A DNA stretch of 64,000 nucleotides from Streptomyces antimycoticus (lineage in GTDB: Bacteria > Actinomycetota > Actinomycetes > Streptomycetales > Streptomycetaceae): assembly GCF_005405925.1 (NCBI RefSeq), contig NZ_BJHV01000001.1, positions 372,001-436,000 of the forward strand, in the 5' to 3' direction. Below are positions 1 through 64,000 of this stretch, piece by piece. A program made the position numbers and the translations under genes. Numbering within the stretch: the stretch's first letter is position 1; every line of letters starts with the position of its first letter. Below the pieces are notes generated by a model. It did no database searches, was not told where the DNA came from, and was given only the letters and a program-made list of their open reading frames with translations.

Positions 1-1030
1 CGGGATGGTCCTTCTGGAGGTCCCGCAATCGGCCGAGGAGCACGTCGCCGCTGGCTCGTACGTTCTCCAGGAAGCCGGGGCGCTGGATGATTTCCAGGGT
101 GGCCAGGGCGGCCGCAGCCGACAGGGTGTGGCTGCCGTAGGTGAAGCTGTGCAGGCTACGGTCCCAGTCGGCCATGCGTTCCTCGGTGAGGATGGCGGCC
201 ATCGGGAGGCCGCTGCCGGTGAGCCCCTTGGCGAGGGTCATCATGTGCGGCTGGACACCGAAGTGATCGGCGGCGAACATTTGTCCGGTGCGGCCCAACC
301 CGGTTTGGATCTCGTCGAAGATGAGCACGATCTCGCGCTCGTCGCAGAACTGGCGCAGCTCCTGGAGGTAGCCGTCGGGCGGGACGATGTTGCCGCCGGC
401 GCCGCTGATCGGCTCGATCACTACGCAGGCCACGCTGCCGGAGCTGGCATAGGTGATGAAGTCCTCGATGCGGTCGACGCAGAGCATGCCGCAACTCTCG
501 GGCGTCTGACGGTAGAAGCAGCGGAAACAGTAGGGGCCTGGCACATGAAGGCCGCCGGGGTAGCGGTACGGGAATGGCGCGCGCATTTTGGTGGTGCCGT
601 TGAGGCTCGCCGTCGCAAGGCTCTGGCCGAGGTGGGCGCGGAAGGGCACGATGACGTCGCGGCGGCCGGTATGGAGCTGGGCCATCTTGATGGCACCTTC
701 ATTGGCGGTTGAGCCGCTGGAGCTGCGCAGGTTGACCCGCGTGAGATTGGGCGGGCTGATGGCGGCCAGCTCCTGGATGACCCGGTTGGTGGGTTCGGTC
801 TGGAAGGACGAGCTGGCGAAGACGAGCCGCTCGGTCTGTTCCCGTACGGCGGCCATCACCTCCGGGTGGTTGTGCCCGAGCAGCAGGTTGAAGGTGCCGG
901 AGACGCAGTCGAGAAATGCACGTCCCTCGGCATCCCAGGCGCGGATGCCCTCACCGCCTACCAGCGTGATGTCGCCGAGCTGGTACTGCGCCGCTTCCTG
1001 CGGCGTGGGGAGGCGTTTTGTCGTTGTCAT
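1..1030 (-). CDS. valM: Class III aminotransferase ValM (partial, 3' end off window)
   Basis: PLP-dependent class III aminotransferase. About 343 N-terminal residues are in the window; the C-terminus lies left of position 1. The fold-type I signature is clear: the IFDEIQTG motif with the PLP-binding Asp near residue 239, and the Schiff-base Lys in TLAKGLTG near residue 268. In validamycin clusters ValM puts the amino group on a keto-cyclitol phosphate to give validamine 7-phosphate, the acceptor used by ValL (known of the family). The start at 1030 is chosen for an upstream GGAG; an in-frame ATG at 1048 is possible. The gene begins a few bases after the valL stop, so the two are probably translationally coupled. 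Confidence 0.88.
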   Translation of the reverse strand, partial: MTTTKRLPTPQEAAQYQLGDITLVGGEGIRAWDAEGRAFLDCVSGTFNLLLGHNHPEVMAAVREQTERLVFASSSFQTEPTNRVIQELAAISPPNLTRVNLRSSSGSTANEGAIKMAQLHTGRRDVIVPFRAHLGQSLATASLNGTTKMRAPFPYRYPGGLHVPGPYCFRCFYRQTPESCGMLCVDRIEDFITYASSGSVACVVIEPISGAGGNIVPPDGYLQELRQFCDEREIVLIFDEIQTGLGRTGQMFAADHFGVQPHMMTLAKGLTGSGLPMAAILTEERMADWDRSLHSFTYGSHTLSAAAALATLEIIQRPGFLENVRASGDVLLGRLRDLQKDHP

Positions 1031-1053
1031 GGCGCGCTCCGTGGTCATGGCGG

Positions 1054-2547
1054 TCAGAGGTCTGCTCGTGCCGAGACGGCCGTCGCGGCCGCGGGGCCGT
1101 CAGCGGCTGTCGTGCGGGCCGCCTGGTCGGCGGCGAGTCCGTCCAATTGGGCCTGCACCCAGGCTTCGAGGGTCCAGGGACGGGCAGCGTCGCGACGGCG
1201 GCCGGCATCCTCTGCCCGCCGTTGCGGCTCTGCTGTGAGCGCGGCTGAGATAGCCTCGGATTGCTCGACGAGATCGAAGGGGTTGACGGTGCGGCAGTAC
1301 TCGCCCAGGACCTCGGCCGCGCCGCAGGCTTCCGAAAGGATGACGTCGGCGTCGTGTTCGTTGACCAGCGGCGCTTCGAACGTGCTGAGGTTTTGGCCAT
1401 CGACGGTGGAGTTGAAGATGAGCAGGTCCGCCCGGCGGAAACACGCGATGGTGTGGTTCACGTCGTTGTCGTTGTTTATGCGCACGGTGTCGGGGCCCAG
1501 CTCGGCGTTGGCCTCCGTGACGGCGGCCTCCACCCGGCGTACGTAGTCAGCGTTGGCCGGCACGTACAGTCGGTTGGGATTCATCCGCACCAGCATGCGG
1601 GTTCCCTCGAGTCCGCCGTTCCGGGCGGCCAGGACGAAGGCGCGCACCGCGCGTTCGGCGTTCTTGATCGGGTCGGTGCGCCCGCTGTGCACCACCAGCC
1701 GGTGGCCCTCCGCCCACTCCTCGGTCCCGTCGGGCAGTTGCGGGGCGCGGCCGTCGAGGGTGAGCGGGCTGTAGCCGAGCGGCATGGTGCGCAGTCGGGT
1801 GCGGTGGCCGCGCCACTCGACGGTCATCGCCTCGCGGTCGATCCGGGAGTCGGGCAGGAGATCGGCCACGCAGTCCAGGAAGTTGCGACACCAACGGTCG
1901 GCGAAGAAGCCGATTGTGGTGGCCGGTAGCATGCTCTGGAGGATGCCGGTGCGGATCTCCTTGGGCAGCACCCTCCAGTAGTCGGCCGACGGCCACGGAA
2001 TGTGCACGAAGACCAGGATCGGCGCGTCCGGCCGCTTTTCGCGCAGCAGCGCGGGGACCCCGACGAGTTGGTAGTCATGGACGAGGTAGACGGGGTCCGG
2101 CGACTGGGCCGAGCTCTGGAGGATTGCGTCAGCGAAGTCCTGCGTGAAGCGGCCGAAGTCCGCCCAGCCTTCGCGGGCGTCGGAGCCGAACGACGGCTGG
2201 GTCCAGCGGTCCCAGCCGTAGTTGTTGGCCGCCCACATCAGGTTGGCGGTCATGAAGTTCTGCACGTTGCGGAAGACATCGGGGTCGTGCCTGATGAGCC
2301 GGACCAGGATCTCCCGGCCGGAGTGCAGCTCCATGGTCACGCCGTCGGGGTTGCGCGCCGAGGCGCGGCGGTCGTCCTCGGAGTCGGCGCTGGCTATCCA
2401 GGAGATGTTGAGGACACCGGCCTGTTCAGCGACGACGTTCCCGGTGCCGCCAGGGGCCAGCCAGGCACGAGGTTCGCCAGTGGTGGGGTCGGTGTCATAG
2501 GTGATCGCCGCACGTTTGCTGGCGAGGAAGATCTCAGATCCGGTCAC
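1054..2547 (-). CDS. valL: Validoxylamine A 7'-phosphate synthase (pseudoglycosyltransferase) ValL
   Basis: GT20 trehalose-6-phosphate-synthase-like protein that acts as a pseudoglycosyltransferase, joining GDP-valienol to validamine 7-phosphate through a C-N bond (known for ValL/VldE). OtsA-type motifs are visible: VHDYQL and VHIPWP about 24 residues apart, and a sugar-nucleotide half with HSGRTDPIKN and LSEACGAAEVLG. The GTG at 2547 gives 497 residues, the length I recall for VldE, and has a GGGG run just upstream. An ATG at 2562 would add five residues but has no ribosome site. It sits 93 bases after valK in the same operon. Confidence 0.94.
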   Translation of the reverse strand: MTGSEIFLASKRAAITYDTDPTTGEPRAWLAPGGTGNVVAEQAGVLNISWIASADSEDDRRASARNPDGVTMELHSGREILVRLIRHDPDVFRNVQNFMTANLMWAANNYGWDRWTQPSFGSDAREGWADFGRFTQDFADAILQSSAQSPDPVYLVHDYQLVGVPALLREKRPDAPILVFVHIPWPSADYWRVLPKEIRTGILQSMLPATTIGFFADRWCRNFLDCVADLLPDSRIDREAMTVEWRGHRTRLRTMPLGYSPLTLDGRAPQLPDGTEEWAEGHRLVVHSGRTDPIKNAERAVRAFVLAARNGGLEGTRMLVRMNPNRLYVPANADYVRRVEAAVTEANAELGPDTVRINNDNDVNHTIACFRRADLLIFNSTVDGQNLSTFEAPLVNEHDADVILSEACGAAEVLGEYCRTVNPFDLVEQSEAISAALTAEPQRRAEDAGRRRDAARPWTLEAWVQAQLDGLAADQAARTTAADGPAAATAVSARADL

Positions 2548-2640
2548 GGGTGCCCCATTCACGGGTCGAGGGGCCGGAAGCGGGCCGGCCAGGATGGACA
2601 GAACGTGCGCATACAGTTCGGAGGAGGGCGGGTGGTGGCG

Positions 2641-3579
2641 TCAGAAGGTCAGGGCGTGGGTGGCTTCGAGGACGTCGACCGGACGGTGACGCTGGAGCTC
2701 GGGCAACTGCGCGGCCACCTCACTGTGCAGACAGGCGTTGCGCGGCCGACAGGCGTAGGCGGTGCCGACACGCGGCGTCGGCACGATGAGCGCGGGATTC
2801 GCTCCGAGCTGCCGGGCGATGTGCCTGGCCCAGTCGACTCGGCCGATGCGGCGCGGCCCGCCGAGGTGCAGCGTCCCGGTTCGGCCGGAACTCATCAGCG
2901 TCGCCGTCCACGCGGCCACGTCCTCCACGAGAACGGGCGTGTTCCAGTGGTCATCGGGGATCCTCAGCCGCTCCCCGCGCATCAGCGAACGAGCGACGCT
3001 GGTGAGGAAGTTGGGCCGTGGACCGCGGTCCTCCCATCCGTAGACCAGACTCACCCGCAGGACAAGGGCGGAGGAGGTGGCGAGCAGCTCCCGCTCGGCC
3101 GCGAGCTTCGCCCGGCCGTAGGCGTTGGCCGGGGAGGTCTGTGCTGACTCGCCGTGGCTCTCCGCCTCGCCGGGGAAGACGTTGTCGGTCGACACCAACA
3201 GGACGGGCCGACCGTCAAGCGCGGCTGCAATGTTGCGGGCGCCGCCGTGGTGGGTGGCGTATGCCTTCTCGGGATGTGCCTCGCACCACGTGATGTCCGA
3301 CGGGCCGTGTACGGCCACAACGGCGTCGGGCTGGATGGCTTCCATCAGGGCGGCCACCTGCGGTCTTGAGGTGACATCGACCTGGGCCCAGCGCATATCG
3401 CAGCTTTCGGGGAGGACCGGGGCACTCCGGGAGCTGAGCACCGTCTCGACGCCGAGCCCGGTAAGGCGGACGGCGATGTGCCCGGCGAGGTAGCCGGAGC
3501 CGATGACCAGGGCCCGGCCAGGCAGGGCGCCCGCCGTCGACCCGGGTGGCGCGAGGGGCGACGGGCGAAGATCAGTCAT
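2641..3579 (-). CDS. valK: NAD(P)-dependent epimerase/dehydratase-like reductase ValK
   Basis: A 312-residue extended SDR of the RmlD (dTDP-4-dehydrorhamnose reductase) type. It has an N-terminal Rossmann motif (VIGSGYLAG), LLVSTDNVF, and the catalytic Tyr-Lys pair in NAYGRAKLAAE. It is the first gene of the valKLM(N) operon. Its exact step in the cyclitol pathway is less certain than those of ValA, ValC or ValL. The ATG at 3579 has a GGAGGA ribosome site eight bases upstream; the reading frame stays open further upstream but without a comparable site. A decayed relative lies at 8690-9471. Confidence 0.85.
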   Translation of the reverse strand: MTDLRPSPLAPPGSTAGALPGRALVIGSGYLAGHIAVRLTGLGVETVLSSRSAPVLPESCDMRWAQVDVTSRPQVAALMEAIQPDAVVAVHGPSDITWCEAHPEKAYATHHGGARNIAAALDGRPVLLVSTDNVFPGEAESHGESAQTSPANAYGRAKLAAERELLATSSALVLRVSLVYGWEDRGPRPNFLTSVARSLMRGERLRIPDDHWNTPVLVEDVAAWTATLMSSGRTGTLHLGGPRRIGRVDWARHIARQLGANPALIVPTPRVGTAYACRPRNACLHSEVAAQLPELQRHRPVDVLEATHALTF

Positions 3580-4583
3580 GTACTTCCTCCAGCTGATGCG
3601 GCGGGCGGACATGGCGGAGCATGTTTCGGCCGGGTGAGCGGCGTCGCGCCCGCGGCCACGCGGGTTCCCCGGCCGGTGCCGACGTCGAGCGCGCCGAGCA
3701 GATTCGTGGTGTCGTGTCGCCGTCGTGGGTACGGCACGGTCGCGGCGAAGGTTCAGCACCGGTGGGGTTCGTCTTCCGTGCCCGTGCCTGGTTTGCGCGT
3801 CGACCGACAGGACGACAGCGCACCCGGGCGGATCCAGGTACAGCCTGACGATACCGGCGGCCCTTTTTCGTGAACGCCGGGTCTTCGACAGCTTGAAGAG
3901 GCCCGACCGGTGTGGCTTCAGATTCCTCTCCCGCCTGAAGTGGCAACCTAGTAGGAAGAGACCTTGATGTCCGCACGCCGATTCAGGCGATCGGCCGACG
4001 CAGGCGTCGACCAGTGCGAGATGCCTAATTCGGCGGCCGGGTCATCCTGCTCAGTGCTATCACTTGGCCTGCGGAGACAGCACCTGGTCCTTCTCTTATC
4101 CGCCGCTCCTTTTCACCAAACCCGCCAGCCCACGTTCCTCACAGTGAGTCCTGATGCGGTCCCACCGTTCGCGCGGAGACGACCGCCGGTTCGGCGACGT
4201 CCGCACGGCGGCTCCCCTCGCCCACCACCATACGATTGACCCCGCAAGAGGCCTTGTCACATGCCTGTCCACCACCAACCCTGCAAATTGGGGGGTGGAA
4301 GAGAACTTGGCTGACATGCGCGCCTCTCTCACAGGTTGGCGCCCGAGCGGCAGCAGCTTTCGCTGCCGCTCTCACGTCAGCCCTGCTACTGGGGAAATGT
4401 TACAGAAGTCAAAACGTTCGTTGCAGGCGGTTGGCACTGCGGAAGCCGTTCCTGCGCCCAGTCCAATTGTCGCCGCTACGCGACCGTAACCAGCGCGGCA
4501 AGAGCTGTGCGCGTCATGTACCACGAGAGCATGTTTTCTCCACGCTTTGCCGTGAGTGACTCATGCGCCTTACATCTTCACTC

Positions 4584-4612
4584 ATTACAGGCGGCGATCA
4601 ACTTGCTGTCAA
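4584..4612 (-). promoter_or_regulatory. Candidate promoter toward valK
   Basis: Read on the minus strand: TTGACA, a 17-base spacer, then TGTAAT. This is close to the vegetative consensus. Transcription would start near 4577, which implies a leader of about 1 kb before valK. Prediction only. Confidence 0.42.
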
Positions 4613-4802
4613 GGATAAGATTTCTTTGGCTCAATCAGCCCGGTGGCGTTTCTCGTGTTCATGGGAGTTCACCCTGTCAGGTCGCATATGACACCCCTTC
4701 ACACGACATACCGGCGACCAGAAAATGCCCCCAGCCAACATCGGCGACACCTCGAATCAAAATGGACATAAGGGACTACACGTCTCTTGGCATACGCGTC
4801 TC

Positions 4803-4832
4803 TTGACAAGCGTTATCTGCGCGGCCTTAGAT
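4803..4832 (+). promoter_or_regulatory. Candidate promoter toward valA
   Basis: TTGACA, an 18-base spacer, then TTAGAT. The implied start is near 4840, giving a leader of about 430 bases before valA. Prediction only; a nearer promoter cannot be excluded. Confidence 0.42.
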
Positions 4833-5267
4833 CGTTAAGACCTAGATCACTCACCACCGGCTGGCCCGAAGCTGCGGGGGAAATGCCGTACCGGTAGTCC
4901 ACCGCTTGACGCAGACACGGCGCGCAGGAAGCCTGACCAGGCGGCAGCGTCGCGTCCGCGGGTGAACGCCCACCCATCACCGCGATCGAACATCCAAAAC
5001 TCTGACCGACGCCAGCAGGAGTGTGCCGCCCCTGGCACGTTGCCACGGGCCGCCCCCGCCGCCGGTCACGCCTTCGCCCGAAGCCCCCACCACGCCCTCT
5101 CGTACCGTCACCTCGTCACCATGACAGTCGTGTTCGCCCAGTGCACACCTGGACAACAGTCGTCTCCCCACCGCGCACCGCGGCCCGTATGCGGTGACCT
5201 GCTCCTGCGGCTGCTTCCGCCCGTGCCCGCCGCTCCTCCTTTTTCCCCTCCCTCCCCGAGAGGATCG

Positions 5268-6515
5268 ATGACCATGACTCGAGCTCAGGATGTGTCCCTC
5301 CCCGGCAATCGTCCGCACGGCTACGCGACGGAGGGCGGCGCAGCCTGGCGAGTGAGCGCACTCAAGGAGGTGAGCTACGACGTCATGGTGCAGCCGCAGC
5401 TGCTCGATCCAGCGAACCCAGCGCTCGCCCGCGCCGTGAAATCCGGTGCAGCGCCGGTACGTCAGCTCATCGTGATCGACACCACGGTGGCCTCCCTCTA
5501 CGGTGAGCAGCTGACCGCCTACCTGGCGGGCCATGACGTGGAGTTCCACCTGTGCGTCATCGACGCACACGAATCGGTGAAGGTCATGGACACCGTCTTC
5601 GAGGTCGTGGACGCAATGGACGCCGTCGGTGTGCCGCGGCGCCATGCGCCGGTGCTTGCCATGGGTGGCGGGGTGCTCACGGACATCGTCGGGCTTGCGG
5701 CGAGCCTGTACCGCAGGGCCACGCCGTACATCCGGATACCCACGACCCTGATCGGGATGATCGACGCGGGCATCGGCTCCAAGACGGGCGTCAACTTCCG
5801 TGAGCACAAGAACCGGCTCGGCGCCTATCACCCCTCGTCGCTGACCCTCATCGACCCCGGTTTCCTCACCACGCTCGATGCCCGGCATTTACGCAATGGC
5901 CTCGCGGAGATCCTGAAGATTGCCCTGATCAAGGATGCCGAACTGTTCGATTTGCTGGCGGCGCACGGCGCGGGCCTGGTCGAGCAGCGGATGCAACTGG
6001 GCGAGGACGCGGTCGGCGGTGCGGCGCTCACCGTGCTACGCCGGGCGGTCCAGGGCATGCTGGAAGAACTCCAGCCCAACCTCTGGGAGGACCATCTGCA
6101 GCGTCTGGTGGATTTCGGGCACTCCTTCTCACCGACCATTGAGATGACGGCGCTGCCCGAGTTGCTGCACGGCGAGGCCGTCTGCGTCGACATGGCCCTC
6201 AGCTCGATCCTCGCCCACCACCGGGGGCTCCTGACCGCGGCCGAGTTCGACCGTGTTTTCGATGTCATGCGCGACCTCCACCTGCCTGTGCTCCACCCGG
6301 TGTGCACACCGGAACTGATGCGCGGGGCGCTCGCGGACACGGTCAAGCATCGGGACGGCCGGCAGCACCTGCCTCTTCCACGAGGGATCGGCGACGCCGT
6401 GTTCGTGGACGACGTCACCCAACAGGAGGTCGAGGCCGCGCTGTTCACACTCGGCGAGCGTGAGCGGGCGACGCAGCAGCCGAGGCTGCGCCGTCCCGTG
6501 GATATGGGGGTCTGA
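5268..6515 (+). CDS. valA: 2-epi-5-epi-valiolone synthase ValA
   Basis: Sugar phosphate cyclase of the dehydroquinate synthase family, 415 residues. It converts sedoheptulose 7-phosphate to 2-epi-5-epi-valiolone, the committed step to the C7 cyclitol. Visible features: NAD-binding [10 protein letters not shown] (about 133-142), the [20 protein letters not shown] segment, and zinc ligands Glu214 (in GLAEILK), His285 (in DFGHSF) and His301 (in LLHGEAV). The ATG at 5268 has GAGAGGA upstream; a second ATG lies two codons on. The frame is open back to 4962, but that part has no family match and I exclude it. valB starts five bases after the stop. Confidence 0.95.
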
Positions 6516-6519
6516 GGGC

Positions 6520-7641
6520 ATGGATGGAGTGCGTACCGTACTGCTGGCGGGTGGTGAAGGCCGACGCATGGGGCCGCTGGGACACGGCAGGCTCAAGCCA
6601 CTGGTGCCCTTCGGCGGCACCTCCCGCCTCATCGACTTCAGCATCGCCAACGTCCACCGGTCGGGCCTGCGGGATGTTCTGCTGTTGTCCCAGTACGAGG
6701 AGCGCCGCCTCATGGACGACCTGCACCTGGTGTGGAACGGCCTTCATCACGGCTTTCGGGTGGACTTCGGCCCCTACGACGCGGTGTACCGGAGCTCACC
6801 GGGCAAGCTGCCCGAGCAGGTGCCAGAGCGTACGTGGCCGGTGGAGCGCGGCACAGCCGACGCACTGCTCAGCAAGGCCGAGTACGTCTTCGGGCAGGGG
6901 GACGCAGGGGCCTCGGAGATCCTCGTGCTCCATGCGGACCACGTCTACCGTTTCGATTACGGCCGCATGATCCGCGAGCACCGCGCGTCCAAGGCCGCGC
7001 TGACCCTCTCGTACCAGCGCATCGAACGGCGATACGTGCACCTGTTCGGCATGGTCGAGTTCGACCGGAACGGCCTACTCACAGTCTTCGAGGAAAAGCC
7101 TCACCACCCCACGAGTGACCTGGTGTTCGCCGCATTCTGCGTCTTCGACGCGGCGACGCTGCGGCGTTACCTGGAGCAACTGCGCGGCACGGACTGGCAG
7201 CACGACATCAGCAGGGACGTCATCCCCGCCATGCTGGCAGGCGGCGAACTCATCCGTGGGTATGAAGTCAAGGGCTACTGGGAGGACATCGGCACCGTGG
7301 ACCGCTACCACCGCGCCCACCGCGGACTGCTGCGGGCTGAGCCGACGCTCGCCTTGAGCGACATGCCACTGACCGTCTCCCCCGAGGTGCCGCGGCGCCT
7401 CGTCCTGGACGGGCCCGGCGGGCACGCCAGCATCGTGGCGGCCGACGTGGCGAACGAGGGCGAGATCGTGAACAGTGTGGTGTACCCGGGTGCGCGCATC
7501 GGTGTCGGCGCACACGTGGCCGACTGCGTCGTGCTGCCAGGTGCCCAGGTACCCGACGGGGCACGCCTGGCGTCGGCCATCGTGCTGGAAGACGGCTCTG
7601 TCCAGCAGTGCGGGGCGGCGCAGGAAGAGGTCGCGCCATGA
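6520..7641 (+). CDS. valB: Cyclitol-1-phosphate nucleotidyltransferase ValB
   Basis: A 373-residue protein of the glucose-1-phosphate adenylyltransferase (GlgC) type. The N-terminal nucleotide-binding motif [14 protein letters not shown], the LKPLVPFGG segment and a C-terminal left-handed beta-helix-like region ([19 protein letters not shown]) are plain. In validamycin biosynthesis it activates valienol 1-phosphate with GTP to give GDP-valienol, the donor for ValL (known of the family). The ATG at 6520 has a short GAGGG site and lies five bases after valA. Its stop overlaps the valC start by four bases (ATGA). Confidence 0.93.
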
Positions 7642-8693
7642 CGACACTCGTACCCGCGCCGTGTGACCTCGTGGTGGCCGACCTCGGTGGCACGACCCTA
7701 CGCGTGGGCCGGATCAGGGCGGGCACCTCCGAGGTGCATGACGTGCAGCGAGTGTCCACCGACGGGCTCGGCCGGTACGGCACACTCGCCCCACAGGAGC
7801 TCCAGGACCGGGTCATGAAGCAGCTCACGCGGGAGATCGCGGCCTGCCTCGCCCGTCCAGGTCAACCACCCGCTCAGGCCGTGGCGGTGTCCTTCGCCGG
7901 GCCGATGACATCCGACGGAGTCGTCCTCGCCGGCCCGACGCTGTGGGGTGGACCCGCCGCGCGGCTGCCTGTCGCCGATGTGCTGGCAGGGCATCTGGGC
8001 CTGCCCGTGGTCGTGGCCAACGATGTGACCGCGGCGGCCTGGCGCTACGCCTCGGTCGAGTCCGAACCGTTCTGCCTGATCACCGTGAGCTCGGGCATCG
8101 GGAACAAGGTGTTCCGCCACGGCGAGATCGTCTGCGACGAGCGCGGGTACGGCGGGGAGATCGGCCACTGGCTCGTCGACCCCGCCGAGGACGCTGCCCC
8201 ATGCGAGTGCGGAGGGCGCGGCCACCTCGGGGCGATCGCGTCAGGACGTGGCGCGCTGTTCGCGGTGCGGGCGGCGGCGGCGGCCGACACCGGTGCCTTC
8301 GCCCGCTCGGCGCTGGCCGGGCCCTCGGGCGGCGTGCCCGACGCCATCACCAACGAGGCGTTCGCGGCGGCGGCCCGAGCGGGCGACACGTTCGCGCGGG
8401 AGGCGCTGCGCCGCTCGCTGCGACCCCTCGCGTCTGCGGTGAGCCTGCTGTTCACCGCGATCGGCGTGCGCCGCTACCTGTTCGTCGGGGGCTTCGCCCT
8501 TGCCTTGGGCGACACCTTCTTGACGCTGCTCGGCGACGAACTGGTGCGGATCGGCTGCTTCGGCTTGGACGAGTACGGGACGCGTGCCATGCTCGCGCTC
8601 GGCGAGAACGACGACGACCACTGCCTCATCGGCATCGGCCAGTTGGCGGCGGCACACCTCGATGCTCCCCGGGCCCTTGAGGCGCCTGCATGA
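7638..8693 (+). CDS. valC: C7-cyclitol kinase ValC (ROK/glucokinase-like)
   Basis: A 351-residue sugar kinase of the ROK/glucokinase group. The ATP-binding [13 protein letters not shown] lies near the N-terminus, the catalytic Asp is about residue 129 in [11 protein letters not shown], and a ROK-like Cys-rich segment reads [10 protein letters not shown]. The family enzyme phosphorylates the C7 hydroxyl of valienone or valiolone (known for ValC). The start overlaps the valB stop (ATGA), and its own stop overlaps the start of the broken gene at 8690 in the same way. valABC therefore forms a tightly coupled operon that once continued. Confidence 0.93.
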
Positions 8694-9471
8694 CCACGCT
8701 GATCGTCGGCAGCGGCTCCACCGGCGGCGCGTGGGCCACAGACCGGCGCCGTCGGGGGGGGACCGTCGTGGTCATCTACAGGACGCGGCCAAGGTCCGGC
8801 ACCCTCGCCGAAGGTACCTGGTGGCGGAGAGAACGGCTCGACGTGACGGCGGCCCGGGGGCTTCGCCCGGGTACTGGCCGCGTGCGGGCCCGAGCTGCCC
8901 GAACCAACGACGCCCACGGCGCCGGCCAACGCATACGGCAGGGCAAGCTCGCGTCGGAACAGCAGCTGGCCGGCCTGACGGTGCTGCGGGTCAGCCTTGT
9001 CCATGGCCCGGCAGACCCGGCGCCCGTAGGCGGGCTGTGTTTCATCGCCCGGTGCGCGCACGCATTGGTCGCGGGCCCGAGGTGCTCGCGACCCGCGACC
9101 ACTGGACCACTCCGGCCCTGGTGGACGACGTGGTAGCCGTCACGAGCGCACTCCTGACGGTTCCAGGGCCGCCCTTACTGCACCGCGGGGAATCCGGCCG
9201 GGTCTCGCACTACGCGTGGGCACAGATCATCGCCCGCGCGGCCGGCGCTCCCGACCCGCTATCGGTCCCCGAGTCACGGACCGCAGGGTGGTACGCGAGC
9301 AGAGCCCCCGAACAGCTGCCCAGCAAGCGCCCTGCCGGCCGGCGACCTCGGCCTCGCGCTCCTGTCCGTGGGGTTCGCGAGGCCGCCCGCAACCTGTTGC
9401 ACGCCCCGCGGTCCGCACAGACGGCTAGCAGCGATCGGCGCATCACCCAGCCTGAGGAGGCAGCCCTGTGA
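8690..9471 (+). pseudogene. Decayed ValK-like NAD(P)-dependent SDR
   Basis: Remnant of a second RmlD/ValK-type reductase. It starts with an intact Rossmann motif (TLIVGSGSTGG) and an ATGA overlap with valC. PANAYGRA is read in one frame near 8920-8945, then KLASEQQL and LRVSLVHGP in the next, then DHWTTPALVDDVVA and YAWAQIIARAAGA in a third. Each later part aligns with the matching part of ValK (for example PANAYGRAKLAAE and DHWNTPVLVEDVAAW). There are at least two single-base losses and a missing central block, so this is real decay. The last frame ends over the valD start. Confidence 0.78.
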
Positions 9472-10658
9472 TCTCCCCCGACCGCCCGTGCGCACCGGCT
9501 TCCGCCGCGGCCGGCTTGTCCCCGTGTGGCGACGGCCAAGGACCGCCGCCGCGTGGGGTGCCCGGCGCCCAACGAGTCGACCACCTGGCCTTCACCGTGT
9601 CCGACCTGAACGCCGCGATCGACTTCGCCGTAACGGCACTCGGTGGCGAACTCGTCTACCGCCTCGCGCCGTTAGCGCACGCCGACGACTGGATGCGCGT
9701 ACACCTCGACGTACACCCGCGAGCCAGCGCCGAGATCGCCCTCGTCCGCCTGGGACCCGACACCAACCTCGAACTGTTCGCCTACCAGTCGCCGGACCAC
9801 ACCTCCGTGCCACGGGCACCACACGACGCGGGACACGTACACCTCGCGCTGCACGTGATGGACGTGGCACGGGCCGCCGCCGAACTCACGCGTCGAGCGG
9901 GGGTGAGCCCACTCGGCCCAGTCTGCCGTGTCCCCGACGGGCAGCCCGATGCGGGCACGCACTGGGTGAGACTGTCCTCGCCGTTCGACGCACCCATCGA
10001 ACTGCGGTCCGCACCTGAGGTGTTGCCGTACGAGACGGGCGGCGGCACACCACGCCGCCGCCCGCCGGGGCCATGGTGCAACCGGGACGACGGCACGGGG
10101 AGTCAGCGTGGCCTGCCCGGCGCGCTCGGCGTCGACCACTTCGCCAGAACCGTCGCGGACCTCAACGCGGCCGAGCGGTTCTTCGTGGACGTCCTGGGCG
10201 CCGAGCTTCTGTACCGGAACGAGCAGAAGGTCCTTCCCGCGGACGTGGCGGCGGCGCTCGGTGTGCCACCGGGTGGTGCCGTGCGGCGGGCCGTGCTGGG
10301 CATGGGCCCGACCGATACCATCGAACTGGCCTGCTACGAGGGGATGTCGGCCGGCAACCCACACCCTCCGCGCAACAGCGACATCGGCGGCAACCATCTC
10401 GCCCTACACGTCCGCGACGTGGACGTGGCTGCCGCCTACCTGGCCGAGCACGGCTGCATCGTGCTCGGCCAGCCGGAGACGATCGATGAGGGGCCGCTCA
10501 CCGGCGACCGATGGGTGTACACACGTACCCCCTTCGGCCTGTACGTGGAGGTCGTGCGCATGCCGGACGGCACACTGCCCTACGAACGCACCACCACTGC
10601 CCGGCGCAGGGCCGCGCATGAGCTGTCATGGACCGACCGTACCCCACCCCGGCCTTGA
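9468..10658 (+). CDS. valD: Two-domain VOC-family cyclitol epimerase ValD
   Basis: A 396-residue vicinal-oxygen-chelate protein with two tandem glyoxalase-like modules. The first begins at VDHLAFTVSDLNAAIDF (about residue 35) and the second at VDHFARTVADLNAAERFF (about residue 220). ValD is described as an unusually large VOC protein that epimerises 2-epi-5-epi-valiolone at C2 (family knowledge). A strong GAGGAGG site precedes the GTG at 9468. The start overlaps the end of the decayed ValK-like frame, which suggests valD once followed it in one operon. Mobile-element debris begins soon after the stop. Confidence 0.86.
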   Translation: MISPDRPCAPASAAAGLSPCGDGQGPPPRGVPGAQRVDHLAFTVSDLNAAIDFAVTALGGELVYRLAPLAHADDWMRVHLDVHPRASAEIALVRLGPDTNLELFAYQSPDHTSVPRAPHDAGHVHLALHVMDVARAAAELTRRAGVSPLGPVCRVPDGQPDAGTHWVRLSSPFDAPIELRSAPEVLPYETGGGTPRRRPPGPWCNRDDGTGSQRGLPGALGVDHFARTVADLNAAERFFVDVLGAELLYRNEQKVLPADVAAALGVPPGGAVRRAVLGMGPTDTIELACYEGMSAGNPHPPRNSDIGGNHLALHVRDVDVAAAYLAEHGCIVLGQPETIDEGPLTGDRWVYTRTPFGLYVEVVRMPDGTLPYERTTTARRRAAHELSWTDRTPPRP

Positions 10659-10987
10659 AGGGTGTCACTCTTCCGATCTGGCTGCTGAGCTGGGCATTCC
10701 CCGTGGACAAAGCAGTCGAGGAACAACTGTGTGGCACGCGTTGAGCAGTCCACCGAGTATCTTCCGACGTCCGACCGTCGCAGCGGGCGAGGGGAATCAT
10801 ATGCGGAGCATCATCCGGAGCTCGTAGATTCAGGCCGAGGTGGGCTCGTCCGGCGTTGTCATGCTCGGTCTACGTGCCGAGAACGGTGCGCAGGTGGCGT
10901 TCGCCGGTGATACCGACTTCGGTTCGTCGGGGTGACTTTCGGTGATGTGTCTGATGGCCCCGGTCTAGTGGCTGTATCCCGGGGTGT
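10659..10987. other. Spacer after valD, no gene seen
   Basis: 329 bases with no supported gene and no clear terminator hairpin. This marks the right edge of the val genes; transposase fragments start immediately after. Confidence 0.5.
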
Positions 10988-11873
10988 GTGAGACATGTGG
11001 AGGGGGGCGGGCTGACCGCTGAGGGTCGGCAGCGTCGGGAGTCGGTGCGAATGCAGGCGGCTGAGCTGTTCGAGCAGAGCATCAAGTCGTTAGAGATGGC
11101 CCGGCGCCTACGGGTGCATGGGAAGTCGGTCTACCAGTGGCACCAGTTGTGGCGGGCTGGTGGTGCTGGTGCGCAGGCTCTGGTCTCATGTGGCCCGAGC
11201 GGCTCGCGGTGCCGTCTGTCTCCGCGCTGTCTGGAGATGCTGGTTGCGTATCTGGAGCAGGGCCCGGCCGCGCACGGCTGGGTGGAGGACCAGGTGTGGA
11301 CCGCGTCGAGGGTAGCCACGCTGATCGACAGGAAGGTTTCATGTCTCCTACAGCGTCTTCGGCGTGACGAGGCTGATGCACCGGCTTGGTTTCAGCCCAC
11401 GGGTCCCGCTCGGCGGGTGGCCGAGCGCGATGAGCGGGCCCGTCACCACGTAGAAGGAGGCGACTTGGGCCGAGGTAATAAAGAGCCCGGGCGCCTTGCG
11501 AGGGCTGCATCCGCTTCGAGGACGAGGCAGGCTTCACCCGCCGATCGCCCAGGGGACGCACCTGGGGCCGACGCGACCGCACCTTTGTCGTGACGGTGAG
11601 TGGGCGCCGCTCGGGACGTCTGTCGGTGGCCGGGCTGATCGCCATGCGGCTCCGGCTTCCGACCAGGCTGTGCCACTCCTGTGCACCCACCTCGCTGGCC
11701 GCGGCAAGCGCCGCAGCATGGGCCAGCGTGACGTCATCGCATTGATCGACAGAGTTCATCAGCTCGTCGAGGCGCCCATCGTGCTGGCCCGGGACCGTCT
11801 GAACAACCACGTCTTCCGCGCCATACGCAAGCTGATCGTCGAACGCCCATGGCTGACGGTGTTCCGGCCACCA
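10988..11873 (+). pseudogene. IS630-type transposase remnant
   Basis: The N-terminal helix-turn-helix half is readable: RRESVRMQAAELFEQ, then MARRLRVHGKSVYQWHQLW and DQVWTASRVATLI. After that the reading frame shifts several times. A later frame recovers the family C-terminal part (LNNHVFRAIRKLIVER, then WLTVFRPP), which breaks off just where the PPYSPDLNPVE-type motif should follow. The element is frameshifted and truncated, so it is inactive. It abuts other transposase fragments on the opposite strand. Confidence 0.7.
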
Positions 11874-12064
11874 TTTGCGGCGGCAGGATGCATACCAGGA
11901 TGCGTTTGCCGCGATCTTGGTGCCGTCGATGGGCAACCCTTCCCGCAGGTCGACCGGGAGGAGGAACGGTTGGTCGCGGCCGACCCAGCGGAAGCTCTTC
12001 GCCACAAAGTCATCCAACAGTTCCAGCAGTGCGGACTCCAAAACGCAACAGGCTCGGTGCTCGA
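11874..12064 (-). pseudogene. IS1182-like transposase fragment
   Basis: A short minus-strand piece reads RDQPFLLPVDLREGLP followed directly by IDGTKIAANAS. In IS1182-type transposases these two motifs are far apart, so the fragment has an internal deletion. It is flanked by IS630 and IS256 debris. Boundaries are approximate. Confidence 0.45.
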
Positions 12065-12274
12065 CCGGGTGTCCCACTCGCGCGGGCGGTAGCCGTTGCG
12101 GTGGTTGACGCGCTTCTGGCTGACCTGGCCGCACCCGCACATGGCATCGGCCTCTTCGGCGGACATCAGGGCGTCGGCGAACGTTTTGATCATCGCGCGG
12201 AGCATATCCGGACTCGCCGAAGCGAGATCGTCCTCGGTCAGGACGCGTAGAGGCACACTGTCAGGTGCGGTCAT
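12065..12274 (-). pseudogene. IS256-family transposase N-terminal fragment
   Basis: About 70 residues starting at an ATG with a good AAGGAG site. The sequence is typical of the start of IS256 transposases (MLRAMIKTFADALMSAE, then VNHRNGYRPREWDTR). Similarity stops after REWDTR, where it meets the IS1182-like piece. Confidence 0.65.
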
Positions 12275-12786
12275 CGTGCTGATCTCCTTCAAGATCTTCG
12301 TCGTTCTCGAAGGATCAGCCGGTGGCCGTCCGTCTATCCAAGCCCTCGCCCCGACGTCGAGGAAGCCCCCGGATCAGGCGGAACCCGGTGCACACTGAGC
12401 TGATTCACGGGTGGACCGCTTCGCGGGGGCGTGTTGAGCTGTCGGAGCCCGGACGGCGGTGACCGGACAAATACCGGCCCGGCTGTACCCAAGGTGGCGG
12501 TCAGTCTTCTCCGCTCAGTCGCTGGGCCCGGCCGCGTGATCGTCACCGTGGCCCGCCTCACTGGGCCGAACGCTCACTTCCCAGAGCCGTCACCCAAAGT
12601 GGCGTCCCATCGCCCCTGCCGCCTGGCCGGAACCACCAGCCCTCGCCTCGCGCCCCGACCCGCAGGAGATCAGCGGCGAGGGTCCCGTCGACCACGAAAC
12701 GACAGATACAAGGTCGACTCGAGGAATGTGATCAGCCCGACCGCGCATGTGATCCGGCGTTGTGGCGCCACGACCCACGAGGCGCC
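12275..12786. other. Non-coding spacer, probable IS end material
   Basis: About 510 bases upstream of the IS256 fragment and after the HAD phosphatase stop. No frame has a family signature or ribosome site. The part next to 12274 probably belongs to the old IS256 left end. Confidence 0.4.
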
Positions 12787-13506
12787 TCACTGCGCGACCG
12801 CCTCGTGGCCGTTCTCCGCGCCGGCCAAGGGCAGGATTGCCGACAGCCCCCGGGGCACGCGCACGTCACGCTCGCTCGGCAGCAAGTACACCGGCAACCC
12901 CGCGCGCGCCGCCGCGCCATCCTTGACGGGGTCGTCGCCAACGAACAGCACCCGCCCGGCCGAAACGCTGAGACGCTCGCAGGCAACGCCGAAGATGGCA
13001 GGGTCCGGCTTCGCCAGCCCGACCTCGCAGGACAGCACCACCGCGTAGAGCTGATCCAGCACTCCGATGCGCTTAAAGATCGGTCGGATATCCCAGCCGA
13101 TGTTACTCAGCACGCCCGTGCGCACGCCAGCGGCACTGAGCGCGTCGAGTACCGGAAGTGTGTCGGGATACGGGAGCCAGGCGTCGTTGTCGGTCAGGCA
13201 GTCGTAGAGCGCCTCCACCAGCGGTGGCTCGAACGGTCCAGCGTCAGCGATCAGCCCAGTCCAGATCCGCTTGTGCGCGTCGGGTGACAGGTCGCATCCT
13301 TCCTTCGCCGCGCTGCGCTCCGGCGCATCCACGTACGCCAAGGTGCGTCGGATCAGCCTCGCCGCGACCTGCTCGTCAAGCGTGATGCCGCGGCCGCTCG
13401 CCTTCGCCACCAGCCGTGGCGCCGTGAGCACGCCCGTGTCGTCGAACAGTGTTCCCGCAAAGTCGAAGAGGACCCCATGGACTCCCTCTTCGCCAAATTC
13501 GCTCAC
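12787..13506 (-). CDS. HAD-superfamily phosphatase
   Basis: A 239-residue haloacid-dehalogenase-type hydrolase. Motif I is VLFDFAGTLFDD (DxxGT variant with Ala), motif II is VLSNIG, the motif III Lys is in GLAKPDPAIFG, and motif IV is VLFVGDDPVKDG. All catalytic acids are present, so it should be active. The GTG at 13506 has AAGGA about ten bases upstream; the frame is open to an ATG at 13608. It is the only intact gene between valD and the next IS cluster. Removal of the 7'-phosphate from validoxylamine A 7'-phosphate needs a phosphatase, so a role there is possible but not shown; general housekeeping HADs look alike. Confidence 0.8.
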   Translation of the reverse strand: MSEFGEEGVHGVLFDFAGTLFDDTGVLTAPRLVAKASGRGITLDEQVAARLIRRTLAYVDAPERSAAKEGCDLSPDAHKRIWTGLIADAGPFEPPLVEALYDCLTDNDAWLPYPDTLPVLDALSAAGVRTGVLSNIGWDIRPIFKRIGVLDQLYAVVLSCEVGLAKPDPAIFGVACERLSVSAGRVLFVGDDPVKDGAAARAGLPVYLLPSERDVRVPRGLSAILPLAGAENGHEAVAQ

Positions 13507-14375
13507 TGGTGCACCATCCTTTGCGTCGGTGATCTTGAGTGGGTTACTGATGTACCAATGGCGCCGTTGGGCTACCGTCCGGTTCGCTTGACCGGCATGG
13601 TCCACCATGAGTTCTGCGAAGTCTGGCGATGGCCCGGGACGTGCCGACCATCGACAAGGCTGAACGCCGCCGCGCTCTGACTGCTACCGACTGTGTTGAT
13701 CGATCGATGTGGTATATCGCTCTTACCAGGCGTCAGTCACGTGGCGGTCACGGATGAGGCTTGTCTCTTCCACACGGTAGGTACGCTCGCGGTCTCCTTC
13801 GAAGAGAGCCAGTTGCAGTTGGTGTTACCCAAACGACGTCGTAGACAAAGACCTTGGCGTGGGTGCCCCGCTCTCCAATGCTGGCTGCCCTCGGTCAGCC
13901 GGTACGTCGACTGCTTGAAGACCATTCGATGTGTCGTCGATCAGTTTGGGAGGCCGGGGCTACCACCTCAGCGGAGACTCTGCCGTGCAGGATCGTCGGC
14001 AACTGCGGTGCTTCTCGGGGGCGACTGTGTTCCACCACCATAGTCCGAGGACCGGCGTCCACGGCACGGCCAAGGAGCCCTTGCTGAACATCTTGCGAGC
14101 CACAGCACCTCGGGGTACGTGGCACAGTTCCGGATGGTCCGAGAGATGGCCCCTCCCACCAGCTCCCGTATACAGCCGATCAACACACGAGTGTCCCCCG
14201 ACGGCTTTGGCATCTTTGCCATCACGCACTGCTGAGCGGGCCATCGCATCCGCCGAACACCTGCCACCATGGCAAGCCGTTCCAGGCTCCATGGCCACTG
14301 CACGCCAGGCAATGTGACGGGACTCATGCACCACCATTTCCGGACACGAAGACTCCAGCGTGCCGAGGTTGCGCT
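13507..14375. other. Stretch without a supportable gene
   Basis: About 870 bases. Open frames exist on both strands (for example 13960-14487 minus) but none shows a recognisable domain, good start or ribosome site. Base composition is somewhat lower in GC than the neighbours, which suggests old foreign or decayed DNA. Confidence 0.4.
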
Positions 14376-15513
14376 TGCCGAAAATATCATCCGCCCTGGT
14401 GGGAGGTGGTGTGCGCGGTGTATGGGGGGTCGACCGGCGTAGTCGCCCGAGCGGGTGCTCTCGCGAGGCTGGCGCTCGCGGCGGCAAGATGATCGACTGT
14501 GCTGCTGCGACTGGCTTACTGGGGCGGTGGCGAATGCGTTCGCCATGCTGCGCCTGCTACCGATGGGCGATCGAGAGAAAACTGTCGAGATACTCGCCTT
14601 GCGCCACCAGATCATGGTGCTGGAACGCCAACTCGGCAAGGATCGGGGGCGGTTCACCTCGAGCGACCGGGCATTTCTGGCGGCGCTGCTGCACCGGCTT
14701 CCCGTGGACGTGCTCCGCGGGGTGCGGCTGCTGGTGCGTCCGGACACGGTGCTGCGCTGGCATCGCGACCTTCTTGCACGCCGTCATGCTGCCGCCTCGC
14801 GGCCCAGGCGCTCGGGACGCGGCCTCGGACCGTGCGCTCTGTGCGGGCCCTGGTGCTGCGCCTGGCGCGGGAGAATCCTGGCTGGGGGTATCGGCGCCTG
14901 CACGGTGAACTGCTCGTCCTGGGCGTTAAGGTGGCCGCTTCCACCGTCTGGGAGATCTTGCAGGAGGCCGGCGTCGATCCGGCACCCGAGCGGTCCTCCA
15001 GCACGTGGGCGGACTTTCTGCGCTCCCAGGCCGATGCCCTGCTGGCCTGTGACTTCTTCGAAACGGTCACCCTGTCCGGGGCTCGGATGTACGTGCTGGC
15101 CGTCATCGCGCATGCCAGCCGACGGATCCGGGTGCTGGGTGCCACCGCGCACCCGACCTCAGCGTGGGTGGCACAGGCCGCGAAAGAACCTCGCCATGGA
15201 CCCTGAGGACGTAGGATGCCGAGCGCGTTACATGATCAGGGACCGGGACGGGAAGTTCCCCGCCCTGTTCGATGCCGTCCTGGCGGATGCGGGGATCGAG
15301 GTCGTGCTCAGCGGCGTTCGGATGCCGAGAATGAACTCGATCATGGAACGGTGGGTGCAGACCTGCCGACGGGAACTCCTGGACCGGACCTTGATCTGGA
15401 ACCAGCACCACCTCCTCCACGCACTCCGGGAGTTCGAGCAGTTCTACAACCCTCATCGGCCCCACCAGGGCATCGCGAACGCCCGGCCACTGCACCCGCT
15501 GCCCGCACCGCTT
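14376..15513 (+). mobile_element. 1241-bp-family IS copy, 3' end lost to a nested insertion
   Basis: The left end TGCCGAAAATATCATCC matches the ends of the intact copies at 54596 and 61958 in design. The right end is missing because the intact element at 15514 is inserted inside its transposase tail. About 100 bases of the usual 1241 are gone, and I do not find them after 16754. Confidence 0.8.
14499..15513 (+). pseudogene. rve-type transposase, frameshifted and truncated
   Basis: Homologue of the 363-residue transposase at 54712-55812. It is split over three frames: AFAMLRLLPMGDREKT to RRHAAASR in one, VRSVRALVLRLARENPGWG to VAQAAKEP in another, and NLAMDPEDVGCRARYMIRDRD to NARPLHPLPAP in the first again. 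The last 30 or so residues are replaced by the inserted IS at 15514. Inactive. Confidence 0.8.
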
Positions 15514-16754
15514 TGCGGGTGCCGATAAATCATCCACGCAGGTCGGGAGACTGATCGCGGATCTCCAGTTCTCCTCGACCTTCACGCCGGGTGCCTTCAC
15601 CCGCTCAGGGTCCTGGCGGCATCATGATCTGTCGTGCTGCTGCGCCTGGCCTACCTCACCGCGACCAACGCCCTTGCCTTCCTACGCCTCCTGCCGATGA
15701 GCGACAGAGACAAGGACATCGAGATCCTCGTACTCCGGCACCAACTGCTCGTCCTCCAGCGCCAGGTCGGCAAACCGACCCTCACCGACAGCGACCGCGC
15801 CATCCTCGCCGGCCTGCTCCACCACCTCCCCAAAGACAGACTGCGGCACCTTCTGCCGCTGGTCCGCCCCGACACAGTGTTGCGCTGGCATCGCAATCTG
15901 CTCAGGCGACGCCATGCCACGACCTGCGTACCCAAGCGACGCGGACGCCCACGCACCATCCGATCGAGCCGCGCCCTGACCCTGCGCCTGGCCAGGGAAA
16001 ATGCCTCGTGGGGATATCGCCGGATCCACGGCGAACTCGCCGCACTGGGGATCAGGGTAGCCGCCTCCACTGTCTGGGAGATCCTCCGCGAGCATGGCGT
16101 CCCGCCCGCACCCGCACGGCAGAGCACCACCTGGGCCGATTTTCTGCGCAGCCAGGCCAAGGCTCTTCTCGCCTGCGATCCGTTCGAAGTCCGCACTCTG
16201 ACGGGGGCGCGCCTCTACGTCTTCGCTGTCATCGAGCACACCACCCGTCGCATCCGGATCCTCGGCGCCACGGCACACCCCACCGCGGAGTGGATCGTGC
16301 AGCTCGGACGCAACCTGCTGATGGATCTCGAGGACGCGGGTGCGAGGGCACGGTTCCTGATCCGCGACCGGGACTCGAAGTTCACAACTGCCTTCGACGT
16401 CCTCATGGCCGATGCCGGTCTCAAGGTCGTCACCACCGGTATTCGGATACCACGGATGAACTCGGTCATGGAGCGCTGGATACAGACCTGCCGCACCGAA
16501 CTCCTGGACCGGACCTTGATCTGGAACCAGAGCCACCTCCTCCACGCACTGCGCGAGTACGAATCCTTCTACAACGAGCACCGCCCGCACAGGGCCCTGG
16601 AACAAGCCGCTCCATGCCGCCCACTACCCGCACCCATCACCCAACAAGCCCAACTCGCCCACCTGAAAATCGACCGACGAGACCGACTCGGCGGAACCCT
16701 CCACGAGTACGGACGTGCCGCATGACCAGGCCGGATATTTTATCGGCACCCGCA
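15514..16754 (+). mobile_element. Intact 1241-bp IS element, copy A
   Basis: Imperfect 22-bp terminal inverted repeats: left 15514-15535, beginning TGCGGGTGCCGATAAATC; right 16733-16754, ending ATTTTATCGGCACCCGCA. One transposase gene starts 120 bases from the left end. No target duplication is evident. It is almost identical to copy B at 61958-63198, in the same orientation, which implies recent movement or recent duplication. Confidence 0.9.
15634..16725 (+). CDS. rve-superfamily (DDE) transposase, copy A
   Basis: 363 residues with a GTG start. The N-terminal part has a leucine/glutamine-rich segment (ILVLRHQLLVLQRQVG), then an HTH_21-like region (ENASWGYRRIHGELAALG). The integrase core has catalytic Asp in LLACDPFEV, Asp in FLIRDRDSKF and Glu in MERWIQTCRTELLD. 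The C-terminus ends GGTLHEYGRAA. There is no orfA/orfB frameshift as in classic IS3 elements. It differs from copy B by Ser instead of Ile at residue 112. Confidence 0.92.
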   Translation: MLLRLAYLTATNALAFLRLLPMSDRDKDIEILVLRHQLLVLQRQVGKPTLTDSDRAILAGLLHHLPKDRLRHLLPLVRPDTVLRWHRNLLRRRHATTCVPKRRGRPRTIRSSRALTLRLARENASWGYRRIHGELAALGIRVAASTVWEILREHGVPPAPARQSTTWADFLRSQAKALLACDPFEVRTLTGARLYVFAVIEHTTRRIRILGATAHPTAEWIVQLGRNLLMDLEDAGARARFLIRDRDSKFTTAFDVLMADAGLKVVTTGIRIPRMNSVMERWIQTCRTELLDRTLIWNQSHLLHALREYESFYNEHRPHRALEQAAPCRPLPAPITQQAQLAHLKIDRRDRLGGTLHEYGRAA

Positions 16755-16856
16755 ATCTTGCGTTTCACGGCTCGAGGCTGACTGCGCAGGCGTCTGGCAG
16801 GCAAGAGTCGTTCCAAAAGGTCCTGCTCGAGCATCACCAAGGCCCTGACCAGCAGG

Positions 16857-17825
16857 TCAGGGGGAAAAGCTGCCCGGCGTGACGGTCACGCTGCGCCGGG
16901 CGGAGCGCAGGGTCTCGGTGAAGGAGACCCGATCAGGGTCCAGGCCGCGAGTGGCGGCGGTTCTCAGCATGAGCTCGCGCAGGGCGTGGTGGACCAGCAG
17001 GTGTGCCCAGATCTGCTGATGGACCCCATCGGGGTTTTGCTGCTGAGCACGACGCGGGCGCCGCGCTGATGGGTTTTGATCTCGGCGAAGACGGATTCGA
17101 CCTCCCAGCGTTCGCGGTAGAGCGCGGCCAGCCGCCGGGCCGGATAGCGTCGGGCATCCAGCAGGGTAGTGACCAGCCGGTAGCCGTCAGCGGCACCTTA
17201 ACCGCCCTGGCCTTTGAGCTGGTAGGCCAGAACCCGGACGGTGACCGGTTCATGCCGGGCGGGGCCGCTGCTCGCCCGGATCTGTGAGAGCCGTGACCCG
17301 TCCCGGAACTGTTTGATGACCGGCAGGACGCGGTTGGCGGGCACGCGCCACAGCAGATCGGCGCCGGTGGCGGTGAATGCCTGCCACAACGGGACACCAA
17401 GGAACTCACGGTCGGCCAGGACGAGCTGGCCCGGGCCGAGTGACCGTGGCAGGCGGCCGACCAGGGTGACTTCCCCGGTGCGGCAGCCGGCGAGTTCCGC
17501 GTCCAGCAGCGCATGGCTGCCCACCTCCACCAACGCGGCCATCCGCACCTGCGGGAACGCGCTCTTCCCCGGCCCGCGGCCGTTGCCCGGACGTCCGAAG
17601 GCGGCCTCGTTGGCTTCGCTGTCCGCGACGTCCCAGCAGGTTGCGTCCACTGCCAGCAGCCGCAAGCCCCGCCAGAACGCACCAGGTGTCGCCTCGGTGG
17701 CCATCGGCTTGGCGGTCGTGGCGAACAGCACCCGCAAGCCGCCACCACCCGATCCGCCAACCCCGGCGGATACACCCACGTCAACAGCCCCAGACCCGAT
17801 AACTCAGACACACGCGCATGACCGG
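16857..17825 (-). pseudogene. IS4-family transposase remnant
   Basis: The minus strand reads an N-terminal piece (SELSGLGLLTWVYPPG), then, after an internal deletion, the catalytic centre (RLLAVDATCWDVADSEAN, DREFLGVPLWQAFTATGADL). A frame change near 17200 leads to the YREREW-like region and the C-terminal HHALRELMLRTAATRG. The stop is at 16857. Broken by at least one deletion and one frameshift. Its insertion appears to have cut the FG-GAP gene beside it. Confidence 0.72.
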
Positions 17826-18741
17826 CCAGCGCTCCTCGAACCGGGCGGTGCCGAGGGGCTTGTCGTGGTGGAAGGCCATCAACTCGTCGGCACCGTCCCC
17901 GTCCAGGTCCCCGGCGACGAGGCCGCGGTAGTTCGCGGTGTCGATGTCTTTTGCGGGCCGGCGCGGTGCGGACACCGGGCCGGTGCCCGCCGGGGTTCCG
18001 TCGCGTTTGAAGGCCCCTTGAGCAGGCCCATGTTGGAACCGAGCCCGAAGACCAGATCGGCATGCCCGTCCCCGTCGAAGTCACCAGCGACGAGTTGCTC
18101 CTCCAGGATCGGGTCCAGCGCCCAGGAGACGTGGCTGCCGTCCGTCTCCGGCACCCGGACGGCACTCTTCAGCCCGTCCGGGGAACCCCACAAGATGATC
18201 ACGCTCGGTTTCCAGTCGAAGACGGCGGTGGCGAGGTCGGTGTTCCCGCCCCGTCGAAGTCGCGGGCCACCACATCGGTCCCGAAGAACGCCTCGCCCCG
18301 GGCCTCTCCCGGTATCCCGGCGTCATTCTGCGTGAGGTACTGGCAGCGGGCGAGACCGGTCCCGCGGCCCGATCCGTACGCCACCGCGATGCTGCCGCCG
18401 CCGCGGCCGTTCTCCACGTCGCCCAGTGCTCCCATGGCCAGGTCGGGGTGGCCGTCACCGTCGAAGTCCGCGGCGGGCACGGTACCGGCCGGTGCCTGGG
18501 CGCCCTTCGCCGCGGCGCCGGAGGGCGCGGTTCCGTGAGCCGCGGTGTGGTAGGTGCGGGGTGCGGCGATGCCCTGAGGTCCGGACTGAGCCAGAACCAC
18601 TCCGACCGCGACGACAGCCGCACCGGCCGCGATCAACCACCGGCGTTTGCCGCCCCGTTTCCGCACAGTTCCCTGCTCATCATCCTCGACGTCCATGTGA
18701 TCAAGCACGTCTCGACGGTACCCAGCAGTCCGCGTCTTCAA
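17826..18741 (-). pseudogene. FG-GAP repeat secreted/membrane protein, frameshifted and truncated
   Basis: The N-terminal part has a cytoplasmic tail and one transmembrane segment (RWLIAAGAAVVAVGVVLAQS). Integrin-alpha-type calcium-binding repeats follow: DFDGDGHPDLAMG, DFDGDGHADLVFG and DLDGDGADELMAF. The repeats are read from three different frames, so the gene carries several frameshifts, and the IS4 remnant removes the C-terminus. The first codon is uncertain (TTG at 18741 or ATG at 18696). Confidence 0.72.
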
Positions 18742-18828
18742 GGTCCATGACCAGGTTCTCGGCCTATGGTCCTGTGACGGTCATCGCGTAGGCCGACACA
18801 TCGGCCTGTCGGTCGGGATGGCACATCC

Positions 18829-18906
18829 GTGCTCACGGTAGTCAACGCTGACGGTTCCGCGCCGATCGGCTCCCTGATCGAGGAGATCGTCCGCGAGGGC
18901 GCCCAG
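18829..18906 (+). pseudogene. IS256 transposase start fragment
   Basis: A GTG-started run reading VVNADGSAPIGSLIEEIVRE is typical of the first residues of some IS256 transposases. Similarity ends near 18906. The rest of the gap up to 19039 has no gene. Confidence 0.5.
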
Positions 18907-19039
18907 TCGAACTCCGGGCGGCACTTCCCGGTCGGCTGGACCGGTATACCGCCACCGGCCACACGCGGGAATCAGCGCCCGCGGCCGTGCCTACAGACTG
19001 GTGTGGGCCGCCCGGTCTGTTCCGGAGTACCTTGCGGAT

Positions 19040-20026
19040 CTAGGCCAGCAGTGCTTCGCGGGCCTCGGCCTCGACTCCGGGGGCGTCCAGCCGGTAGTGC
19101 CCGTACAGATGGGTGGGCGGGCCGATGAGGCTGTACTGGTCCCGGATCCCGTGGCGGTGCAGCCGGACCGGTACGCCGTGCTCGCTGATCAGCTCGGCCA
19201 CCGCACCGCCGAGGCCGCCGAGCACATTGTGCTCCTCCACCGTCATCAGCAGCCGCGAGCGCCGCGCGGCCCCCAGCACCGCCTCCTCGTCGAGCGGTTT
19301 GACGGTGTGCATGTCCAGCACCCCGACGCTGTACCCGTCCGCGGAGAGCGCCGCCGCGGCCCCCAGAGCAGGGTGGACCATCGAGCCGGTGGCGATGAGC
19401 GTGAGATCACTCCCGGTGCCGTGCTCGACCGCCTTCCCGATCTCCAAAGTGGTGCCCGCCGGGTAGACGTCCGGGTCCCGGCCGCGGCCGATACGGAAGT
19501 AGACCGGGCCCGGGTGGTCCACCGTGGCGCGCAGCGCCGCGGCCAGGGCCGCGGTGTCGGCCGGTGCGATCACGGTGAGTCCGGCGATGCTGCGGGTGAT
19601 GGCCAGGTCCTCGGTCGCGTGGTGGGAAGTCCCGTAGAAGCCCAGGGTGATCCCGGCGTGGTGGCCGATCAGCCGGACGGGCTGGCGGGTGTAGGCGACG
19701 TCGGTGCGGATCTGCTCACAGGCCAGCAGCGCCATGAAGGACGCGAAAGTGGCCACGTAGGGCCGCAGGCCGGTGGTGGCCAGACCCGCCGCCGTGGAGA
19801 CCATGTGCTGCTCGGAGATCCCGAACTGGAGGTACTTGTCCGGGTGGCGGTCCTGGAAACGCACCAGCCCATTGGAGTACTTCAGATCGGCGGTGCCCAC
19901 CACCACGGGATGGCCCTCGTCGGCCAGGTCGGCCAGGGTGTCACCCAGGGCCTGAAGGCCCGGAGCCTGTTCCAGCAGGCTCAGCAGATGCCAGGATTCC
20001 GGCTGCAGACCGGGCGCGACGCTCAT
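19040..20026 (-). CDS. Transketolase, C-terminal subunit
   Basis: A 328-residue pyrimidine-binding plus C-terminal transketolase domain of the split (two-subunit) type. Recognisable parts are GTADLKYSNGL, the FGISEQHMVSTAAGLA signature with the catalytic Glu, TSHHATEDLAI, and the C-terminal VLDMHTVKPLD with the EEHNVLGGLGGAV turn. It moves C2 ketol units between sugars with TPP. The start at 20026 overlaps the stop of the N-terminal subunit by four bases (ATGA), which fits equimolar synthesis. Its place next to sugar importers suggests a catabolic pentose or ketose substrate, not central metabolism. Confidence 0.9.
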   Translation of the reverse strand: MSVAPGLQPESWHLLSLLEQAPGLQALGDTLADLADEGHPVVVGTADLKYSNGLVRFQDRHPDKYLQFGISEQHMVSTAAGLATTGLRPYVATFASFMALLACEQIRTDVAYTRQPVRLIGHHAGITLGFYGTSHHATEDLAITRSIAGLTVIAPADTAALAAALRATVDHPGPVYFRIGRGRDPDVYPAGTTLEIGKAVEHGTGSDLTLIATGSMVHPALGAAAALSADGYSVGVLDMHTVKPLDEEAVLGAARRSRLLMTVEEHNVLGGLGGAVAELISEHGVPVRLHRHGIRDQYSLIGPPTHLYGHYRLDAPGVEAEAREALLA

Positions 20027-20883
20027 CGTGTCCCCCGCAGCTCCGCCAGGGCGTTGGCCTCGTCCCGCTCGGCCAGCCAGCCCAGATGCCATCCGAACTC
20101 GGACTCCATGTAGGAAATCCCCTTTCCCTTGACAGTGTTGGCGACGACCACGGCCGGACGGTCACGGCCGGTGTCCTCGGCGAGCGAGCGCAGCAGGGCC
20201 AACAGGGCCGGGACGTCGTGTCCGTCGACCTCGTGCGCCTGCCATCCGAACGCCCGCCACTTGTCCAGCAGTGGTTCGATCCCGGTCACGCCGTCGATGC
20301 GGCCGTCGAGTGAGTGGTCGTTGCGGTCGACGATGGCGACCAGCCGTCCCAGCCGGTGGTGCGCGGCGCCCAGGGCCGCTTCCCAGACCTGTCCCTCGTG
20401 CAGCTCTCCGTCGCCGAGCAGGACGAACGTGGTGTACGGGCGCCCCTGGAGGCGGCCGCCCATCGCCATCCCGGTCCCGGCCGACAGGGCGTGGCCCAGC
20501 GACCCGGAGCTGAAGTCGATCCCGGGGATACGGGTCATGTCCGGGTGGTCGCCGAAGGCGTTCCCCAGCCGGGTGTACTCATCCAGCTCGGCCGCGTCGA
20601 AGAAGCCCCAGTCGGCCAGCAGCGGATACAGCGTGGCCGCCGCATGGCCCTTGCCGAAGAGGAACCGGTCACGGTCGGGCCAGTCCGGCTCCCCGCGCCG
20701 CAGCCGCATCACCCCGTAGTAGAGCGTGGCCAGGATCTCGGCGCAGGAGAAGCCCGACGCGTAATGGCCGGTCTTCGCGATCGAGATCAGCCGCACCGTC
20801 TCCAGACGGGCGAACAACGCCCGTTCCTCGATGTGCTCGATCAGTTCGCTGTCCGCCGGCGCGACCGGCGTCTGTGCAGTCAT
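20023..20883 (-). CDS. Transketolase, N-terminal (TPP-binding) subunit
   Basis: 286 residues. The TPP motif is GDGELHEGQVWEAALGAAH followed by IVDRNDHSLDG. FGKGHAAATLYPLLADWG, GSLGHALSAGTGMAMG and NTVKGKGISYMES are also typical of small transketolase N-subunits. The ATG at 20883 is chosen to match the usual N-terminus; GGGAGAG lies about a dozen bases upstream. It pairs with the next gene downstream to form one enzyme. Confidence 0.9.
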   Translation of the reverse strand: MTAQTPVAPADSELIEHIEERALFARLETVRLISIAKTGHYASGFSCAEILATLYYGVMRLRRGEPDWPDRDRFLFGKGHAAATLYPLLADWGFFDAAELDEYTRLGNAFGDHPDMTRIPGIDFSSGSLGHALSAGTGMAMGGRLQGRPYTTFVLLGDGELHEGQVWEAALGAAHHRLGRLVAIVDRNDHSLDGRIDGVTGIEPLLDKWRAFGWQAHEVDGHDVPALLALLRSLAEDTGRDRPAVVVANTVKGKGISYMESEFGWHLGWLAERDEANALAELRGTR

Positions 20884-21088
20884 TCGGTGTCTCTCCCAGT
20901 CGGTGAGCCCCGTTGGCGAGTCCAGTCGGCGAGTCCGATCGGTGGCACGGCCAGCTCCGGTCCGCACCACCATCGACTCTGCGAAAGTTACCACTCACTG
21001 GACAGATGGTCCATGTAGCGGGAATTAAGTTGCCACCGTCACAGCGGCCGCCGACCCTCGCAGCGGCCACACCGTGCCGAGGATCAGG

Positions 21089-21403
21089 TCACCATCGGGT
21101 TTTCCCCGCGTCGGGGCGGAGGAAGGTGACGTGCAATGAACAGGTGTGTTGCTCCGACTCCGTCAGGAAGTACTGGGCGTGGGGCTGTTCCTGGTGCCGG
21201 TCGAAGGCGGCCTGGTCCTCGTACAGCTCGTAGAAGATCCGGGTCAGGGGCTCGTCGGGGACAGTGTGAACGATGTACGCGAGCGCGCCGGGCTCATGGA
21301 CTTTGACGTCGGCAAGCATCTGCTCCACCAGTGCGTCGAAGGCGTCGGCACCCGCTTCGTCACGTAGCTCGAAACGGGCGACCAATGCGAAACCGCTGGT
21401 CAT
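21089..21403 (-). CDS. Antibiotic-biosynthesis-monooxygenase (ABM) domain protein
   Basis: 104 residues of the dimeric alpha/beta barrel ABM/YgiN type. It starts FALVARFELRDEAGADAF and continues through YIVHTVPDEPLTRIFYELY, then DRHQEQPHAQYF. Such proteins act as small cofactor-free oxygenases or as ligand-binding partners; the substrate cannot be told from sequence. The ATG at 21403 has GGGAGAG five bases upstream. It stands between the transketolase genes and the MarR gene on the same strand. Confidence 0.82.
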   Translation of the reverse strand: MTSGFALVARFELRDEAGADAFDALVEQMLADVKVHEPGALAYIVHTVPDEPLTRIFYELYEDQAAFDRHQEQPHAQYFLTESEQHTCSLHVTFLRPDAGKTRW

Positions 21404-21657
21404 GCTCTCTCCCTTGCTTACTGAGATGTGTCTGGCCATTGGCAAGATCAAAGGGCCCGAGGACTCCAGGGTGGCTGTCATGTGGTCGGCGCTGGATGGC
21501 TGACGGACATCGGACACCCAGAGCCCGCGACGACCCAGCCGCCGGTGGGGATGCGCGACGCAGCACCGACACCTGGGAGTGGCAAAGGTTCCCGGAGAAG
21601 CGCGGGGAGGCAGCCCGCAGATGGCAGGAGCAACCGCTGGACCGGGCAGCGGCCTGA

Positions 21658-22112
21658 TCAGTGTTTGCCCCGCTTGACTCGGGGAGCCCAGGTGTCCAGA
21701 AGCTCCACCAATGGTGCGGATCCGGGCAGGGCGGAAGCCTCTTCGAGTGCCTCGCGCAACGCCGCGTCATGTACGGGACGAGCGGCGGCAAGCAGGTCGC
21801 GCCCCGCCTCGCTGGCCTCGGTGGAGATGCCTCGACGGTAGGGCACAGATGCCGCACCAGCAGCCCCTGCTGCTCCATGCGGTCGACGAGGCGAGTGGTC
21901 GCACTCGGGCTCAGAGCGATGACAGCGGCGAGATGGTTCATACGCCACTCCTCCTCGCGGCTGAGCACGTCCAGTACCGTGTACTCCTTGAGTCCGAGCC
22001 GACACGTGGCGCGCAGTGCACGCTCGATCCGCGTATCGATCCTGGCGTGCAACGCGGCCAGTGCGCGCCAGCACTGGGCGCGCCCCTCCGCGGTGTCATC
22101 CAGCAGCGCCAC
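21658..22112 (-). pseudogene. MarR-family regulator with a frameshift
   Basis: The first frame gives a normal MarR winged helix (LKEYTVLDVLSREEEWRMNHLA, split here as LKEYTVLDVLS and WRMNHLAAVIALSPSATTRL, then VDRMEQQGLLVRH). Near 21845 the frame changes and the expected continuation (YRRGISTEASEAGRDLL, then RPVHDAALREALEEA) is read in another frame to the stop at 21658. One base appears to be missing. Corrected, it would be a normal regulator of about 150 residues, so a sequence error is as likely as a true pseudogene. The GTG at 22112 has GGGAGGG upstream. Confidence 0.75.
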
Positions 22113-22229
22113 GGGATATTCCCTCCCTCCGCGCTACACACGAGGCAACGCCTCCGTTCGGTGAATGGATGTGGGTGTGACCTCCCTGAGGGAAGAGGCC
22201 ACTCAGGGCAGACGGGTGACGTCCGCCAA

Positions 22230-23174
22230 TCAGTCCCGGCTCGCCGACACAACGTGGTCATGCGGGTCCGCCTTGTGGGCCCACAGCCGCCGGTAGGAGC
22301 CCGACACCAGGTCGTCCAGCAGGTCGGGGCCCTGAGGGTGCCACCCGAGTTCCACGCGTGCCTTACCGGAGTCCACCCGGCTGTTGCTGGACAACGCCAC
22401 GTCGACCCACCGCCGGCCGAAGGCCGCGTAGGCTACGTGCGGCTCGCAGGACTCGGCCTCCTCGACGCCGAGAAGCCCTTGGGCCACCGCGCGTGCGATG
22501 TCGCCCATACGGGCTTCGCCGGCCGCGAGGTTGTACACGCTGCCTGCAACCGCCTTCTCCGCCGCCAGCAGGTATGCCTCGGCGAGGTCGGCCAGATAGA
22601 CGTTGCCCCAACGGTTGTCGCCCCGCCCGACGTACAAGCTGCGGCCGGAGGAGATGGCCTGGCGGATGAGCAGTGGCAACTGTTCGCTGGCCCCGTCACC
22701 GTAGATCATGGACGGCCGCAGGACGATGGTGCGTATGCCACGGTCGGCCGCTTCCCGCACCATCCGGTCGGTTGCCCACCGTGTCGCGACCACCTCCGCC
22801 GGAGAATGCTCGGTCTCCTCGGTGAAAATCCGCTCGTTCAGTTCGCCGTGCGCCAGATCCGTGTAGACGCCTGTACCACTGGTACGGATATAGGTCTTGC
22901 CCGTTCCGGCGAGCGCGTCCAGCAGTGCCCTGGTGGAGTCCGCGTGGTCGGCGCTGGCGGTGTCCACGACGAGATCGGCGGCCCGGGCCGCCTCGGCCAG
23001 GGTATGAGCGTCATCGAGGCTTCCGACGAGCGGTGTGATCCCACGCGCGCTGAGAGCCTTGGCCGCACCGCTGCCGCGTACCAGTCCGACTACCGAGTGG
23101 TCGGCGATCTGAAACCGGGTGCAGACGGCCTGGCCGATGTAGCCATTGGCTCCGGTGACGAAAACTGTGGTCAT
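22230..23174 (-). CDS. NAD(P)-dependent atypical SDR (NmrA/epimerase-like)
   Basis: 314 residues. The N-terminal dinucleotide motif is VFVTGANGYIGQAV. VGLVRGSGAAKALSARG and the LRPSMIYGDGASEQLP substrate loop follow. It lacks an obvious YxxxK pair, so it may be an atypical SDR acting as a reductase, dehydratase or redox sensor. The ATG at 23174 has AAAGGA nine bases upstream. It follows the ABC transporter genes by about 80 bases, so it is probably the last gene of that operon. Confidence 0.82.
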   Translation of the reverse strand: MTTVFVTGANGYIGQAVCTRFQIADHSVVGLVRGSGAAKALSARGITPLVGSLDDAHTLAEAARAADLVVDTASADHADSTRALLDALAGTGKTYIRTSGTGVYTDLAHGELNERIFTEETEHSPAEVVATRWATDRMVREAADRGIRTIVLRPSMIYGDGASEQLPLLIRQAISSGRSLYVGRGDNRWGNVYLADLAEAYLLAAEKAVAGSVYNLAAGEARMGDIARAVAQGLLGVEEAESCEPHVAYAAFGRRWVDVALSSNSRVDSGKARVELGWHPQGPDLLDDLVSGSYRRLWAHKADPHDHVVSASRD

Positions 23175-23255
23175 GTGGGGTTGGTCCTTTCTGGTGGACA
23201 TCGTGTGAGGCAGGGAGAACAGCGGCGTTCGCGTACCAGGCGCCGCCTTCTACGC

Positions 23256-24314
23256 CTAGGGTCCGAAGACGATCTTCAGGCCGTCTTCGGCGGCCGAGGG
23301 ATTGCGGGCCTTGGACAGCTTTCTGGCGTCGTAGCGGGGAAGCCGGTCGATGAATTCACGCTGATAGGCGTCGACATTGCCCCTGGTCACCCGCAAGGTG
23401 TTCAGAACCACGGCCCGGTTCGCCCGGGGATGGCCCTTGATGGTGTCGTATACGGCGATCAGCGCCAGGCCACCGTTGATGAACTCGCCACCCGGCGAGA
23501 CGAGCATGCGTCCGCTCTTGATGGCCTTGACCCCCTCGGCGGTACCGTCGATGCTCGCGACCTTCACCTTCTGGGCCCTGGCAGCGCTCAATGCCCGGAT
23601 GGCACCGATGGCCGAGCCGTCGTTGAAGGCCCAGAGGCAGTCGAAACGGGGGCCGGGAAACCTGGCGAGGAAGTTCTGCGTCGCCTTGAGACCGGATTCG
23701 GGCAACTCCACGGGGCGCTGTGGGGTGCCGAGGATGGTCAGGCCCAGGTCTCGTGCTTTCTTCGTGAAGCCGTTCAGTCGCGCGTCCGCCGTCGAATTGC
23801 CCTGTAGGCCACTCATGGCCACGACCTTCTTGCAGCCGGCGTCGCTGAGCGCCGTCGCCCCGGCCGCCCCGTCGCCGGTGTCGTTCCCCACGACGTAGCC
23901 CGCGTAATATGAATCACTCTCCCTGCTCGGCTCTATCCCCGGCTTACGGGCCGCGGCCCCGCAGACGATTCCGGCCCGCTGGCATGCCCTGAGGAGTGCC
24001 GGTCCGATCTCCGCGGTCGTCGGACCGAAGACGATTCCGTCGACGCCTTGGGCGATGAGGTCCTGAACATTCTTGAGCTGGGAATCTTCCCTCTCTTGAG
24101 CGTCCGCCACGATCACCTTCACACCCAACTGCGCGCCCATCCTCCGGGTAAAGTCCGCGTTGGCCTTCCAGTAGGAATTCGCCAGGACCGGAGCGGCGAA
24201 GCCGATGGTGAGTTGCTTACCGCTCCGGCTCCCGGTGCCGCATGCGGCGGTTCCTATGAAGAGCAGGGCGGCCGTCGCGGCGATGGCCCCGCGGCGCGAC
24301 AGAAGTCTGTTCAT
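23256..24314 (-). CDS. Sugar ABC transporter substrate-binding lipoprotein (system 1)
   Basis: A 352-residue periplasmic-binding-protein family member of the ribose/LacI type (Peripla_BP_4). The signal peptide has a lipobox ending GTAACG, so Cys near residue 27 is the likely lipid anchor. Body motifs include TIGFAAPVLANSYWKANADF, VKVIVADAQEREDSQLKNVQ, LIAQGVDGIVFGP and WAFNDGSAIGAIRAL. The ligand is unknown. The ATG at 24314 has GAGGAAAA upstream. It is the third gene of an ATPase-permease-binding protein set, the reverse of the order in system 2. Confidence 0.9.
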   Translation of the reverse strand: MNRLLSRRGAIAATAALLFIGTAACGTGSRSGKQLTIGFAAPVLANSYWKANADFTRRMGAQLGVKVIVADAQEREDSQLKNVQDLIAQGVDGIVFGPTTAEIGPALLRACQRAGIVCGAAARKPGIEPSRESDSYYAGYVVGNDTGDGAAGATALSDAGCKKVVAMSGLQGNSTADARLNGFTKKARDLGLTILGTPQRPVELPESGLKATQNFLARFPGPRFDCLWAFNDGSAIGAIRALSAARAQKVKVASIDGTAEGVKAIKSGRMLVSPGGEFINGGLALIAVYDTIKGHPRANRAVVLNTLRVTRGNVDAYQREFIDRLPRYDARKLSKARNPSAAEDGLKIVFGP

Positions 24315-24355
24315 GGTTTTCCTCTTCCTGCAGAAGCAGCACCTTGCAGCGAGGG

Positions 24356-25366
24356 TTATTTGATAATGCCGATCTTGGACCGGTCGAGAGCCACGAAGAC
24401 AGCCAACACGAGAATCACTCCCTGGATCACCTGTTGGACCTCGGGAGCGACTCCCAGAATCACCAGACCGTTGTTCAGGACAACGATGATGAAGGCGCCG
24501 ATGGCGGTATTCCACACATTGCCGATCCCGCCGGTCAGAGGGGTGCCGCCGAGAACGACGGCCGCGATCGCCGACAGTTCGAAACCCGTGGCCGCCTGGG
24601 CAGTCGCTATGCCGAGCTGGCCGCCGAGAACGACACCACCGAGACCGGCCAGCAGGCCGGAGACCACGAAGGCCGCCACCTTCACCAGGCGCACCGGAAC
24701 CCCGGACAGTGCCGAGACCCGCTCCTCGCCTCCGATCGACCGCGTGTAGCGGCCGAAGGTGGTTCCGTTCATGAGCACGAATGCCGCCACGAACGCGCAG
24801 CCAAGTGCGATGTAGATGCCCGGTGCGACGCCCATCCAGGCCAACGCGCCACTCACCGGCTCGGAGCGGGAATCGGATACGACGATCGTGAGTCCGCGGG
24901 CCACCGACAGCATCCCCAGCGTCACGATGAAGGACGGGACCTTGAAAATGCTACAGAGCACCCCGTTCACCAATCCGCAGACGGCCCCGACCCCCAGGCC
25001 CGCCGCGACGCCCATGAAACTTCCGTGGCCCGTGGCCGTCATGGCGGCGGCCATTCCCGAGAAGGCGGCCACCGACCCGACGGACAGATCGATCGAACCG
25101 GCAATGACGACGAATGTGAGGCCGAATCCGATGATGGCTACCACGCTGGCCTGTTGTACGAGGTTCGCCCAATTGTTGACCGTCATGAACCGGTCGCCGG
25201 CCGCGATGGTGTACACGATAATGAGCAGGCCGAGTCCGGCCAGCGGCAGGGCTCGGCTCATACCGGTCAGCCGCCGGGGTCCGGTCAGCGCCGAGGGTTG
25301 ACGCGGCGTATCCTCATCCGTGGCCGTGCCGCGGTCCTGCGGGGAACTTTCCATCATCTTCGTCAT
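24356..25366 (-). CDS. Sugar ABC transporter permease, RbsC type (system 1)
   Basis: 336 residues with about ten hydrophobic segments. It has the family signature GLTFVVIAGSIDLSVGSVAAFSG (in part: FVVIAGSIDLSVGS), GLVNGVLCSIFKVPSFIVTL and VVLGGTPLTGGIGNVWNT. It forms the membrane channel with the ATPase encoded just upstream (18-base gap). A GGAG site lies eight bases before the ATG at 25366. Confidence 0.92.
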   Translation of the reverse strand: MTKMMESSPQDRGTATDEDTPRQPSALTGPRRLTGMSRALPLAGLGLLIIVYTIAAGDRFMTVNNWANLVQQASVVAIIGFGLTFVVIAGSIDLSVGSVAAFSGMAAAMTATGHGSFMGVAAGLGVGAVCGLVNGVLCSIFKVPSFIVTLGMLSVARGLTIVVSDSRSEPVSGALAWMGVAPGIYIALGCAFVAAFVLMNGTTFGRYTRSIGGEERVSALSGVPVRLVKVAAFVVSGLLAGLGGVVLGGQLGIATAQAATGFELSAIAAVVLGGTPLTGGIGNVWNTAIGAFIIVVLNNGLVILGVAPEVQQVIQGVILVLAVFVALDRSKIGIIK

Positions 25367-25384
25367 TCCGTCGCTCCTGAGTTG

Positions 25385-26920
25385 TCAGATCATCCGGGAG
25401 ACGAGTAGTTCTTCCGTCGGCTGATCCTCACGATGCGCTTCGTAGGTCATGGCGCCCCTGCGCAGGACGAGAATGCGGTCGCTCATACCCAGCAGCTCCG
25501 GGAGCTCGTCGGACAGCAAGAGGATTGCCGTTCCGGCTTGGGCCAGGCGCTGGATGAGCGCGTAGATCTCCGACTTCGCCCCGACGTCGATTCCTCGCGT
25601 GGGGTTGTGGAGGATCAGCACCTTCGGCGGATCCACCAGCCACTTCGCGATGACGATCTTTTGGCGGTTGCCGCCGGAGAGATGGAACGGCACGTCGCTC
25701 GCTCCGCGGCAGCGGATGACCAGATCGCTGATCATCCGGGTGGAGATCCCGCTGTCCGACCGTCCCGGATAGAGGCCCAGCCGCGATCTCTTCCGCAGCG
25801 TGGGCAGCAGGATGTTCTGCAGGATCGAGAGCCGCAGTATCACCCCTTCGCGGTCACGGTCCGGCGGAACGTACGCCACCCCTCGCCCGATCGCCTCACG
25901 AGGGCCCGCCGGGGCGAACGGAGCATCGGCGACGGCGATACTGCCGGCGTCGGCTCGAAGGTCACCGAAGAGTGTCCTGGCCAGCTCTTGCGACCCGCAG
26001 CCGACCAGGCCACCGATACCGAGGATCTCCCCGGCCCGCAGGGTGAAACTGATGTCACGGTAGGAGTTGGCGAGCGTGAGACCGTCGACCGCCAGCACCC
26101 GCTCACCCCCGGCGTTGGCGGTCCTGTCCGTCCGGTACAGCGTGGCGGCGACGTCCCTGCCGACCATCAGACGGGTCAGCGTGTTCGTGTCCGTCCGGGC
26201 CGGCAGAGTCTCCACGAGACGGCCGTCCTTGAGGACCGTGACGGTGTCGCAGACACGGTGGATCTCCTCCAGGTAGTGGGAGATGTAGACGATGGCGACA
26301 CCGTCGTCCCTGAGCCTGCGCAGGGCGTTGAAGAGCAGTTCGAGCCGGGTGTGGCCGAGGCAGGCGCTCATCTCGTCGACGAGCAGGACACTGGGCTTGA
26401 AGTGCATGGCGCGGGCAAGCTCCACCAGCTTGCGGTCCTCCAGGCTGAGGCTGCCCGCACGGGTGCGCGGTGAGATATGTGGGGCGATCTCCTGGAGCGC
26501 GTCCCCGACCGCGCGGACGGTCCTGCCCGGCAGTAGGATCCCGGCCCGGGAGGCCACCGGCCCCCGGCCGAGGAGGAAGTTCTCGGCCACAGTGAGCGAG
26601 GGGACGAGGCCAGGCTCCTGTAGCACGATCTCGACCCCGCTCCGGCGGGCCCGCACCACGCTGTCAGGGGCGTAGGGCTGCCCGAGCAGCTCCATCGATC
26701 CGGCCGACAACGGTGACAGCCCGGCTATGACACTGAGCAGTGTCGACTTGCCGGCTCCGTTCTCCCCCAGCAAGCCATGGACGCGGCCCCGGTCGATGGT
26801 CAGCGATGTGTCGTCGTGCCAGTCGAGCGCCTTTGTTCCGGGGTAATGGCGCCGGAGTCCACGCAGCACCATTGCCGGGTCGTCCGTTCCGGGAACCTGC
26901 CGCGAAGTGTTGGCCGTCAT
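25385..26920 (-). CDS. Sugar ABC transporter ATPase, RbsA type (system 1)
   Basis: 511 residues with two ABC domains. Domain 1 has a normal Walker A (GENGAGKST) and a Walker B variant reading VLLVDEMSACLG. Domain 2 has the degenerate Walker A expected of RbsA proteins (GGLVGCGSQELA) and LSGGNRQKIVIAKWL. Its Walker B reads VLILHNPTRGIDVG, where the usual Asp-Glu pair is His-Asn. So only domain 1 looks able to hydrolyse ATP. A strong AAGGAG site precedes the ATG at 26920. The 209-base gap to the monooxygenase gene upstream may hold a second promoter. Confidence 0.92.
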   Translation of the reverse strand: MTANTSRQVPGTDDPAMVLRGLRRHYPGTKALDWHDDTSLTIDRGRVHGLLGENGAGKSTLLSVIAGLSPLSAGSMELLGQPYAPDSVVRARRSGVEIVLQEPGLVPSLTVAENFLLGRGPVASRAGILLPGRTVRAVGDALQEIAPHISPRTRAGSLSLEDRKLVELARAMHFKPSVLLVDEMSACLGHTRLELLFNALRRLRDDGVAIVYISHYLEEIHRVCDTVTVLKDGRLVETLPARTDTNTLTRLMVGRDVAATLYRTDRTANAGGERVLAVDGLTLANSYRDISFTLRAGEILGIGGLVGCGSQELARTLFGDLRADAGSIAVADAPFAPAGPREAIGRGVAYVPPDRDREGVILRLSILQNILLPTLRKRSRLGLYPGRSDSGISTRMISDLVIRCRGASDVPFHLSGGNRQKIVIAKWLVDPPKVLILHNPTRGIDVGAKSEIYALIQRLAQAGTAILLLSDELPELLGMSDRILVLRRGAMTYEAHREDQPTEELLVSRMI

Positions 26921-27129
26921 GGGTGACTCTCCTTGAGCTCTTCCTGGACCGGGCGGAGGGCCTTCGGTATCCAGGGAATGCTGGAGTTCCTGCTAAAAGC
27001 CGCGTGTTACAAGGCATTCCGGGCTCGGACCCGGCGCTGGACGCGCCAAGTCCGAGCGATCCTGAGCGGACGGCACGGCGTCGTCCCGGGGACGGCCCGC
27101 CGCCTCCCGTCACACCATGAGCAGTTCGG

Positions 27130-28881
27130 TCAGCGAGCCGCGTCCAGCTCTTGCCGGAGCTGCATCGCCAGCACCTTGGAGTAGGTGCGGCACATCTGGA
27201 AGTTGCCGGCGGAGAACCACAGCCCGCGCTGGGCGGTACGACGCCACATGTTGCGTACTTCGCCCTCGTCGTCGTAGCCCCAGATCGGGCCGACGACATC
27301 GGCGACCTCGTCCCCCATCAGCCGGCGGACGCCCTCCTGCTGGCTCTGGTAGCCGGTGGCGAGCACCACCAGATCAGCCTCGACCACCGTCCCGTCGCTC
27401 ATCCGAAGCCCCTCAGCGGTGAAGCCGTCGGCGTCCGCGAACTGGATGAGCCCGATCTCCCGGGAGATGATGAGTTCCGCGCATCCCACGTTGAGGTAGT
27501 AACCGCCTCCGCGTGTCATGTACTTCATCTGGAATCCGGAGTCTTCTTCACCGTAGTCCGTACGGAAGCCCGCTGCTTCCAGCGCCGCGACGAGGTCTTG
27601 GTCGAGCTCCTTCATCGTGGCGGTGAGCGCCTGGCTCCCGGCGTACATGTCGGGGTACGGCACGGAAAGACCGATGAGGTCGCTGTCCTCGATCGTGGGA
27701 GCGGTCAGGTAACTCGCGTCCGCGGCGGCGGCGCTCGGGTCGATGCTGGCCACGGTGGTCGAGCGCCGTTGCACCATCATCACCGTCGCACCGTTGGCAT
27801 GAAGGTCCTGGGCGACATCGTGTCCGCTGTTTCCCGTGCCGATGACGATCACGCGCTTGCCGGTGTGCTCCGCCCCGTTGGTGTAGGCGCTGGAGTGGAT
27901 GACCTCTCCCTGGAACTCGTCCAGTCCGGGGAGCGTGGGCACGTACGGGATGCCGCTCACCCCGGTGGCGAGCACGACGTGGTGTGGCCGTAGGACGCGC
28001 ACGCTGCCGTCCGCTCGGCGGATGCGCACCTCCCACGTGCCGGCGTCCTCGTCATAGGTGCCGTGCTCGAACGTGGATGAGCCCCAGAAGTTGATTTCCA
28101 TGGCGTCGACGTACGATTCGAACCATCCCGCGAGCTTGTCCTTCGGCACGAACACCGGCCAGGTCGGTGGGAACGGCATGTATGGCATGTCGTTGAGCCA
28201 TACGGCGTTGTGCAGGGTCAGTGAGTGGTAGCGCTTGCGCCAGTTGTCCCCCGGGCGCTCATGTGTATCGACGATGAGGGTGTCCACATCGAGCTGACCG
28301 AGCCGCGCGGCCAGCGCCAGTCCGGTCTGGCCGCCTCCCACGATCAGTACCTGGGGATCGCGGTCCTCGTAGGCTATGGCCGTCTGTCGGCGGTCGAGCC
28401 AGTTGGGGCCTTCGAACTTCGTGGAGTCCGCCTTTCCCAGCGGGCGATTGTCGCCGATGTGCTCCGGATGCCCGGCGAGCTGGTCCAGCGAAGTGAAAAG
28501 GTTCCGGGCGCGGTACCCCTGTCCGGGGACATCGACGAGCCGGACCACGCCGATACCCGATCCGGCGAGGACGTCGAACTCGAAGATGGCTTCCACGCTG
28601 GTCACACCGTTCCGCTCGACCACGCGCGGTTCGGTCCGGCCCTCCGCGAGCCGGAAGGCAGTGGCCTTCGCCTTGGGCTGACGCCGCGTCAGTTCCTCGG
28701 ACACCTGAGTGCCGGAAAAGGTCCGCAGGTCCCCGGTGAACGACAGCAGATCACGCCAGTAACACTCGGGCGCGAAATGGAGCGACAGGTCGTTTCCCGG
28801 CGTCAGAGAGGTGCCGAACTGTCGCAACCAGGACTCGGCTATGGCGCGCGGATCGGCGTGGTAGGCGTTCGATGAGGTCAT
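27130..28881 (-). CDS. Class B flavin-containing monooxygenase with N-terminal NTF2-like domain
   Basis: 583 residues. Residues 1-150 resemble a SnoaL/NTF2-like module (ESWLRQFGTSLTPGNDLSLH and following). The FAD motif is VLIVGGGQTGLALAARLG at about 178-195. The FMO fingerprint FQGEVIHSSAY is at about 323-333, and the NADPH motif VIGTGNSGHDVAQ is at about 346-358. DLVVLATGYQSQ is typical of the C-terminal part. It should be a soluble NADPH- and O2-dependent monooxygenase acting on a ketone, S or N centre. It is the last gene of the tight SBP-ATPase-permease-ALDH-reductase-FMO run. GGAG lies nine bases before the ATG. Confidence 0.88.
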   Translation of the reverse strand: MTSSNAYHADPRAIAESWLRQFGTSLTPGNDLSLHFAPECYWRDLLSFTGDLRTFSGTQVSEELTRRQPKAKATAFRLAEGRTEPRVVERNGVTSVEAIFEFDVLAGSGIGVVRLVDVPGQGYRARNLFTSLDQLAGHPEHIGDNRPLGKADSTKFEGPNWLDRRQTAIAYEDRDPQVLIVGGGQTGLALAARLGQLDVDTLIVDTHERPGDNWRKRYHSLTLHNAVWLNDMPYMPFPPTWPVFVPKDKLAGWFESYVDAMEINFWGSSTFEHGTYDEDAGTWEVRIRRADGSVRVLRPHHVVLATGVSGIPYVPTLPGLDEFQGEVIHSSAYTNGAEHTGKRVIVIGTGNSGHDVAQDLHANGATVMMVQRRSTTVASIDPSAAAADASYLTAPTIEDSDLIGLSVPYPDMYAGSQALTATMKELDQDLVAALEAAGFRTDYGEEDSGFQMKYMTRGGGYYLNVGCAELIISREIGLIQFADADGFTAEGLRMSDGTVVEADLVVLATGYQSQQEGVRRLMGDEVADVVGPIWGYDDEGEVRNMWRRTAQRGLWFSAGNFQMCRTYSKVLAMQLRQELDAAR

Positions 28882-28935
28882 CGCGGCTCTCCAATGAGAA
28901 GGCAGGGGGAAGTCAAGGTAGAATGCAGGGGGACG

Positions 28936-29997
28936 TCAGGGGATGATGGACAGCTCGCGCAGCCGCGCGAGGTTGCCGAGGAAGCTCTCGTGGGTGTCCC
29001 GGCAGTCGGCGAAGCCGGCCTGCCGGATCTTGATGGTGCTCTGGACCATGTCCGCTTCCATCGAGAACCACCCGTCGACGAAGAGCCAGGCCGCGAGGTG
29101 CTCCATCGGTTCGGGCCGGAGCCGGTGACGAGCGACGATGTCGTCCCACACGCCACCCTTGTCGGCCATGTGCTCGGCCAGCGACATCGGCTGCGGCGGA
29201 GCGGTCTCCATTCCGAAGAACGCGCCGATCTCCGGCCACAGGTGTTGCCATCGGAAGTGGTCACCATTGGTCACGTTGAACACCTCACCGCGGGCCGCCG
29301 CCGATTCCAGGGCCCAGTGGACGGCTCCGGCGATGACCGAGGCATCGGTGGCCTGATGCAGCGCGGACCACGTCCGGAGAGTGCCGGGGAAACGCAGCGG
29401 GACGCCCAGGTGCCGGCAGACGCCGGCGTAGACGGCCACGCCCGTGAGCATGTTCATCGGTGAGCCGAAGCTCAGCCCGATGACGGCATCCGGCCGCAGG
29501 ACTGTCCATGCGTATCCGTGCCGCTTCGCGTCCTCGTAGAGGAGATCTTCCTGGTCGTTGTAGAAGATCGGGCCGAGGAATCGGGGGTCCGACTCCTTCG
29601 CCGGGGTCTTGTAGACGCCCAGATGCTCCCCGTAGGACTTGCCCCCGCCGATCAGCACGACCTGTCGGAGTTCGGACGGCGACGCGTGAACGGCATCGAG
29701 CACATGCCGGAGCATGGCCACGTTCGGCGCCACCGTGGCCGCCATCGTCTCGCGTTCCGTGTAGCCGGCGTAGACGATTTCGGTGATGTCGGCCCGGCTG
29801 CCGAGCCCGGCCCGCGCCGCGGACGCGTCCAGCAGGTCGACCTGGACGTGGTCCTCGATCTCGGTTCCGTCCTCGAGCCGGACCGTGCCACGGCGGGCGA
29901 GAGTGACGACGTGACGCCCCTCCGCGACCAGACGGCGCACCACGGCACCTCCGATCACACCGTGCGCGCCGACGACCAGTGTGGTGGAACGGCTCAT
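28936..29997 (-). CDS. PRISE-like SDR (progesterone 5-beta-reductase/iridoid synthase family)
   Basis: 353 residues. The N-terminus has TTLVVGAHGVIGGAVV and the cofactor loop TLARRGT. Residues matching the PRISE catalytic pair are visible: Lys120 in LIGGGKSYGEH and Tyr146 in PIFYNDQEDLLYE. LRPDAVIGLSFGSPMNM and NVTNGDHFRWQHLWPEIG are also family-typical. Known members use NADPH to reduce activated C=C bonds in enones and enals. It overlaps the aldehyde dehydrogenase stop by four bases and precedes the monooxygenase gene, so the three probably act on one compound. Confidence 0.85.
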   Translation of the reverse strand: MSRSTTLVVGAHGVIGGAVVRRLVAEGRHVVTLARRGTVRLEDGTEIEDHVQVDLLDASAARAGLGSRADITEIVYAGYTERETMAATVAPNVAMLRHVLDAVHASPSELRQVVLIGGGKSYGEHLGVYKTPAKESDPRFLGPIFYNDQEDLLYEDAKRHGYAWTVLRPDAVIGLSFGSPMNMLTGVAVYAGVCRHLGVPLRFPGTLRTWSALHQATDASVIAGAVHWALESAAARGEVFNVTNGDHFRWQHLWPEIGAFFGMETAPPQPMSLAEHMADKGGVWDDIVARHRLRPEPMEHLAAWLFVDGWFSMEADMVQSTIKIRQAGFADCRDTHESFLGNLARLRELSIIP

Positions 29998-31517
29998 CGA
30001 ATAGCCTCCGTGGTCGGAGGGGTGCCGGCGTTCAGCGCCACATACTTGGTCTCCAGGTACTCCGCGATGCCCTCGGGGCCGCCTTCACGCCCGAACCCGG
30101 ACTGCTTCACCCCGCCGAAGGGCGCGGCCACGTTCGACACCATGCCTTGGTTGACGGCCACCATTCCGGTCTCAAGGAGCTCGGCGACACGCATGGCCCT
30201 GTCCAGGTCCTTGGTGTAGACGTACGCGGCGAGCCCGAACTCACTGGCATTCGCACGCTGGATCACGTCCGGTTCCGTCTCGAACGCGACCACGGGAGCG
30301 AAGGGCCCGAAGATCTCCTCGGTCAGCACCCGCGCGTCCTCGGGGACGTCCGAGACCACGGTCGGCTCGATGAAATATCCCGGCCGGTCGGGGATTCCAC
30401 CGCCGACAACCAGCCGACCGCCCTTCTCGGTCGCGTCCCGGACCAGATCGGCCACCTTCGTACGCTGTACGCCGTCGATGAGCGGGCCCACGTCGCTGGA
30501 CAGCTCCAGGCCGGGCCCAACCCGCAGGGAACGGAAACGCTCGGCGAGTGCCTCGGCGAATTCGCCGATCACCTCGCGGTGCACATAGAACCGGTTGGCA
30601 CTGGTGCATGCCTCACCGTTGTTCCGCAACTTCGCGATCATCGCCCCGTCGACGGCCGCCTCGATGTCGGCGTCCGGGAAGACGATGAACGGTGCGTTGC
30701 CGCCGAGTTCCATCGAGACTCGTAGCAATTGGTCGGCCGACTGCCTGACCAGCAGTCGCCCGATCTCGGTCGACCCAGTGAAGGAGATCTTGCGCAGCCG
30801 CGCGTCCTTCATCAGCGCGCCGACCGTGCGCGACGAGCTGCCGCTGACGAACACGTTCAGGACGCCGGGCGGAAGACCGGCCTCCTCGAAGATCGCGGCG
30901 AGCGCAAGCATGCTCAGCGGCGTCTGCGACGCCGGCTTGATGACACAGGTGCATCCCGCGGCCAGCGCGGGCCCGATCTTGCGGGTACCCATGGCGAGGG
31001 GGAAGTTCCACGGCGTCACGAAGAGGCAGGGGCCCACCGGCTGCCCCATGGTGACGATGCGGCCGACCCCGTTCTCCGGAACGGCGAACCGCCCGTTGAC
31101 CCGCACGGCCTCCTCCGAGTACCAGCGCAGGTAACCCGCGGCGTATTCCACCTCCGCCAGGGCCTGCTGGTAGGGCTTCCCCATCTCCGCCGTCATGATG
31201 GCGGCCAGCGCGGCGGCACGGTCCACCATCAGGTCGTAGGCGCGCCGCAGGATCTCCGCCCGGCGCCGCGGGGGCCACGCGGCCCAAGCCGGTTGCGCCG
31301 CAACGGCGGCGTCGAGCGCGGCCACGGCGTCCTCGACGCCCGCGTCAGCCACCTCCGCGATGGTGTGGCCCCGCGCGGGGTCCTCCACCGACAGCGGTCC
31401 TCCACCGGTGCTCGACTGGATCCACTGACCGCCGATGAAGAGCTGTTTGGGGACGGCCGCGAGGTGCGCCGAGGCGTCAACGGACTGTTGTTCGGCAAGT
31501 TGCTGAGGAGGTGTCAC
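29994..31517 (-). CDS. NAD(P)-dependent aldehyde dehydrogenase, succinate-semialdehyde type
   Basis: 507 residues of the GabD-like aldehyde dehydrogenase group. Active-site Glu270 lies in VSMELGGNAPF and the nucleophile Cys304 in NNGEACTSANRF. FTGSTEIGRLL and the N-terminal TPWNFPLAMGTRK are also present. The true aldehyde may differ, given the company of a monooxygenase and an enone reductase. The GTG at 31517 has AAGGGG six bases upstream and lies three bases after the permease stop. It is part of a tightly packed operon. Confidence 0.9.
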   Translation of the reverse strand: MTPPQQLAEQQSVDASAHLAAVPKQLFIGGQWIQSSTGGGPLSVEDPARGHTIAEVADAGVEDAVAALDAAVAAQPAWAAWPPRRRAEILRRAYDLMVDRAAALAAIMTAEMGKPYQQALAEVEYAAGYLRWYSEEAVRVNGRFAVPENGVGRIVTMGQPVGPCLFVTPWNFPLAMGTRKIGPALAAGCTCVIKPASQTPLSMLALAAIFEEAGLPPGVLNVFVSGSSSRTVGALMKDARLRKISFTGSTEIGRLLVRQSADQLLRVSMELGGNAPFIVFPDADIEAAVDGAMIAKLRNNGEACTSANRFYVHREVIGEFAEALAERFRSLRVGPGLELSSDVGPLIDGVQRTKVADLVRDATEKGGRLVVGGGIPDRPGYFIEPTVVSDVPEDARVLTEEIFGPFAPVVAFETEPDVIQRANASEFGLAAYVYTKDLDRAMRVAELLETGMVAVNQGMVSNVAAPFGGVKQSGFGREGGPEGIAEYLETKYVALNAGTPPTTEAIR

Positions 31518-31519
31518 TC

Positions 31520-32548
31520 TTATACCCCTTCGGTGATGGCGTTGCGAGTCCTCAACCTGTCAAGGCCGACGGCCATCACGATGACGACTCCCTGGATGAT
31601 CTGCTGGTAGAAGGACGACACATCGAGCAGCGTCAGACCGTTGACGAGGACGCCGATGATGGCCGCGCCCACGAGCGTGCCGATGAGCGATCCGCGTCCG
31701 CCCATGAGGGACGTCCCGCCGAGGACGACGGCGGCGATGGCGGAGAGCTCGTAGCCGGTGCCGAGGTCGGGGACGGCACTTTGGAGCTTGGCGGAGGAGA
31801 GCATCCCGCCGATGCCGGCGCACAGACCGGAGATGACATAGACGGTCACCAGAACCCGTCGCACCGGTATGCCTGCCAGGCGTGCGGCCTCAGCGTTCCC
31901 TCCCACGGCGTGCACCCAGCGCCCGAAAACGGTTCGCTCCAGCACGTACCAGCCGATGGCGAACACGGCGGCCATGACGACGATGGGCACCGGAATGCCG
32001 AGAATCGAGCCCTGGCCCAGCACCGAGTAGCTGAGATGTGTGGAGAACATGGTGGTGCCACCGGTACCGACATAGGTGACACCGCGCAGATAGGTCAGCG
32101 CCGCGAGCGTCACGATGAACGCCGCCAGGCCCAGCTTGGCCACGAGCACGCCGTTGATCAGGCCGACCGCGAACCCGGCCAGCAGGGCGACGGCCAGGGC
32201 CAGGGGGGCGGGGGCGCCGTTGAGGGTGAGTGAGACGGCGGCGAACGCGGTGACCCCGACGGCCGATCCCACCGAGAGATCGATGCCGGCCGTCATGATG
32301 ACGAACGTCAGACCGGCGCCGAGGATCGCGGTCACCGAGATCTGACGCGCGACGTCCAGAAGATTCACCACGGTGAGGAAATAGGGCGCGACCAGGGCGA
32401 AGAGCACCACCAGGACGATGAGCGCGATGGCGACGCCGAGGCGGTCGGCAAGAGTGGAAAGGCCGGCATGCAGGCGCATGCGCTTGGGTGCGGTCGGTCG
32501 TGACGAGTCGACCGCACGCTCACGTTCAGCGGCCACGATGTCGTTCAT
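31520..32548 (-). CDS. Sugar ABC transporter permease, RbsC type (system 2)
   Basis: 342 residues, strongly hydrophobic after a polar N-terminus. It carries LTFVIMTAGIDLSVGSAVG, GLINGVLVAKLGLAAFIVTL and VVLGGTSLMGGRGS. The ATG overlaps the ATPase stop (ATGA). It makes the membrane part of the second importer. Confidence 0.93.
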   Translation of the reverse strand: MNDIVAAERERAVDSSRPTAPKRMRLHAGLSTLADRLGVAIALIVLVVLFALVAPYFLTVVNLLDVARQISVTAILGAGLTFVIMTAGIDLSVGSAVGVTAFAAVSLTLNGAPAPLALAVALLAGFAVGLINGVLVAKLGLAAFIVTLAALTYLRGVTYVGTGGTTMFSTHLSYSVLGQGSILGIPVPIVVMAAVFAIGWYVLERTVFGRWVHAVGGNAEAARLAGIPVRRVLVTVYVISGLCAGIGGMLSSAKLQSAVPDLGTGYELSAIAAVVLGGTSLMGGRGSLIGTLVGAAIIGVLVNGLTLLDVSSFYQQIIQGVVIVMAVGLDRLRTRNAITEGV

Positions 32549-34083
32549 GAGTTCACCTCGGCAGGCTCCACTTGCTTGCGCACCAGCCCGGTGGCGTACC
32601 GGACGATGTGCTCCTCGGTCATGTCCTTACCGGTCAGTTCGGCTACGATCCGGTGCTGATGCATGACGAGCACCCGATCGGACATGCCGAGAACCTCGGG
32701 CAGTTCAGACGAGATGAGAATGACTGCGACACCTTGCGTCGCGATGTCATTGATCAGCTCGTAGATGTCGGCCTTCGCGCCGATGTCGACCCCGCGGGTC
32801 GGTTCGTCGAGGATGAGCACGGTTGGCTTCTTGGCCAGACACCGTGCCAGCAGCACCTTCTGCTGGTTGCCACCCGACAGTTCCCCGACGGGCTGGTCGA
32901 GACTGGTCGCTCTGACCCTCAGCCGGTCGGCCAGGGGTTTCGCCGCGGTGCGAAGCCTGGAGGGAGAGGTGCCGCCGAACCTCCGCTTCGCGAGCGCGGT
33001 ACCCATGCACACGTTGTCGGCGATCGACATGCCGAGGAAGAGTCCCTGCGCCTTGCGGCTCTCGGGCAGCATGGCGATATCGGCGTCGGCTGCTCCGCCG
33101 GCCCTCGCGATGTCCACGCGCTCTCCGTCGACGGTCACCTCGCCGCCGTCGGCACGGTCGAACCCGGCTATCAGCCGACACAGTTCGCTCCGCCCGGCGC
33201 CGACGATACCGGCGAGACCGACGACCTCCCCCGCCCGCACTTCCAGCGACGTTTCCTGGACGACGCTCGACTTCAGGCCGCGGACACTCAGCCGCACCTC
33301 TCCTCGGGCGGATCCACGTCCATGGTCATAGAGGTCGTTGACGGGCCGGCCGACCATCGAGGTGACGATCCGGTCCTCGCTCATATCGGCTCGCGGCATC
33401 GAATCGGCGACGTGGCCGTCCCTGAGCACGGTGACATGGTCGGCCAGCCGATGAATCTCCTCCATCCGGTGGCTGATGTAAAGGATCGCCAGCCCCTGGG
33501 CCCGGAGTTCCTCGACAATGCCCAGCAGGTGGCCGGCTTCCTTCTGGGACAGCGCGGCGGTGGGCTCGTCGAGCACCAGGAGCCGTGGGTTCTCGGAGAG
33601 AGCGCGAGCGATCTCGATCAACTGCTGCTCGCCGACGCTGAGCTGCCCGACTCGTGCACTCGGGCTGAGCGAAGCACCCACCCGGTTCAGGGCCGCCACA
33701 GCGTTCTCACGTGCCGATCGGAAATCAAGCCGCCCGCCCCGGTGTCGCGGCTCCACACCCAGCATGAGATTGTCGGCGACCGTGAGATCCGGGACCAGAC
33801 TCAGTTCTTGATGGACCACCGCAATGCCGAGAGCTCGCGCGTCGCCGGGGCCGTTGAATTCCACCGGGCGACCGTCGATCAGAATGTCACCGGCGTCCTG
33901 CGGCTCGATACCGGTGAGAACCTTGATCAGGGTCGACTTGCCGGCACCGTTCTCCCCGGCGAGTACATGTACGCGTCGCGCTTCGAGCGTCAGCGTCACA
34001 TCGTCCAGCACCCGGTTGTGGGCAAATGACTTGGCGATTCCGACGAGTTGTGCGACAGGCCCCCCAGTAACCTGTGATTTCAT
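32545..34083 (-). CDS. Sugar ABC transporter ATPase, RbsA type (system 2)
   Basis: 512 residues with two ABC domains. Domain 1: GENGAGKSTLIKVLTG, LSVGEQQLIEIARAL and LLVLDEPTAALS. Domain 2: the usual degenerate Walker A (GIVGAGRSELCRL), LSGGNQQKVLLARCL and an intact VLILDEPTRGVDIG. Unlike the system 1 ATPase, both Walker B motifs are normal. The ATG overlaps the binding-protein stop by one base. Confidence 0.94.
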   Translation of the reverse strand: MKSQVTGGPVAQLVGIAKSFAHNRVLDDVTLTLEARRVHVLAGENGAGKSTLIKVLTGIEPQDAGDILIDGRPVEFNGPGDARALGIAVVHQELSLVPDLTVADNLMLGVEPRHRGGRLDFRSARENAVAALNRVGASLSPSARVGQLSVGEQQLIEIARALSENPRLLVLDEPTAALSQKEAGHLLGIVEELRAQGLAILYISHRMEEIHRLADHVTVLRDGHVADSMPRADMSEDRIVTSMVGRPVNDLYDHGRGSARGEVRLSVRGLKSSVVQETSLEVRAGEVVGLAGIVGAGRSELCRLIAGFDRADGGEVTVDGERVDIARAGGAADADIAMLPESRKAQGLFLGMSIADNVCMGTALAKRRFGGTSPSRLRTAAKPLADRLRVRATSLDQPVGELSGGNQQKVLLARCLAKKPTVLILDEPTRGVDIGAKADIYELINDIATQGVAVILISSELPEVLGMSDRVLVMHQHRIVAELTGKDMTEEHIVRYATGLVRKQVEPAEVNS

Positions 34084-35042
34084 CAGCCCCAGCTTTCGTA
34101 GTCACTGATCGTCTTGGGGGTTACCAGGAAGGTCGGCACCAGGTTCAGCTTGGACTTGGGCTTTTCACCCTTCGCGAGCGTGACCGCCCTGTCGAACCCT
34201 TCTCGCCCGAGTTGGGCAGGACTCTGGCCTGAAGTGCCGATCACCAGACCGTTGTCGAAAAGATCCGTGAGCTGTTTCGCCCCGTCCACTCCTACGATCT
34301 TCACGTCAGCGCGCTTCTGTTTTGCCGCGAGAGCGATACCGACGGCTGTGGGGTCGTTGACGCCGAAGAAGCCGTCCACGTCCGGGTGGCTGGTGAGGAT
34401 GCTGCTCGCCACGTTCATGCTCTTGTCGCGCGTGAGGTCGGCTCGCTGGGTCGCGACGATCTTGATGCCGGGGCTGGCCTTGATGGCGTCCTTGCAGCCC
34501 TTCATCCGGTCATTGATGGCCGAGACCGCGGAGCCGTCGACGATGGCCATCTTGCCCTTGCCGCCGAGTTGCTTGATGAGGTAAGTGCACGCCTCCCGCC
34601 CGGCCTGCTCATTGTCGCTGGTGATGGTGGAATCGGCGCCGGTCGCCGCCACATCTATCGCGACGACGGGAATGTGGGCCTGCTTGGCCCTGAGGACCGC
34701 CGGACCGATGCCGTTGGAGTCGACCGCATCGACGACGATGGAATCGACGCCCTTCCGTATGAACGTGTCTATCTGATCGCTCTGGACCGAGACATCGGCA
34801 TTCGCGTACTGGACGGACACATCCAGCGACTTCTTACGGGCAGCCTCCTTGATCGCCTTGCCCTCGGCGAGGAAGAAGGGATTCGAGGCGGCGTTGAGCG
34901 TAACACCCACCGTGGTCTTACCGTCGGAGGCGCCGTCTCCGACAGCGCAGCCAACCAGCCCACCAGCAGCGACGACGAGCGCACTCGCGAGCACGGCGCC
35001 ACTTCGCCCCGGAGTGGAAATGGCCTGGATAGCGACTTTCAT
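34083..35042 (-). CDS. Sugar ABC transporter substrate-binding lipoprotein (system 2)
   Basis: 319 residues, Peripla_BP_4 type. The lipobox is LVGCAV near residues 29-34. The mature part begins TTVGVTLNAASNPFFLAEG, then IDTFIRKGVDSIVVDAVDSNG, VAIDVAATGADSTITSDN and VDGFFGVNDPTAVGIALAA. This resembles ribose/autoinducer-2 class binding proteins, but the ligand is not predictable. AAGGGAA precedes the ATG. It begins the transporter part of the operon, 30 bases after the SDR gene. Confidence 0.93.
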   Translation of the reverse strand: MKVAIQAISTPGRSGAVLASALVVAAGGLVGCAVGDGASDGKTTVGVTLNAASNPFFLAEGKAIKEAARKKSLDVSVQYANADVSVQSDQIDTFIRKGVDSIVVDAVDSNGIGPAVLRAKQAHIPVVAIDVAATGADSTITSDNEQAGREACTYLIKQLGGKGKMAIVDGSAVSAINDRMKGCKDAIKASPGIKIVATQRADLTRDKSMNVASSILTSHPDVDGFFGVNDPTAVGIALAAKQKRADVKIVGVDGAKQLTDLFDNGLVIGTSGQSPAQLGREGFDRAVTLAKGEKPKSKLNLVPTFLVTPKTISDYESWG

Positions 35043-35072
35043 GGAATTTCCCTTTGCTTGCTAGCTGGTGAA

Positions 35073-35861
35073 TCACACGGTTGGCGTGACACCGCCATCA
35101 ACCGCGAAATTGGCACCGGAAATGAACGAGGCGCGCTCCGATGCGAGGAAGGCGACCACGGCGGCGACTTCGTCGGCGGTTCCGAGCCGGCCGACCGGGA
35201 TACGGTTGAGCTCGACATATCGACGCAAGGCGGTCTCCTTGTCCACGCCGAACTCCTCCGCGAGCGACTCGGCGATACCACCGGGCCGGTCATAGATGGG
35301 AGAACGGATGAAGGCCGGAGAGACCACGTTGGACCGAATGCCCTGAGAGGTGAACTCCGCGGCCAGGACCTTCGACAACATCAGCACCGCGGCCTTCGAG
35401 ACGCTGTAGTCGGGCAGGCGGGGGTTCGGCATCCGGGCAGCTTCGGAAGCAATGTGGATCAGCACCCCCGCACCAGCGGACCGCATCATGGGGATGGCCG
35501 CCCGGGCCGCGCGGACATAGCCCAGGAGGTTCAACTCGAGGGTCGCGTTCCAGTCGGCATCGCCCGTCTCGAGGAAGCCGGACCTCACGGGGGCGACGCC
35601 GGCGTTGTTGACGAGGATGTCAATCCGGCCGAAGGCCCCCGCCGCCGCCTCCATCACGGTCGCCGCGCCACGGGGGTCACGAAGGTCGGCCGGAACACCG
35701 AGAACCTCTCCGGAGGCCGTGAGCGATTCCAGCCCGCTGACGTCGAGGTCCGCCCCGACAATGCGGGCACCGGCAGCATGCAGGTGCTGGACGCAGGCGA
35801 GCCCGATCCCGCCACCCGCGCCGGTCACCACTGCCACTCGCCCTACCAGATCCCCGGACAT
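35073..35861 (-). CDS. Classical SDR-family dehydrogenase
   Basis: 262 residues. TGAGGGIG gives the cofactor site, NNAGVAP the NNAG motif, Ser in HIASEAARM and Tyr-Lys in YSVSKAAVL the catalytic centre, and the C-terminus ends in the usual ANFAVDGGVTPTV. It probably oxidises a sugar or cyclic alcohol, or reduces the ketone. The ATG at 35861 is preceded by a strong GAGGAGG; an ATG five codons earlier has no site. Confidence 0.92.
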   Translation of the reverse strand: MSGDLVGRVAVVTGAGGGIGLACVQHLHAAGARIVGADLDVSGLESLTASGEVLGVPADLRDPRGAATVMEAAAGAFGRIDILVNNAGVAPVRSGFLETGDADWNATLELNLLGYVRAARAAIPMMRSAGAGVLIHIASEAARMPNPRLPDYSVSKAAVLMLSKVLAAEFTSQGIRSNVVSPAFIRSPIYDRPGGIAESLAEEFGVDKETALRRYVELNRIPVGRLGTADEVAAVVAFLASERASFISGANFAVDGGVTPTV

Positions 35862-35968
35862 TCGCCGCCTCCTCACATGGCGACGTGCGCCGCCTTCGAT
35901 GGGGAGATTCCCACGAGGCGGACCTCATGTCTAGTGTGTGGGACAAATGAACTGCGCGAATCGCCCGT

Positions 35969-36769
35969 TCAGCCGAAGTCGGCGACCTGCCCTCCGACAA
36001 GCCCGCAGCCCAGAGCCCGTGAGACCTCATGACCTGCGGCAATCAATGCGTCGCCCCACTGCCCGAGGGAGCTACCGAGCACCGACTCGCGAAGACCGCT
36101 GATCGACAGGGCACCCCGCACCCGACCCTTGTAATCGGTGATCGCGACCCCGAGCGCCGCCACACCCACGGTGACATCCTGGTCACTGATGGCCAGGCCA
36201 CTCTCCCTGGTCTTCGCGAGCAGGGACTTGAGTCCGGCAGGCTCGACCACGGTGGAGGGCGTGAAACCGGCAAGAGGCGAGTTCCGTCGGATGTAGTCGT
36301 CCCATTCGCCCGCTTCGCGGCGCGCCAGCATCGCTCGCGACGCGGCACCGGCATGCAGCGGCAGAGAACCGCCGACCCGAAGGGCGAGCGACTGGACTCG
36401 CTTGCCGGCAAGCCGCTCAACACAAATGGCTTCGTCATGGTGCGGCACACAGAGGAAAACGGTCTCCCCCGTCAGGTCATGAAGCCGCTCCATCACCGGT
36501 TGGGCGAGCTTCCGCTCGTCGAACCGCGCCACAACGGCCGCACCGAGCGGCAGCAGCCTCATACCGAGCCGGAACCGACCCCGACGCGTACCCGCCTCGA
36601 CGAAGTCTTCGCTTTGCAGACCTGACAACAACCGATAGACCGAGCTTCTCGGCTCCCCGGTGGCTTCGACTATCTCCGCCACCGTCGCCTCACCCTGCGC
36701 CAGGAACGTGAGGACCTCCGCCACCTTGCGGATCATCATCAGGCCGTTTTCATTCGCCATGCCGGACAT
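35969..36769 (-). CDS. IclR-family transcriptional regulator
   Basis: 266 residues. The N-terminal winged helix reads IRKVAEVLTFLAQGEATVAE and SSVYRLLSGLQSEDFVE. The C-terminal effector domain has GETVFLCVPHHDEAICVERL, SLPLHAGAASRAMLA, and the IclR signature region SGLAISDQDVTVGVAALGVAI. IclR proteins usually control a neighbouring catabolic operon and bind its substrate or product. This one is the first gene of the long co-directional run and lies 107 bases before the SDR gene. The start is either the ATG at 36769 or the ATG at 36760. Confidence 0.92.
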   Translation of the reverse strand: MSGMANENGLMMIRKVAEVLTFLAQGEATVAEIVEATGEPRSSVYRLLSGLQSEDFVEAGTRRGRFRLGMRLLPLGAAVVARFDERKLAQPVMERLHDLTGETVFLCVPHHDEAICVERLAGKRVQSLALRVGGSLPLHAGAASRAMLARREAGEWDDYIRRNSPLAGFTPSTVVEPAGLKSLLAKTRESGLAISDQDVTVGVAALGVAITDYKGRVRGALSISGLRESVLGSSLGQWGDALIAAGHEVSRALGCGLVGGQVADFG

Positions 36770-36838
36770 TGTGACTCAGAGAACACACCAGCCCAGGCAG
36801 TTGGTCCCGCTACATGGACGGCATGTCTGACAAGCGAT

Positions 36839-36853
36839 ACGTTTGTAACGTTT
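36839..36853. promoter_or_regulatory. Short direct repeat upstream of the IclR gene
   Basis: ACGTTT-GTA-ACGTTT, 70 bases upstream of the IclR start, in the 275-base divergent spacer shared with the phosphatase gene. It contains a CGTT-TGT-AACG palindrome. It could be an operator, but this is weak evidence. Confidence 0.25.
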
Positions 36854-37044
36854 GAAGGAGCACACGAGAGCACCTCGTGTGCCGGACGCGGCGACTCGGG
36901 CCTGCCGTCCGAAGGGTCACGGGAGCATCATGGTCTTAGAGCGGACAGAGGCGCGGCCTTGAGTGCCGTTCGCCGCGGCTGTGCTCGCCTGGAACCCGTC
37001 GCACGGTAGCGACACCGTCGCAGAGCGAAGCAAGGAGTCACCCC

Positions 37045-39288
37045 ATGCCGCCGGCCGCCGGAAACGGCGAACCGTACCGGAGCCCGCCCAGCCCGCCCTC
37101 GGATGTCGCAGCGTTTGAGGCGCTGCTGGCCGACGCTCTTCGTCAGGCCATCCTGGACCTGGATTCCATCACGGGCATCGTTTACCTGATGGAGGACAAT
37201 GGGGAGTGGCTCCGCGCCGCCATGATCGGCGGCGCCCCGCCGGCAATCTTCGCCATGCCGGAGCGCATGACCTCGGACGCCCCTTACGCCTCCTCGACCG
37301 CATGCAGAACCGGCACGGTAATCGTCTTCGGAGAACCTGTGGTGCGCGCGGACGATCCCGGCCTTGCCCGGGTGGTGCCCTTCCCCTACGCGGTGGCCTC
37401 CACCCCGCTGCAGGCTCACGGCAGCCGATTCGGGGCGCTCACCCTCATCCGCATCCCGTCCCGGGTCGGATTGATGAGTGACGAAAAACGCCAGCGACTA
37501 CGGGGAATCGGCGACCGGCTGGCACGGAATCTGGCGCCACTGACAGAGCACTGTCTGCCCTTGCCGAACACCGCCACGCCCGTGCTGCTACCAGTGTTCT
37601 CCTCGAACTCGAGGCAGCCCTGTGGCCAGACCACCGTATGGGGCGTGTCCGATGCACCCGGCTCCTCCGGCATGACGTTGATGTACCAGCTGCACAAACT
37701 CAGTGCCGCCCTCAACCAGGCCACGGAAACCCACGACGTGGTCGTGGTCGCCCGGTCTCGGCTCATGCATCCTTACCGCGCGCAGTCCCTCATTCTGAAC
37801 ATTGTCAGTGACGGCAGGTTGTGGGTCGCGGGCCACTGCGGTATCGCCTCCAATCACCTCCGGCAGTTTCACGGCTCCAGCAGCGACAGCCCGACCCCGG
37901 TCGCCGACGCGGTGCACGGCCGGGACCCACTGCTCTTCCCGGACCGCGCCCACCTGCTCGCCGCCTACCCCGGCGCCCCGGACGACGGTCAGCGTGCTTG
38001 GGCGTTCCTCCCGCTGAGATCCAGCGGAAACCCGGTAGGTGTGTGCTGCCTGGGCTTCGCGGAGGAGCGCGTCTTCGAGCCGGAGGAACAAGCAGTCATG
38101 ATGATGATGGCGGATCTACTCGGCCAGGCCCTGGACCGAGCCCGCCTGAGTGAGCGCGAGCACGCCCTCGCCGAGAGCCTCCAGCGCGGACTGCTGCCGC
38201 GCATCCTCCGCGACCTGCCAGAAATGATCACTACCGCCCGGTACCTGCCCGCCCGCCCCACAGTCGGGGCCGGCGGCGACTGGTACGACGGGATCACGCT
38301 TCCGGACGGACGAATCTGCCTCATGGTAGGAGACGTGGAAGGCCACGGTGTCGAAAGCTCGGCAGTCATGGGCCAGTTGCGCAGTGCCGTCCTCGCCTAC
38401 GCGCGCGAAAACCACGGACCGGCAGCGATACTGACCCGGACCTCCCAGCTGCTTGCGGAGCTGGACACCGAACTACTGGCGACGTGCTGCTGCGTGCGCA
38501 TGGACGTGGCCGACGGGTCGGCCGAAGTAGCCCTGGCCGGACACCCCGCGCCTCTGGTGCGCCGTCCCGACGGCCACGTCGACACCCTCGACGCGCCCGC
38601 GGACGTACCACTGGGCGTCCACTCCGCCACTCCCTACCGGGCATACGAGACCACCTTGACGCCCGGATCAATGCTCCTCCTGTACACCGACGGCCTCACC
38701 CCCAGACAATCCTCCGAAGCGGTAGCCGGTGTCCGCACACTCCTGGCGGCCGGCAGCCGGGACAACGAACGCAACCTTGAGGGACTCGCCGACAGACTGA
38801 TCGCATCAACCCCCCAGCCCCCTGAGCGCTATGACGACGCCGTACTGCTCCTCGCTCGCTACGAACGAGCCGCGCTGGACTCGCAGCACCGGATCAGCCG
38901 GATGGAGATCCAGCGGCATGATCTGCAAGGTGTCCGGGCAACACGCGCATTCATGCGTGACAATCTACGCAGCTGGGGCCGTGACGCGATGACGGACGAT
39001 CTGGAACTCATGGCCTCAGAGGTGGTGACCAACGCGCTGATCCATGCCGACAGCGACGTGGAACTGCGGCTGCGCGACTACCCGGACCACGTACGCCTGG
39101 AAGTCAGGGACTCCGATGTGTCGCCTCCAGTGCCTTCTTCGCTCTCGACCGTTGAAGAAGAAAACGCACAGGCCGAGCACGGGCGCGGCCTCATCATCGT
39201 CGACGGCCTCGCCACGGCGTGGGGCAGCTCACCCAGCGGCCGCGGCAAGACGGTCTGGCTTGAGCTGTCCACCCGGGATGGTGCGTAA
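37045..39288 (+). CDS. GAF-SpoIIE phosphatase with C-terminal HATPase domain
   Basis: 747 residues. Two GAF-like sensor regions (about 25-175 and 225-370) precede a PP2C/SpoIIE phosphatase domain. The phosphatase metal-site motifs are GAGGDWYDG, MVGDVEGHGVESSAVMGQLR and LLLYTDGLTP. Residues of about 620-745 form an anti-sigma-factor-kinase-like HATPase (ELMASEVVTNALIHA, then GRGLIIVDGLATAWG). Such Streptomyces proteins set the phosphorylation of anti-anti-sigma factors, so this one may both phosphorylate and dephosphorylate a STAS partner encoded elsewhere. AAGGAG lies eight bases before the ATG. Confidence 0.92.
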   Translation: MPPAAGNGEPYRSPPSPPSDVAAFEALLADALRQAILDLDSITGIVYLMEDNGEWLRAAMIGGAPPAIFAMPERMTSDAPYASSTACRTGTVIVFGEPVVRADDPGLARVVPFPYAVASTPLQAHGSRFGALTLIRIPSRVGLMSDEKRQRLRGIGDRLARNLAPLTEHCLPLPNTATPVLLPVFSSNSRQPCGQTTVWGVSDAPGSSGMTLMYQLHKLSAALNQATETHDVVVVARSRLMHPYRAQSLILNIVSDGRLWVAGHCGIASNHLRQFHGSSSDSPTPVADAVHGRDPLLFPDRAHLLAAYPGAPDDGQRAWAFLPLRSSGNPVGVCCLGFAEERVFEPEEQAVMMMMADLLGQALDRARLSEREHALAESLQRGLLPRILRDLPEMITTARYLPARPTVGAGGDWYDGITLPDGRICLMVGDVEGHGVESSAVMGQLRSAVLAYARENHGPAAILTRTSQLLAELDTELLATCCCVRMDVADGSAEVALAGHPAPLVRRPDGHVDTLDAPADVPLGVHSATPYRAYETTLTPGSMLLLYTDGLTPRQSSEAVAGVRTLLAAGSRDNERNLEGLADRLIASTPQPPERYDDAVLLLARYERAALDSQHRISRMEIQRHDLQGVRATRAFMRDNLRSWGRDAMTDDLELMASEVVTNALIHADSDVELRLRDYPDHVRLEVRDSDVSPPVPSSLSTVEEENAQAEHGRGLIIVDGLATAWGSSPSGRGKTVWLELSTRDGA

Positions 39289-39373
39289 GCACACTCACAG
39301 TGCGACTGTCGATCGTAATGACGGGAAGGACAGGTTCGGCTATCTGCCGACCTGTGTGTCCAATGAGGTCTGT

Positions 39374-39412
39374 GAGGCGGTGGCCGGCCAACTGTCGGGC
39401 GGCCACCGCCTC
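39374..39412 (+). terminator. Hairpin terminator after the phosphatase gene
   Basis: A perfect 13-bp stem, GAGGCGGTGGCCG paired with CGGCCACCGCCTC, around a 13-base loop, 86 bases after the stop. No T-run follows, as is common in Streptomyces. Confidence 0.6.
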
Positions 39413-39755
39413 GCATCTCGGGGGAACCTCGTTCCTCTTTGCTTGGGTTGTATGTCCTGGTGGCGGGTAAGTTGACGGTACTCGCGGTCGGGTGCTGGGC
39501 GATGGACGGGCTCAGCCTGGGCGGGGCGAGGATGAACGCAGGGTCGCTGCTGACGCCGAGGCCCTCTACGAGCGCTTCGACCGCCTGGAGAGCCTGATCT
39601 CCTCGAGCAGCGGTCACCACGACGGCCGCGACGACGGTCACCGTGACGGCCGTGGTGATGGCGACAGCCACGGCGACAGCGCGGGCCGCCCGGTGACCTG
39701 ACCCGTCGTGGTCGGTACGAAGCCCAGGGCCCGCGGCCCGAGCCGCCGACGAGGC
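39413..39755. other. Spacer with one unconvincing short frame
   Basis: A GTG-started frame at 39492-39701 encodes about 69 residues, ending in an Asp/His/Gly-rich tail (DGRDDGHRDGRGDGDSHG). It lacks a ribosome site and a known family, so I do not call it a gene. The spacer contains one copy of the 26-bp repeat. Confidence 0.4.
39521..39546 (+). repeat. 26-bp direct repeat, copy 1
   Basis: The sequence begins GCGGGGCGAGGATGAACG and ends AGGGTCG. It is identical to 47514-47539. The second copy lies in a transposase fragment, so this copy may be a scar of the same element. Confidence 0.75.
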
Positions 39756-40967
39756 TCACGCCGAGCGGAGCGCCCCTGTGGGCGACATCCCGGCCGCCCG
39801 CAGTGCCGGGTACAGCCCCGCCACCGTCCCTACGACCACGGCCACCGCGGGCCCCGCGACCGCCCAGACCAGCGGTACTGTGGCGGGCCACCCCTGCCCG
39901 GTCGCGTACGCGTAGACCGTCGCGGCCCCGAGAGCGGCACCGACCAGCCCGCCGAACAGCCCCAGGAGCACCGCCTCGATGAGGAACTGTGCCGCGATCT
40001 GTCCCCGGCGCGCCCCCAGCGCCCGCCGCAGCCCCACCTCTCCCCGCCGTTCCATGACGCCGACCACCATGGTGTTGGCGATGCCCACCCCTCCGACGAG
40101 CAGGGCCACCCCCGCGAGGGAGAGCACCAGGCCGGTGAGGGTGTCATCGGTCTCGGCACGTGCCTTGAGCAGGTCGGAGGGGCGGGAGACGGCGACCATG
40201 CCGGGCTGCGCGGGGTTGGCCGTGGCCGCGGCGACGTCCTGTACATCGCTCACCCGGTCGGGGTGGACGCGCAGGTAGACGGTCGACGGCGTGCGGTCGC
40301 CGTCCAGGCTGGCGATCGCCGTGGGGCCGCCGACGAGCACGGAGTCGTCGATCTCGGGTACGAGTTCGTTCGGCTCCAGGATGCCGAGGACGCCGTACCA
40401 CTCCCCGGTGAGTCCCTCGCCCGCGATCCACACCTTTGTCCCGGGAGCGGTGACGCCCAGGCGCTCGGCCGAGCTGCTTCCCAGGACCACGACCGGGAGT
40501 CGCTCGGTGGCGTGGTCCAGCCAGCGACCGGTGCGCACCTCGCCGCGCACCGCCTTGAGCAGGTCGAGGCGGGCGGACAGCACGCGCAGGCTGTTGGTCT
40601 GGTTCGACGGCACGAACTCGTTGCGGTAGACGTTCGCCTTCGTGTTCCCGGTCGCGCTGACTCGTTCGACAGGCGCGATATTGCCGAGCATCGTGACCGA
40701 CTCCTTGGGCAGCGGCACCTTCTTCCCCTCGAAGTCCTCCCCCGGCGAGACGGTGATCAGGTTGCTGCCGAGCCGGTCGAGCCGGTCGAGGAGATGGGCC
40801 TGGTTGGACGCGGAGATCCCGGTGACGGCGACGACCGCCGCGATACCGAGGGCGATCCCCAGGGCGGACAGCGCCGAGCGCAGCCGCCGGGTGCGGGGCC
40901 CGAGCAGGCCGAGCCGCAGCAGGTCGGCCGGGCGCAGCCGGGCCGGGCGCGGGAGGCGGGCGGTCAT
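39756..40967 (-). CDS. MacB/FtsX-type ABC transporter permease
   Basis: 403 residues. An N-terminal transmembrane helix (RSALSALGIALGIAAVVAVTG) leads to a large extracytoplasmic MacB-PCD region starting ISASNQAHLLDRLDRLGSN. Three C-terminal helices follow, with the family signature GGVGIANTMVVGVMERRGEVGLRRALGA. It acts with the ATPase and adaptor encoded just upstream, with a four-base overlap to the ATPase. A role in exporting a peptide or lipid, or in envelope stress, is likely from the family and from the nearby two-component system. Confidence 0.92.
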   Translation of the reverse strand: MTARLPRPARLRPADLLRLGLLGPRTRRLRSALSALGIALGIAAVVAVTGISASNQAHLLDRLDRLGSNLITVSPGEDFEGKKVPLPKESVTMLGNIAPVERVSATGNTKANVYRNEFVPSNQTNSLRVLSARLDLLKAVRGEVRTGRWLDHATERLPVVVLGSSSAERLGVTAPGTKVWIAGEGLTGEWYGVLGILEPNELVPEIDDSVLVGGPTAIASLDGDRTPSTVYLRVHPDRVSDVQDVAAATANPAQPGMVAVSRPSDLLKARAETDDTLTGLVLSLAGVALLVGGVGIANTMVVGVMERRGEVGLRRALGARRGQIAAQFLIEAVLLGLFGGLVGAALGAATVYAYATGQGWPATVPLVWAVAGPAVAVVVGTVAGLYPALRAAGMSPTGALRSA

Positions 40968-41713
40968 ACCAGCCCCCCGTGCGCGCGGCTCCCGGCGGCG
41001 GGCGCCGAGTCTCCGCTGCGCTCGTCGAACGTAAGCCAGCCGTCCTGGATCACCACCTGCCGGGGGAAGGACGCGGCGAGGTCCCGGTCGTGGGTGATGA
41101 CGACGACGGTGGTACCTTCCTCGTTCAGCCGGCGCAGCAGGTCGACGACGCCCCTGCCCGAGGCGGTGTCCAGCGAGCCGGTGGGTTCGTCGGCGAGCAG
41201 CAGCCCGGGCCTGCCGACCAGTGCCCGGGCGATGGCGACGCGCTGCTTCTCCCCACCCGAGAGCTGGTTGGGCCGGTGCCCGAGCCGGTGTTCCAGGCCC
41301 ACGTCGTGCAGGGCGCGCACGGCCCGCTCACGTCTGCGCCGGGCGCTCTCCCCGGTGTAGAGGAGGCCGGTGGCGACGTTCTCGACCGTGGTGAGGCCGG
41401 GCAGCAGGAAGAACTGCTGGAAGACGAAGCCGATCCTGCGGGCGCGCAGTGCCGCGACCTGCCGTTCGCTCATGGCGGCCAAGTCGTGCCCCTCCAGGTG
41501 GATCCGTCCCGACGTGGGCCGGTCCAAGGTGCCGATCAGGGCGAGCAGCGTGGACTTGCCCGACCCGGACGGGCCGACGACCGCGACCAGCTCTCCTTCG
41601 GTGACGGTCAGGTCGATACCGTGCAGGATGCGCAGCGGCGGCGTGCCCTCGTACTCCTTGACGACCTTCTCCAGCCGCAGCACTGGTGTCCCCTGGGAGC
41701 GGTCGCGGGTCAT
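40964..41713 (-). CDS. MacB/LolD-type ABC transporter ATPase
   Basis: 249 residues, one ABC domain. Walker A GPSGSGKSTLLALIG, Q-loop FVFQQFFLLPGLT, signature LSGGEKQRVAIARAL, Walker B LLLADEPTGSLD and the H-loop His in VVVITHDRDLA are all intact. The ATG at 41713 overlaps the adaptor stop by four bases; an upstream open extension in this frame is antisense noise. Confidence 0.94.
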   Translation of the reverse strand: MTRDRSQGTPVLRLEKVVKEYEGTPPLRILHGIDLTVTEGELVAVVGPSGSGKSTLLALIGTLDRPTSGRIHLEGHDLAAMSERQVAALRARRIGFVFQQFFLLPGLTTVENVATGLLYTGESARRRRERAVRALHDVGLEHRLGHRPNQLSGGEKQRVAIARALVGRPGLLLADEPTGSLDTASGRGVVDLLRRLNEEGTTVVVITHDRDLAASFPRQVVIQDGWLTFDERSGDSAPAAGSRAHGGLV

Positions 41714-42893
41714 ACGGGGATCACCACCTTGTCGCCCTCCTTGAGCCCGCCGCTGACCTCGGCACGGGCCTTGACGATCAGTCCCACCTCCACGGGGACG
41801 AGCTTCGGCTCGGACCCGCCGGGCCCGACGACCTCGACGGCGTAGCCACCGCCGACCATGGCCAGCAGCGCGGTCACCGGGACGACGAGGACGTTCTCCG
41901 CCTTTTTCTCCGGCACGGTGACGGTGGCACCGGAGCGGCCGGAGTGCAGGGCGGCCCCGGCCTTCTTCTGGTCGGCCAGGCGGATGGACACCTCGGGCTT
42001 GGCCTCGCCACCCGGCCCGCCGGGGCCGCCCTCGCCTCCTCCGTCCCCCTCTCCGGGCTCCCGTGTGATGGCGGCGACCTCGCCCTTGACGCCGCCCCTG
42101 CCTCCAGTTCCACTGTGACCTTGCTTCCCGGCGCGAGCTGGGCAAGCTGGTCCTCATCCGGTTTGACGGTGGCGTACACGTCCGGCGTGGTGACCTTCAG
42201 CACCGTGCCGCCGGAACCCGCGCCCACCGTCGCGCCGAGCTTGGCGACCACCTCTTGGACGCGCACGGCCCGGTGCGGCAGGACGACGACCCGGCCCTGC
42301 TCGACCTTGCCGGTCTGCTTCAGGCCGAGCGCCTTCTGCCAGCGCTTGACCGCTGCGGCGGTGCCCTCGGTGAATTCCTCGTCGACAGTCAGGTTGGCCG
42401 CGTTCGCGTAGCCGAGATCGGTGAGATTGCGCTCCAACTCCCTGATATCGGGCCCGTCGCCGACGCCCCTGGCCAGGTCGCGCCAGAAGGGGCGAGGTCC
42501 GTGGAACAGCACGACGGGTCTCGCGTCGACCTCGTACAGCGGCTTGCCCGTCTCGACCCGGTCGCCGGCCTTGGGCAGTTTGGTGAACGTGCCCTGTCCC
42601 TGCGCGGTCACCTCATCGACGGTGCCGTGGCCGAGCTCACCGTCCAGCCGCAGTCCGGAGGTCAGCGAGGCGCGCTGGACGGACGCCGTGGACCGAGGCC
42701 CGTGCTCGGGCGCGGATTTCCCGCCGCCGTTCGTCCAGGGCCGCACCGCCAGTGCCGTGCCTGCCGCGACGATGGCGGCCACGACCCCGGCCGCCACGGC
42801 CGCGCGGCGTGCGCGGCTGCCCCGATGGCGGGTACGTCCCGGCCGGAGATCCGCCACCTGCTCCGGTTCCTGGCCCTCGGTCATGCCGGTCAC
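41710..42893 (-). pseudogene. Efflux adaptor with peptidoglycan-binding domain, frameshifted
   Basis: The N-terminus has one membrane anchor (AAVAAGVVAAIVAAGTALAV). A HlyD-like barrel with an inserted peptidoglycan-binding domain (DIRELERNLTDLGYANAANL) follows, then VTVELEAG. Near 42100 the frame breaks within GAGGCAGGGGC. One added base restores VKGEVAAITREPGEG, and the rest (SIRLADQKKAGAALHSGRSG to GLKEGDKVVIPV) ends normally at 41710. Everything around the single missing base is intact and the flanking genes are fine, so a sequence error is quite possible. The start is GTG at 42893, overlapping the lipoprotein stop. Confidence 0.8.
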
Positions 42894-43465
42894 TTCGCCT
42901 GCTCCGCCTTGAAGGGCACGCCAGGGAACTTCTTGCCGCAGATGCCGATGGCCTTGGCCATCTTCTCGTTGTCCATAGTGTTCCCGGGAGCGGAGACGGC
43001 TCCCCTGTCCTTCGGGTCCGGGTCCGGCATGTCTGAGATGCCGTTCTTGTGCAGGCAGTCGACGAGACCCCTGGCCTGCTTGAGCCTTTCCGTGTCGCCC
43101 TTGTCCCTGAGCTGCTTCATGCCGGGCACCTTGACGTCACACTTCTTCATCGCCTTGCGCAGGTCGTCAGCGGCCTCCGCGCCCTGCTTGCCACCCGCGT
43201 TGTCATCGCCCGTTCCGGCGGCCGGGACCGCGATCCGGCCTTGCTCGTCGACCTTCACCTCCTGTCCCTGGTCGGACATGCACTGCGCGTATGCCTGAGT
43301 GATGGAACCCTGGTCCTGCGTCTTGCCCTTCGCGTTCTGCCTGCCCTGGTCCCCGGCGACGCGGGGCGCCTTGTCCTCGGGCTCCGTCGAGCAGGCCGTC
43401 ATGGTCAGAGCGGCTCCCGTTGCGAGCACCGCCAACGCGATCCGTACCGCGAGCGTGCGTCCCAT
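42890..43465 (-). CDS. Small lipoprotein of unknown function
   Basis: 191 residues. A signal peptide (VRIALAVLATGAALTMTAC) carries a lipobox TACS, so the protein is probably anchored on the outer face of the membrane. The mature part is Lys/Asp/Gln-rich and has paired Cys in AQCMSD, KKCDV, VDCLHKNG and IGICGKK, spaced like two repeated helical units. No family name is certain. AGGAGGTG precedes the ATG at 43465. It is the first gene of the export operon and diverges from the response regulator. Confidence 0.82.
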   Translation of the reverse strand: MGRTLAVRIALAVLATGAALTMTACSTEPEDKAPRVAGDQGRQNAKGKTQDQGSITQAYAQCMSDQGQEVKVDEQGRIAVPAAGTGDDNAGGKQGAEAADDLRKAMKKCDVKVPGMKQLRDKGDTERLKQARGLVDCLHKNGISDMPDPDPKDRGAVSAPGNTMDNEKMAKAIGICGKKFPGVPFKAEQAK

Positions 43466-43535
43466 GGCCGAACACCTCCTGATGTGCGTGCGGCGCCGGT
43501 CGGCGCCGTCGGGCACCAGGTGTACGGGCTCGCCG

Positions 43536-43574
43536 GTTAGCCGCTGGTGATGTGCGGCTAACCGCGGCTTAACG
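43536..43574. promoter_or_regulatory. Probable response-regulator operator
   Basis: GGTTAGCCGC and its exact inverse GCGGCTAACC are nine bases apart. A near copy, GCGGCTTAAC, follows immediately in direct orientation. Ten-base direct repeats back to back are typical of OmpR/PhoB-type sites. It lies between the divergent export operon and the two-component genes, so it could control both. Confidence 0.6.
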
Positions 43575-43619
43575 CCGGGCGCGGCACAGTCGTCTCACCG
43601 TGCGGAGGAGGGAGCTGCC

Positions 43620-44273
43620 ATGCGCGTGCTGGTCATCGAGGACGAGGAGGAGCTGGCCGGGATGATCGCCGAAGGGCTGCGCGCCGCGGGCATGGCCGCC
43701 GACGTCGCGCTGGACGGCGGCCGGGCGATGGAGATGGCGGCAGCCGCCGACTATGACGTGCTGGTCCTGGACCGGGACCTGCCGGGCATCCACGGGGACG
43801 CCGTGTGCCGGATGCTGGGCACGAGCGGGTACCCGGCGAGGATCCTCATGCTCACGGCGGCCGGGTCGCTGTCCGACATCGTCGACGGCCTCGATCAGGG
43901 TGCCGACGACTACCTCTCCAAACCGTTCTCCTACGCGGAACTGATCGCCCGTCTGCAGGCACTGGCCAGGCGCGGGCCCAGCGGCACGCCGACGGTGCTG
44001 GAACGGCACGACCTGCGCCTGGACACCCTCCGCCGGATCGCCGAACGCGACGGGCGCCTGCTCCGGCTCACCCCCAAGGAGCTGGGCGTCCTGGAGGCGC
44101 TGATGTCCGCCGACGGCGCCCCGCTGCGCGCCCGCGACCTGCTGGAGATGGTCTGGGACTGCGACACCGACCCGTTGAGCACCACCGTCAAGGTCACCGT
44201 CCATCAGCTCCGCCGCAAGCTCGGCGACCCGCCGGTCATCGAGACGGTGCCCGGATTCGGGTACCGGCTGTGA
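43620..44273 (+). CDS. OmpR-family response regulator
   Basis: 217 residues. The receiver domain has the acidic pair Glu7/Asp8, phospho-acceptor Asp51 in LVLDRDLPG and Lys in YLSKPFSY. The C-terminal winged helix has LTPKELGVLEALM and TVKVTVHQLRRKLG, and ends VPGFGYRL. GAGGAGGG precedes the ATG. Its stop overlaps the kinase start (GTGA). Confidence 0.95.
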   Translation: MRVLVIEDEEELAGMIAEGLRAAGMAADVALDGGRAMEMAAAADYDVLVLDRDLPGIHGDAVCRMLGTSGYPARILMLTAAGSLSDIVDGLDQGADDYLSKPFSYAELIARLQALARRGPSGTPTVLERHDLRLDTLRRIAERDGRLLRLTPKELGVLEALMSADGAPLRARDLLEMVWDCDTDPLSTTVKVTVHQLRRKLGDPPVIETVPGFGYRL

Positions 44274-45526
44274 GCGCACGCCTCGGCCGGCTGCCGATCC
44301 GGGCCCGGCTGGCGCTCCTCAACGCCACCGTGTTCGTCGTCGGCGGCGGCACGCTCCTCGCCCTCACCCTGGTCAGCGTCCGGGAGATCCTCGGGGAGAA
44401 CAGCCCGACGGTCACGGCCACCCAGGCGGAGCCCGCTGTGCACCCCGGCGCCCTTCCGACCGTTCCGGCCTTTCCCGCCGAACAGCCGGCCGGCGCTTAC
44501 CGGGCCAGCAGCTCGGAGAGGTTCGCGACGTTCCAGCAGGACGTCCTGGACGAGCTGCTCATCCGGTCGCTGCTGCTTCTCGCCGCGGTCGGCCTCCTGT
44601 CCCTGCTGGCGAGCTGGTGGGTGGCCCGGCGCGCGCTGCGCCGGATTGGCCGGGTCACCACGACCGCGCGCGACATCGGCGACCGGAACCTGCACGCCAG
44701 GCTCGCCCTGGTCGGCCCCGAAGACGAGGTCAAGGAGCTGGCGGACACGTTCGACGCCATGCTCGACCGGCTGGAGCGCAGCTTCGCCGAGCAGCGGCGG
44801 TTCACCGCGCACGCGTCGCACGAGCTGCGCACCCCGCTGACACTTCAGCGCACGGCGCTGGAGATCCCGCTCTCCCAGGGCCGGGTGCCGCCGGACCTGC
44901 TGCCCGACATCCGCCGGGCGCTGAACGCCACCCAGCGCAGCGAGCGCCTGATCGCCGCGCTGCTGGCCCTGGCGAAGGGCGAGAGCGGCGTGCTCGTTCC
45001 GGTCCCTGTCGACCTGATCGAACAGGCGCGGACCGCGATCGCCGATGTGCTCGCGGAGGCCGGGGAAGCGGAGGTGACCGTGGACACCCGGCTGCGGTCC
45101 GCTCCCGTCCGCGGCGACCAGTCCCTGCTCACCCAGCTCACCGCGAACCTGGTCACCAATGCCGTGCGGCACAACGAGCGCGGCGGATCCGTGCACGTCA
45201 GGACAGGGCTGACCGAGCGGGGCGACGCCTTCGTCGAGGTGATCAACACCGGCCCGGTCATCGAGGAGCGGCAACTGCCCGCGCTCTTCGAGCCGTTCCG
45301 GCGCGGCGGCGGGCGTCGCAGGGGATCGGGCCTCGGCCTGTCGGTGGTCCGCGCGGTCACCGCGACCCACCAGGGGAAGCTCACCGCCCGGCCCAACCCC
45401 GGGGGCGGTCTCACCGTCCGTGTGGAGCTTCCCCCGCGTCTTCCCGACCGGCCCCAGCGGCGGCCGCCTCCCCCGTCACCGCCCACTGACCGGCCGGCCC
45501 CGGTTTCGCGTGAGTCACATGGTTAA
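44270..45526 (+). CDS. Sensor histidine kinase
   Basis: 418 residues. There are two transmembrane segments (VFVVGGGTLLALTLV near 20-34 and LLLLAAVGLLSLLASWW near 100), a HAMP linker, the phospho-acceptor His in AHASHELRTPLTL, the N-box NLVTNAVRHNERGG and the G-box GSGLGLSVVRAV. The extracytoplasmic loop is about 65 residues. It should phosphorylate the response regulator encoded just upstream. The GTG start overlaps that gene by four bases. Confidence 0.94.
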   Translation: MSARLGRLPIRARLALLNATVFVVGGGTLLALTLVSVREILGENSPTVTATQAEPAVHPGALPTVPAFPAEQPAGAYRASSSERFATFQQDVLDELLIRSLLLLAAVGLLSLLASWWVARRALRRIGRVTTTARDIGDRNLHARLALVGPEDEVKELADTFDAMLDRLERSFAEQRRFTAHASHELRTPLTLQRTALEIPLSQGRVPPDLLPDIRRALNATQRSERLIAALLALAKGESGVLVPVPVDLIEQARTAIADVLAEAGEAEVTVDTRLRSAPVRGDQSLLTQLTANLVTNAVRHNERGGSVHVRTGLTERGDAFVEVINTGPVIEERQLPALFEPFRRGGGRRRGSGLGLSVVRAVTATHQGKLTARPNPGGGLTVRVELPPRLPDRPQRRPPPPSPPTDRPAPVSRESHG

Positions 45527-45611
45527 CCGCGGCAAAACCGCTCTCCCGATAGTCATGGTGGCGCGTTCTCGGCCCAGCCGGGTCCGAGAAGCCCCGACGA
45601 AGGGTGAGCAC

Positions 45612-47366
45612 ATGATCGTGAGGCAAAGACCAATACGGGTGGGAGCGGGGATACGGGGGGCGGCGCGGAGGCGCAAAGTGACCGCGCTGCTCACCGCGAC
45701 CGCAGCGGTACTGGGAACGGCGGTGACGACGGCCTCCGCGGCCCCCGTCCGGGACTCGGCCACCGGACTCGCGCGGTTCCACCATCAGGACGTGCGCTGG
45801 GCTCAGTGCGTGGCACCTCCGCTGCCGGAGGGAACACCGCAGGAGGAGGTGGACAGGTGGAACGAGGCATGGCGGCCCATGGACTGCGCCGCCATCAAGG
45901 TTCCCAAGGACTACCGGCGTCCCGGTGGTGACACGCTCACGGTGAACCTCAGCAGGCTACAAGCGAAGAACCCGGCCCAGCGGCGGGGCGTCCTCTTCCT
46001 CAATCCAGGCGGGCCCGGCGTACAGGCGAGGCTTCAGCCCGCGATGCACAAGAAGACGGCACTCGCCGAAAGTTACGACCTGATAGGCGTCGACCCCCGA
46101 GGAACCTCGCGCCCCGACAGGCTGTCGTGTGACCTTCCTCCGGGCCCGAAGCCGTTCTTCAGCCGCCCGACCGACGCCCATCTGACCGCCATCGAGAAGT
46201 ACGCCCGGCAGAGCGAGGAAGGCTGCCGACGGGCCGGCGGGGACCTCCGCCCGTACATCACCACCGCCAACACGGCACGGGACATGGACATCGTGCGAGC
46301 GGCCCTCGGCGAGGAGAAGATCAACTACCTGGGTTACTCCTACGGCACCTACCTGGGCGCGGTGTACGGGAGCCTGTTCCCCCGCCGGCTCGACCGGAGC
46401 GTCCTGGACTCCTCGATGCACCCGGACTGGTCCTACTACGAGGCGTCCTGGCAGCAATCCGTCGCCGCGCGGCAGAACGTGGACGCCTGGGCCGCCTGGA
46501 TCGCCCAACGCGACAACACCTACCACCTCGGCACCTCCGCCGCCGAGGTGCGGGCCGCCATCGACCAGGTGGGACGCGGGCTGGAGAAACACCCGTTGCC
46601 GGACCCCGACGTGCCGGAGGCGGGCCCCGTGGACCAGACCCGCTTCGACATGGTCCTGGGCTTTTTGAGCGCGGCTCGCCCGAGGTGGCATGTCCTGGCG
46701 CAGTTGGTCAACCACTTCCGTGAGCAACTCCCGTCCTCCGGGGAGGTGTCGGGTGATGCCTCGGAGGCGATGCGGCTGCTGGCCTCCGAGCGCGACGAGC
46801 CTGAGCAGGAGGACGGGACGTACACCGCCGTGACCTGCGAGCGTGACTGGCCCGCCGATCTGAAGGCGTACTACCGGAAGATGCAGCAGTTCCGGGAGGA
46901 GTACCCCTATGGCGAGGGCGCGATGGCGGCCGCGCCCACGGCGTGCACCTTCCGCTCGTTCACCCCGCCCGAGCAGCCGGTGGACCTCAAGCGCAAGGGC
47001 TACCCGACCGGACTCGTGGTCCAGAACGAGTACGACGCCGCGACGAAGTACGAGGGCGGCCCGGCCATGGCCCGCAAACTCGGCCACCGCCTCATCTCGA
47101 TTCGCGACGACGGCACCCACGGCGTGTACCAGAACAACACGTGCGCGACCCAGAAGATCAACGACTACCTCATCAAGGGGCAGCTCCCCGACCAGAACAG
47201 CTGGTGCGAAGGGGCAGCGCGACCGGACATCCCCGCTGACCACTCCAGCGGTGGACGGGCCGAAGACAGGGGGCCCGAGAAGTCCCTGACCTCCCAGGCG
47301 CGGTCGATCCTCAAGGAGCACCCTCAGGCTCCCGCGATGAAGCCGTGGCCCGCACGGGCTCGATGA
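45612..47366 (+). CDS. Secreted alpha/beta hydrolase, tripeptidyl-aminopeptidase (S33) type
   Basis: 584 residues. A long basic N-region and hydrophobic segment ending TASAAP form a signal peptide. The catalytic Ser is about residue 243 in YLGYSYGTYLG, Asp is in QNEYDAATKYEGG and His in DDGTHGVY. The oxyanion segment reads NPGGPGVQ, where family members often have NPGGPGGSG, so that loop looks shortened. It probably trims peptides outside the cell. Its site behind the two-component genes and beside an export system suggests a shared stress response. GGTGAG precedes the ATG at 45612. Confidence 0.88.
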   Translation: MIVRQRPIRVGAGIRGAARRRKVTALLTATAAVLGTAVTTASAAPVRDSATGLARFHHQDVRWAQCVAPPLPEGTPQEEVDRWNEAWRPMDCAAIKVPKDYRRPGGDTLTVNLSRLQAKNPAQRRGVLFLNPGGPGVQARLQPAMHKKTALAESYDLIGVDPRGTSRPDRLSCDLPPGPKPFFSRPTDAHLTAIEKYARQSEEGCRRAGGDLRPYITTANTARDMDIVRAALGEEKINYLGYSYGTYLGAVYGSLFPRRLDRSVLDSSMHPDWSYYEASWQQSVAARQNVDAWAAWIAQRDNTYHLGTSAAEVRAAIDQVGRGLEKHPLPDPDVPEAGPVDQTRFDMVLGFLSAARPRWHVLAQLVNHFREQLPSSGEVSGDASEAMRLLASERDEPEQEDGTYTAVTCERDWPADLKAYYRKMQQFREEYPYGEGAMAAAPTACTFRSFTPPEQPVDLKRKGYPTGLVVQNEYDAATKYEGGPAMARKLGHRLISIRDDGTHGVYQNNTCATQKINDYLIKGQLPDQNSWCEGAARPDIPADHSSGGRAEDRGPEKSLTSQARSILKEHPQAPAMKPWPARAR

Positions 47367-47428
47367 TGGTCTCCAGGCCGACGTAAGGCCCAGGTCAGTG
47401 CCCCGACGAGAACCGGCGGCGAAGACCA

Positions 47429-47462
47429 CGCGGGGCCCCATCCGTATGGATGGGGCCCCGCG
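47429..47462 (+). terminator. Strong hairpin terminator
   Basis: A perfect 15-bp stem, CGCGGGGCCCCATCC and its inverse, around the loop GTAT. It lies 62 bases after the peptidase stop. Probably bidirectional in effect. Confidence 0.8.
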
Positions 47463-47513
47463 CTCTTGCATCTCGCAGCGGTAGCGGTGGGATGTGAACC
47501 CATCCACGTGACC

Positions 47514-47539
47514 GCGGGGCGAGGATGAACGCAGGGTCG
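47514..47539 (+). repeat. 26-bp direct repeat, copy 2
   Basis: Identical to 39521-39546. In this copy it reads RGEDERRV within a helix-turn-helix transposase fragment. Confidence 0.75.
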
Positions 47540-47813
47540 TTCACCGGTTGTCTCGGGCGCGGAAGGCGCCGCGGGATGCGGAGATGCCGGCCCAGATGAT
47601 TGAGCTGAGCTGGTCCGCGCGGAGGTGTCGGCGATCGCCGTGGAGCTGGGCTGCAGCCAGAAAACGGTCTTCTGCTGGCTGCACCGCTTCAACCGTTTGG
47701 GCTTGCAGGGGCGGATGATCTGGGAGGGCAGGGCCGCAAGCCGCGGATCACGGAGGAGGAACGGTCAAGGATCAATTCCCTGGTCAAGACCCGTGCGGGC
47801 CTACACCCTTGAT
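47514..47813 (+). pseudogene. Helix-turn-helix transposase N-terminal fragment (IS630-like)
   Basis: Frames stitched together give RGEDERRV, KAPRDAEMPAQMIELSW, then VSAIAVELGCSQKTVFCWLH and RFNRLGLQG, then QGRKPRITEEERSRINSLVK. At least two frameshifts are present. The fragment stops where the IS3 element begins at 47814. Confidence 0.65.
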
Positions 47814-47869
47814 CTTGGACACTCGAGATGGTGGATCTTGAGGATCTGAGAGATGGACGTGTCGTGGTC

Positions 47870-48175
47870 ATGAAGCACTATCCGCCGGAGTTCAAGGCGG
47901 ACGCGGTCGCACTGTACGAGTCGCGGCCCGAGGCGACGATCAAGCAGATCGCCGCCGACCTGGGGGTGAACCCGGAGACGCTGCGCAACTGGATCCGGGA
48001 CGCGGGCGCCAGCCGTCCCCGCGCCCGCCGGGCGGCGGAGCCGCCGGCAGTTCCGGTGGCGCCGTCGGCTCTGGAGGCCGAGGTCGCCGCCTTGCGGCGG
48101 GAGAACGCCGAGCTAAAGAAGGAACGGGAGATCCTGCGCAAGGCGGCCCGCTATTTCGCCGCGGAGACGGGCTAG
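47870..48175 (+). CDS. IS3-family transposase OrfA
   Basis: 101 residues. A helix-turn-helix (FKADAVALYESRPEATIKQ, then DLGVNPETLRNWIRDAG) is followed by a leucine-zipper-like coil (EVAALRRENAELKKEREIL). The stop overlaps the OrfB start by one base, a little different from the usual -1 frameshift arrangement. Confidence 0.92.
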   Translation: MKHYPPEFKADAVALYESRPEATIKQIAADLGVNPETLRNWIRDAGASRPRARRAAEPPAVPVAPSALEAEVAALRRENAELKKEREILRKAARYFAAETG

Positions 48176-49059
48176 TGAACCGCTGCCAGTTCGTTGAGGA
48201 CCACCAGCGCCGTTACGGCGTGAAGCGGTTGTGCCGCATCCTGGGCATCGCCCGCTCGAGCTTCTACCACTGGCGCCGCAGTGCACCACTGCGGGCGGCC
48301 CGCCAGGCCGCCGACGCCCGGCTCGCCACCCGGATACGCTTGATCCACCGGGCCTCGGACGGCACCTACGGCGTCCCCAGGATCACCGCCGAACTCCGCG
48401 AGGACGGCGAGGCGGTGAACCACAAGCGGGTCGCCCGGGTCATGCAGGCGATCGGGCTGGCCGGTCTCCGCCTGCGCAGGAAGCATCGCACCACCATTCC
48501 GGACCCCGCCGCGGCGAAGGTGCCGGACCTGATCGGCCGCAACTTCACCACGGACGAGGTGAACCGCAAGTACGTCGGCGACATCACGTATCTGCCGCTG
48601 ACCGGCGGGACGTTCCGCTATCTCGCGACCGTGATCGATCTCTGCTCTCGGCGCCTGGCCGGGCGGGCAATCGCCGACCACATGCGCGCCGACCTCGTCA
48701 TCGACGCCCTGAAAGCGGCCGAGTGGACCCGCGGCAGCCTCGCGGGCGCCGTGATGCATACCGATCACGGGGCCCAGTACTGCAGCCGGGCCTTCGCCGA
48801 CGCCTGCCGCCGGGTCGGCGTGACCCGGTCCATGGGCGCCATCGGCAGCTCGGCGGACAACGCCCTGGCAGAGTCCTTCAACGCGGCCTGCAAACGCGAG
48901 ATCCTCCAGGGCCGCCGGACCTGGAACGACGAGCGCGAGGCCCGCCTGGACCTCTTTCGCTGGCTTCACCGCTACAACACAGTCCGACGCCACTCACGCC
49001 TCGGACACCGCAGCCCCATAGCCTACGAACAAGCACTCCGAACAACATCAATGCGCTGA
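48175..49059 (+). CDS. IS3-family transposase OrfB (integrase core)
   Basis: 294 residues. HTH_21 region (RASDGTYGVPRITAELREDG) and DDE catalytic residues: Asp in YVGDITYLPL, Asp in VMHTDHGAQYCS and Glu in NALAESFNAACKREIL. It ends with the family YNTVRRHSRLGHRSPIAYE. It appears complete and could be active. Confidence 0.93.
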   Translation: MNRCQFVEDHQRRYGVKRLCRILGIARSSFYHWRRSAPLRAARQAADARLATRIRLIHRASDGTYGVPRITAELREDGEAVNHKRVARVMQAIGLAGLRLRRKHRTTIPDPAAAKVPDLIGRNFTTDEVNRKYVGDITYLPLTGGTFRYLATVIDLCSRRLAGRAIADHMRADLVIDALKAAEWTRGSLAGAVMHTDHGAQYCSRAFADACRRVGVTRSMGAIGSSADNALAESFNAACKREILQGRRTWNDEREARLDLFRWLHRYNTVRRHSRLGHRSPIAYEQALRTTSMR

Positions 49060-49301
49060 CCAAAGCCGCATAACCCGTGTTCAGGATCAGGGGTCAAGGT
49101 CCCCGATCGCGCACACCCCGGCGCCGGACACCGCCGCCCCGACAGGAACCTCCATCCATAAATAATCTTATGAGTCGCGGAAGACATGCGGATGACCCGT
49201 GAGGGAGGCTGGTGTTGTTCCCGAGGCCGCCGGCGAACCGGCCACGGCGTCGGCGGTGCATGACGACACGCCCCCTTCAAGCGAGAAGAGCAGGCATTTC
49301 G

Positions 49302-50005
49302 ATGTCGAAGATTCTGATGGTCATCTCCGGTGCGAACAGCCTGAAGATGGCGGACGGCTCGACCCACCCCACCGGTTACTGGGCGGAGGAGGTGGCCGCC
49401 TCCCACGAGGTGCTCGCCGCCGACCGCGGGAACGTCGATCTGGCCACCCCGGGCGGGGTACGCCCCACGGTCGATGCCCTCAGCCTCGACGAGCGCGGCG
49501 GTGTGAGCGAGGAGGACGCGCGGAAGTTCCGCGCCTACCTCGACGGCATCGCCGATCAGTTGGCCGCGCCGCTCGCCCTGGCCGATGTGCGGGCGGACGA
49601 CTACGACGCGATCTACATCCCCGGCGGCCACGGCCCATGACGGACCTCGTAGACGATGACGACCTCGGCCGTCTGCTCAACGAGGCGGTTGACCAGGGCA
49701 AGATCGTGGCCGCTCTGTGCCACGGAGTCGGCGCGCTGCTGAGCGCGAGCACGCCGGACGGCGGTTTCACCTTCGCCGGTCGCGAGCTGACCGCCTTCTC
49801 GGATGAGGAAGAGCGCCAGGGCGGCCTGGGCGACAACATCCCCTTCTCCGTCGAGGGCCGCCTGCGCGAGCGCGGTGCGCGGGTCACGCCCGGCGCCCCG
49901 TGGAGCAGCACGGTCATCCAGGACGCCAACCTGATCACTGGTCAGAACCCGCAGTCCAGCGTGGCCACGGCCCGCGCGGCGCTGAAGGCCCTGGCCGCTC
50001 GGTAA
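49302..50005 (+). pseudogene. DJ-1/PfpI (Hsp31-like) protein, frameshifted
   Basis: The first frame runs MSKILMVISGANSLKMADG to YDAIYIPGGHGP and then hits TGA at 49638. The next frame continues exactly as expected: MTDLVDDDDLGRLLNEAV, then the nucleophile elbow AALCHGVGALLSA with catalytic Cys-His, and ends ARAALKALAAR at 50005. A single base is missing in GGCCCATGACGG. Corrected, it would be a normal 230-residue glyoxalase III/deglycase-like protein. It could be a true mutation or an error. Confidence 0.8.
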
Positions 50006-50096
50006 GCCATCGACCCTGTGCCCGGGAGTCCAGCGGTGTGTTCACACCCCTGAGCTGCCGCAGGCCCTCCAGCCGCGCATCACGCAAGGAACACAT

Positions 50097-50582
50097 GTGA
50101 CCAGCCCCGTTTCGAACCGTGGTCTCGACCACATCGCCGTGCATGTCTACGACCTCGACGCCTCGGTGGACTTCTACACCCGCGCCCTGGGATTCCGCTT
50201 CGTTCGCGAATGGAGCGTCCCGGGCGGCGGAGTGCACCGTGCCGTCTTCCTCGACGCCGGTGACGACCGGCTCATCGAACTCTTCGACGCCGCTTCGACC
50301 CCGCCGGGCGGCTCACCGCAAGGGCTCGACCCCGCGCGACGTCATGACGATGACGAACGCAGCCGCGTGGCCGCTCTGGTGCACTTCGCCATCCGTACCG
50401 ATGACGTCGTGGGCCTCTTCGACCGGGCGGTTGCCGCCGGCGCGCGCCCGCTGGCCGCCCCGAAGAAGATCACCACCGCCGGGGACGATCCGATGACACT
50501 CCAGGTGGCGTTCGTCTACGGGCCCAACGACGAGGTCATCGAGTTCATCGACCGCGAGACCACGAACGGAGACCGGCGGTGA
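50097..50582 (+). CDS. VOC-family (glyoxalase-like) protein
   Basis: 161 residues, one VOC unit: GLDHIAVHVYDLDASVDFYT at the N-terminus, a long loop, VHFAIRTDDVVGLFDRAVAAG and the C-terminal metal-site segment NDEVIEFID. It may act as a lyase, isomerase or dioxygenase on small electrophiles, consistent with the PfpI gene before it. The GTG has AAGGA seven bases upstream, and the stop overlaps the next start (GTGA). Confidence 0.87.
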   Translation: MTSPVSNRGLDHIAVHVYDLDASVDFYTRALGFRFVREWSVPGGGVHRAVFLDAGDDRLIELFDAASTPPGGSPQGLDPARRHDDDERSRVAALVHFAIRTDDVVGLFDRAVAAGARPLAAPKKITTAGDDPMTLQVAFVYGPNDEVIEFIDRETTNGDRR

Positions 50583-51598
50583 ACCAGACCCCGGCTCGGC
50601 GACCGGTTCTGGCCGTGGTCACCTCCACCGGCGAGGCGATCCGTTTCTTCGACGGTCTGAACTATGAGCCTCTCGGTGTCCTCCCGGTAGCCGCCCAGCC
50701 CCACGAGATCGCCGTCGACCATACGGCAGACCTGTTGTACGTCTCGCACACCTACCGCTCCGGTGTCTACACCGACCCCGGCGAGAAGGCACACGAGATC
50801 TCGATCGTCGACCCGTTCCGCCGCGAGCTCGTCGACGTCCTCCCGCTCGCTCCCGAGGAAGCGCCGCACGGCCTCGCCCTCGACGCCGGGCGCGGACTGC
50901 TCTACGTCACCGTCGAGGCCGGCCCCGCCGGTGAGGGAGCGGTCGTCGTGCTCGACACGGCCACGCGCCGGCCAGTCGGCCGCATCGAGGTCGGTGCCCA
51001 CCGCCCCCACTGGTTCGCCATCACTCCTGACGGACGCAAGGGCTATGCCACCAACAAGGCGGACCCCTTCGTCTCCGTCCTCGACCTCGCCCGGGGCGAA
51101 CTCGCCGGACGTATCCCCGCCCCTTACGGGACCGAAGAGGTTGCGGTCTCCCCGGACGGTGGCCACGCCTACGTCGCGGGCATGGCCCTCCACTACGACG
51201 GCGGCCCCGCGGGCCGGCCCCCGGCGACGCTGATGGTGATCGACACCGGCTCCGACGAAGTAATCCACCGCGTGCCGCTGAGCGCGCCCGGCTGTCCGGT
51301 CCACGTGGCCGCGGACGGCCGCGTCCTGGTCGGTCTCGTGGCCACGGACGCCGAAGGAAAGTCCGTGGCCGGGCAGCTGTCCGTCCACGGATCAGGGGGC
51401 CTCGAGCACCACTTCGACGCGCCGGTCGGAAAGGTCCCCATCACCATCCGCACCACGCCGGACGGCGCCCGTGCCTTCGTCGCCAACCTGTACTCGGGCA
51501 CTCTCCACGTGATCGACCTCAACACCGGCACGGTCGAACGGACGCTGGACATCGACCCCGGCGACCAAGGAGCCCACGGCATCGCCTACCTGACATGA
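50579..51598 (+). CDS. YncE-like beta-propeller protein
   Basis: 339 residues with about seven repeated blades typed by EIAVDHTADLLYVSH, HGLALDAGRGLLYVT, HWFAITPDGRKGYAT, EVAVSPDGGHAYVAG and ITIRTTPDGARAFVA. There is no signal peptide, so it may be cytoplasmic, unlike most YncE proteins. Function unknown; lactonase-like propellers look similar. It is translationally coupled to the VOC gene. Confidence 0.85.
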   Translation: MNQTPARRPVLAVVTSTGEAIRFFDGLNYEPLGVLPVAAQPHEIAVDHTADLLYVSHTYRSGVYTDPGEKAHEISIVDPFRRELVDVLPLAPEEAPHGLALDAGRGLLYVTVEAGPAGEGAVVVLDTATRRPVGRIEVGAHRPHWFAITPDGRKGYATNKADPFVSVLDLARGELAGRIPAPYGTEEVAVSPDGGHAYVAGMALHYDGGPAGRPPATLMVIDTGSDEVIHRVPLSAPGCPVHVAADGRVLVGLVATDAEGKSVAGQLSVHGSGGLEHHFDAPVGKVPITIRTTPDGARAFVANLYSGTLHVIDLNTGTVERTLDIDPGDQGAHGIAYLT

Positions 51599-51647
51599 GC
51601 CGGAGACCGTGGCCCAGCCATCCCGCCGACGAAAGGATCCGCACGAG

Positions 51648-52001
51648 ATGGAACGCACCCCCGAAGAGACGTTTCAGGCTCATGTCAGCGCATTGAGCTC
51701 CGGGGACCTCGACGCCATCGCCGCCAATTTCGCCCCGGACGCCGTGTTCATCACTCCATCCGGGATCCTGCGTGGCCGCGACGGCGTGAAGCAGGGCATC
51801 GGGGCGGTCCTCACCGACCTCCCGAACGCCCAATGGAAGCCCAAGAACCCGAAGTTCGCCGATGACGTCCTGTTCCTGGAATGGGCCGCCACCGCCGACA
51901 CCACCCATGTGGACGACGGCGTGGACACCTTCGTCTTCCGCGACGGCCTCATCCACGCCCAGACCGTGCGCTACACCCTGCGTACCGACACCACCCCTTG
52001 A
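51648..52001 (+). CDS. SnoaL/NTF2-like small protein
   Basis: 117 residues: EETFQAHVSALSSGDLDAIA, FAPDAVFITPSGILRGRDG and a C-terminal FVFRDGLIHAQTVRY. This is the cone-shaped NTF2-like fold used by ketosteroid-isomerase and polyketide-cyclase-type proteins. The ATG at 51648 has AAAGGA eleven bases upstream; a GTG at 51609 would extend it. Confidence 0.82.
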   Translation: MERTPEETFQAHVSALSSGDLDAIAANFAPDAVFITPSGILRGRDGVKQGIGAVLTDLPNAQWKPKNPKFADDVLFLEWAATADTTHVDDGVDTFVFRDGLIHAQTVRYTLRTDTTP

Positions 52002-52088
52002 GGTGATCAGGGGGCCCACGGGTTCTTCCCCACCTCACGGGAGGATGTCTTCGTCCCCTTGGCAACGCCCTCCGAGAAGTGCGGTCCC

Positions 52089-52994
52089 GTGCCCAACCTT
52101 GATCTGTTGTTGACGTTTCTGGAGATTTACCGGACCGGCTCGCTGTCCGCGGCGGCGCAACGTCTCGGTGTGACGCAACCCGCGGTCACCGGACAACTCG
52201 CGCGCCTGGAGGAGCAACTCGGCGAGCCGCTGTTCGTGCGCTCCCGCAAAGGGGTCGCCCCCACCCAGCGGGCGGCCGCGCTGGCTGCCCGCGTCGGCCT
52301 TCACGTGGACGAGCTTCGCGGCGCCCTGGACTCCACCGACGTCCCGCCCGCGCTGCGGGGCACGGTGAGAGTCGGAGGCGCGGCCGAGGTGATGAGCTTG
52401 CGGGTCCTGCCCGCGCTGTGTCCGCTGACCCGTCGGGGACTGTGCGTCCACGCGACGCTGGGGCTGGCCGACGATCTGCTGTCCCTGCTGGTCTCCGGGC
52501 GGCTCGACCTCGTCGTCTCGGCGGTGCGTCCCACCGATGCGGCGCTGCTGGCGGTGCCGCTGATCGACGAGGAATTCGTGCTCGTCGCGCCTCCAGCGAT
52601 GGCTCACACCGTGGACCCGGAGCGGCTCGAGGCCGACCCGGCGGAGGCGCTGGCGCATATCCCCGTGATCGGGTATGCCGAGGAACTGCCCATCCTGCGC
52701 CGCTACTGGCGCACCGAGTTCGGCCGCCGACCGCCCAACCCCGTCACAATGATCGTGTCCGATCTGCGGGCCGTCCTGGCCGTGGTGGCCGCGGGAGCCG
52801 GTATCTCCGTCCTGCCGCGCTACATCGCCGACCCGGCCCTCGCCGCGGGGGACGTCGTGCAGCTGCACCAGCCCGAGGTAGCGCCGCTCAACACGCTCTA
52901 TCTGGCCACCCGGCGCGGGGCCCCCGCCAACCCGGCCCTCACGGTGTTGCGTGACCACCTCCAGCGTGCCGCACGAGAGTGGAGCGAACTGTGA
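52089..52994 (+). CDS. LysR-family transcriptional regulator
   Basis: 301 residues. The N-terminal helix-turn-helix is typical (LLTFLEIYRTGSLSAAAQRL, then TQPAVTGQLARLEEQLGEPL). The effector domain ends with VVAAGAGISVLPRYIA. It lies on the same strand as, and after, the PfpI-VOC-propeller-NTF2 set, which it may control. GTG at 52089 is preferred; the upstream ribosome site is weak. Confidence 0.92.
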   Translation: MPNLDLLLTFLEIYRTGSLSAAAQRLGVTQPAVTGQLARLEEQLGEPLFVRSRKGVAPTQRAAALAARVGLHVDELRGALDSTDVPPALRGTVRVGGAAEVMSLRVLPALCPLTRRGLCVHATLGLADDLLSLLVSGRLDLVVSAVRPTDAALLAVPLIDEEFVLVAPPAMAHTVDPERLEADPAEALAHIPVIGYAEELPILRRYWRTEFGRRPPNPVTMIVSDLRAVLAVVAAGAGISVLPRYIADPALAAGDVVQLHQPEVAPLNTLYLATRRGAPANPALTVLRDHLQRAAREWSEL

Positions 52995-53112
52995 GCGTCG
53001 CCCGCAGATGTGCGGCCGCGTGGCTGTCCCGCTCGGAAATACGATTCTGTCTCTGGCCTGCAGCTTCTCAGCTCTGAGTGGCGGTCTGGACGGCGTCTGG
53101 GATGATCACCCG

Positions 53113-53917
53113 ATGCCACTATCGATCGTCACCGCGCTGGTCCGGAACCTGATCAAGGTGCCCGCCGCCGTACTGCGCAGCCGCGTGGCCAAGGACGCGG
53201 AGGTCTTGGCGTTGCGGCACGAGAACGCGGTGTTGCGCCGCCAGATCCTCCGAGTCCGCTACGAGCCCGCCGACCGAACCTGGCTCGCCGTCCTTTCCCG
53301 GCTGGTCCCGCGGGAACGCTGGCGCCGCGTATTCGCAGTCACCCCCACCACGCTGCTGGCCTGCCACCGGCAACTCATGGCGCGGAAGTGGACGTTCCCC
53401 CAGCACCGCCGCCCGGGCAGGCCGTCCACCGCTCCCACCATCAAGCAGCTCATCCTGCGGCTGGCCAAGGAAAACAGTACGTGGGGCCACCGCCGCATAC
53501 AGGGCGAACTCGCTCGCCTCGGCTACCCGATCGCCCCGTCCACGGTCTGGGAGATCCTGCACGCGGCCGGCATCGATCCCGCTCCGCAGCGCTCCGGCCC
53601 GACCTGGCATGAATTCCTCACCACCCAGGCCCACGGCATCCTCGCCGCCGACTTCCTTCACATCGACACCATCGCGCTCAAGCGCCTGTACGCCCTGATC
53701 TTCATCGCACACAACACCCGGCGCGTTCACCTCGCCGGGGTCACCGAACGCCCCACCGCCCAGTGGACCATCCAACAGGCCCGAAACCTCACCATGACGC
53801 TGGGGTGCCGGATGGACTCCCTGCGCTTCCTCCTCCGCGACCGGGACAGCAAGTACACCAACGCCTTCGACGCCGTCTTCCAGGCCGACGACGTGGGAAT
53901 CCTGCTCAGCCCTGTGC
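53113..53917 (+). pseudogene. Integrase-core transposase, 3'-truncated
   Basis: About 268 residues of an rve-type transposase: AEVLALRHENAVLRRQILRV, RLAKENSTWGHRRIQGELA, the first Asp in ILAADFLHIDT and the second in LLRDRDSKYTNAF. Homology stops after DDVGILLSP, before the catalytic Glu, so it is inactive. It is related to, but distinct from, the 1241-bp family. RraA-like sequence follows on the other strand. Confidence 0.78.
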
Positions 53918-54069
53918 CGCTCGAAAAATCGTCGCCGCACGTCACGCCGTGTGTCTGTATTCAGCGATGAGGCCCCACAGGATCCGGGTGGCAGGGCTTT
54001 GTGGGCGTCGGGGGCGTGCGCTGCGGTGGGTAGTTCGTGAGTGTCGGGTCGCCCAGGCGGGGTTCGCCG

Positions 54070-54595
54070 CGGCCGGTCGCCGGATGGGACGGGCCAGGGA
54101 AGCCCGGCGTCGTCACAATCCGGCAGCACGGTCAGGGGCGATTCGCCCGCCCGCAGCCGAGCGAGAAGAGCGGGCTCCGCACGGTCCGAGGCGAGCGCGC
54201 GGGCGAGCACATCGACGGCGATCTGCGGGCTGATCACCAGTACACCGTTGTCATCGGTCAGGACGAGGTCACCGGGGCGGACGACGGCGCCGCCGCAGGA
54301 CACGGTCCGGCCCACTCCCCCGTCGCCGTGCCCGAGCCTCTTGGTGGTGAGCAGGCTGGTGCCCCGGGCAAACACCGGCAGCCGCATCTCCCGCAGTTCC
54401 CACAGATCGGTGACGACTCCGTGGACCACGACGCCCGCCGCGCCCGCGGCCCGCGCGGCACAACCGGTGACTGCGACGATCGGAGGTGGGTGACGTTATG
54501 CTCGGTGTCGACCACCAGCACGTCCCCGGGCCCAGCAGGTCCAGTGCCTCGGCCATCAGGGTGGCATCCGGTGGCACGATCCTGACGGTGTGCTT
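54070..54595 (-). pseudogene. RraA-like (HMG/CHA aldolase family) fragment
   Basis: The minus strand reads VRIVPPDATLMAEALDLLGP and GDVLVVDTEHNVTH in one frame. After a frameshift it reads VVHGVVTDLWELREMRLPVF, VSCGGAVVRPGDLVLTDDNG and LVISPQIAVDVLARAL. The N-terminal end is cut exactly at the IS end (54595), and the C-terminus runs into IS debris without a clean stop. Non-functional. The lower boundary is approximate. Confidence 0.7.
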
Positions 54596-55836
54596 GCCGA
54601 GAATTCATCCTCCCTGGTCGGAGGCCTGCACCGGACCTCACAGTCGTCGGCCGCGGTCGCTCGAGCCGGCGCTCTCGCGTAGCCGTTGTCCATGCGTCAT
54701 GATGATCGATCGTGCTGCTACGACTGGCCTACCTTGGTGTGACGAATGCGTTCGCGGTGCTGCGTCTGCTGCCGATGAGCGACCAGGACAAAGATGCAGA
54801 GATTCTCGCCCTGCGCCATCAGATCGCGGTCCTGGAACGCCAACTCGGCAAGAGAAAGGTCCGGTTCAGCTCAAGCGACCGGGCGTTCCTGGCGGCGCTG
54901 CTGCACCGGCTTCCGCTACCCACCCTGCGGCGTGTGCGACTGCTCGTGCGTCCCGACACGGTGCTGCGCTGGCATCGCGACCTCGTCACACGCCACCATG
55001 CCGCGTTATCGCGGCCCAAGCGACCTGGTCGACCTCGTCGTACGGTGCGCTCTATCCGGATTCTGGTGCTGCGTCTGGCGAGGGAGAATCCGCAGTGGGG
55101 GTACAGGCGTCTGCACGGTGAGCTGCTCGTGCTGGGTGTGAAGGTGGCCGCGTCGACCGTCTGGAAGATCCTGAAGGATGCCGGCATCGATCCGGCGCCC
55201 GACCGGAGCTCCAGCACGTGGGCCGACTTCCTGCACTCGCAAGCCGACGCCCTCCTGGCCTGCGATTTCTTTGAGACGGTCACCTTGTCCGGCGCGCGAA
55301 TGTACATACTCGTGGTGATCGAACACAGTAGTCGCCGCATCCGGACCCTGGGCGCCACCGCACACCCGACCACCTTCTGGGTAACACAAGCGGCGAAGAA
55401 CCTGGTCATGGACCTCGAAGACGTCGGCTGCCGGGCACGATTCATGATCCGAGATAGGGACAGGAAGTTCCCCGCCCTGTTCGATGGCGTCCTCGCGGAC
55501 GCGGGGATCACAGTCGTTCTCAGCGGCATCCAGATGCCGAGAATGAACTCGCTCATCGAACGGTGGGTACAGACCTGCAGACGTGAGCTCCTGGACCGGA
55601 CCTTGATCTGGAACCAGCGCCACCTCCTGCACGCCCTGCACAAGTACGGGCAGTTCTACAACGCCCACCGACCCCACCAGGGCATCGCCAACGCCCGACC
55701 GCTGCACCCACTGCCCAAACCGATCAACGATCCGGACAAGTTGAGCCGCCTGGACATACGCCGCCACGACCACCTCGGCGGCATCCTCCACGAATACCAA
55801 CATGCAGCATGACCTGCACGGATGAAGTATTCGGCA
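54596..55836 (+). mobile_element. 1241-bp-family IS, copy C
   Basis: Length is exactly 1241, the same as copies A and B. The left end is TGCCGAGAATTCATCC; read inward, the right end is TGCCGAATACTTCATCC. The terminal sequences differ from copies A and B but share the TGCCGA..ATCATCC-type plan. No target duplication is seen. It interrupts the RraA-like gene. Confidence 0.85.
54712..55812 (+). CDS. rve-superfamily transposase, copy C
   Basis: 366 residues, GTG start, intact. It shows AEILALRHQIAVLERQLGKR, ARENPQWGYRRLHGELLVLG and catalytic Asp in ACDFFETVTLSG, Asp in FMIRDRDRKFPALF and Glu in LIERWVQTCRRELLD. The C-terminus GGILHEYQHAA matches copies A and B. It is the closest relative of the broken copy at 14499. 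Confidence 0.92.
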   Translation: MLLRLAYLGVTNAFAVLRLLPMSDQDKDAEILALRHQIAVLERQLGKRKVRFSSSDRAFLAALLHRLPLPTLRRVRLLVRPDTVLRWHRDLVTRHHAALSRPKRPGRPRRTVRSIRILVLRLARENPQWGYRRLHGELLVLGVKVAASTVWKILKDAGIDPAPDRSSSTWADFLHSQADALLACDFFETVTLSGARMYILVVIEHSSRRIRTLGATAHPTTFWVTQAAKNLVMDLEDVGCRARFMIRDRDRKFPALFDGVLADAGITVVLSGIQMPRMNSLIERWVQTCRRELLDRTLIWNQRHLLHALHKYGQFYNAHRPHQGIANARPLHPLPKPINDPDKLSRLDIRRHDHLGGILHEYQHAA

Positions 55837-55855
55837 GGGACAGTGTCCGACCTGG

Positions 55856-57166
55856 TCAGCCGACGAACTCGACCATGGCAGTCGCCGTGCCGAGCACATG
55901 CCGGGTGTCGCCCGCGTAGGTGACCGTGTACTGGGGATAGGTGTTCCACTCGGGCGGGGTGTCACTGAAGCTGAAGGTGCCGTCCCGTCCGACCTTCACA
56001 TCCGGCAGTTCCACGCCGTCGCGTGTCACCGTGACCGCTCTGCGCTCAGGAAAGGGGACCAGCGAGGTCAGTTTCCCCGTCACGGTGACCGGTGTGCCGA
56101 CGGGGTTCGTCGGCGGGGCGGACAGAGTGATCGTGCTGGATGCCTTGGCGACATCGGTGACGATGTCGAGAACGACCTCGCGCGAGTAGGGGAAGCGGGT
56201 GGTGAACAGCCTGTTGCCGTCGGGCGCCCAGGCCACGCCTCGGTCGAGCAGATCCGCATACCCCGGCGACAACGCGACCGTGCGGTATGCCGCAGTCTCT
56301 CCCGGGCGGTAGACGTAGACGTCCCACTGCCCTCCCGCCACGATCCCCGCGGCGACCGTGCCGTGGGAGTCGACAGCGACGGAGTTGGGGTAGGGGCCGG
56401 TGTCGTACCGGGCCTCCTCCGTCAGGTCCGACAGGCGCCAGCGCTGGTGGTAGTAGTTGGAGCCGATCGTGGTGATCACACTGCTGCCATCCGGCGTCAC
56501 CGCCATGTCCCCGACAGCGCCGAGCGCGTCGCTGTAAGCGGTCTCCCGAAGCGTGCCGGAGCCCACGTCGTACACACGCATGCCCTGCGCGCTCTGGCTC
56601 TCCGCGGCCACGAGCCGGTCGGGCGCACCCGGCGACGCGGCGAGTCGCGGCTTGCCATACCAGACGGGGTTGTCGTCCAAGTCGACGGTCGGGGTCGCCT
56701 CGGCGATGGCGGCCGATCCGATGCCGGCGTCGAAGATGGTGGCCTGGTAGCCGAAGAACAGCCGGCCGCCGGCGAGGGCGAGGCTCTCCGGTTCGGTGCC
56801 GGCCCCGGTTGAGATGCGCCGCGTCTCGGTCAAGGTCGTGGTGTCGATGACGGAGATCGCGTCAGCATCCGTGAGCGCCACGTACAGGGTGGACTCGTCG
56901 GCCGACTCGATCATGCCCCGCGCCCCGTCGAGACCTTCCACCTTCTTGACGACCTGCCCGTCGTGGTCGGTGGCCAGCACCGCGTCGTCGCCGGGCGCGC
57001 TGACGTACACATGGCGGCTGTCGGCTAGGGTCTGCCAGTGCGACTGCACCGGCAGGACGGTGCCGCCCTGGGTCTGTGCCGCTGCCGTGCCGGGGGCACC
57101 GAGCAGATTGAACGACGCGGTCGCCAGGACCAGCGCGACACCCGCCGCGCGTCTTCGTATACGCAC
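55856..57166 (-). CDS. Secreted YncE-type beta-propeller with C-terminal Ig-like domain
   Basis: 436 residues. The signal peptide (RRRAAGVALVLATASFNLLG, cleavage near AAAQT) is followed by propeller blades such as RHVYVSAPGDDAVLATDHDG and TLYVALTDADAISVIDTTTL, with Asp-Gly-rich turns. From about residue 335 there is an Ig-like domain (TLSAPPTNPVGTPVTVTGKL). It is probably a surface or extracellular protein of unknown ligand. GTG start with AAGGAG nine bases upstream. The stop lies 20 bases from IS copy C. Confidence 0.85.
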   Translation of the reverse strand: MRIRRRAAGVALVLATASFNLLGAPGTAAAQTQGGTVLPVQSHWQTLADSRHVYVSAPGDDAVLATDHDGQVVKKVEGLDGARGMIESADESTLYVALTDADAISVIDTTTLTETRRISTGAGTEPESLALAGGRLFFGYQATIFDAGIGSAAIAEATPTVDLDDNPVWYGKPRLAASPGAPDRLVAAESQSAQGMRVYDVGSGTLRETAYSDALGAVGDMAVTPDGSSVITTIGSNYYHQRWRLSDLTEEARYDTGPYPNSVAVDSHGTVAAGIVAGGQWDVYVYRPGETAAYRTVALSPGYADLLDRGVAWAPDGNRLFTTRFPYSREVVLDIVTDVAKASSTITLSAPPTNPVGTPVTVTGKLTSLVPFPERRAVTVTRDGVELPDVKVGRDGTFSFSDTPPEWNTYPQYTVTYAGDTRHVLGTATAMVEFVG

Positions 57167-57569
57167 CTTAGGAACTCCTTCGAGAACGGATCCGGCCGCA
57201 TGGGCACGGTCAGCGGAGCAACTGTAGTGGCCTGCAATGAAATTGGACCTGCAGAATGATCGCGTGCGGAGCGGACGTCAGACCACGGACTCGCCGCGGC
57301 CCTCGTGATCTGACTTCGCACCTGATCGACCGGGCAGCACAGTTGATCATCTTGCCGCGGTGAACATCAGCCTCGCGAGAGCACCCGTTCAGGCGACTTC
57401 GTCGGTCGACCTCAGGTACACCGCGCGCACTGCCTTCCACCAGGGCGGATGAAATTTTCGGCAGGCGCATCCACCCGCTGCGGCAGTCGTCCACTGACGT
57501 TACCGTCACAGTTGCTGTCAAATCCCGAAAGGGCTCCTCAAGATCTCGAAGGAGCCCATTCTTGCTCTG
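57167..57569. other. Spacer containing an IS end fragment
   Basis: No gene. It holds the 130-bp IS remnant listed separately. GC content falls noticeably toward 57560, where the immunity-like gene ends. Confidence 0.5.
57334..57463 (-). mobile_element. Solitary left end of a 1241-bp-family IS
   Basis: On the minus strand it begins TGCCGAAAATTTCATCC and follows the leader of the 14376 copy closely, up to the transposase start codon 123 bases in. Homology then stops. Only an end and leader remain, so this is a deletion scar. Confidence 0.72.
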
Positions 57570-57908
57570 TCAGGAATCGCCGCCAGAAAGAATCACCGCA
57601 GCGAGAATACTAGCACCGCTAGCCTCGCCGTAAAACATCACATCCATTTTTCCGACCTGCACATGAATCAGCTTAATCTCACTCGACTCTGCATCACTAA
57701 ATGCAGACAGCAAGTTAGTCACAAGCCGAGTCACGTCGCGGTCATTACGAGCCTCCGCCCTTCTGAGGCGATTCTCAAAGATGCGAATCAGTTGCCCCTT
57801 GGGAACGGCGCTCTCTTGAAGGATGATTACACCGTACTCATCAACCGCCGAGGCAAGCTGAACCATTCCCAGTCGAGACGCCTCAGCGGAGATAAAGCTT
57901 TCTTTCAT
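57570..57908 (-). CDS. Probable immunity protein for the Rhs toxin
   Basis: 112 residues from the ATG at 57908, which overlaps the Rhs stop (ATGA); an ATG at 57932 would add eight. No known family. It is a small, mostly alpha/beta-looking acidic protein (MVQLASAVDEYGVIIL, RRAEARNDRDVTRLVTNLLS, IKLIHVQVGKMDVMFYG). Its GC content is clearly below that of the surroundings, as is that of the toxin tail. Position directly after an Rhs C-terminus, coupled translation and matching composition are the classic signs of a polymorphic-toxin immunity gene. Binding to the toxin is inferred, not shown. Confidence 0.7.
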   Translation of the reverse strand: MKESFISAEASRLGMVQLASAVDEYGVIILQESAVPKGQLIRIFENRLRRAEARNDRDVTRLVTNLLSAFSDAESSEIKLIHVQVGKMDVMFYGEASGASILAAVILSGGDS

Positions 57909-60900
57909 CGGCCTGTCCCAGGTAGATGCCATGGACCCCTGTTGACGCTAATTTCAGCACCTTCGATAACCCCTTCCACTAGGAGTTCACTCTCACCGTA
58001 AATATCCTGCGGGCCCTTAATCAGACGGTCCTGTATGTCCACACGACGATGGCGCATAACAATCCCTGGACCATTGCCTAGTTCGGCGGCATCCAATGCC
58101 ACACCTTCGTAATCGTCTGTCCAGGATGTGAATGGGCTGTCGAGGTTTCCTCCGTTGTGTGACGCCGCATCAGCATCTCCACCGCGTGGCACTGCTCGCC
58201 CTTCGAGAGCATCGTCATACTTGGAGTGCCCCCAATCTATTCCGCGGTAGACGTGCTCCCCGGCCTCTTCGCCGCAATTGTGAACCAGAACCGGAGTTGT
58301 CCCCGCCAGCACATAGTACGTGTGGATGCCGCTTACGGTCAGGTCGTGGGTGCGCTGTCGCTGCGTGAAGTGACGGGTGTGCTTGACCGTGACGGTGTGG
58401 CCGTCCGGGGTACGCAAAGTCATCCCCGGCTTGAGGTCACCGGCTTTGACCCATGCGTGCTGAGTCTGTACCCAGAAGGGGTGCGTCGTGGTTGCTATGA
58501 GGCCCGCTGAAGACTCACCAGCGTTGGTGACGGTGAGGTCAACGAAGGTCTTGTCGTCTTCGGTGACGACGGTTCCGGCGACTTTGCGTATCGTGGTCTT
58601 GCCGGTGTCGGGGTCGGTGACTTTTACCTTGTCCCCGGTCTTGATGTCCTCGATGGGTTTGGTGGAGCCGTCGGCGAGGAGGACTCCGGTGCCTGGAACG
58701 AAGCTGTGGCATAGGGTCTCTGATGTCCGCCCTGCTGGTTCCTCGGCTGGTTCCTTATTGCGGCCCCTCCAGGTCTCGACTCCTTCTTCCACCGCCTTTT
58801 TGGCGCCACGAGCGATGAGTTTGGCCTTGTTGTAGCCAGTCATGTCGATGGCAGCCTGGGTGCAGGGTCCCAGGTCCCACGTGGCGTAGCACGTTCCTAT
58901 GGCGGCAAGCGGGTTGAGTTCCTTGAAGGTGGTTTTTGCTACCTTGAGCCACCAGGGGTCGGGCAGATTCTGCCGCTTCGTTATGTGGTCCTGAACCAGG
59001 TAATCGACGCGTGAGCCGTATCCAGTGGTGAGCTTGCCGTTATGGCAGTTGTAGCCGCAGCGGTACTGGGCTCTCGCGGCCGCACCCGCGTCACTGCTTC
59101 CGCTGCTTCCGCCGCTGGGGTAGTGGTTTTCGGGTGGAGCGCCGTGGCCTGCGTTCCCACCGTTGGTCGGCATGCAGTGACCGTTCCCGGGGTCTTCGCA
59201 GAGTCCCGTCGGGTCGCTGAAGGTGAGGGGGTTGCTGTTGGCGTACGCGTACCCCTGCATCTGCTGGGTGTCGCCCGGCTCCATGACCGGGTCGACCGAG
59301 AGGAATCGCCCGGTGGTGGGGTCGTATTCGCGGGCCCCCAAGTGGGTGAAGCCGGTGGTCTTGGTGTCGTCGGTTCCGCCGACGAAGCCCTTGGTACCGG
59401 GCCAGGCGGTGGCCTGCTGGCCGCGCACGCCGCCGAAGGGCAGGGTGCGGCGTTGGGTGAGCTTCTGTGTGGCGGTGTCGACGGCGAGTTGTGCGGTGCC
59501 GTGGTGGTCGGCGAGGGTGAGGGAGACGGTGCCGTCGTCTTCCTGGACGGCCTGGTTGCCGCCGCCCAGGTCGATGTAGCGGGTGGCCTTCGGTGTGCTG
59601 GATCCCTTGGGCAGGGTGATCTCGGTGCTGCCGAGGTAGAGGGTGGTCTCGGTGGGGCCGCGGCCTATCACGCGGTTGCCGTCGGCGTCGTAGAGGTATT
59701 CGGTGACCTTGTCGTTGCCGCCCTCGGCCGGCTCGGTCACCTTGGCCAGGTGTCCCTCTACGTCCCATGCCAGCGTCCCGGTGTCGCCGCCGAGAGTGCG
59801 AGTGGTGGTGTTTCCCGCCTTGTCGTACCCGAAGGACTCCTGTGACGTGCCGTTGGGGCCGGTTGCCTCGACAGAGGTGAGGGTGTGCGGCTGGGCGCCA
59901 CCCGGCTCGGGGTAGCCGTAGGTGCGCTTGGTGTCCTTCTTCGCGTCGCCTGTGGGGTCGTGGAGGGTTTCTGTACGGCGATTGCCGACATGGTCGTAGG
60001 TGTAGGAGTGCCAGTATGCGGCCGGCCCCCCAGCACGCCGCCGCTCGGGGCAGCGGCGCAGTTGGTGTCGCCTTGTGTCCATGCCTCGGTCAGACGCCGC
60101 AGGTAGTCGTAGGTGAAGCACTGGTTGTCGGTGCCGGAGCGGGAAACGTCCGACACGGACAGGACGTTGCCTGCTTCGTCGTAGCGCAGACTGTTGAATT
60201 GATCGACGCCTGCGACGTCCTGCCGGTCGACGCGGGCGGTGGCAAGGCGCTGGGTGCCCCACTCATAGGTGTTGGTGACCCAGGTGTTCTTGCTCCCGTT
60301 GTCCGACAGCTCGTATTGCAGGGGTTTGCCGGTGAGGCTGTAGCTGACGGTCGACTTCAGGCCCTCGCTGCCGTCGATCGCGACGGGACGCAGCGTTTCG
60401 TCTTCATAGGTGAGGACGACCGTCGTTGCCGGCAGAGCTCCGGCCTTCGGGTAGCCAGTACCTTCGACGAGGCCGGAGACCTTGTAGGAGGTCGTGGACA
60501 GATAGGTCCCCTGCAGTGCTCCTTCGGAGGCGGGGATGGTGACGGAGGAGCGAAGCGGGCGGTACAGGCGGTCGTAGGCGACGACCTTGGAGGTGTAGGC
60601 CTGACTTCCCTGGTAGCGGGTGGATTCAGCCAGGTAGCCCTTGGCTTCGCGGACGGTGTCGTACACCCACTTCGCCCGCAGCTCACCGCCGGGGGAGTCC
60701 TTGTGGAGTTCCGTCCGGCGGCCGAGGCCGTCGTAGACATAGGCCAGGGTGGTGTCACGCGCGTCCGTGGTGGAAGTCAGCTGACCACGGTCGTCGTAGA
60801 CACTCGTGCTGGTGCCTTTGTCGGGATCAGTGGTTTTGGTGAGGCGACCGATCAGGTCGTAGGCGTAGGTCCAGCTGTTCTTGGAGGGATCGGTGACCTT

Positions 60901-61957
60901 CTCGAGCTCGCCGCGGGGTGTGTAGGTGTAGGTGGTGGTGTCGTAGGCGGCGTCGGCGGTGCGCTGGTGGTGCTGGCGCAGTTCGGTGGTCTGGCCGCGG
61001 GCGTCGGTGAGGGTGGTGGTGGCTGTGCCGCCTACGGGTGGGATGACAGTGGTGCGGTCGCCGCCGTAGATGGTCTTGGTCACGCCCAGGACGCTGCCGC
61101 CGTCGCCGTTTCCGGCGATCTGCCGTGTCTCGGTCTGTCGGCCCAGGCCGTCGTAGGTGTAGCGGTTCTGCGTCTCGACGCTCAGCGCGTCCTCGGGCTT
61201 GAAGAGTGTGGTGGTCGGTTTGCCGTCGGCGTAGTACGTGGCGAAGTCCTTGGACTTCAGGCTGCGTTCGTCGTAGAAGACGTCCGTGAGCAGTCGACCG
61301 CCGTCCGGGCCGGGGGCTTGTGCCTGCCGCTCGCGCAGGAGGCCGTCGTAGAGGGTGTAGGAGGTGCGCTGCGCGCCGTTGTTGCCCAGTGTCTTGGCGC
61401 CGACGGCAACGGGCCGGTTCTCGGTGACGGTGTAGGTGAACTCATAGGTGGGGGTCTGGCCGGTGAGCCGGTCCGCCAGCCACACCTTGGTGGAGCGGCC
61501 CAGCGCGTCGTAGGCGTAGCTGGTGGTCTTGTCGTTGGTGTCGGTCTGCTTCAGGGGCAGGCCGCGTAGCGCATCGCGGGTGGTGGTGGTTGTCTGTGCG
61601 GTGCTCGCGTCGCCTGCCTTGGCGGGTGGCGACGTCACCTTCGTGGTAACGGGGATACCCGTGGCGGGGGTATAGGCGGTTGTGGTGGTGCGGCCGTCCG
61701 TCCGGGCTGTCCGCTGGAGCGCGCCCGCCGCGGTGGCGGTGACGTCGGCCGTCAGGTCGGTGCTGGTCAGGGCGCGTCCGTACGAGTCGTAGGTGGACCC
61801 GGACTCCGTGTAGACCGCGGTGGTGCCGTCGTACTTCTTCAGCATCGCCGTCCCGGTGGCGTCTCCTCTGGTCGGGGCCGCGCCGTAGGCACCGCTGTCG
61901 TAGGCCGTGCGCGTGTCGGAGATGACGTCGTCCGGTCGGCTGACGGCAGCATCACAT
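57905..61957 (-). pseudogene. Rhs/YD-repeat polymorphic toxin, N-terminally truncated and frameshifted
   Basis: About 1350 residues remain. From the cut N-terminus come many YD repeats (YDSYGRALTSTD, YAYDALGRSTKVW, YTYDGLGRQTETR), then the Rhs core (LGAREYDPTTGRFLSVDPV and NPLTFSDPTGLC near 59190). A Hint autoprocessing domain runs from CHSFVPGTGVLLADG to PVLVHNC (about 58268-58712). The last 120 residues form the toxin: VYRGIDWG, SPFTSWTDDYEG and YGESELLVEG give an Arg, Ser-Thr-Ser-like and Glu-x-Glu set typical of ADP-ribosyltransferases. IS copy B cuts the N-terminus at 61957. One G is missing from a G-run near 60030, where VLGG should continue PAAYWHSYTYDHVGNR. Confidence 0.85.
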
Positions 61958-63198
61958 TGCGGGTGCCGATAAATCATCCACGCAGGTCGGGAGACTGATC
62001 GCGGATCTCCAGTTCTCCTCGACCTTCACGCCGGGTGCCTTCACCCGCTCAGGGTCCTGGCGGCATCATGATCTGTCGTGCTGCTGCGCCTGGCCTACCT
62101 CACCGCGACCAACGCCCTTGCCTTCCTACGCCTCCTGCCGATGAGCGACAGAGACAAGGACATCGAGATCCTCGTACTCCGGCACCAACTGCTCGTCCTC
62201 CAGCGCCAGGTCGGCAAACCGACCCTCACCGACAGCGACCGCGCCATCCTCGCCGGCCTGCTCCACCACCTCCCCAAAGACAGACTGCGGCACCTTCTGC
62301 CGCTGGTCCGCCCCGACACAGTGTTGCGCTGGCATCGCAATCTGCTCAGGCGACGCCATGCCACGACCTGCGTACCCAAGCGACGCGGACGCCCACGCAC
62401 CATCCGATCGATCCGCGCCCTGACCCTGCGCCTGGCCAGGGAAAATGCCTCGTGGGGATATCGCCGGATCCACGGCGAACTCGCCGCACTGGGGATCAGG
62501 GTAGCCGCCTCCACTGTCTGGGAGATCCTCCGCGAGCATGGCGTCCCGCCCGCACCCGCACGGCAGAGCACCACCTGGGCCGATTTTCTGCGCAGCCAGG
62601 CCAAGGCTCTTCTCGCCTGCGATCCGTTCGAAGTCCGCACTCTGACGGGGGCGCGCCTCTACGTCTTCGCTGTCATCGAGCACACCACCCGTCGCATCCG
62701 GATCCTCGGCGCCACGGCACACCCCACCGCGGAGTGGATCGTGCAGCTCGGACGCAACCTGCTGATGGATCTCGAGGACGCGGGTGCGAGGGCACGGTTC
62801 CTGATCCGCGACCGGGACTCGAAGTTCACAACTGCCTTCGACGTCCTCATGGCCGATGCCGGTCTCAAGGTCGTCACCACCGGTATTCGGATACCACGGA
62901 TGAACTCGGTCATGGAGCGCTGGATACAGACCTGCCGCACCGAACTCCTGGACCGGACCTTGATCTGGAACCAGAGCCACCTCCTCCACGCACTGCGCGA
63001 GTACGAATCCTTCTACAACGAGCACCGCCCGCACAGGGCCCTGGAACAAGCCGCTCCATGCCGCCCACTACCCGCACCCATCACCCAACAAGCCCAACTC
63101 GCCCACCTGAAAATCGACCGACGAGACCGACTCGGCGGAACCCTCCACGAGTACGGACGTGCCGCATGACCAGGCCGGATGTTTTATCGGCACCCGCA
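61958..63198 (+). mobile_element. Intact 1241-bp IS element, copy B
   Basis: Same length, orientation and 22-bp ends as copy A. Left end 61958-61979; right end 63177-63198, ending GTTTTATCGGCACCCGCA. I see only a few single-base differences from copy A (for example A to G near the right end). No target duplication. It separates the Rhs gene from an MFS fragment, and each of these is cut at the IS. Confidence 0.92.
62078..63169 (+). CDS. rve-superfamily (DDE) transposase, copy B
   Basis: 363 residues, identical to copy A except Ile instead of Ser at residue 112. Catalytic residues are as in copy A. Intact and probably active. Confidence 0.93.
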   Translation: MLLRLAYLTATNALAFLRLLPMSDRDKDIEILVLRHQLLVLQRQVGKPTLTDSDRAILAGLLHHLPKDRLRHLLPLVRPDTVLRWHRNLLRRRHATTCVPKRRGRPRTIRSIRALTLRLARENASWGYRRIHGELAALGIRVAASTVWEILREHGVPPAPARQSTTWADFLRSQAKALLACDPFEVRTLTGARLYVFAVIEHTTRRIRILGATAHPTAEWIVQLGRNLLMDLEDAGARARFLIRDRDSKFTTAFDVLMADAGLKVVTTGIRIPRMNSVMERWIQTCRTELLDRTLIWNQSHLLHALREYESFYNEHRPHRALEQAAPCRPLPAPITQQAQLAHLKIDRRDRLGGTLHEYGRAA

Positions 63199-63480
63199 GA
63201 GCGCGACGCCGACGCGGGTGAGGCCGGCGCCCAGGCTGGTGGGGAGAAGTGTCGCGCCGGTAACGATCGGCGATGCCTCCTCCAAGAAGGAGCGTCGCAA
63301 CCATCGGGACCAAGGCCGCAGTGGTGACCGCGGACAACCAGGTCGCACTATCGGTGACCTCCGGGACGCCGAAGGCCAGGGCGACAGGCGACATGGCACT
63401 GCCCGCCATGGAGATCGACTGGACGCCCAGAAGCCAACGGAAGGCAGCGGAACGGAACGGCCGCTCGGACGCGAGGCCCG
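63199..63480 (-). pseudogene. MFS transporter N-terminal fragment
   Basis: The minus strand reads FRWLLGVQSISMAGSAM, SPVALAFGVPEVTDSATW and LVPMVATLLLGGGIADRY, the first two helices and the loop motif of an MFS exporter. A frameshift then leads to TLLPTSLGAGLTRVGVAL before IS copy B truncates it at 63199. The N-terminal limit is not clear. Confidence 0.62.
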
Positions 63481-64000
63481 TACTGGAAACCGGTAACGCG
63501 CCCCCTTCAAGTGTGGTTCACGATCTCGACTCTCGGGCGCATCCGCTGCAGGCACAACGGGCCACCGTGCCAGCACACGCAGCGAGCCTGAAGTCGTTTT
63601 CGCAGGGGGCGCGCCGCTGCCAGGCGCGGCCACAGCGCACAACGAACGGAGTGACCCGAGCCACTCAACCTTCGCTGCAGGAGGTCAGCGTTCACGCGGG
63701 TCGGGGCGCAGCAGCACCCGTTCACGCAGGTGGTGCTGCGGGCGTGCTCACGCGGTCCGCACCAGCTCCGCGTTCCGGCGCGACAGGGGGAACGTCGTGT
63801 GCGGGCCGGACATACATGTCATAGGCCAGGACCTGCCTGCCGCTGCCGCAGACCGGACTCCGCTCCCTCCTCGGTTTCTTGTAACTCCTCTAAAACTCAT
63901 GCGTTTCTTTGGAAACTCGCGCCGCATAAAACCTTCCCAATCACAACGCGCCATTGCGACCCCTCCATCACGCCCCGTACCTTCGGAGGTTCATTCATCC
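63481..64000. other. Right edge, no supported gene
   Basis: About 520 bases. The last 150 become AT-richer and contain GTTTC-TTTG-GAAAC, a short palindrome near 63902-63915. GGAGG at 63987 may be a ribosome site for a gene that starts past the window. I cannot support a gene inside. Confidence 0.4.

Follow-up and report, generated by a model that had tools for sequence, protein, structure and literature searches.

The available text of Zhang et al. 2012 (PMC3482391) lists a Tox-ART-RSE class of toxins that is found on Rhs and HINT carriers, has Actinobacteria among its hosts and is paired with Imm41 or ADP-ribosyl glycohydrolase as immunity partners. Rhs-linked ADP-ribosyltransferase (ART) tails with neighboring immunity proteins also appear in other reports, which are cited here for the parts accessible to us. 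Vorin of Erwinia, a tail of ~133 residues encoded in a low-GC stretch, co-purifies with the adjacent VorinI and belongs to a type VI secretion context (PMC7764402). RhsF-CT of Chromobacterium has an ART fold, an R-Y-E triad and an immunity protein, and modifies RNA in vitro (PMC13324451). Tne5, an ART-fold Rhs tail with a downstream immunity gene, is an NAD(P) glycohydrolase with a suggested Lys/Glu pair (PMC13285283). In the literature compared, Rhs-carried ART toxins come mainly from Gram-negative type VI systems. The guanine-specific Streptomyces enzymes Scabin and ScARP are not Rhs tails; we take them to be secreted stand-alone forms with a Q-x-E acceptor motif. TreTu and TreX (PDB 8s2n, 8s2m, 9gco) are Rhs C-terminal toxins of Xenorhabdus bovienii with the immunity proteins TriTu and TriX.

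Here, we analyzed a putative toxin-immunity pair in a 64,000-nucleotide stretch of Streptomyces antimycoticus DNA (the window). The toxin shares the R, S, E plan, the Rhs/HINT carriers and the actinobacterial hosts with Tox-ART-RSE as listed in the available text (PMC3482391); its kind is therefore already known, and it is a good new example of it. In contrast to the immunity partners listed there, the neighboring gene belongs to no Pfam family. The likeness to Vorin, judged from descriptions, lies in the Rhs-linked ART tail, the low-GC stretch and the adjacent immunity protein, whereas RhsF-CT and Tne5 share the Rhs origin, the ART fold and an immunity partner but not the R-S-E set. Unlike TreTu and TreX, the window tail is predicted to be Hint-released and is actinobacterial; unlike Scabin and ScARP, it has E-x-E. 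In the open-access papers searched on Rhs with Streptomyces ADP-ribosyltransferases, contractile injection and YD repeats, orphan Rhs, and TreX, TreTu and EF-Tu, no title or abstract opening describes this tail family. The window toxin leads to a sizeable actinobacterial tail family without a Pfam model, with ready toxin-immunity pairs, and it suggests a function open to testing for the small proteins, among them the DUF6000 genes found behind some of the tails.

Layout of the locus and its broken carrier

The features of the locus are the following.

57531..57557, minus strand: hairpin directly 3' of the likely immunity gene, terminator-like with a weak T run
57570..57908, minus strand: likely immunity gene of 112 codons, in ATGA overlap with the toxin stop
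57905..60262, minus strand: 785-codon frame comprising the Rhs core end, Hint and the tail
57908..58276, minus strand: tail of the toxin (predicted R-S-E ADP-ribosyltransferase), 123 codons beginning at Cys663
58277..58702, minus strand: Hint (pretoxin HINT, PT-HINT) domain (PF07591, residues 530-662, E 9e-20)
59201..59440, minus strand: Rhs repeat-associated core domain, Rhs_assc_core (TIGR03696, residues 275-354, E 5.6e-16)
60025..61957, minus strand: Rhs (YD) repeats of the carrier's upstream part, in the other frame (PF05593, TIGR01643)
61958..63198, plus strand: insertion sequence (IS copy B) cutting the carrier, with 31-nt inverted repeats

The opening ~80 codons of the 57905-60262 frame are not in the Rhs reading frame. 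The PF07591 match spans 58277-58675, and the Hint domain terminates in HN, so that Cys663, directly after PVLVHN, is the first residue of the tail. The codons read back place the Arg at 58244-58246, the Ser at 58124-58126 and the two Glu of ExE at 57992-57994 and 57986-57988. There was no usable Pfam or NCBIfam match to the tail. The TGA stop of the toxin (57905-57907) and the putative start of the small gene at 57908 overlap by four bases; an in-frame ATG at 57932 is an alternative start (120 codons, 28-base overlap). The GC content drops stepwise from 0.66-0.67 in the upstream Rhs part to 0.608 in Hint, 0.567 in the tail and 0.516 in the small gene, with a window mean of 0.676. These results bear out the preliminary description, which had claimed an Rhs toxin with a Hint domain, the tail motifs VYRG, SPFTSWT and GESELLVEG, a gene overlapping the stop by four bases, and a lower-GC patch.

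The hairpin, folded in a 56-nt stretch, had a minimum free energy of -23.2 kcal/mol (z -3.17; 1 of 200 shuffles was equally good) and was absent from the results of a terminator scan. Its end is where the stretch common with L031, a locus of genome G380, starts. Just downstream of the small gene, 55856-57166 on the minus strand encodes a protein that looks secreted by eye and has weak SMP-30/beta-propeller matches.

The upstream Rhs repeats lie in the open reading frame 59758-61977 (PF05593, E 8e-22), and the Rhs reading switches between the two carrier frames near 60.0 kb. No Rhs gene start was seen within the window. The inverted repeats of IS copy B (61958-61988 and 63168-63198; 31 nt, 84% complementary) enclose an rve_3 transposase at 62078-63169; because the first repeat opens at 61958, the end of the toxin locus at 61957 is exact. 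Within the 15 bases compared, the IS flanks had no common duplication. The frame on the far side of the IS looks MFS-like, judged by eye from its translation. In this assembly, the carrier is both cut by IS copy B and frameshifted, as had been described. The transposases at 54712-55812 and 62078-63169, which flank the region, belong to one type and agree in 239 residues (out of 366 and 363); clear terminal repeats were seen only at the right-hand one.

L031 has a frame of 2,688 codons. In blastn of window positions 53001-64000 against it, the matches ended at 61945, ~1,300 codons into the frame, and its front had no match in 53001-64000. With the frame change and the IS, this leaves no complete carrier with an N-terminal delivery part at the locus. 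Since the matches stop at 61945, the window carrier is without its front half within the window. The L031 gene itself is not called proven intact because a second long frame overlaps its start.

The tail as a predicted ADP-ribosyltransferase

When same-genus tails were aligned (27 of 30; L013, L026 and L030 were left out as truncated or fused), R11, G12, G26, P30, G32, H40, T50, S51, W52, A60 and E97 were invariant, and E95 was present in 25. A larger set gave an alignment of 33 tails after removal of near-duplicates (L007, L012), partial tails (L048, L049) and repeated copies of the same locus. All of them kept R11, S51 and E97, the T50-S51-W52 run was invariant, and E95 was found in 30/33; since the triad is kept in 33/33, the R-S-E motif is not a chance match. 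L027, L028 and L045 have tails without the first Glu of ExE.

In the structure model of the tail, R11 is placed on the strand 8-13, S51 on the strand 49-53 and E97 at the strand 96-101. The model thus predicts the features of an R-S-E (class II) ART: an Arg on strand 1, a Ser in an S-T-S-like motif on strand 2, a catalytic Glu at strand 5 with another Glu two residues before it, and an ART fold. The closest solved structures were those of TreTu and TreX, at 17-18% identity and with weak profile matches (E 0.084 and 0.12). The R-S-E reading of the preliminary description was strengthened by the conserved motifs and these structural neighbors, and its call for an ART fold agreed with the model. 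We conclude from motifs and predicted fold that the tail is most likely ADP-ribosyltransferase-like, and NAD-dependent transfer of ADP-ribose would be its most likely activity.

Searched with a profile, the protein database yielded 77 short proteins. R, S and E were all kept in 57 of the 60 with letters in every triad column, and E95 in the same 57; because the proteins were found with the profile, this conservation is not independent of it. The named sources include Microbispora, Amycolatopsis and a partial Rhs protein of Lonsdalea, which we take to be a gammaproteobacterium. By six-frame search, with the own genome counted each time, tail relatives were detected in 30/392 same-genus genomes, in 14/293 genomes of the order sample (all of one genus) and in 3/396 of the phylum sample (one in another family). 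Elsewhere in the own genome, the tail of the Rhs locus L055 (C1, ~2.85 Mb) resembles a different ART by eye (GYVATSLS, EKEVAFP), and the other three additional Rhs core loci have different tails.

The downstream gene and variation of the module

In line with the earlier description of a 112-codon gene of no known family, the small gene matched only DUF3948 and TauD in Pfam, both below the cut-offs, and the Pfam models of Imm41 and ADP-ribosyl glycohydrolase did not match it. Its product was modeled with high confidence (pLDDT 92.6); the structure matches contained no convincing solved counterpart of the predicted fold, and TriX was not among the matches listed. The protein database holds, besides the own entry, seven relatives with 64-83% identity. 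Among the 392 same-genus genomes, this type occurs in two, the own genome and G380, directly behind the tail in both, and the G380 copy is 97% identical. A contig of Wenjunlia tyrosinilytica is the third case, with the tail 96% and the small gene 65% identical. The same tail/small-gene neighborhood was present in all three loci inspected. Furthermore, an immunity-like gene follows the tail in 29/30 same-genus loci whose neighborhoods were read. On these sequence comparisons, the small gene is likely the cognate immunity gene. In L030, one frame joins what is left of a tail to what is left of an immunity gene, as a decayed fusion of toxin and antidote.

The genes behind the tails are of several types, assigned by hand from the sequences and profile comparison, among them DUF6000 (L020, L021) and, in L027 and L028, a tandem form of 255 residues. 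Profile comparison linked T3 with T4 (98%), T6 with the tandem halves (95% and 92%) and T2 with T3 (93%), and tied the window type weakly, to one type (62%). When 29 members of the immunity alignments were compared with Pfam at E 0.01, CoaE was matched by one, and nothing else was. The nearest tail has the same immunity type in 30/31 cases (exception, L004), which none of 5,000 label shuffles reached, although genome relatedness inflates this figure. The tail subgroup thus predicts the immunity type.

The tandem genes of L027, L028 and L045 encode 250-255 residues in two related halves (hhalign 97.8%). In L020 and L021, the ART tail is followed by a DUF6000 (PF19463) gene where the small gene would normally lie, and in L046 a protein similar to DUF6000 by eye follows the tail. 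DUF6000 may be an immunity family; no paper on it was found in the open-access literature searched.

Among the window, L002 and L059, dN/dS was 0.03, 0.015 and 0.015 for the tail and 0.22, 0.34 and 0.20 for the immunity gene, and dN was 6- to 11-fold higher in the latter (Nei-Gojobori counts on three sequences, with silent change versus L059 near saturation). With a nearly frozen toxin set against faster-changing partners, the family lends itself well to studying how immunity can be exchanged while the toxin stays unchanged. The borders of the module vary among relatives: L031 shares 82% with the window over 57531-58708, a span bounded by the hairpin and the start of Hint, and the Wenjunlia contig shares 78.5% only to 58347, just within the Hint end. 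Of 33 tails, 20 come after a Hint end and 8 after an Rhs end of the DPLGL type; 5 were unclear to the pattern used.

As a combined proposal, which we hold tentatively and with somewhat less than even confidence, these ~120-residue R-S-ExE tips would form an unnamed ART family, found mostly in Streptomyces, with members in other actinobacteria and in an Rhs fragment from a gammaproteobacterium. The tip-immunity module would move between Hint-released and DPLGL-released carriers, with a toxin nearly frozen at the protein level (as in the Wenjunlia copy, despite near-saturated silent change) and partners turning over into several immunity types, DUF6000 included; among inhibitors of ART toxins, the window type would represent a new fold. 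In G380, a second, decayed tail copy and a gene of a different immunity type (L031, 9774-9998 and 10225-10632) lie directly behind the first pair and resemble a displaced older module.

Proposed mechanism and alternative explanations

We consider it very probable that a Hint-type Rhs polymorphic toxin gene is missing its front half here and that the pair, an ADP-ribosylating tail and its cognate immunity gene, forms the remaining end. In an unbroken gene of this type, the tail would be borne by the Rhs shell, and Hint would cut at Asn662/Cys663 to free its 123 residues. Drawing on NAD, the freed tail would ADP-ribosylate a target inside a competing bacterium, with Arg11 and Ser51 holding NAD and Glu97 as the catalytic acid. 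The first Glu of an ExE motif points to a protein arginine acceptor, and Glu95 would accordingly favor such a target. The product of the small gene would protect by binding the tail. Delivery of the module is probably not possible in this strain, and its remaining usefulness may lie in the immunity gene and in serving as a recombination donor.

TreTu and TreX, the nearest solved relatives of the tail, are presumably ADP-ribosyltransferases, which argues against the tail being an NAD(P) glycohydrolase that drains the NAD of the target cell and modifies nothing. We also take TreTu to be the EF-Tu-modifying Rhs toxin of a title cited in this field, which makes EF-Tu the first candidate target of the window tail. 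That title, of an Rhs toxin ADP-ribosylating EF-Tu, stands among the references in the available part of PMC13324451. According to the accessible text of PMC13285283, an ART-fold Rhs toxin can have glycohydrolase activity, and a structural model alone cannot tell the two activities apart; however, the catalytic pair suggested there is Lys/Glu, while R-S-ExE is present in 30/33 of our tails, and we regard a glycohydrolase as unlikely here. That the small gene is a chance or unrelated neighbor would agree with its missing Pfam and solved-fold matches and its weak link to other downstream types, but we consider this very improbable given the seven database relatives, the constrained frame (dN/dS 0.2-0.34), the overlapping toxin stop and the recurrence in three loci.

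The preliminary description had also suggested a stored cassette or orphan tip, taken here as a silent module behind a main Rhs gene that is used by recombination only. For the window, this is contradicted by the upstream Rhs sequence and a tail in frame with a complete-looking Hint and Rhs core end; since the tail is still fused to both, the locus represents the 3' half of a gene for an Rhs protein whose front half is gone. Moreover, the region upstream holds further Rhs repeats, in another frame, as far as the IS, and the stretch shared with L031 runs through Hint to 58708. Against this stand a plasmid of S. xanthophaeus with a tail of the same family behind a 6.9-kb HINT toxin gene, the frames of L025, L029 and L038, which begin at the last Hint strand, and the stop of the Wenjunlia match just inside the Hint end. 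On balance, an orphan tip is very unlikely at this locus. The claim that the pair is intact stood, and the window tail has no sign of decay despite the broken carrier. The frame change could be an assembly or sequencing error, with only the IS truncation real; it comes from a single assembly, and we find an error unlikely. The IS by itself already takes off the carrier front, given the stop of the L031 matches and the MFS-like frame beyond, which does not speak against an error as such. The most economical account is that the Rhs gene lost its front by an IS-linked event and kept its toxin-immunity end intact.

On the S. xanthophaeus plasmid (L057, 3959-4808), an orphan ART tip with its own small gene lies behind the large HINT toxin gene and its neighbor, and adjoins a tyrosine recombinase and a replication initiator. 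The same recombinase/initiator order is found in L058, there behind a HINT-fused tail.
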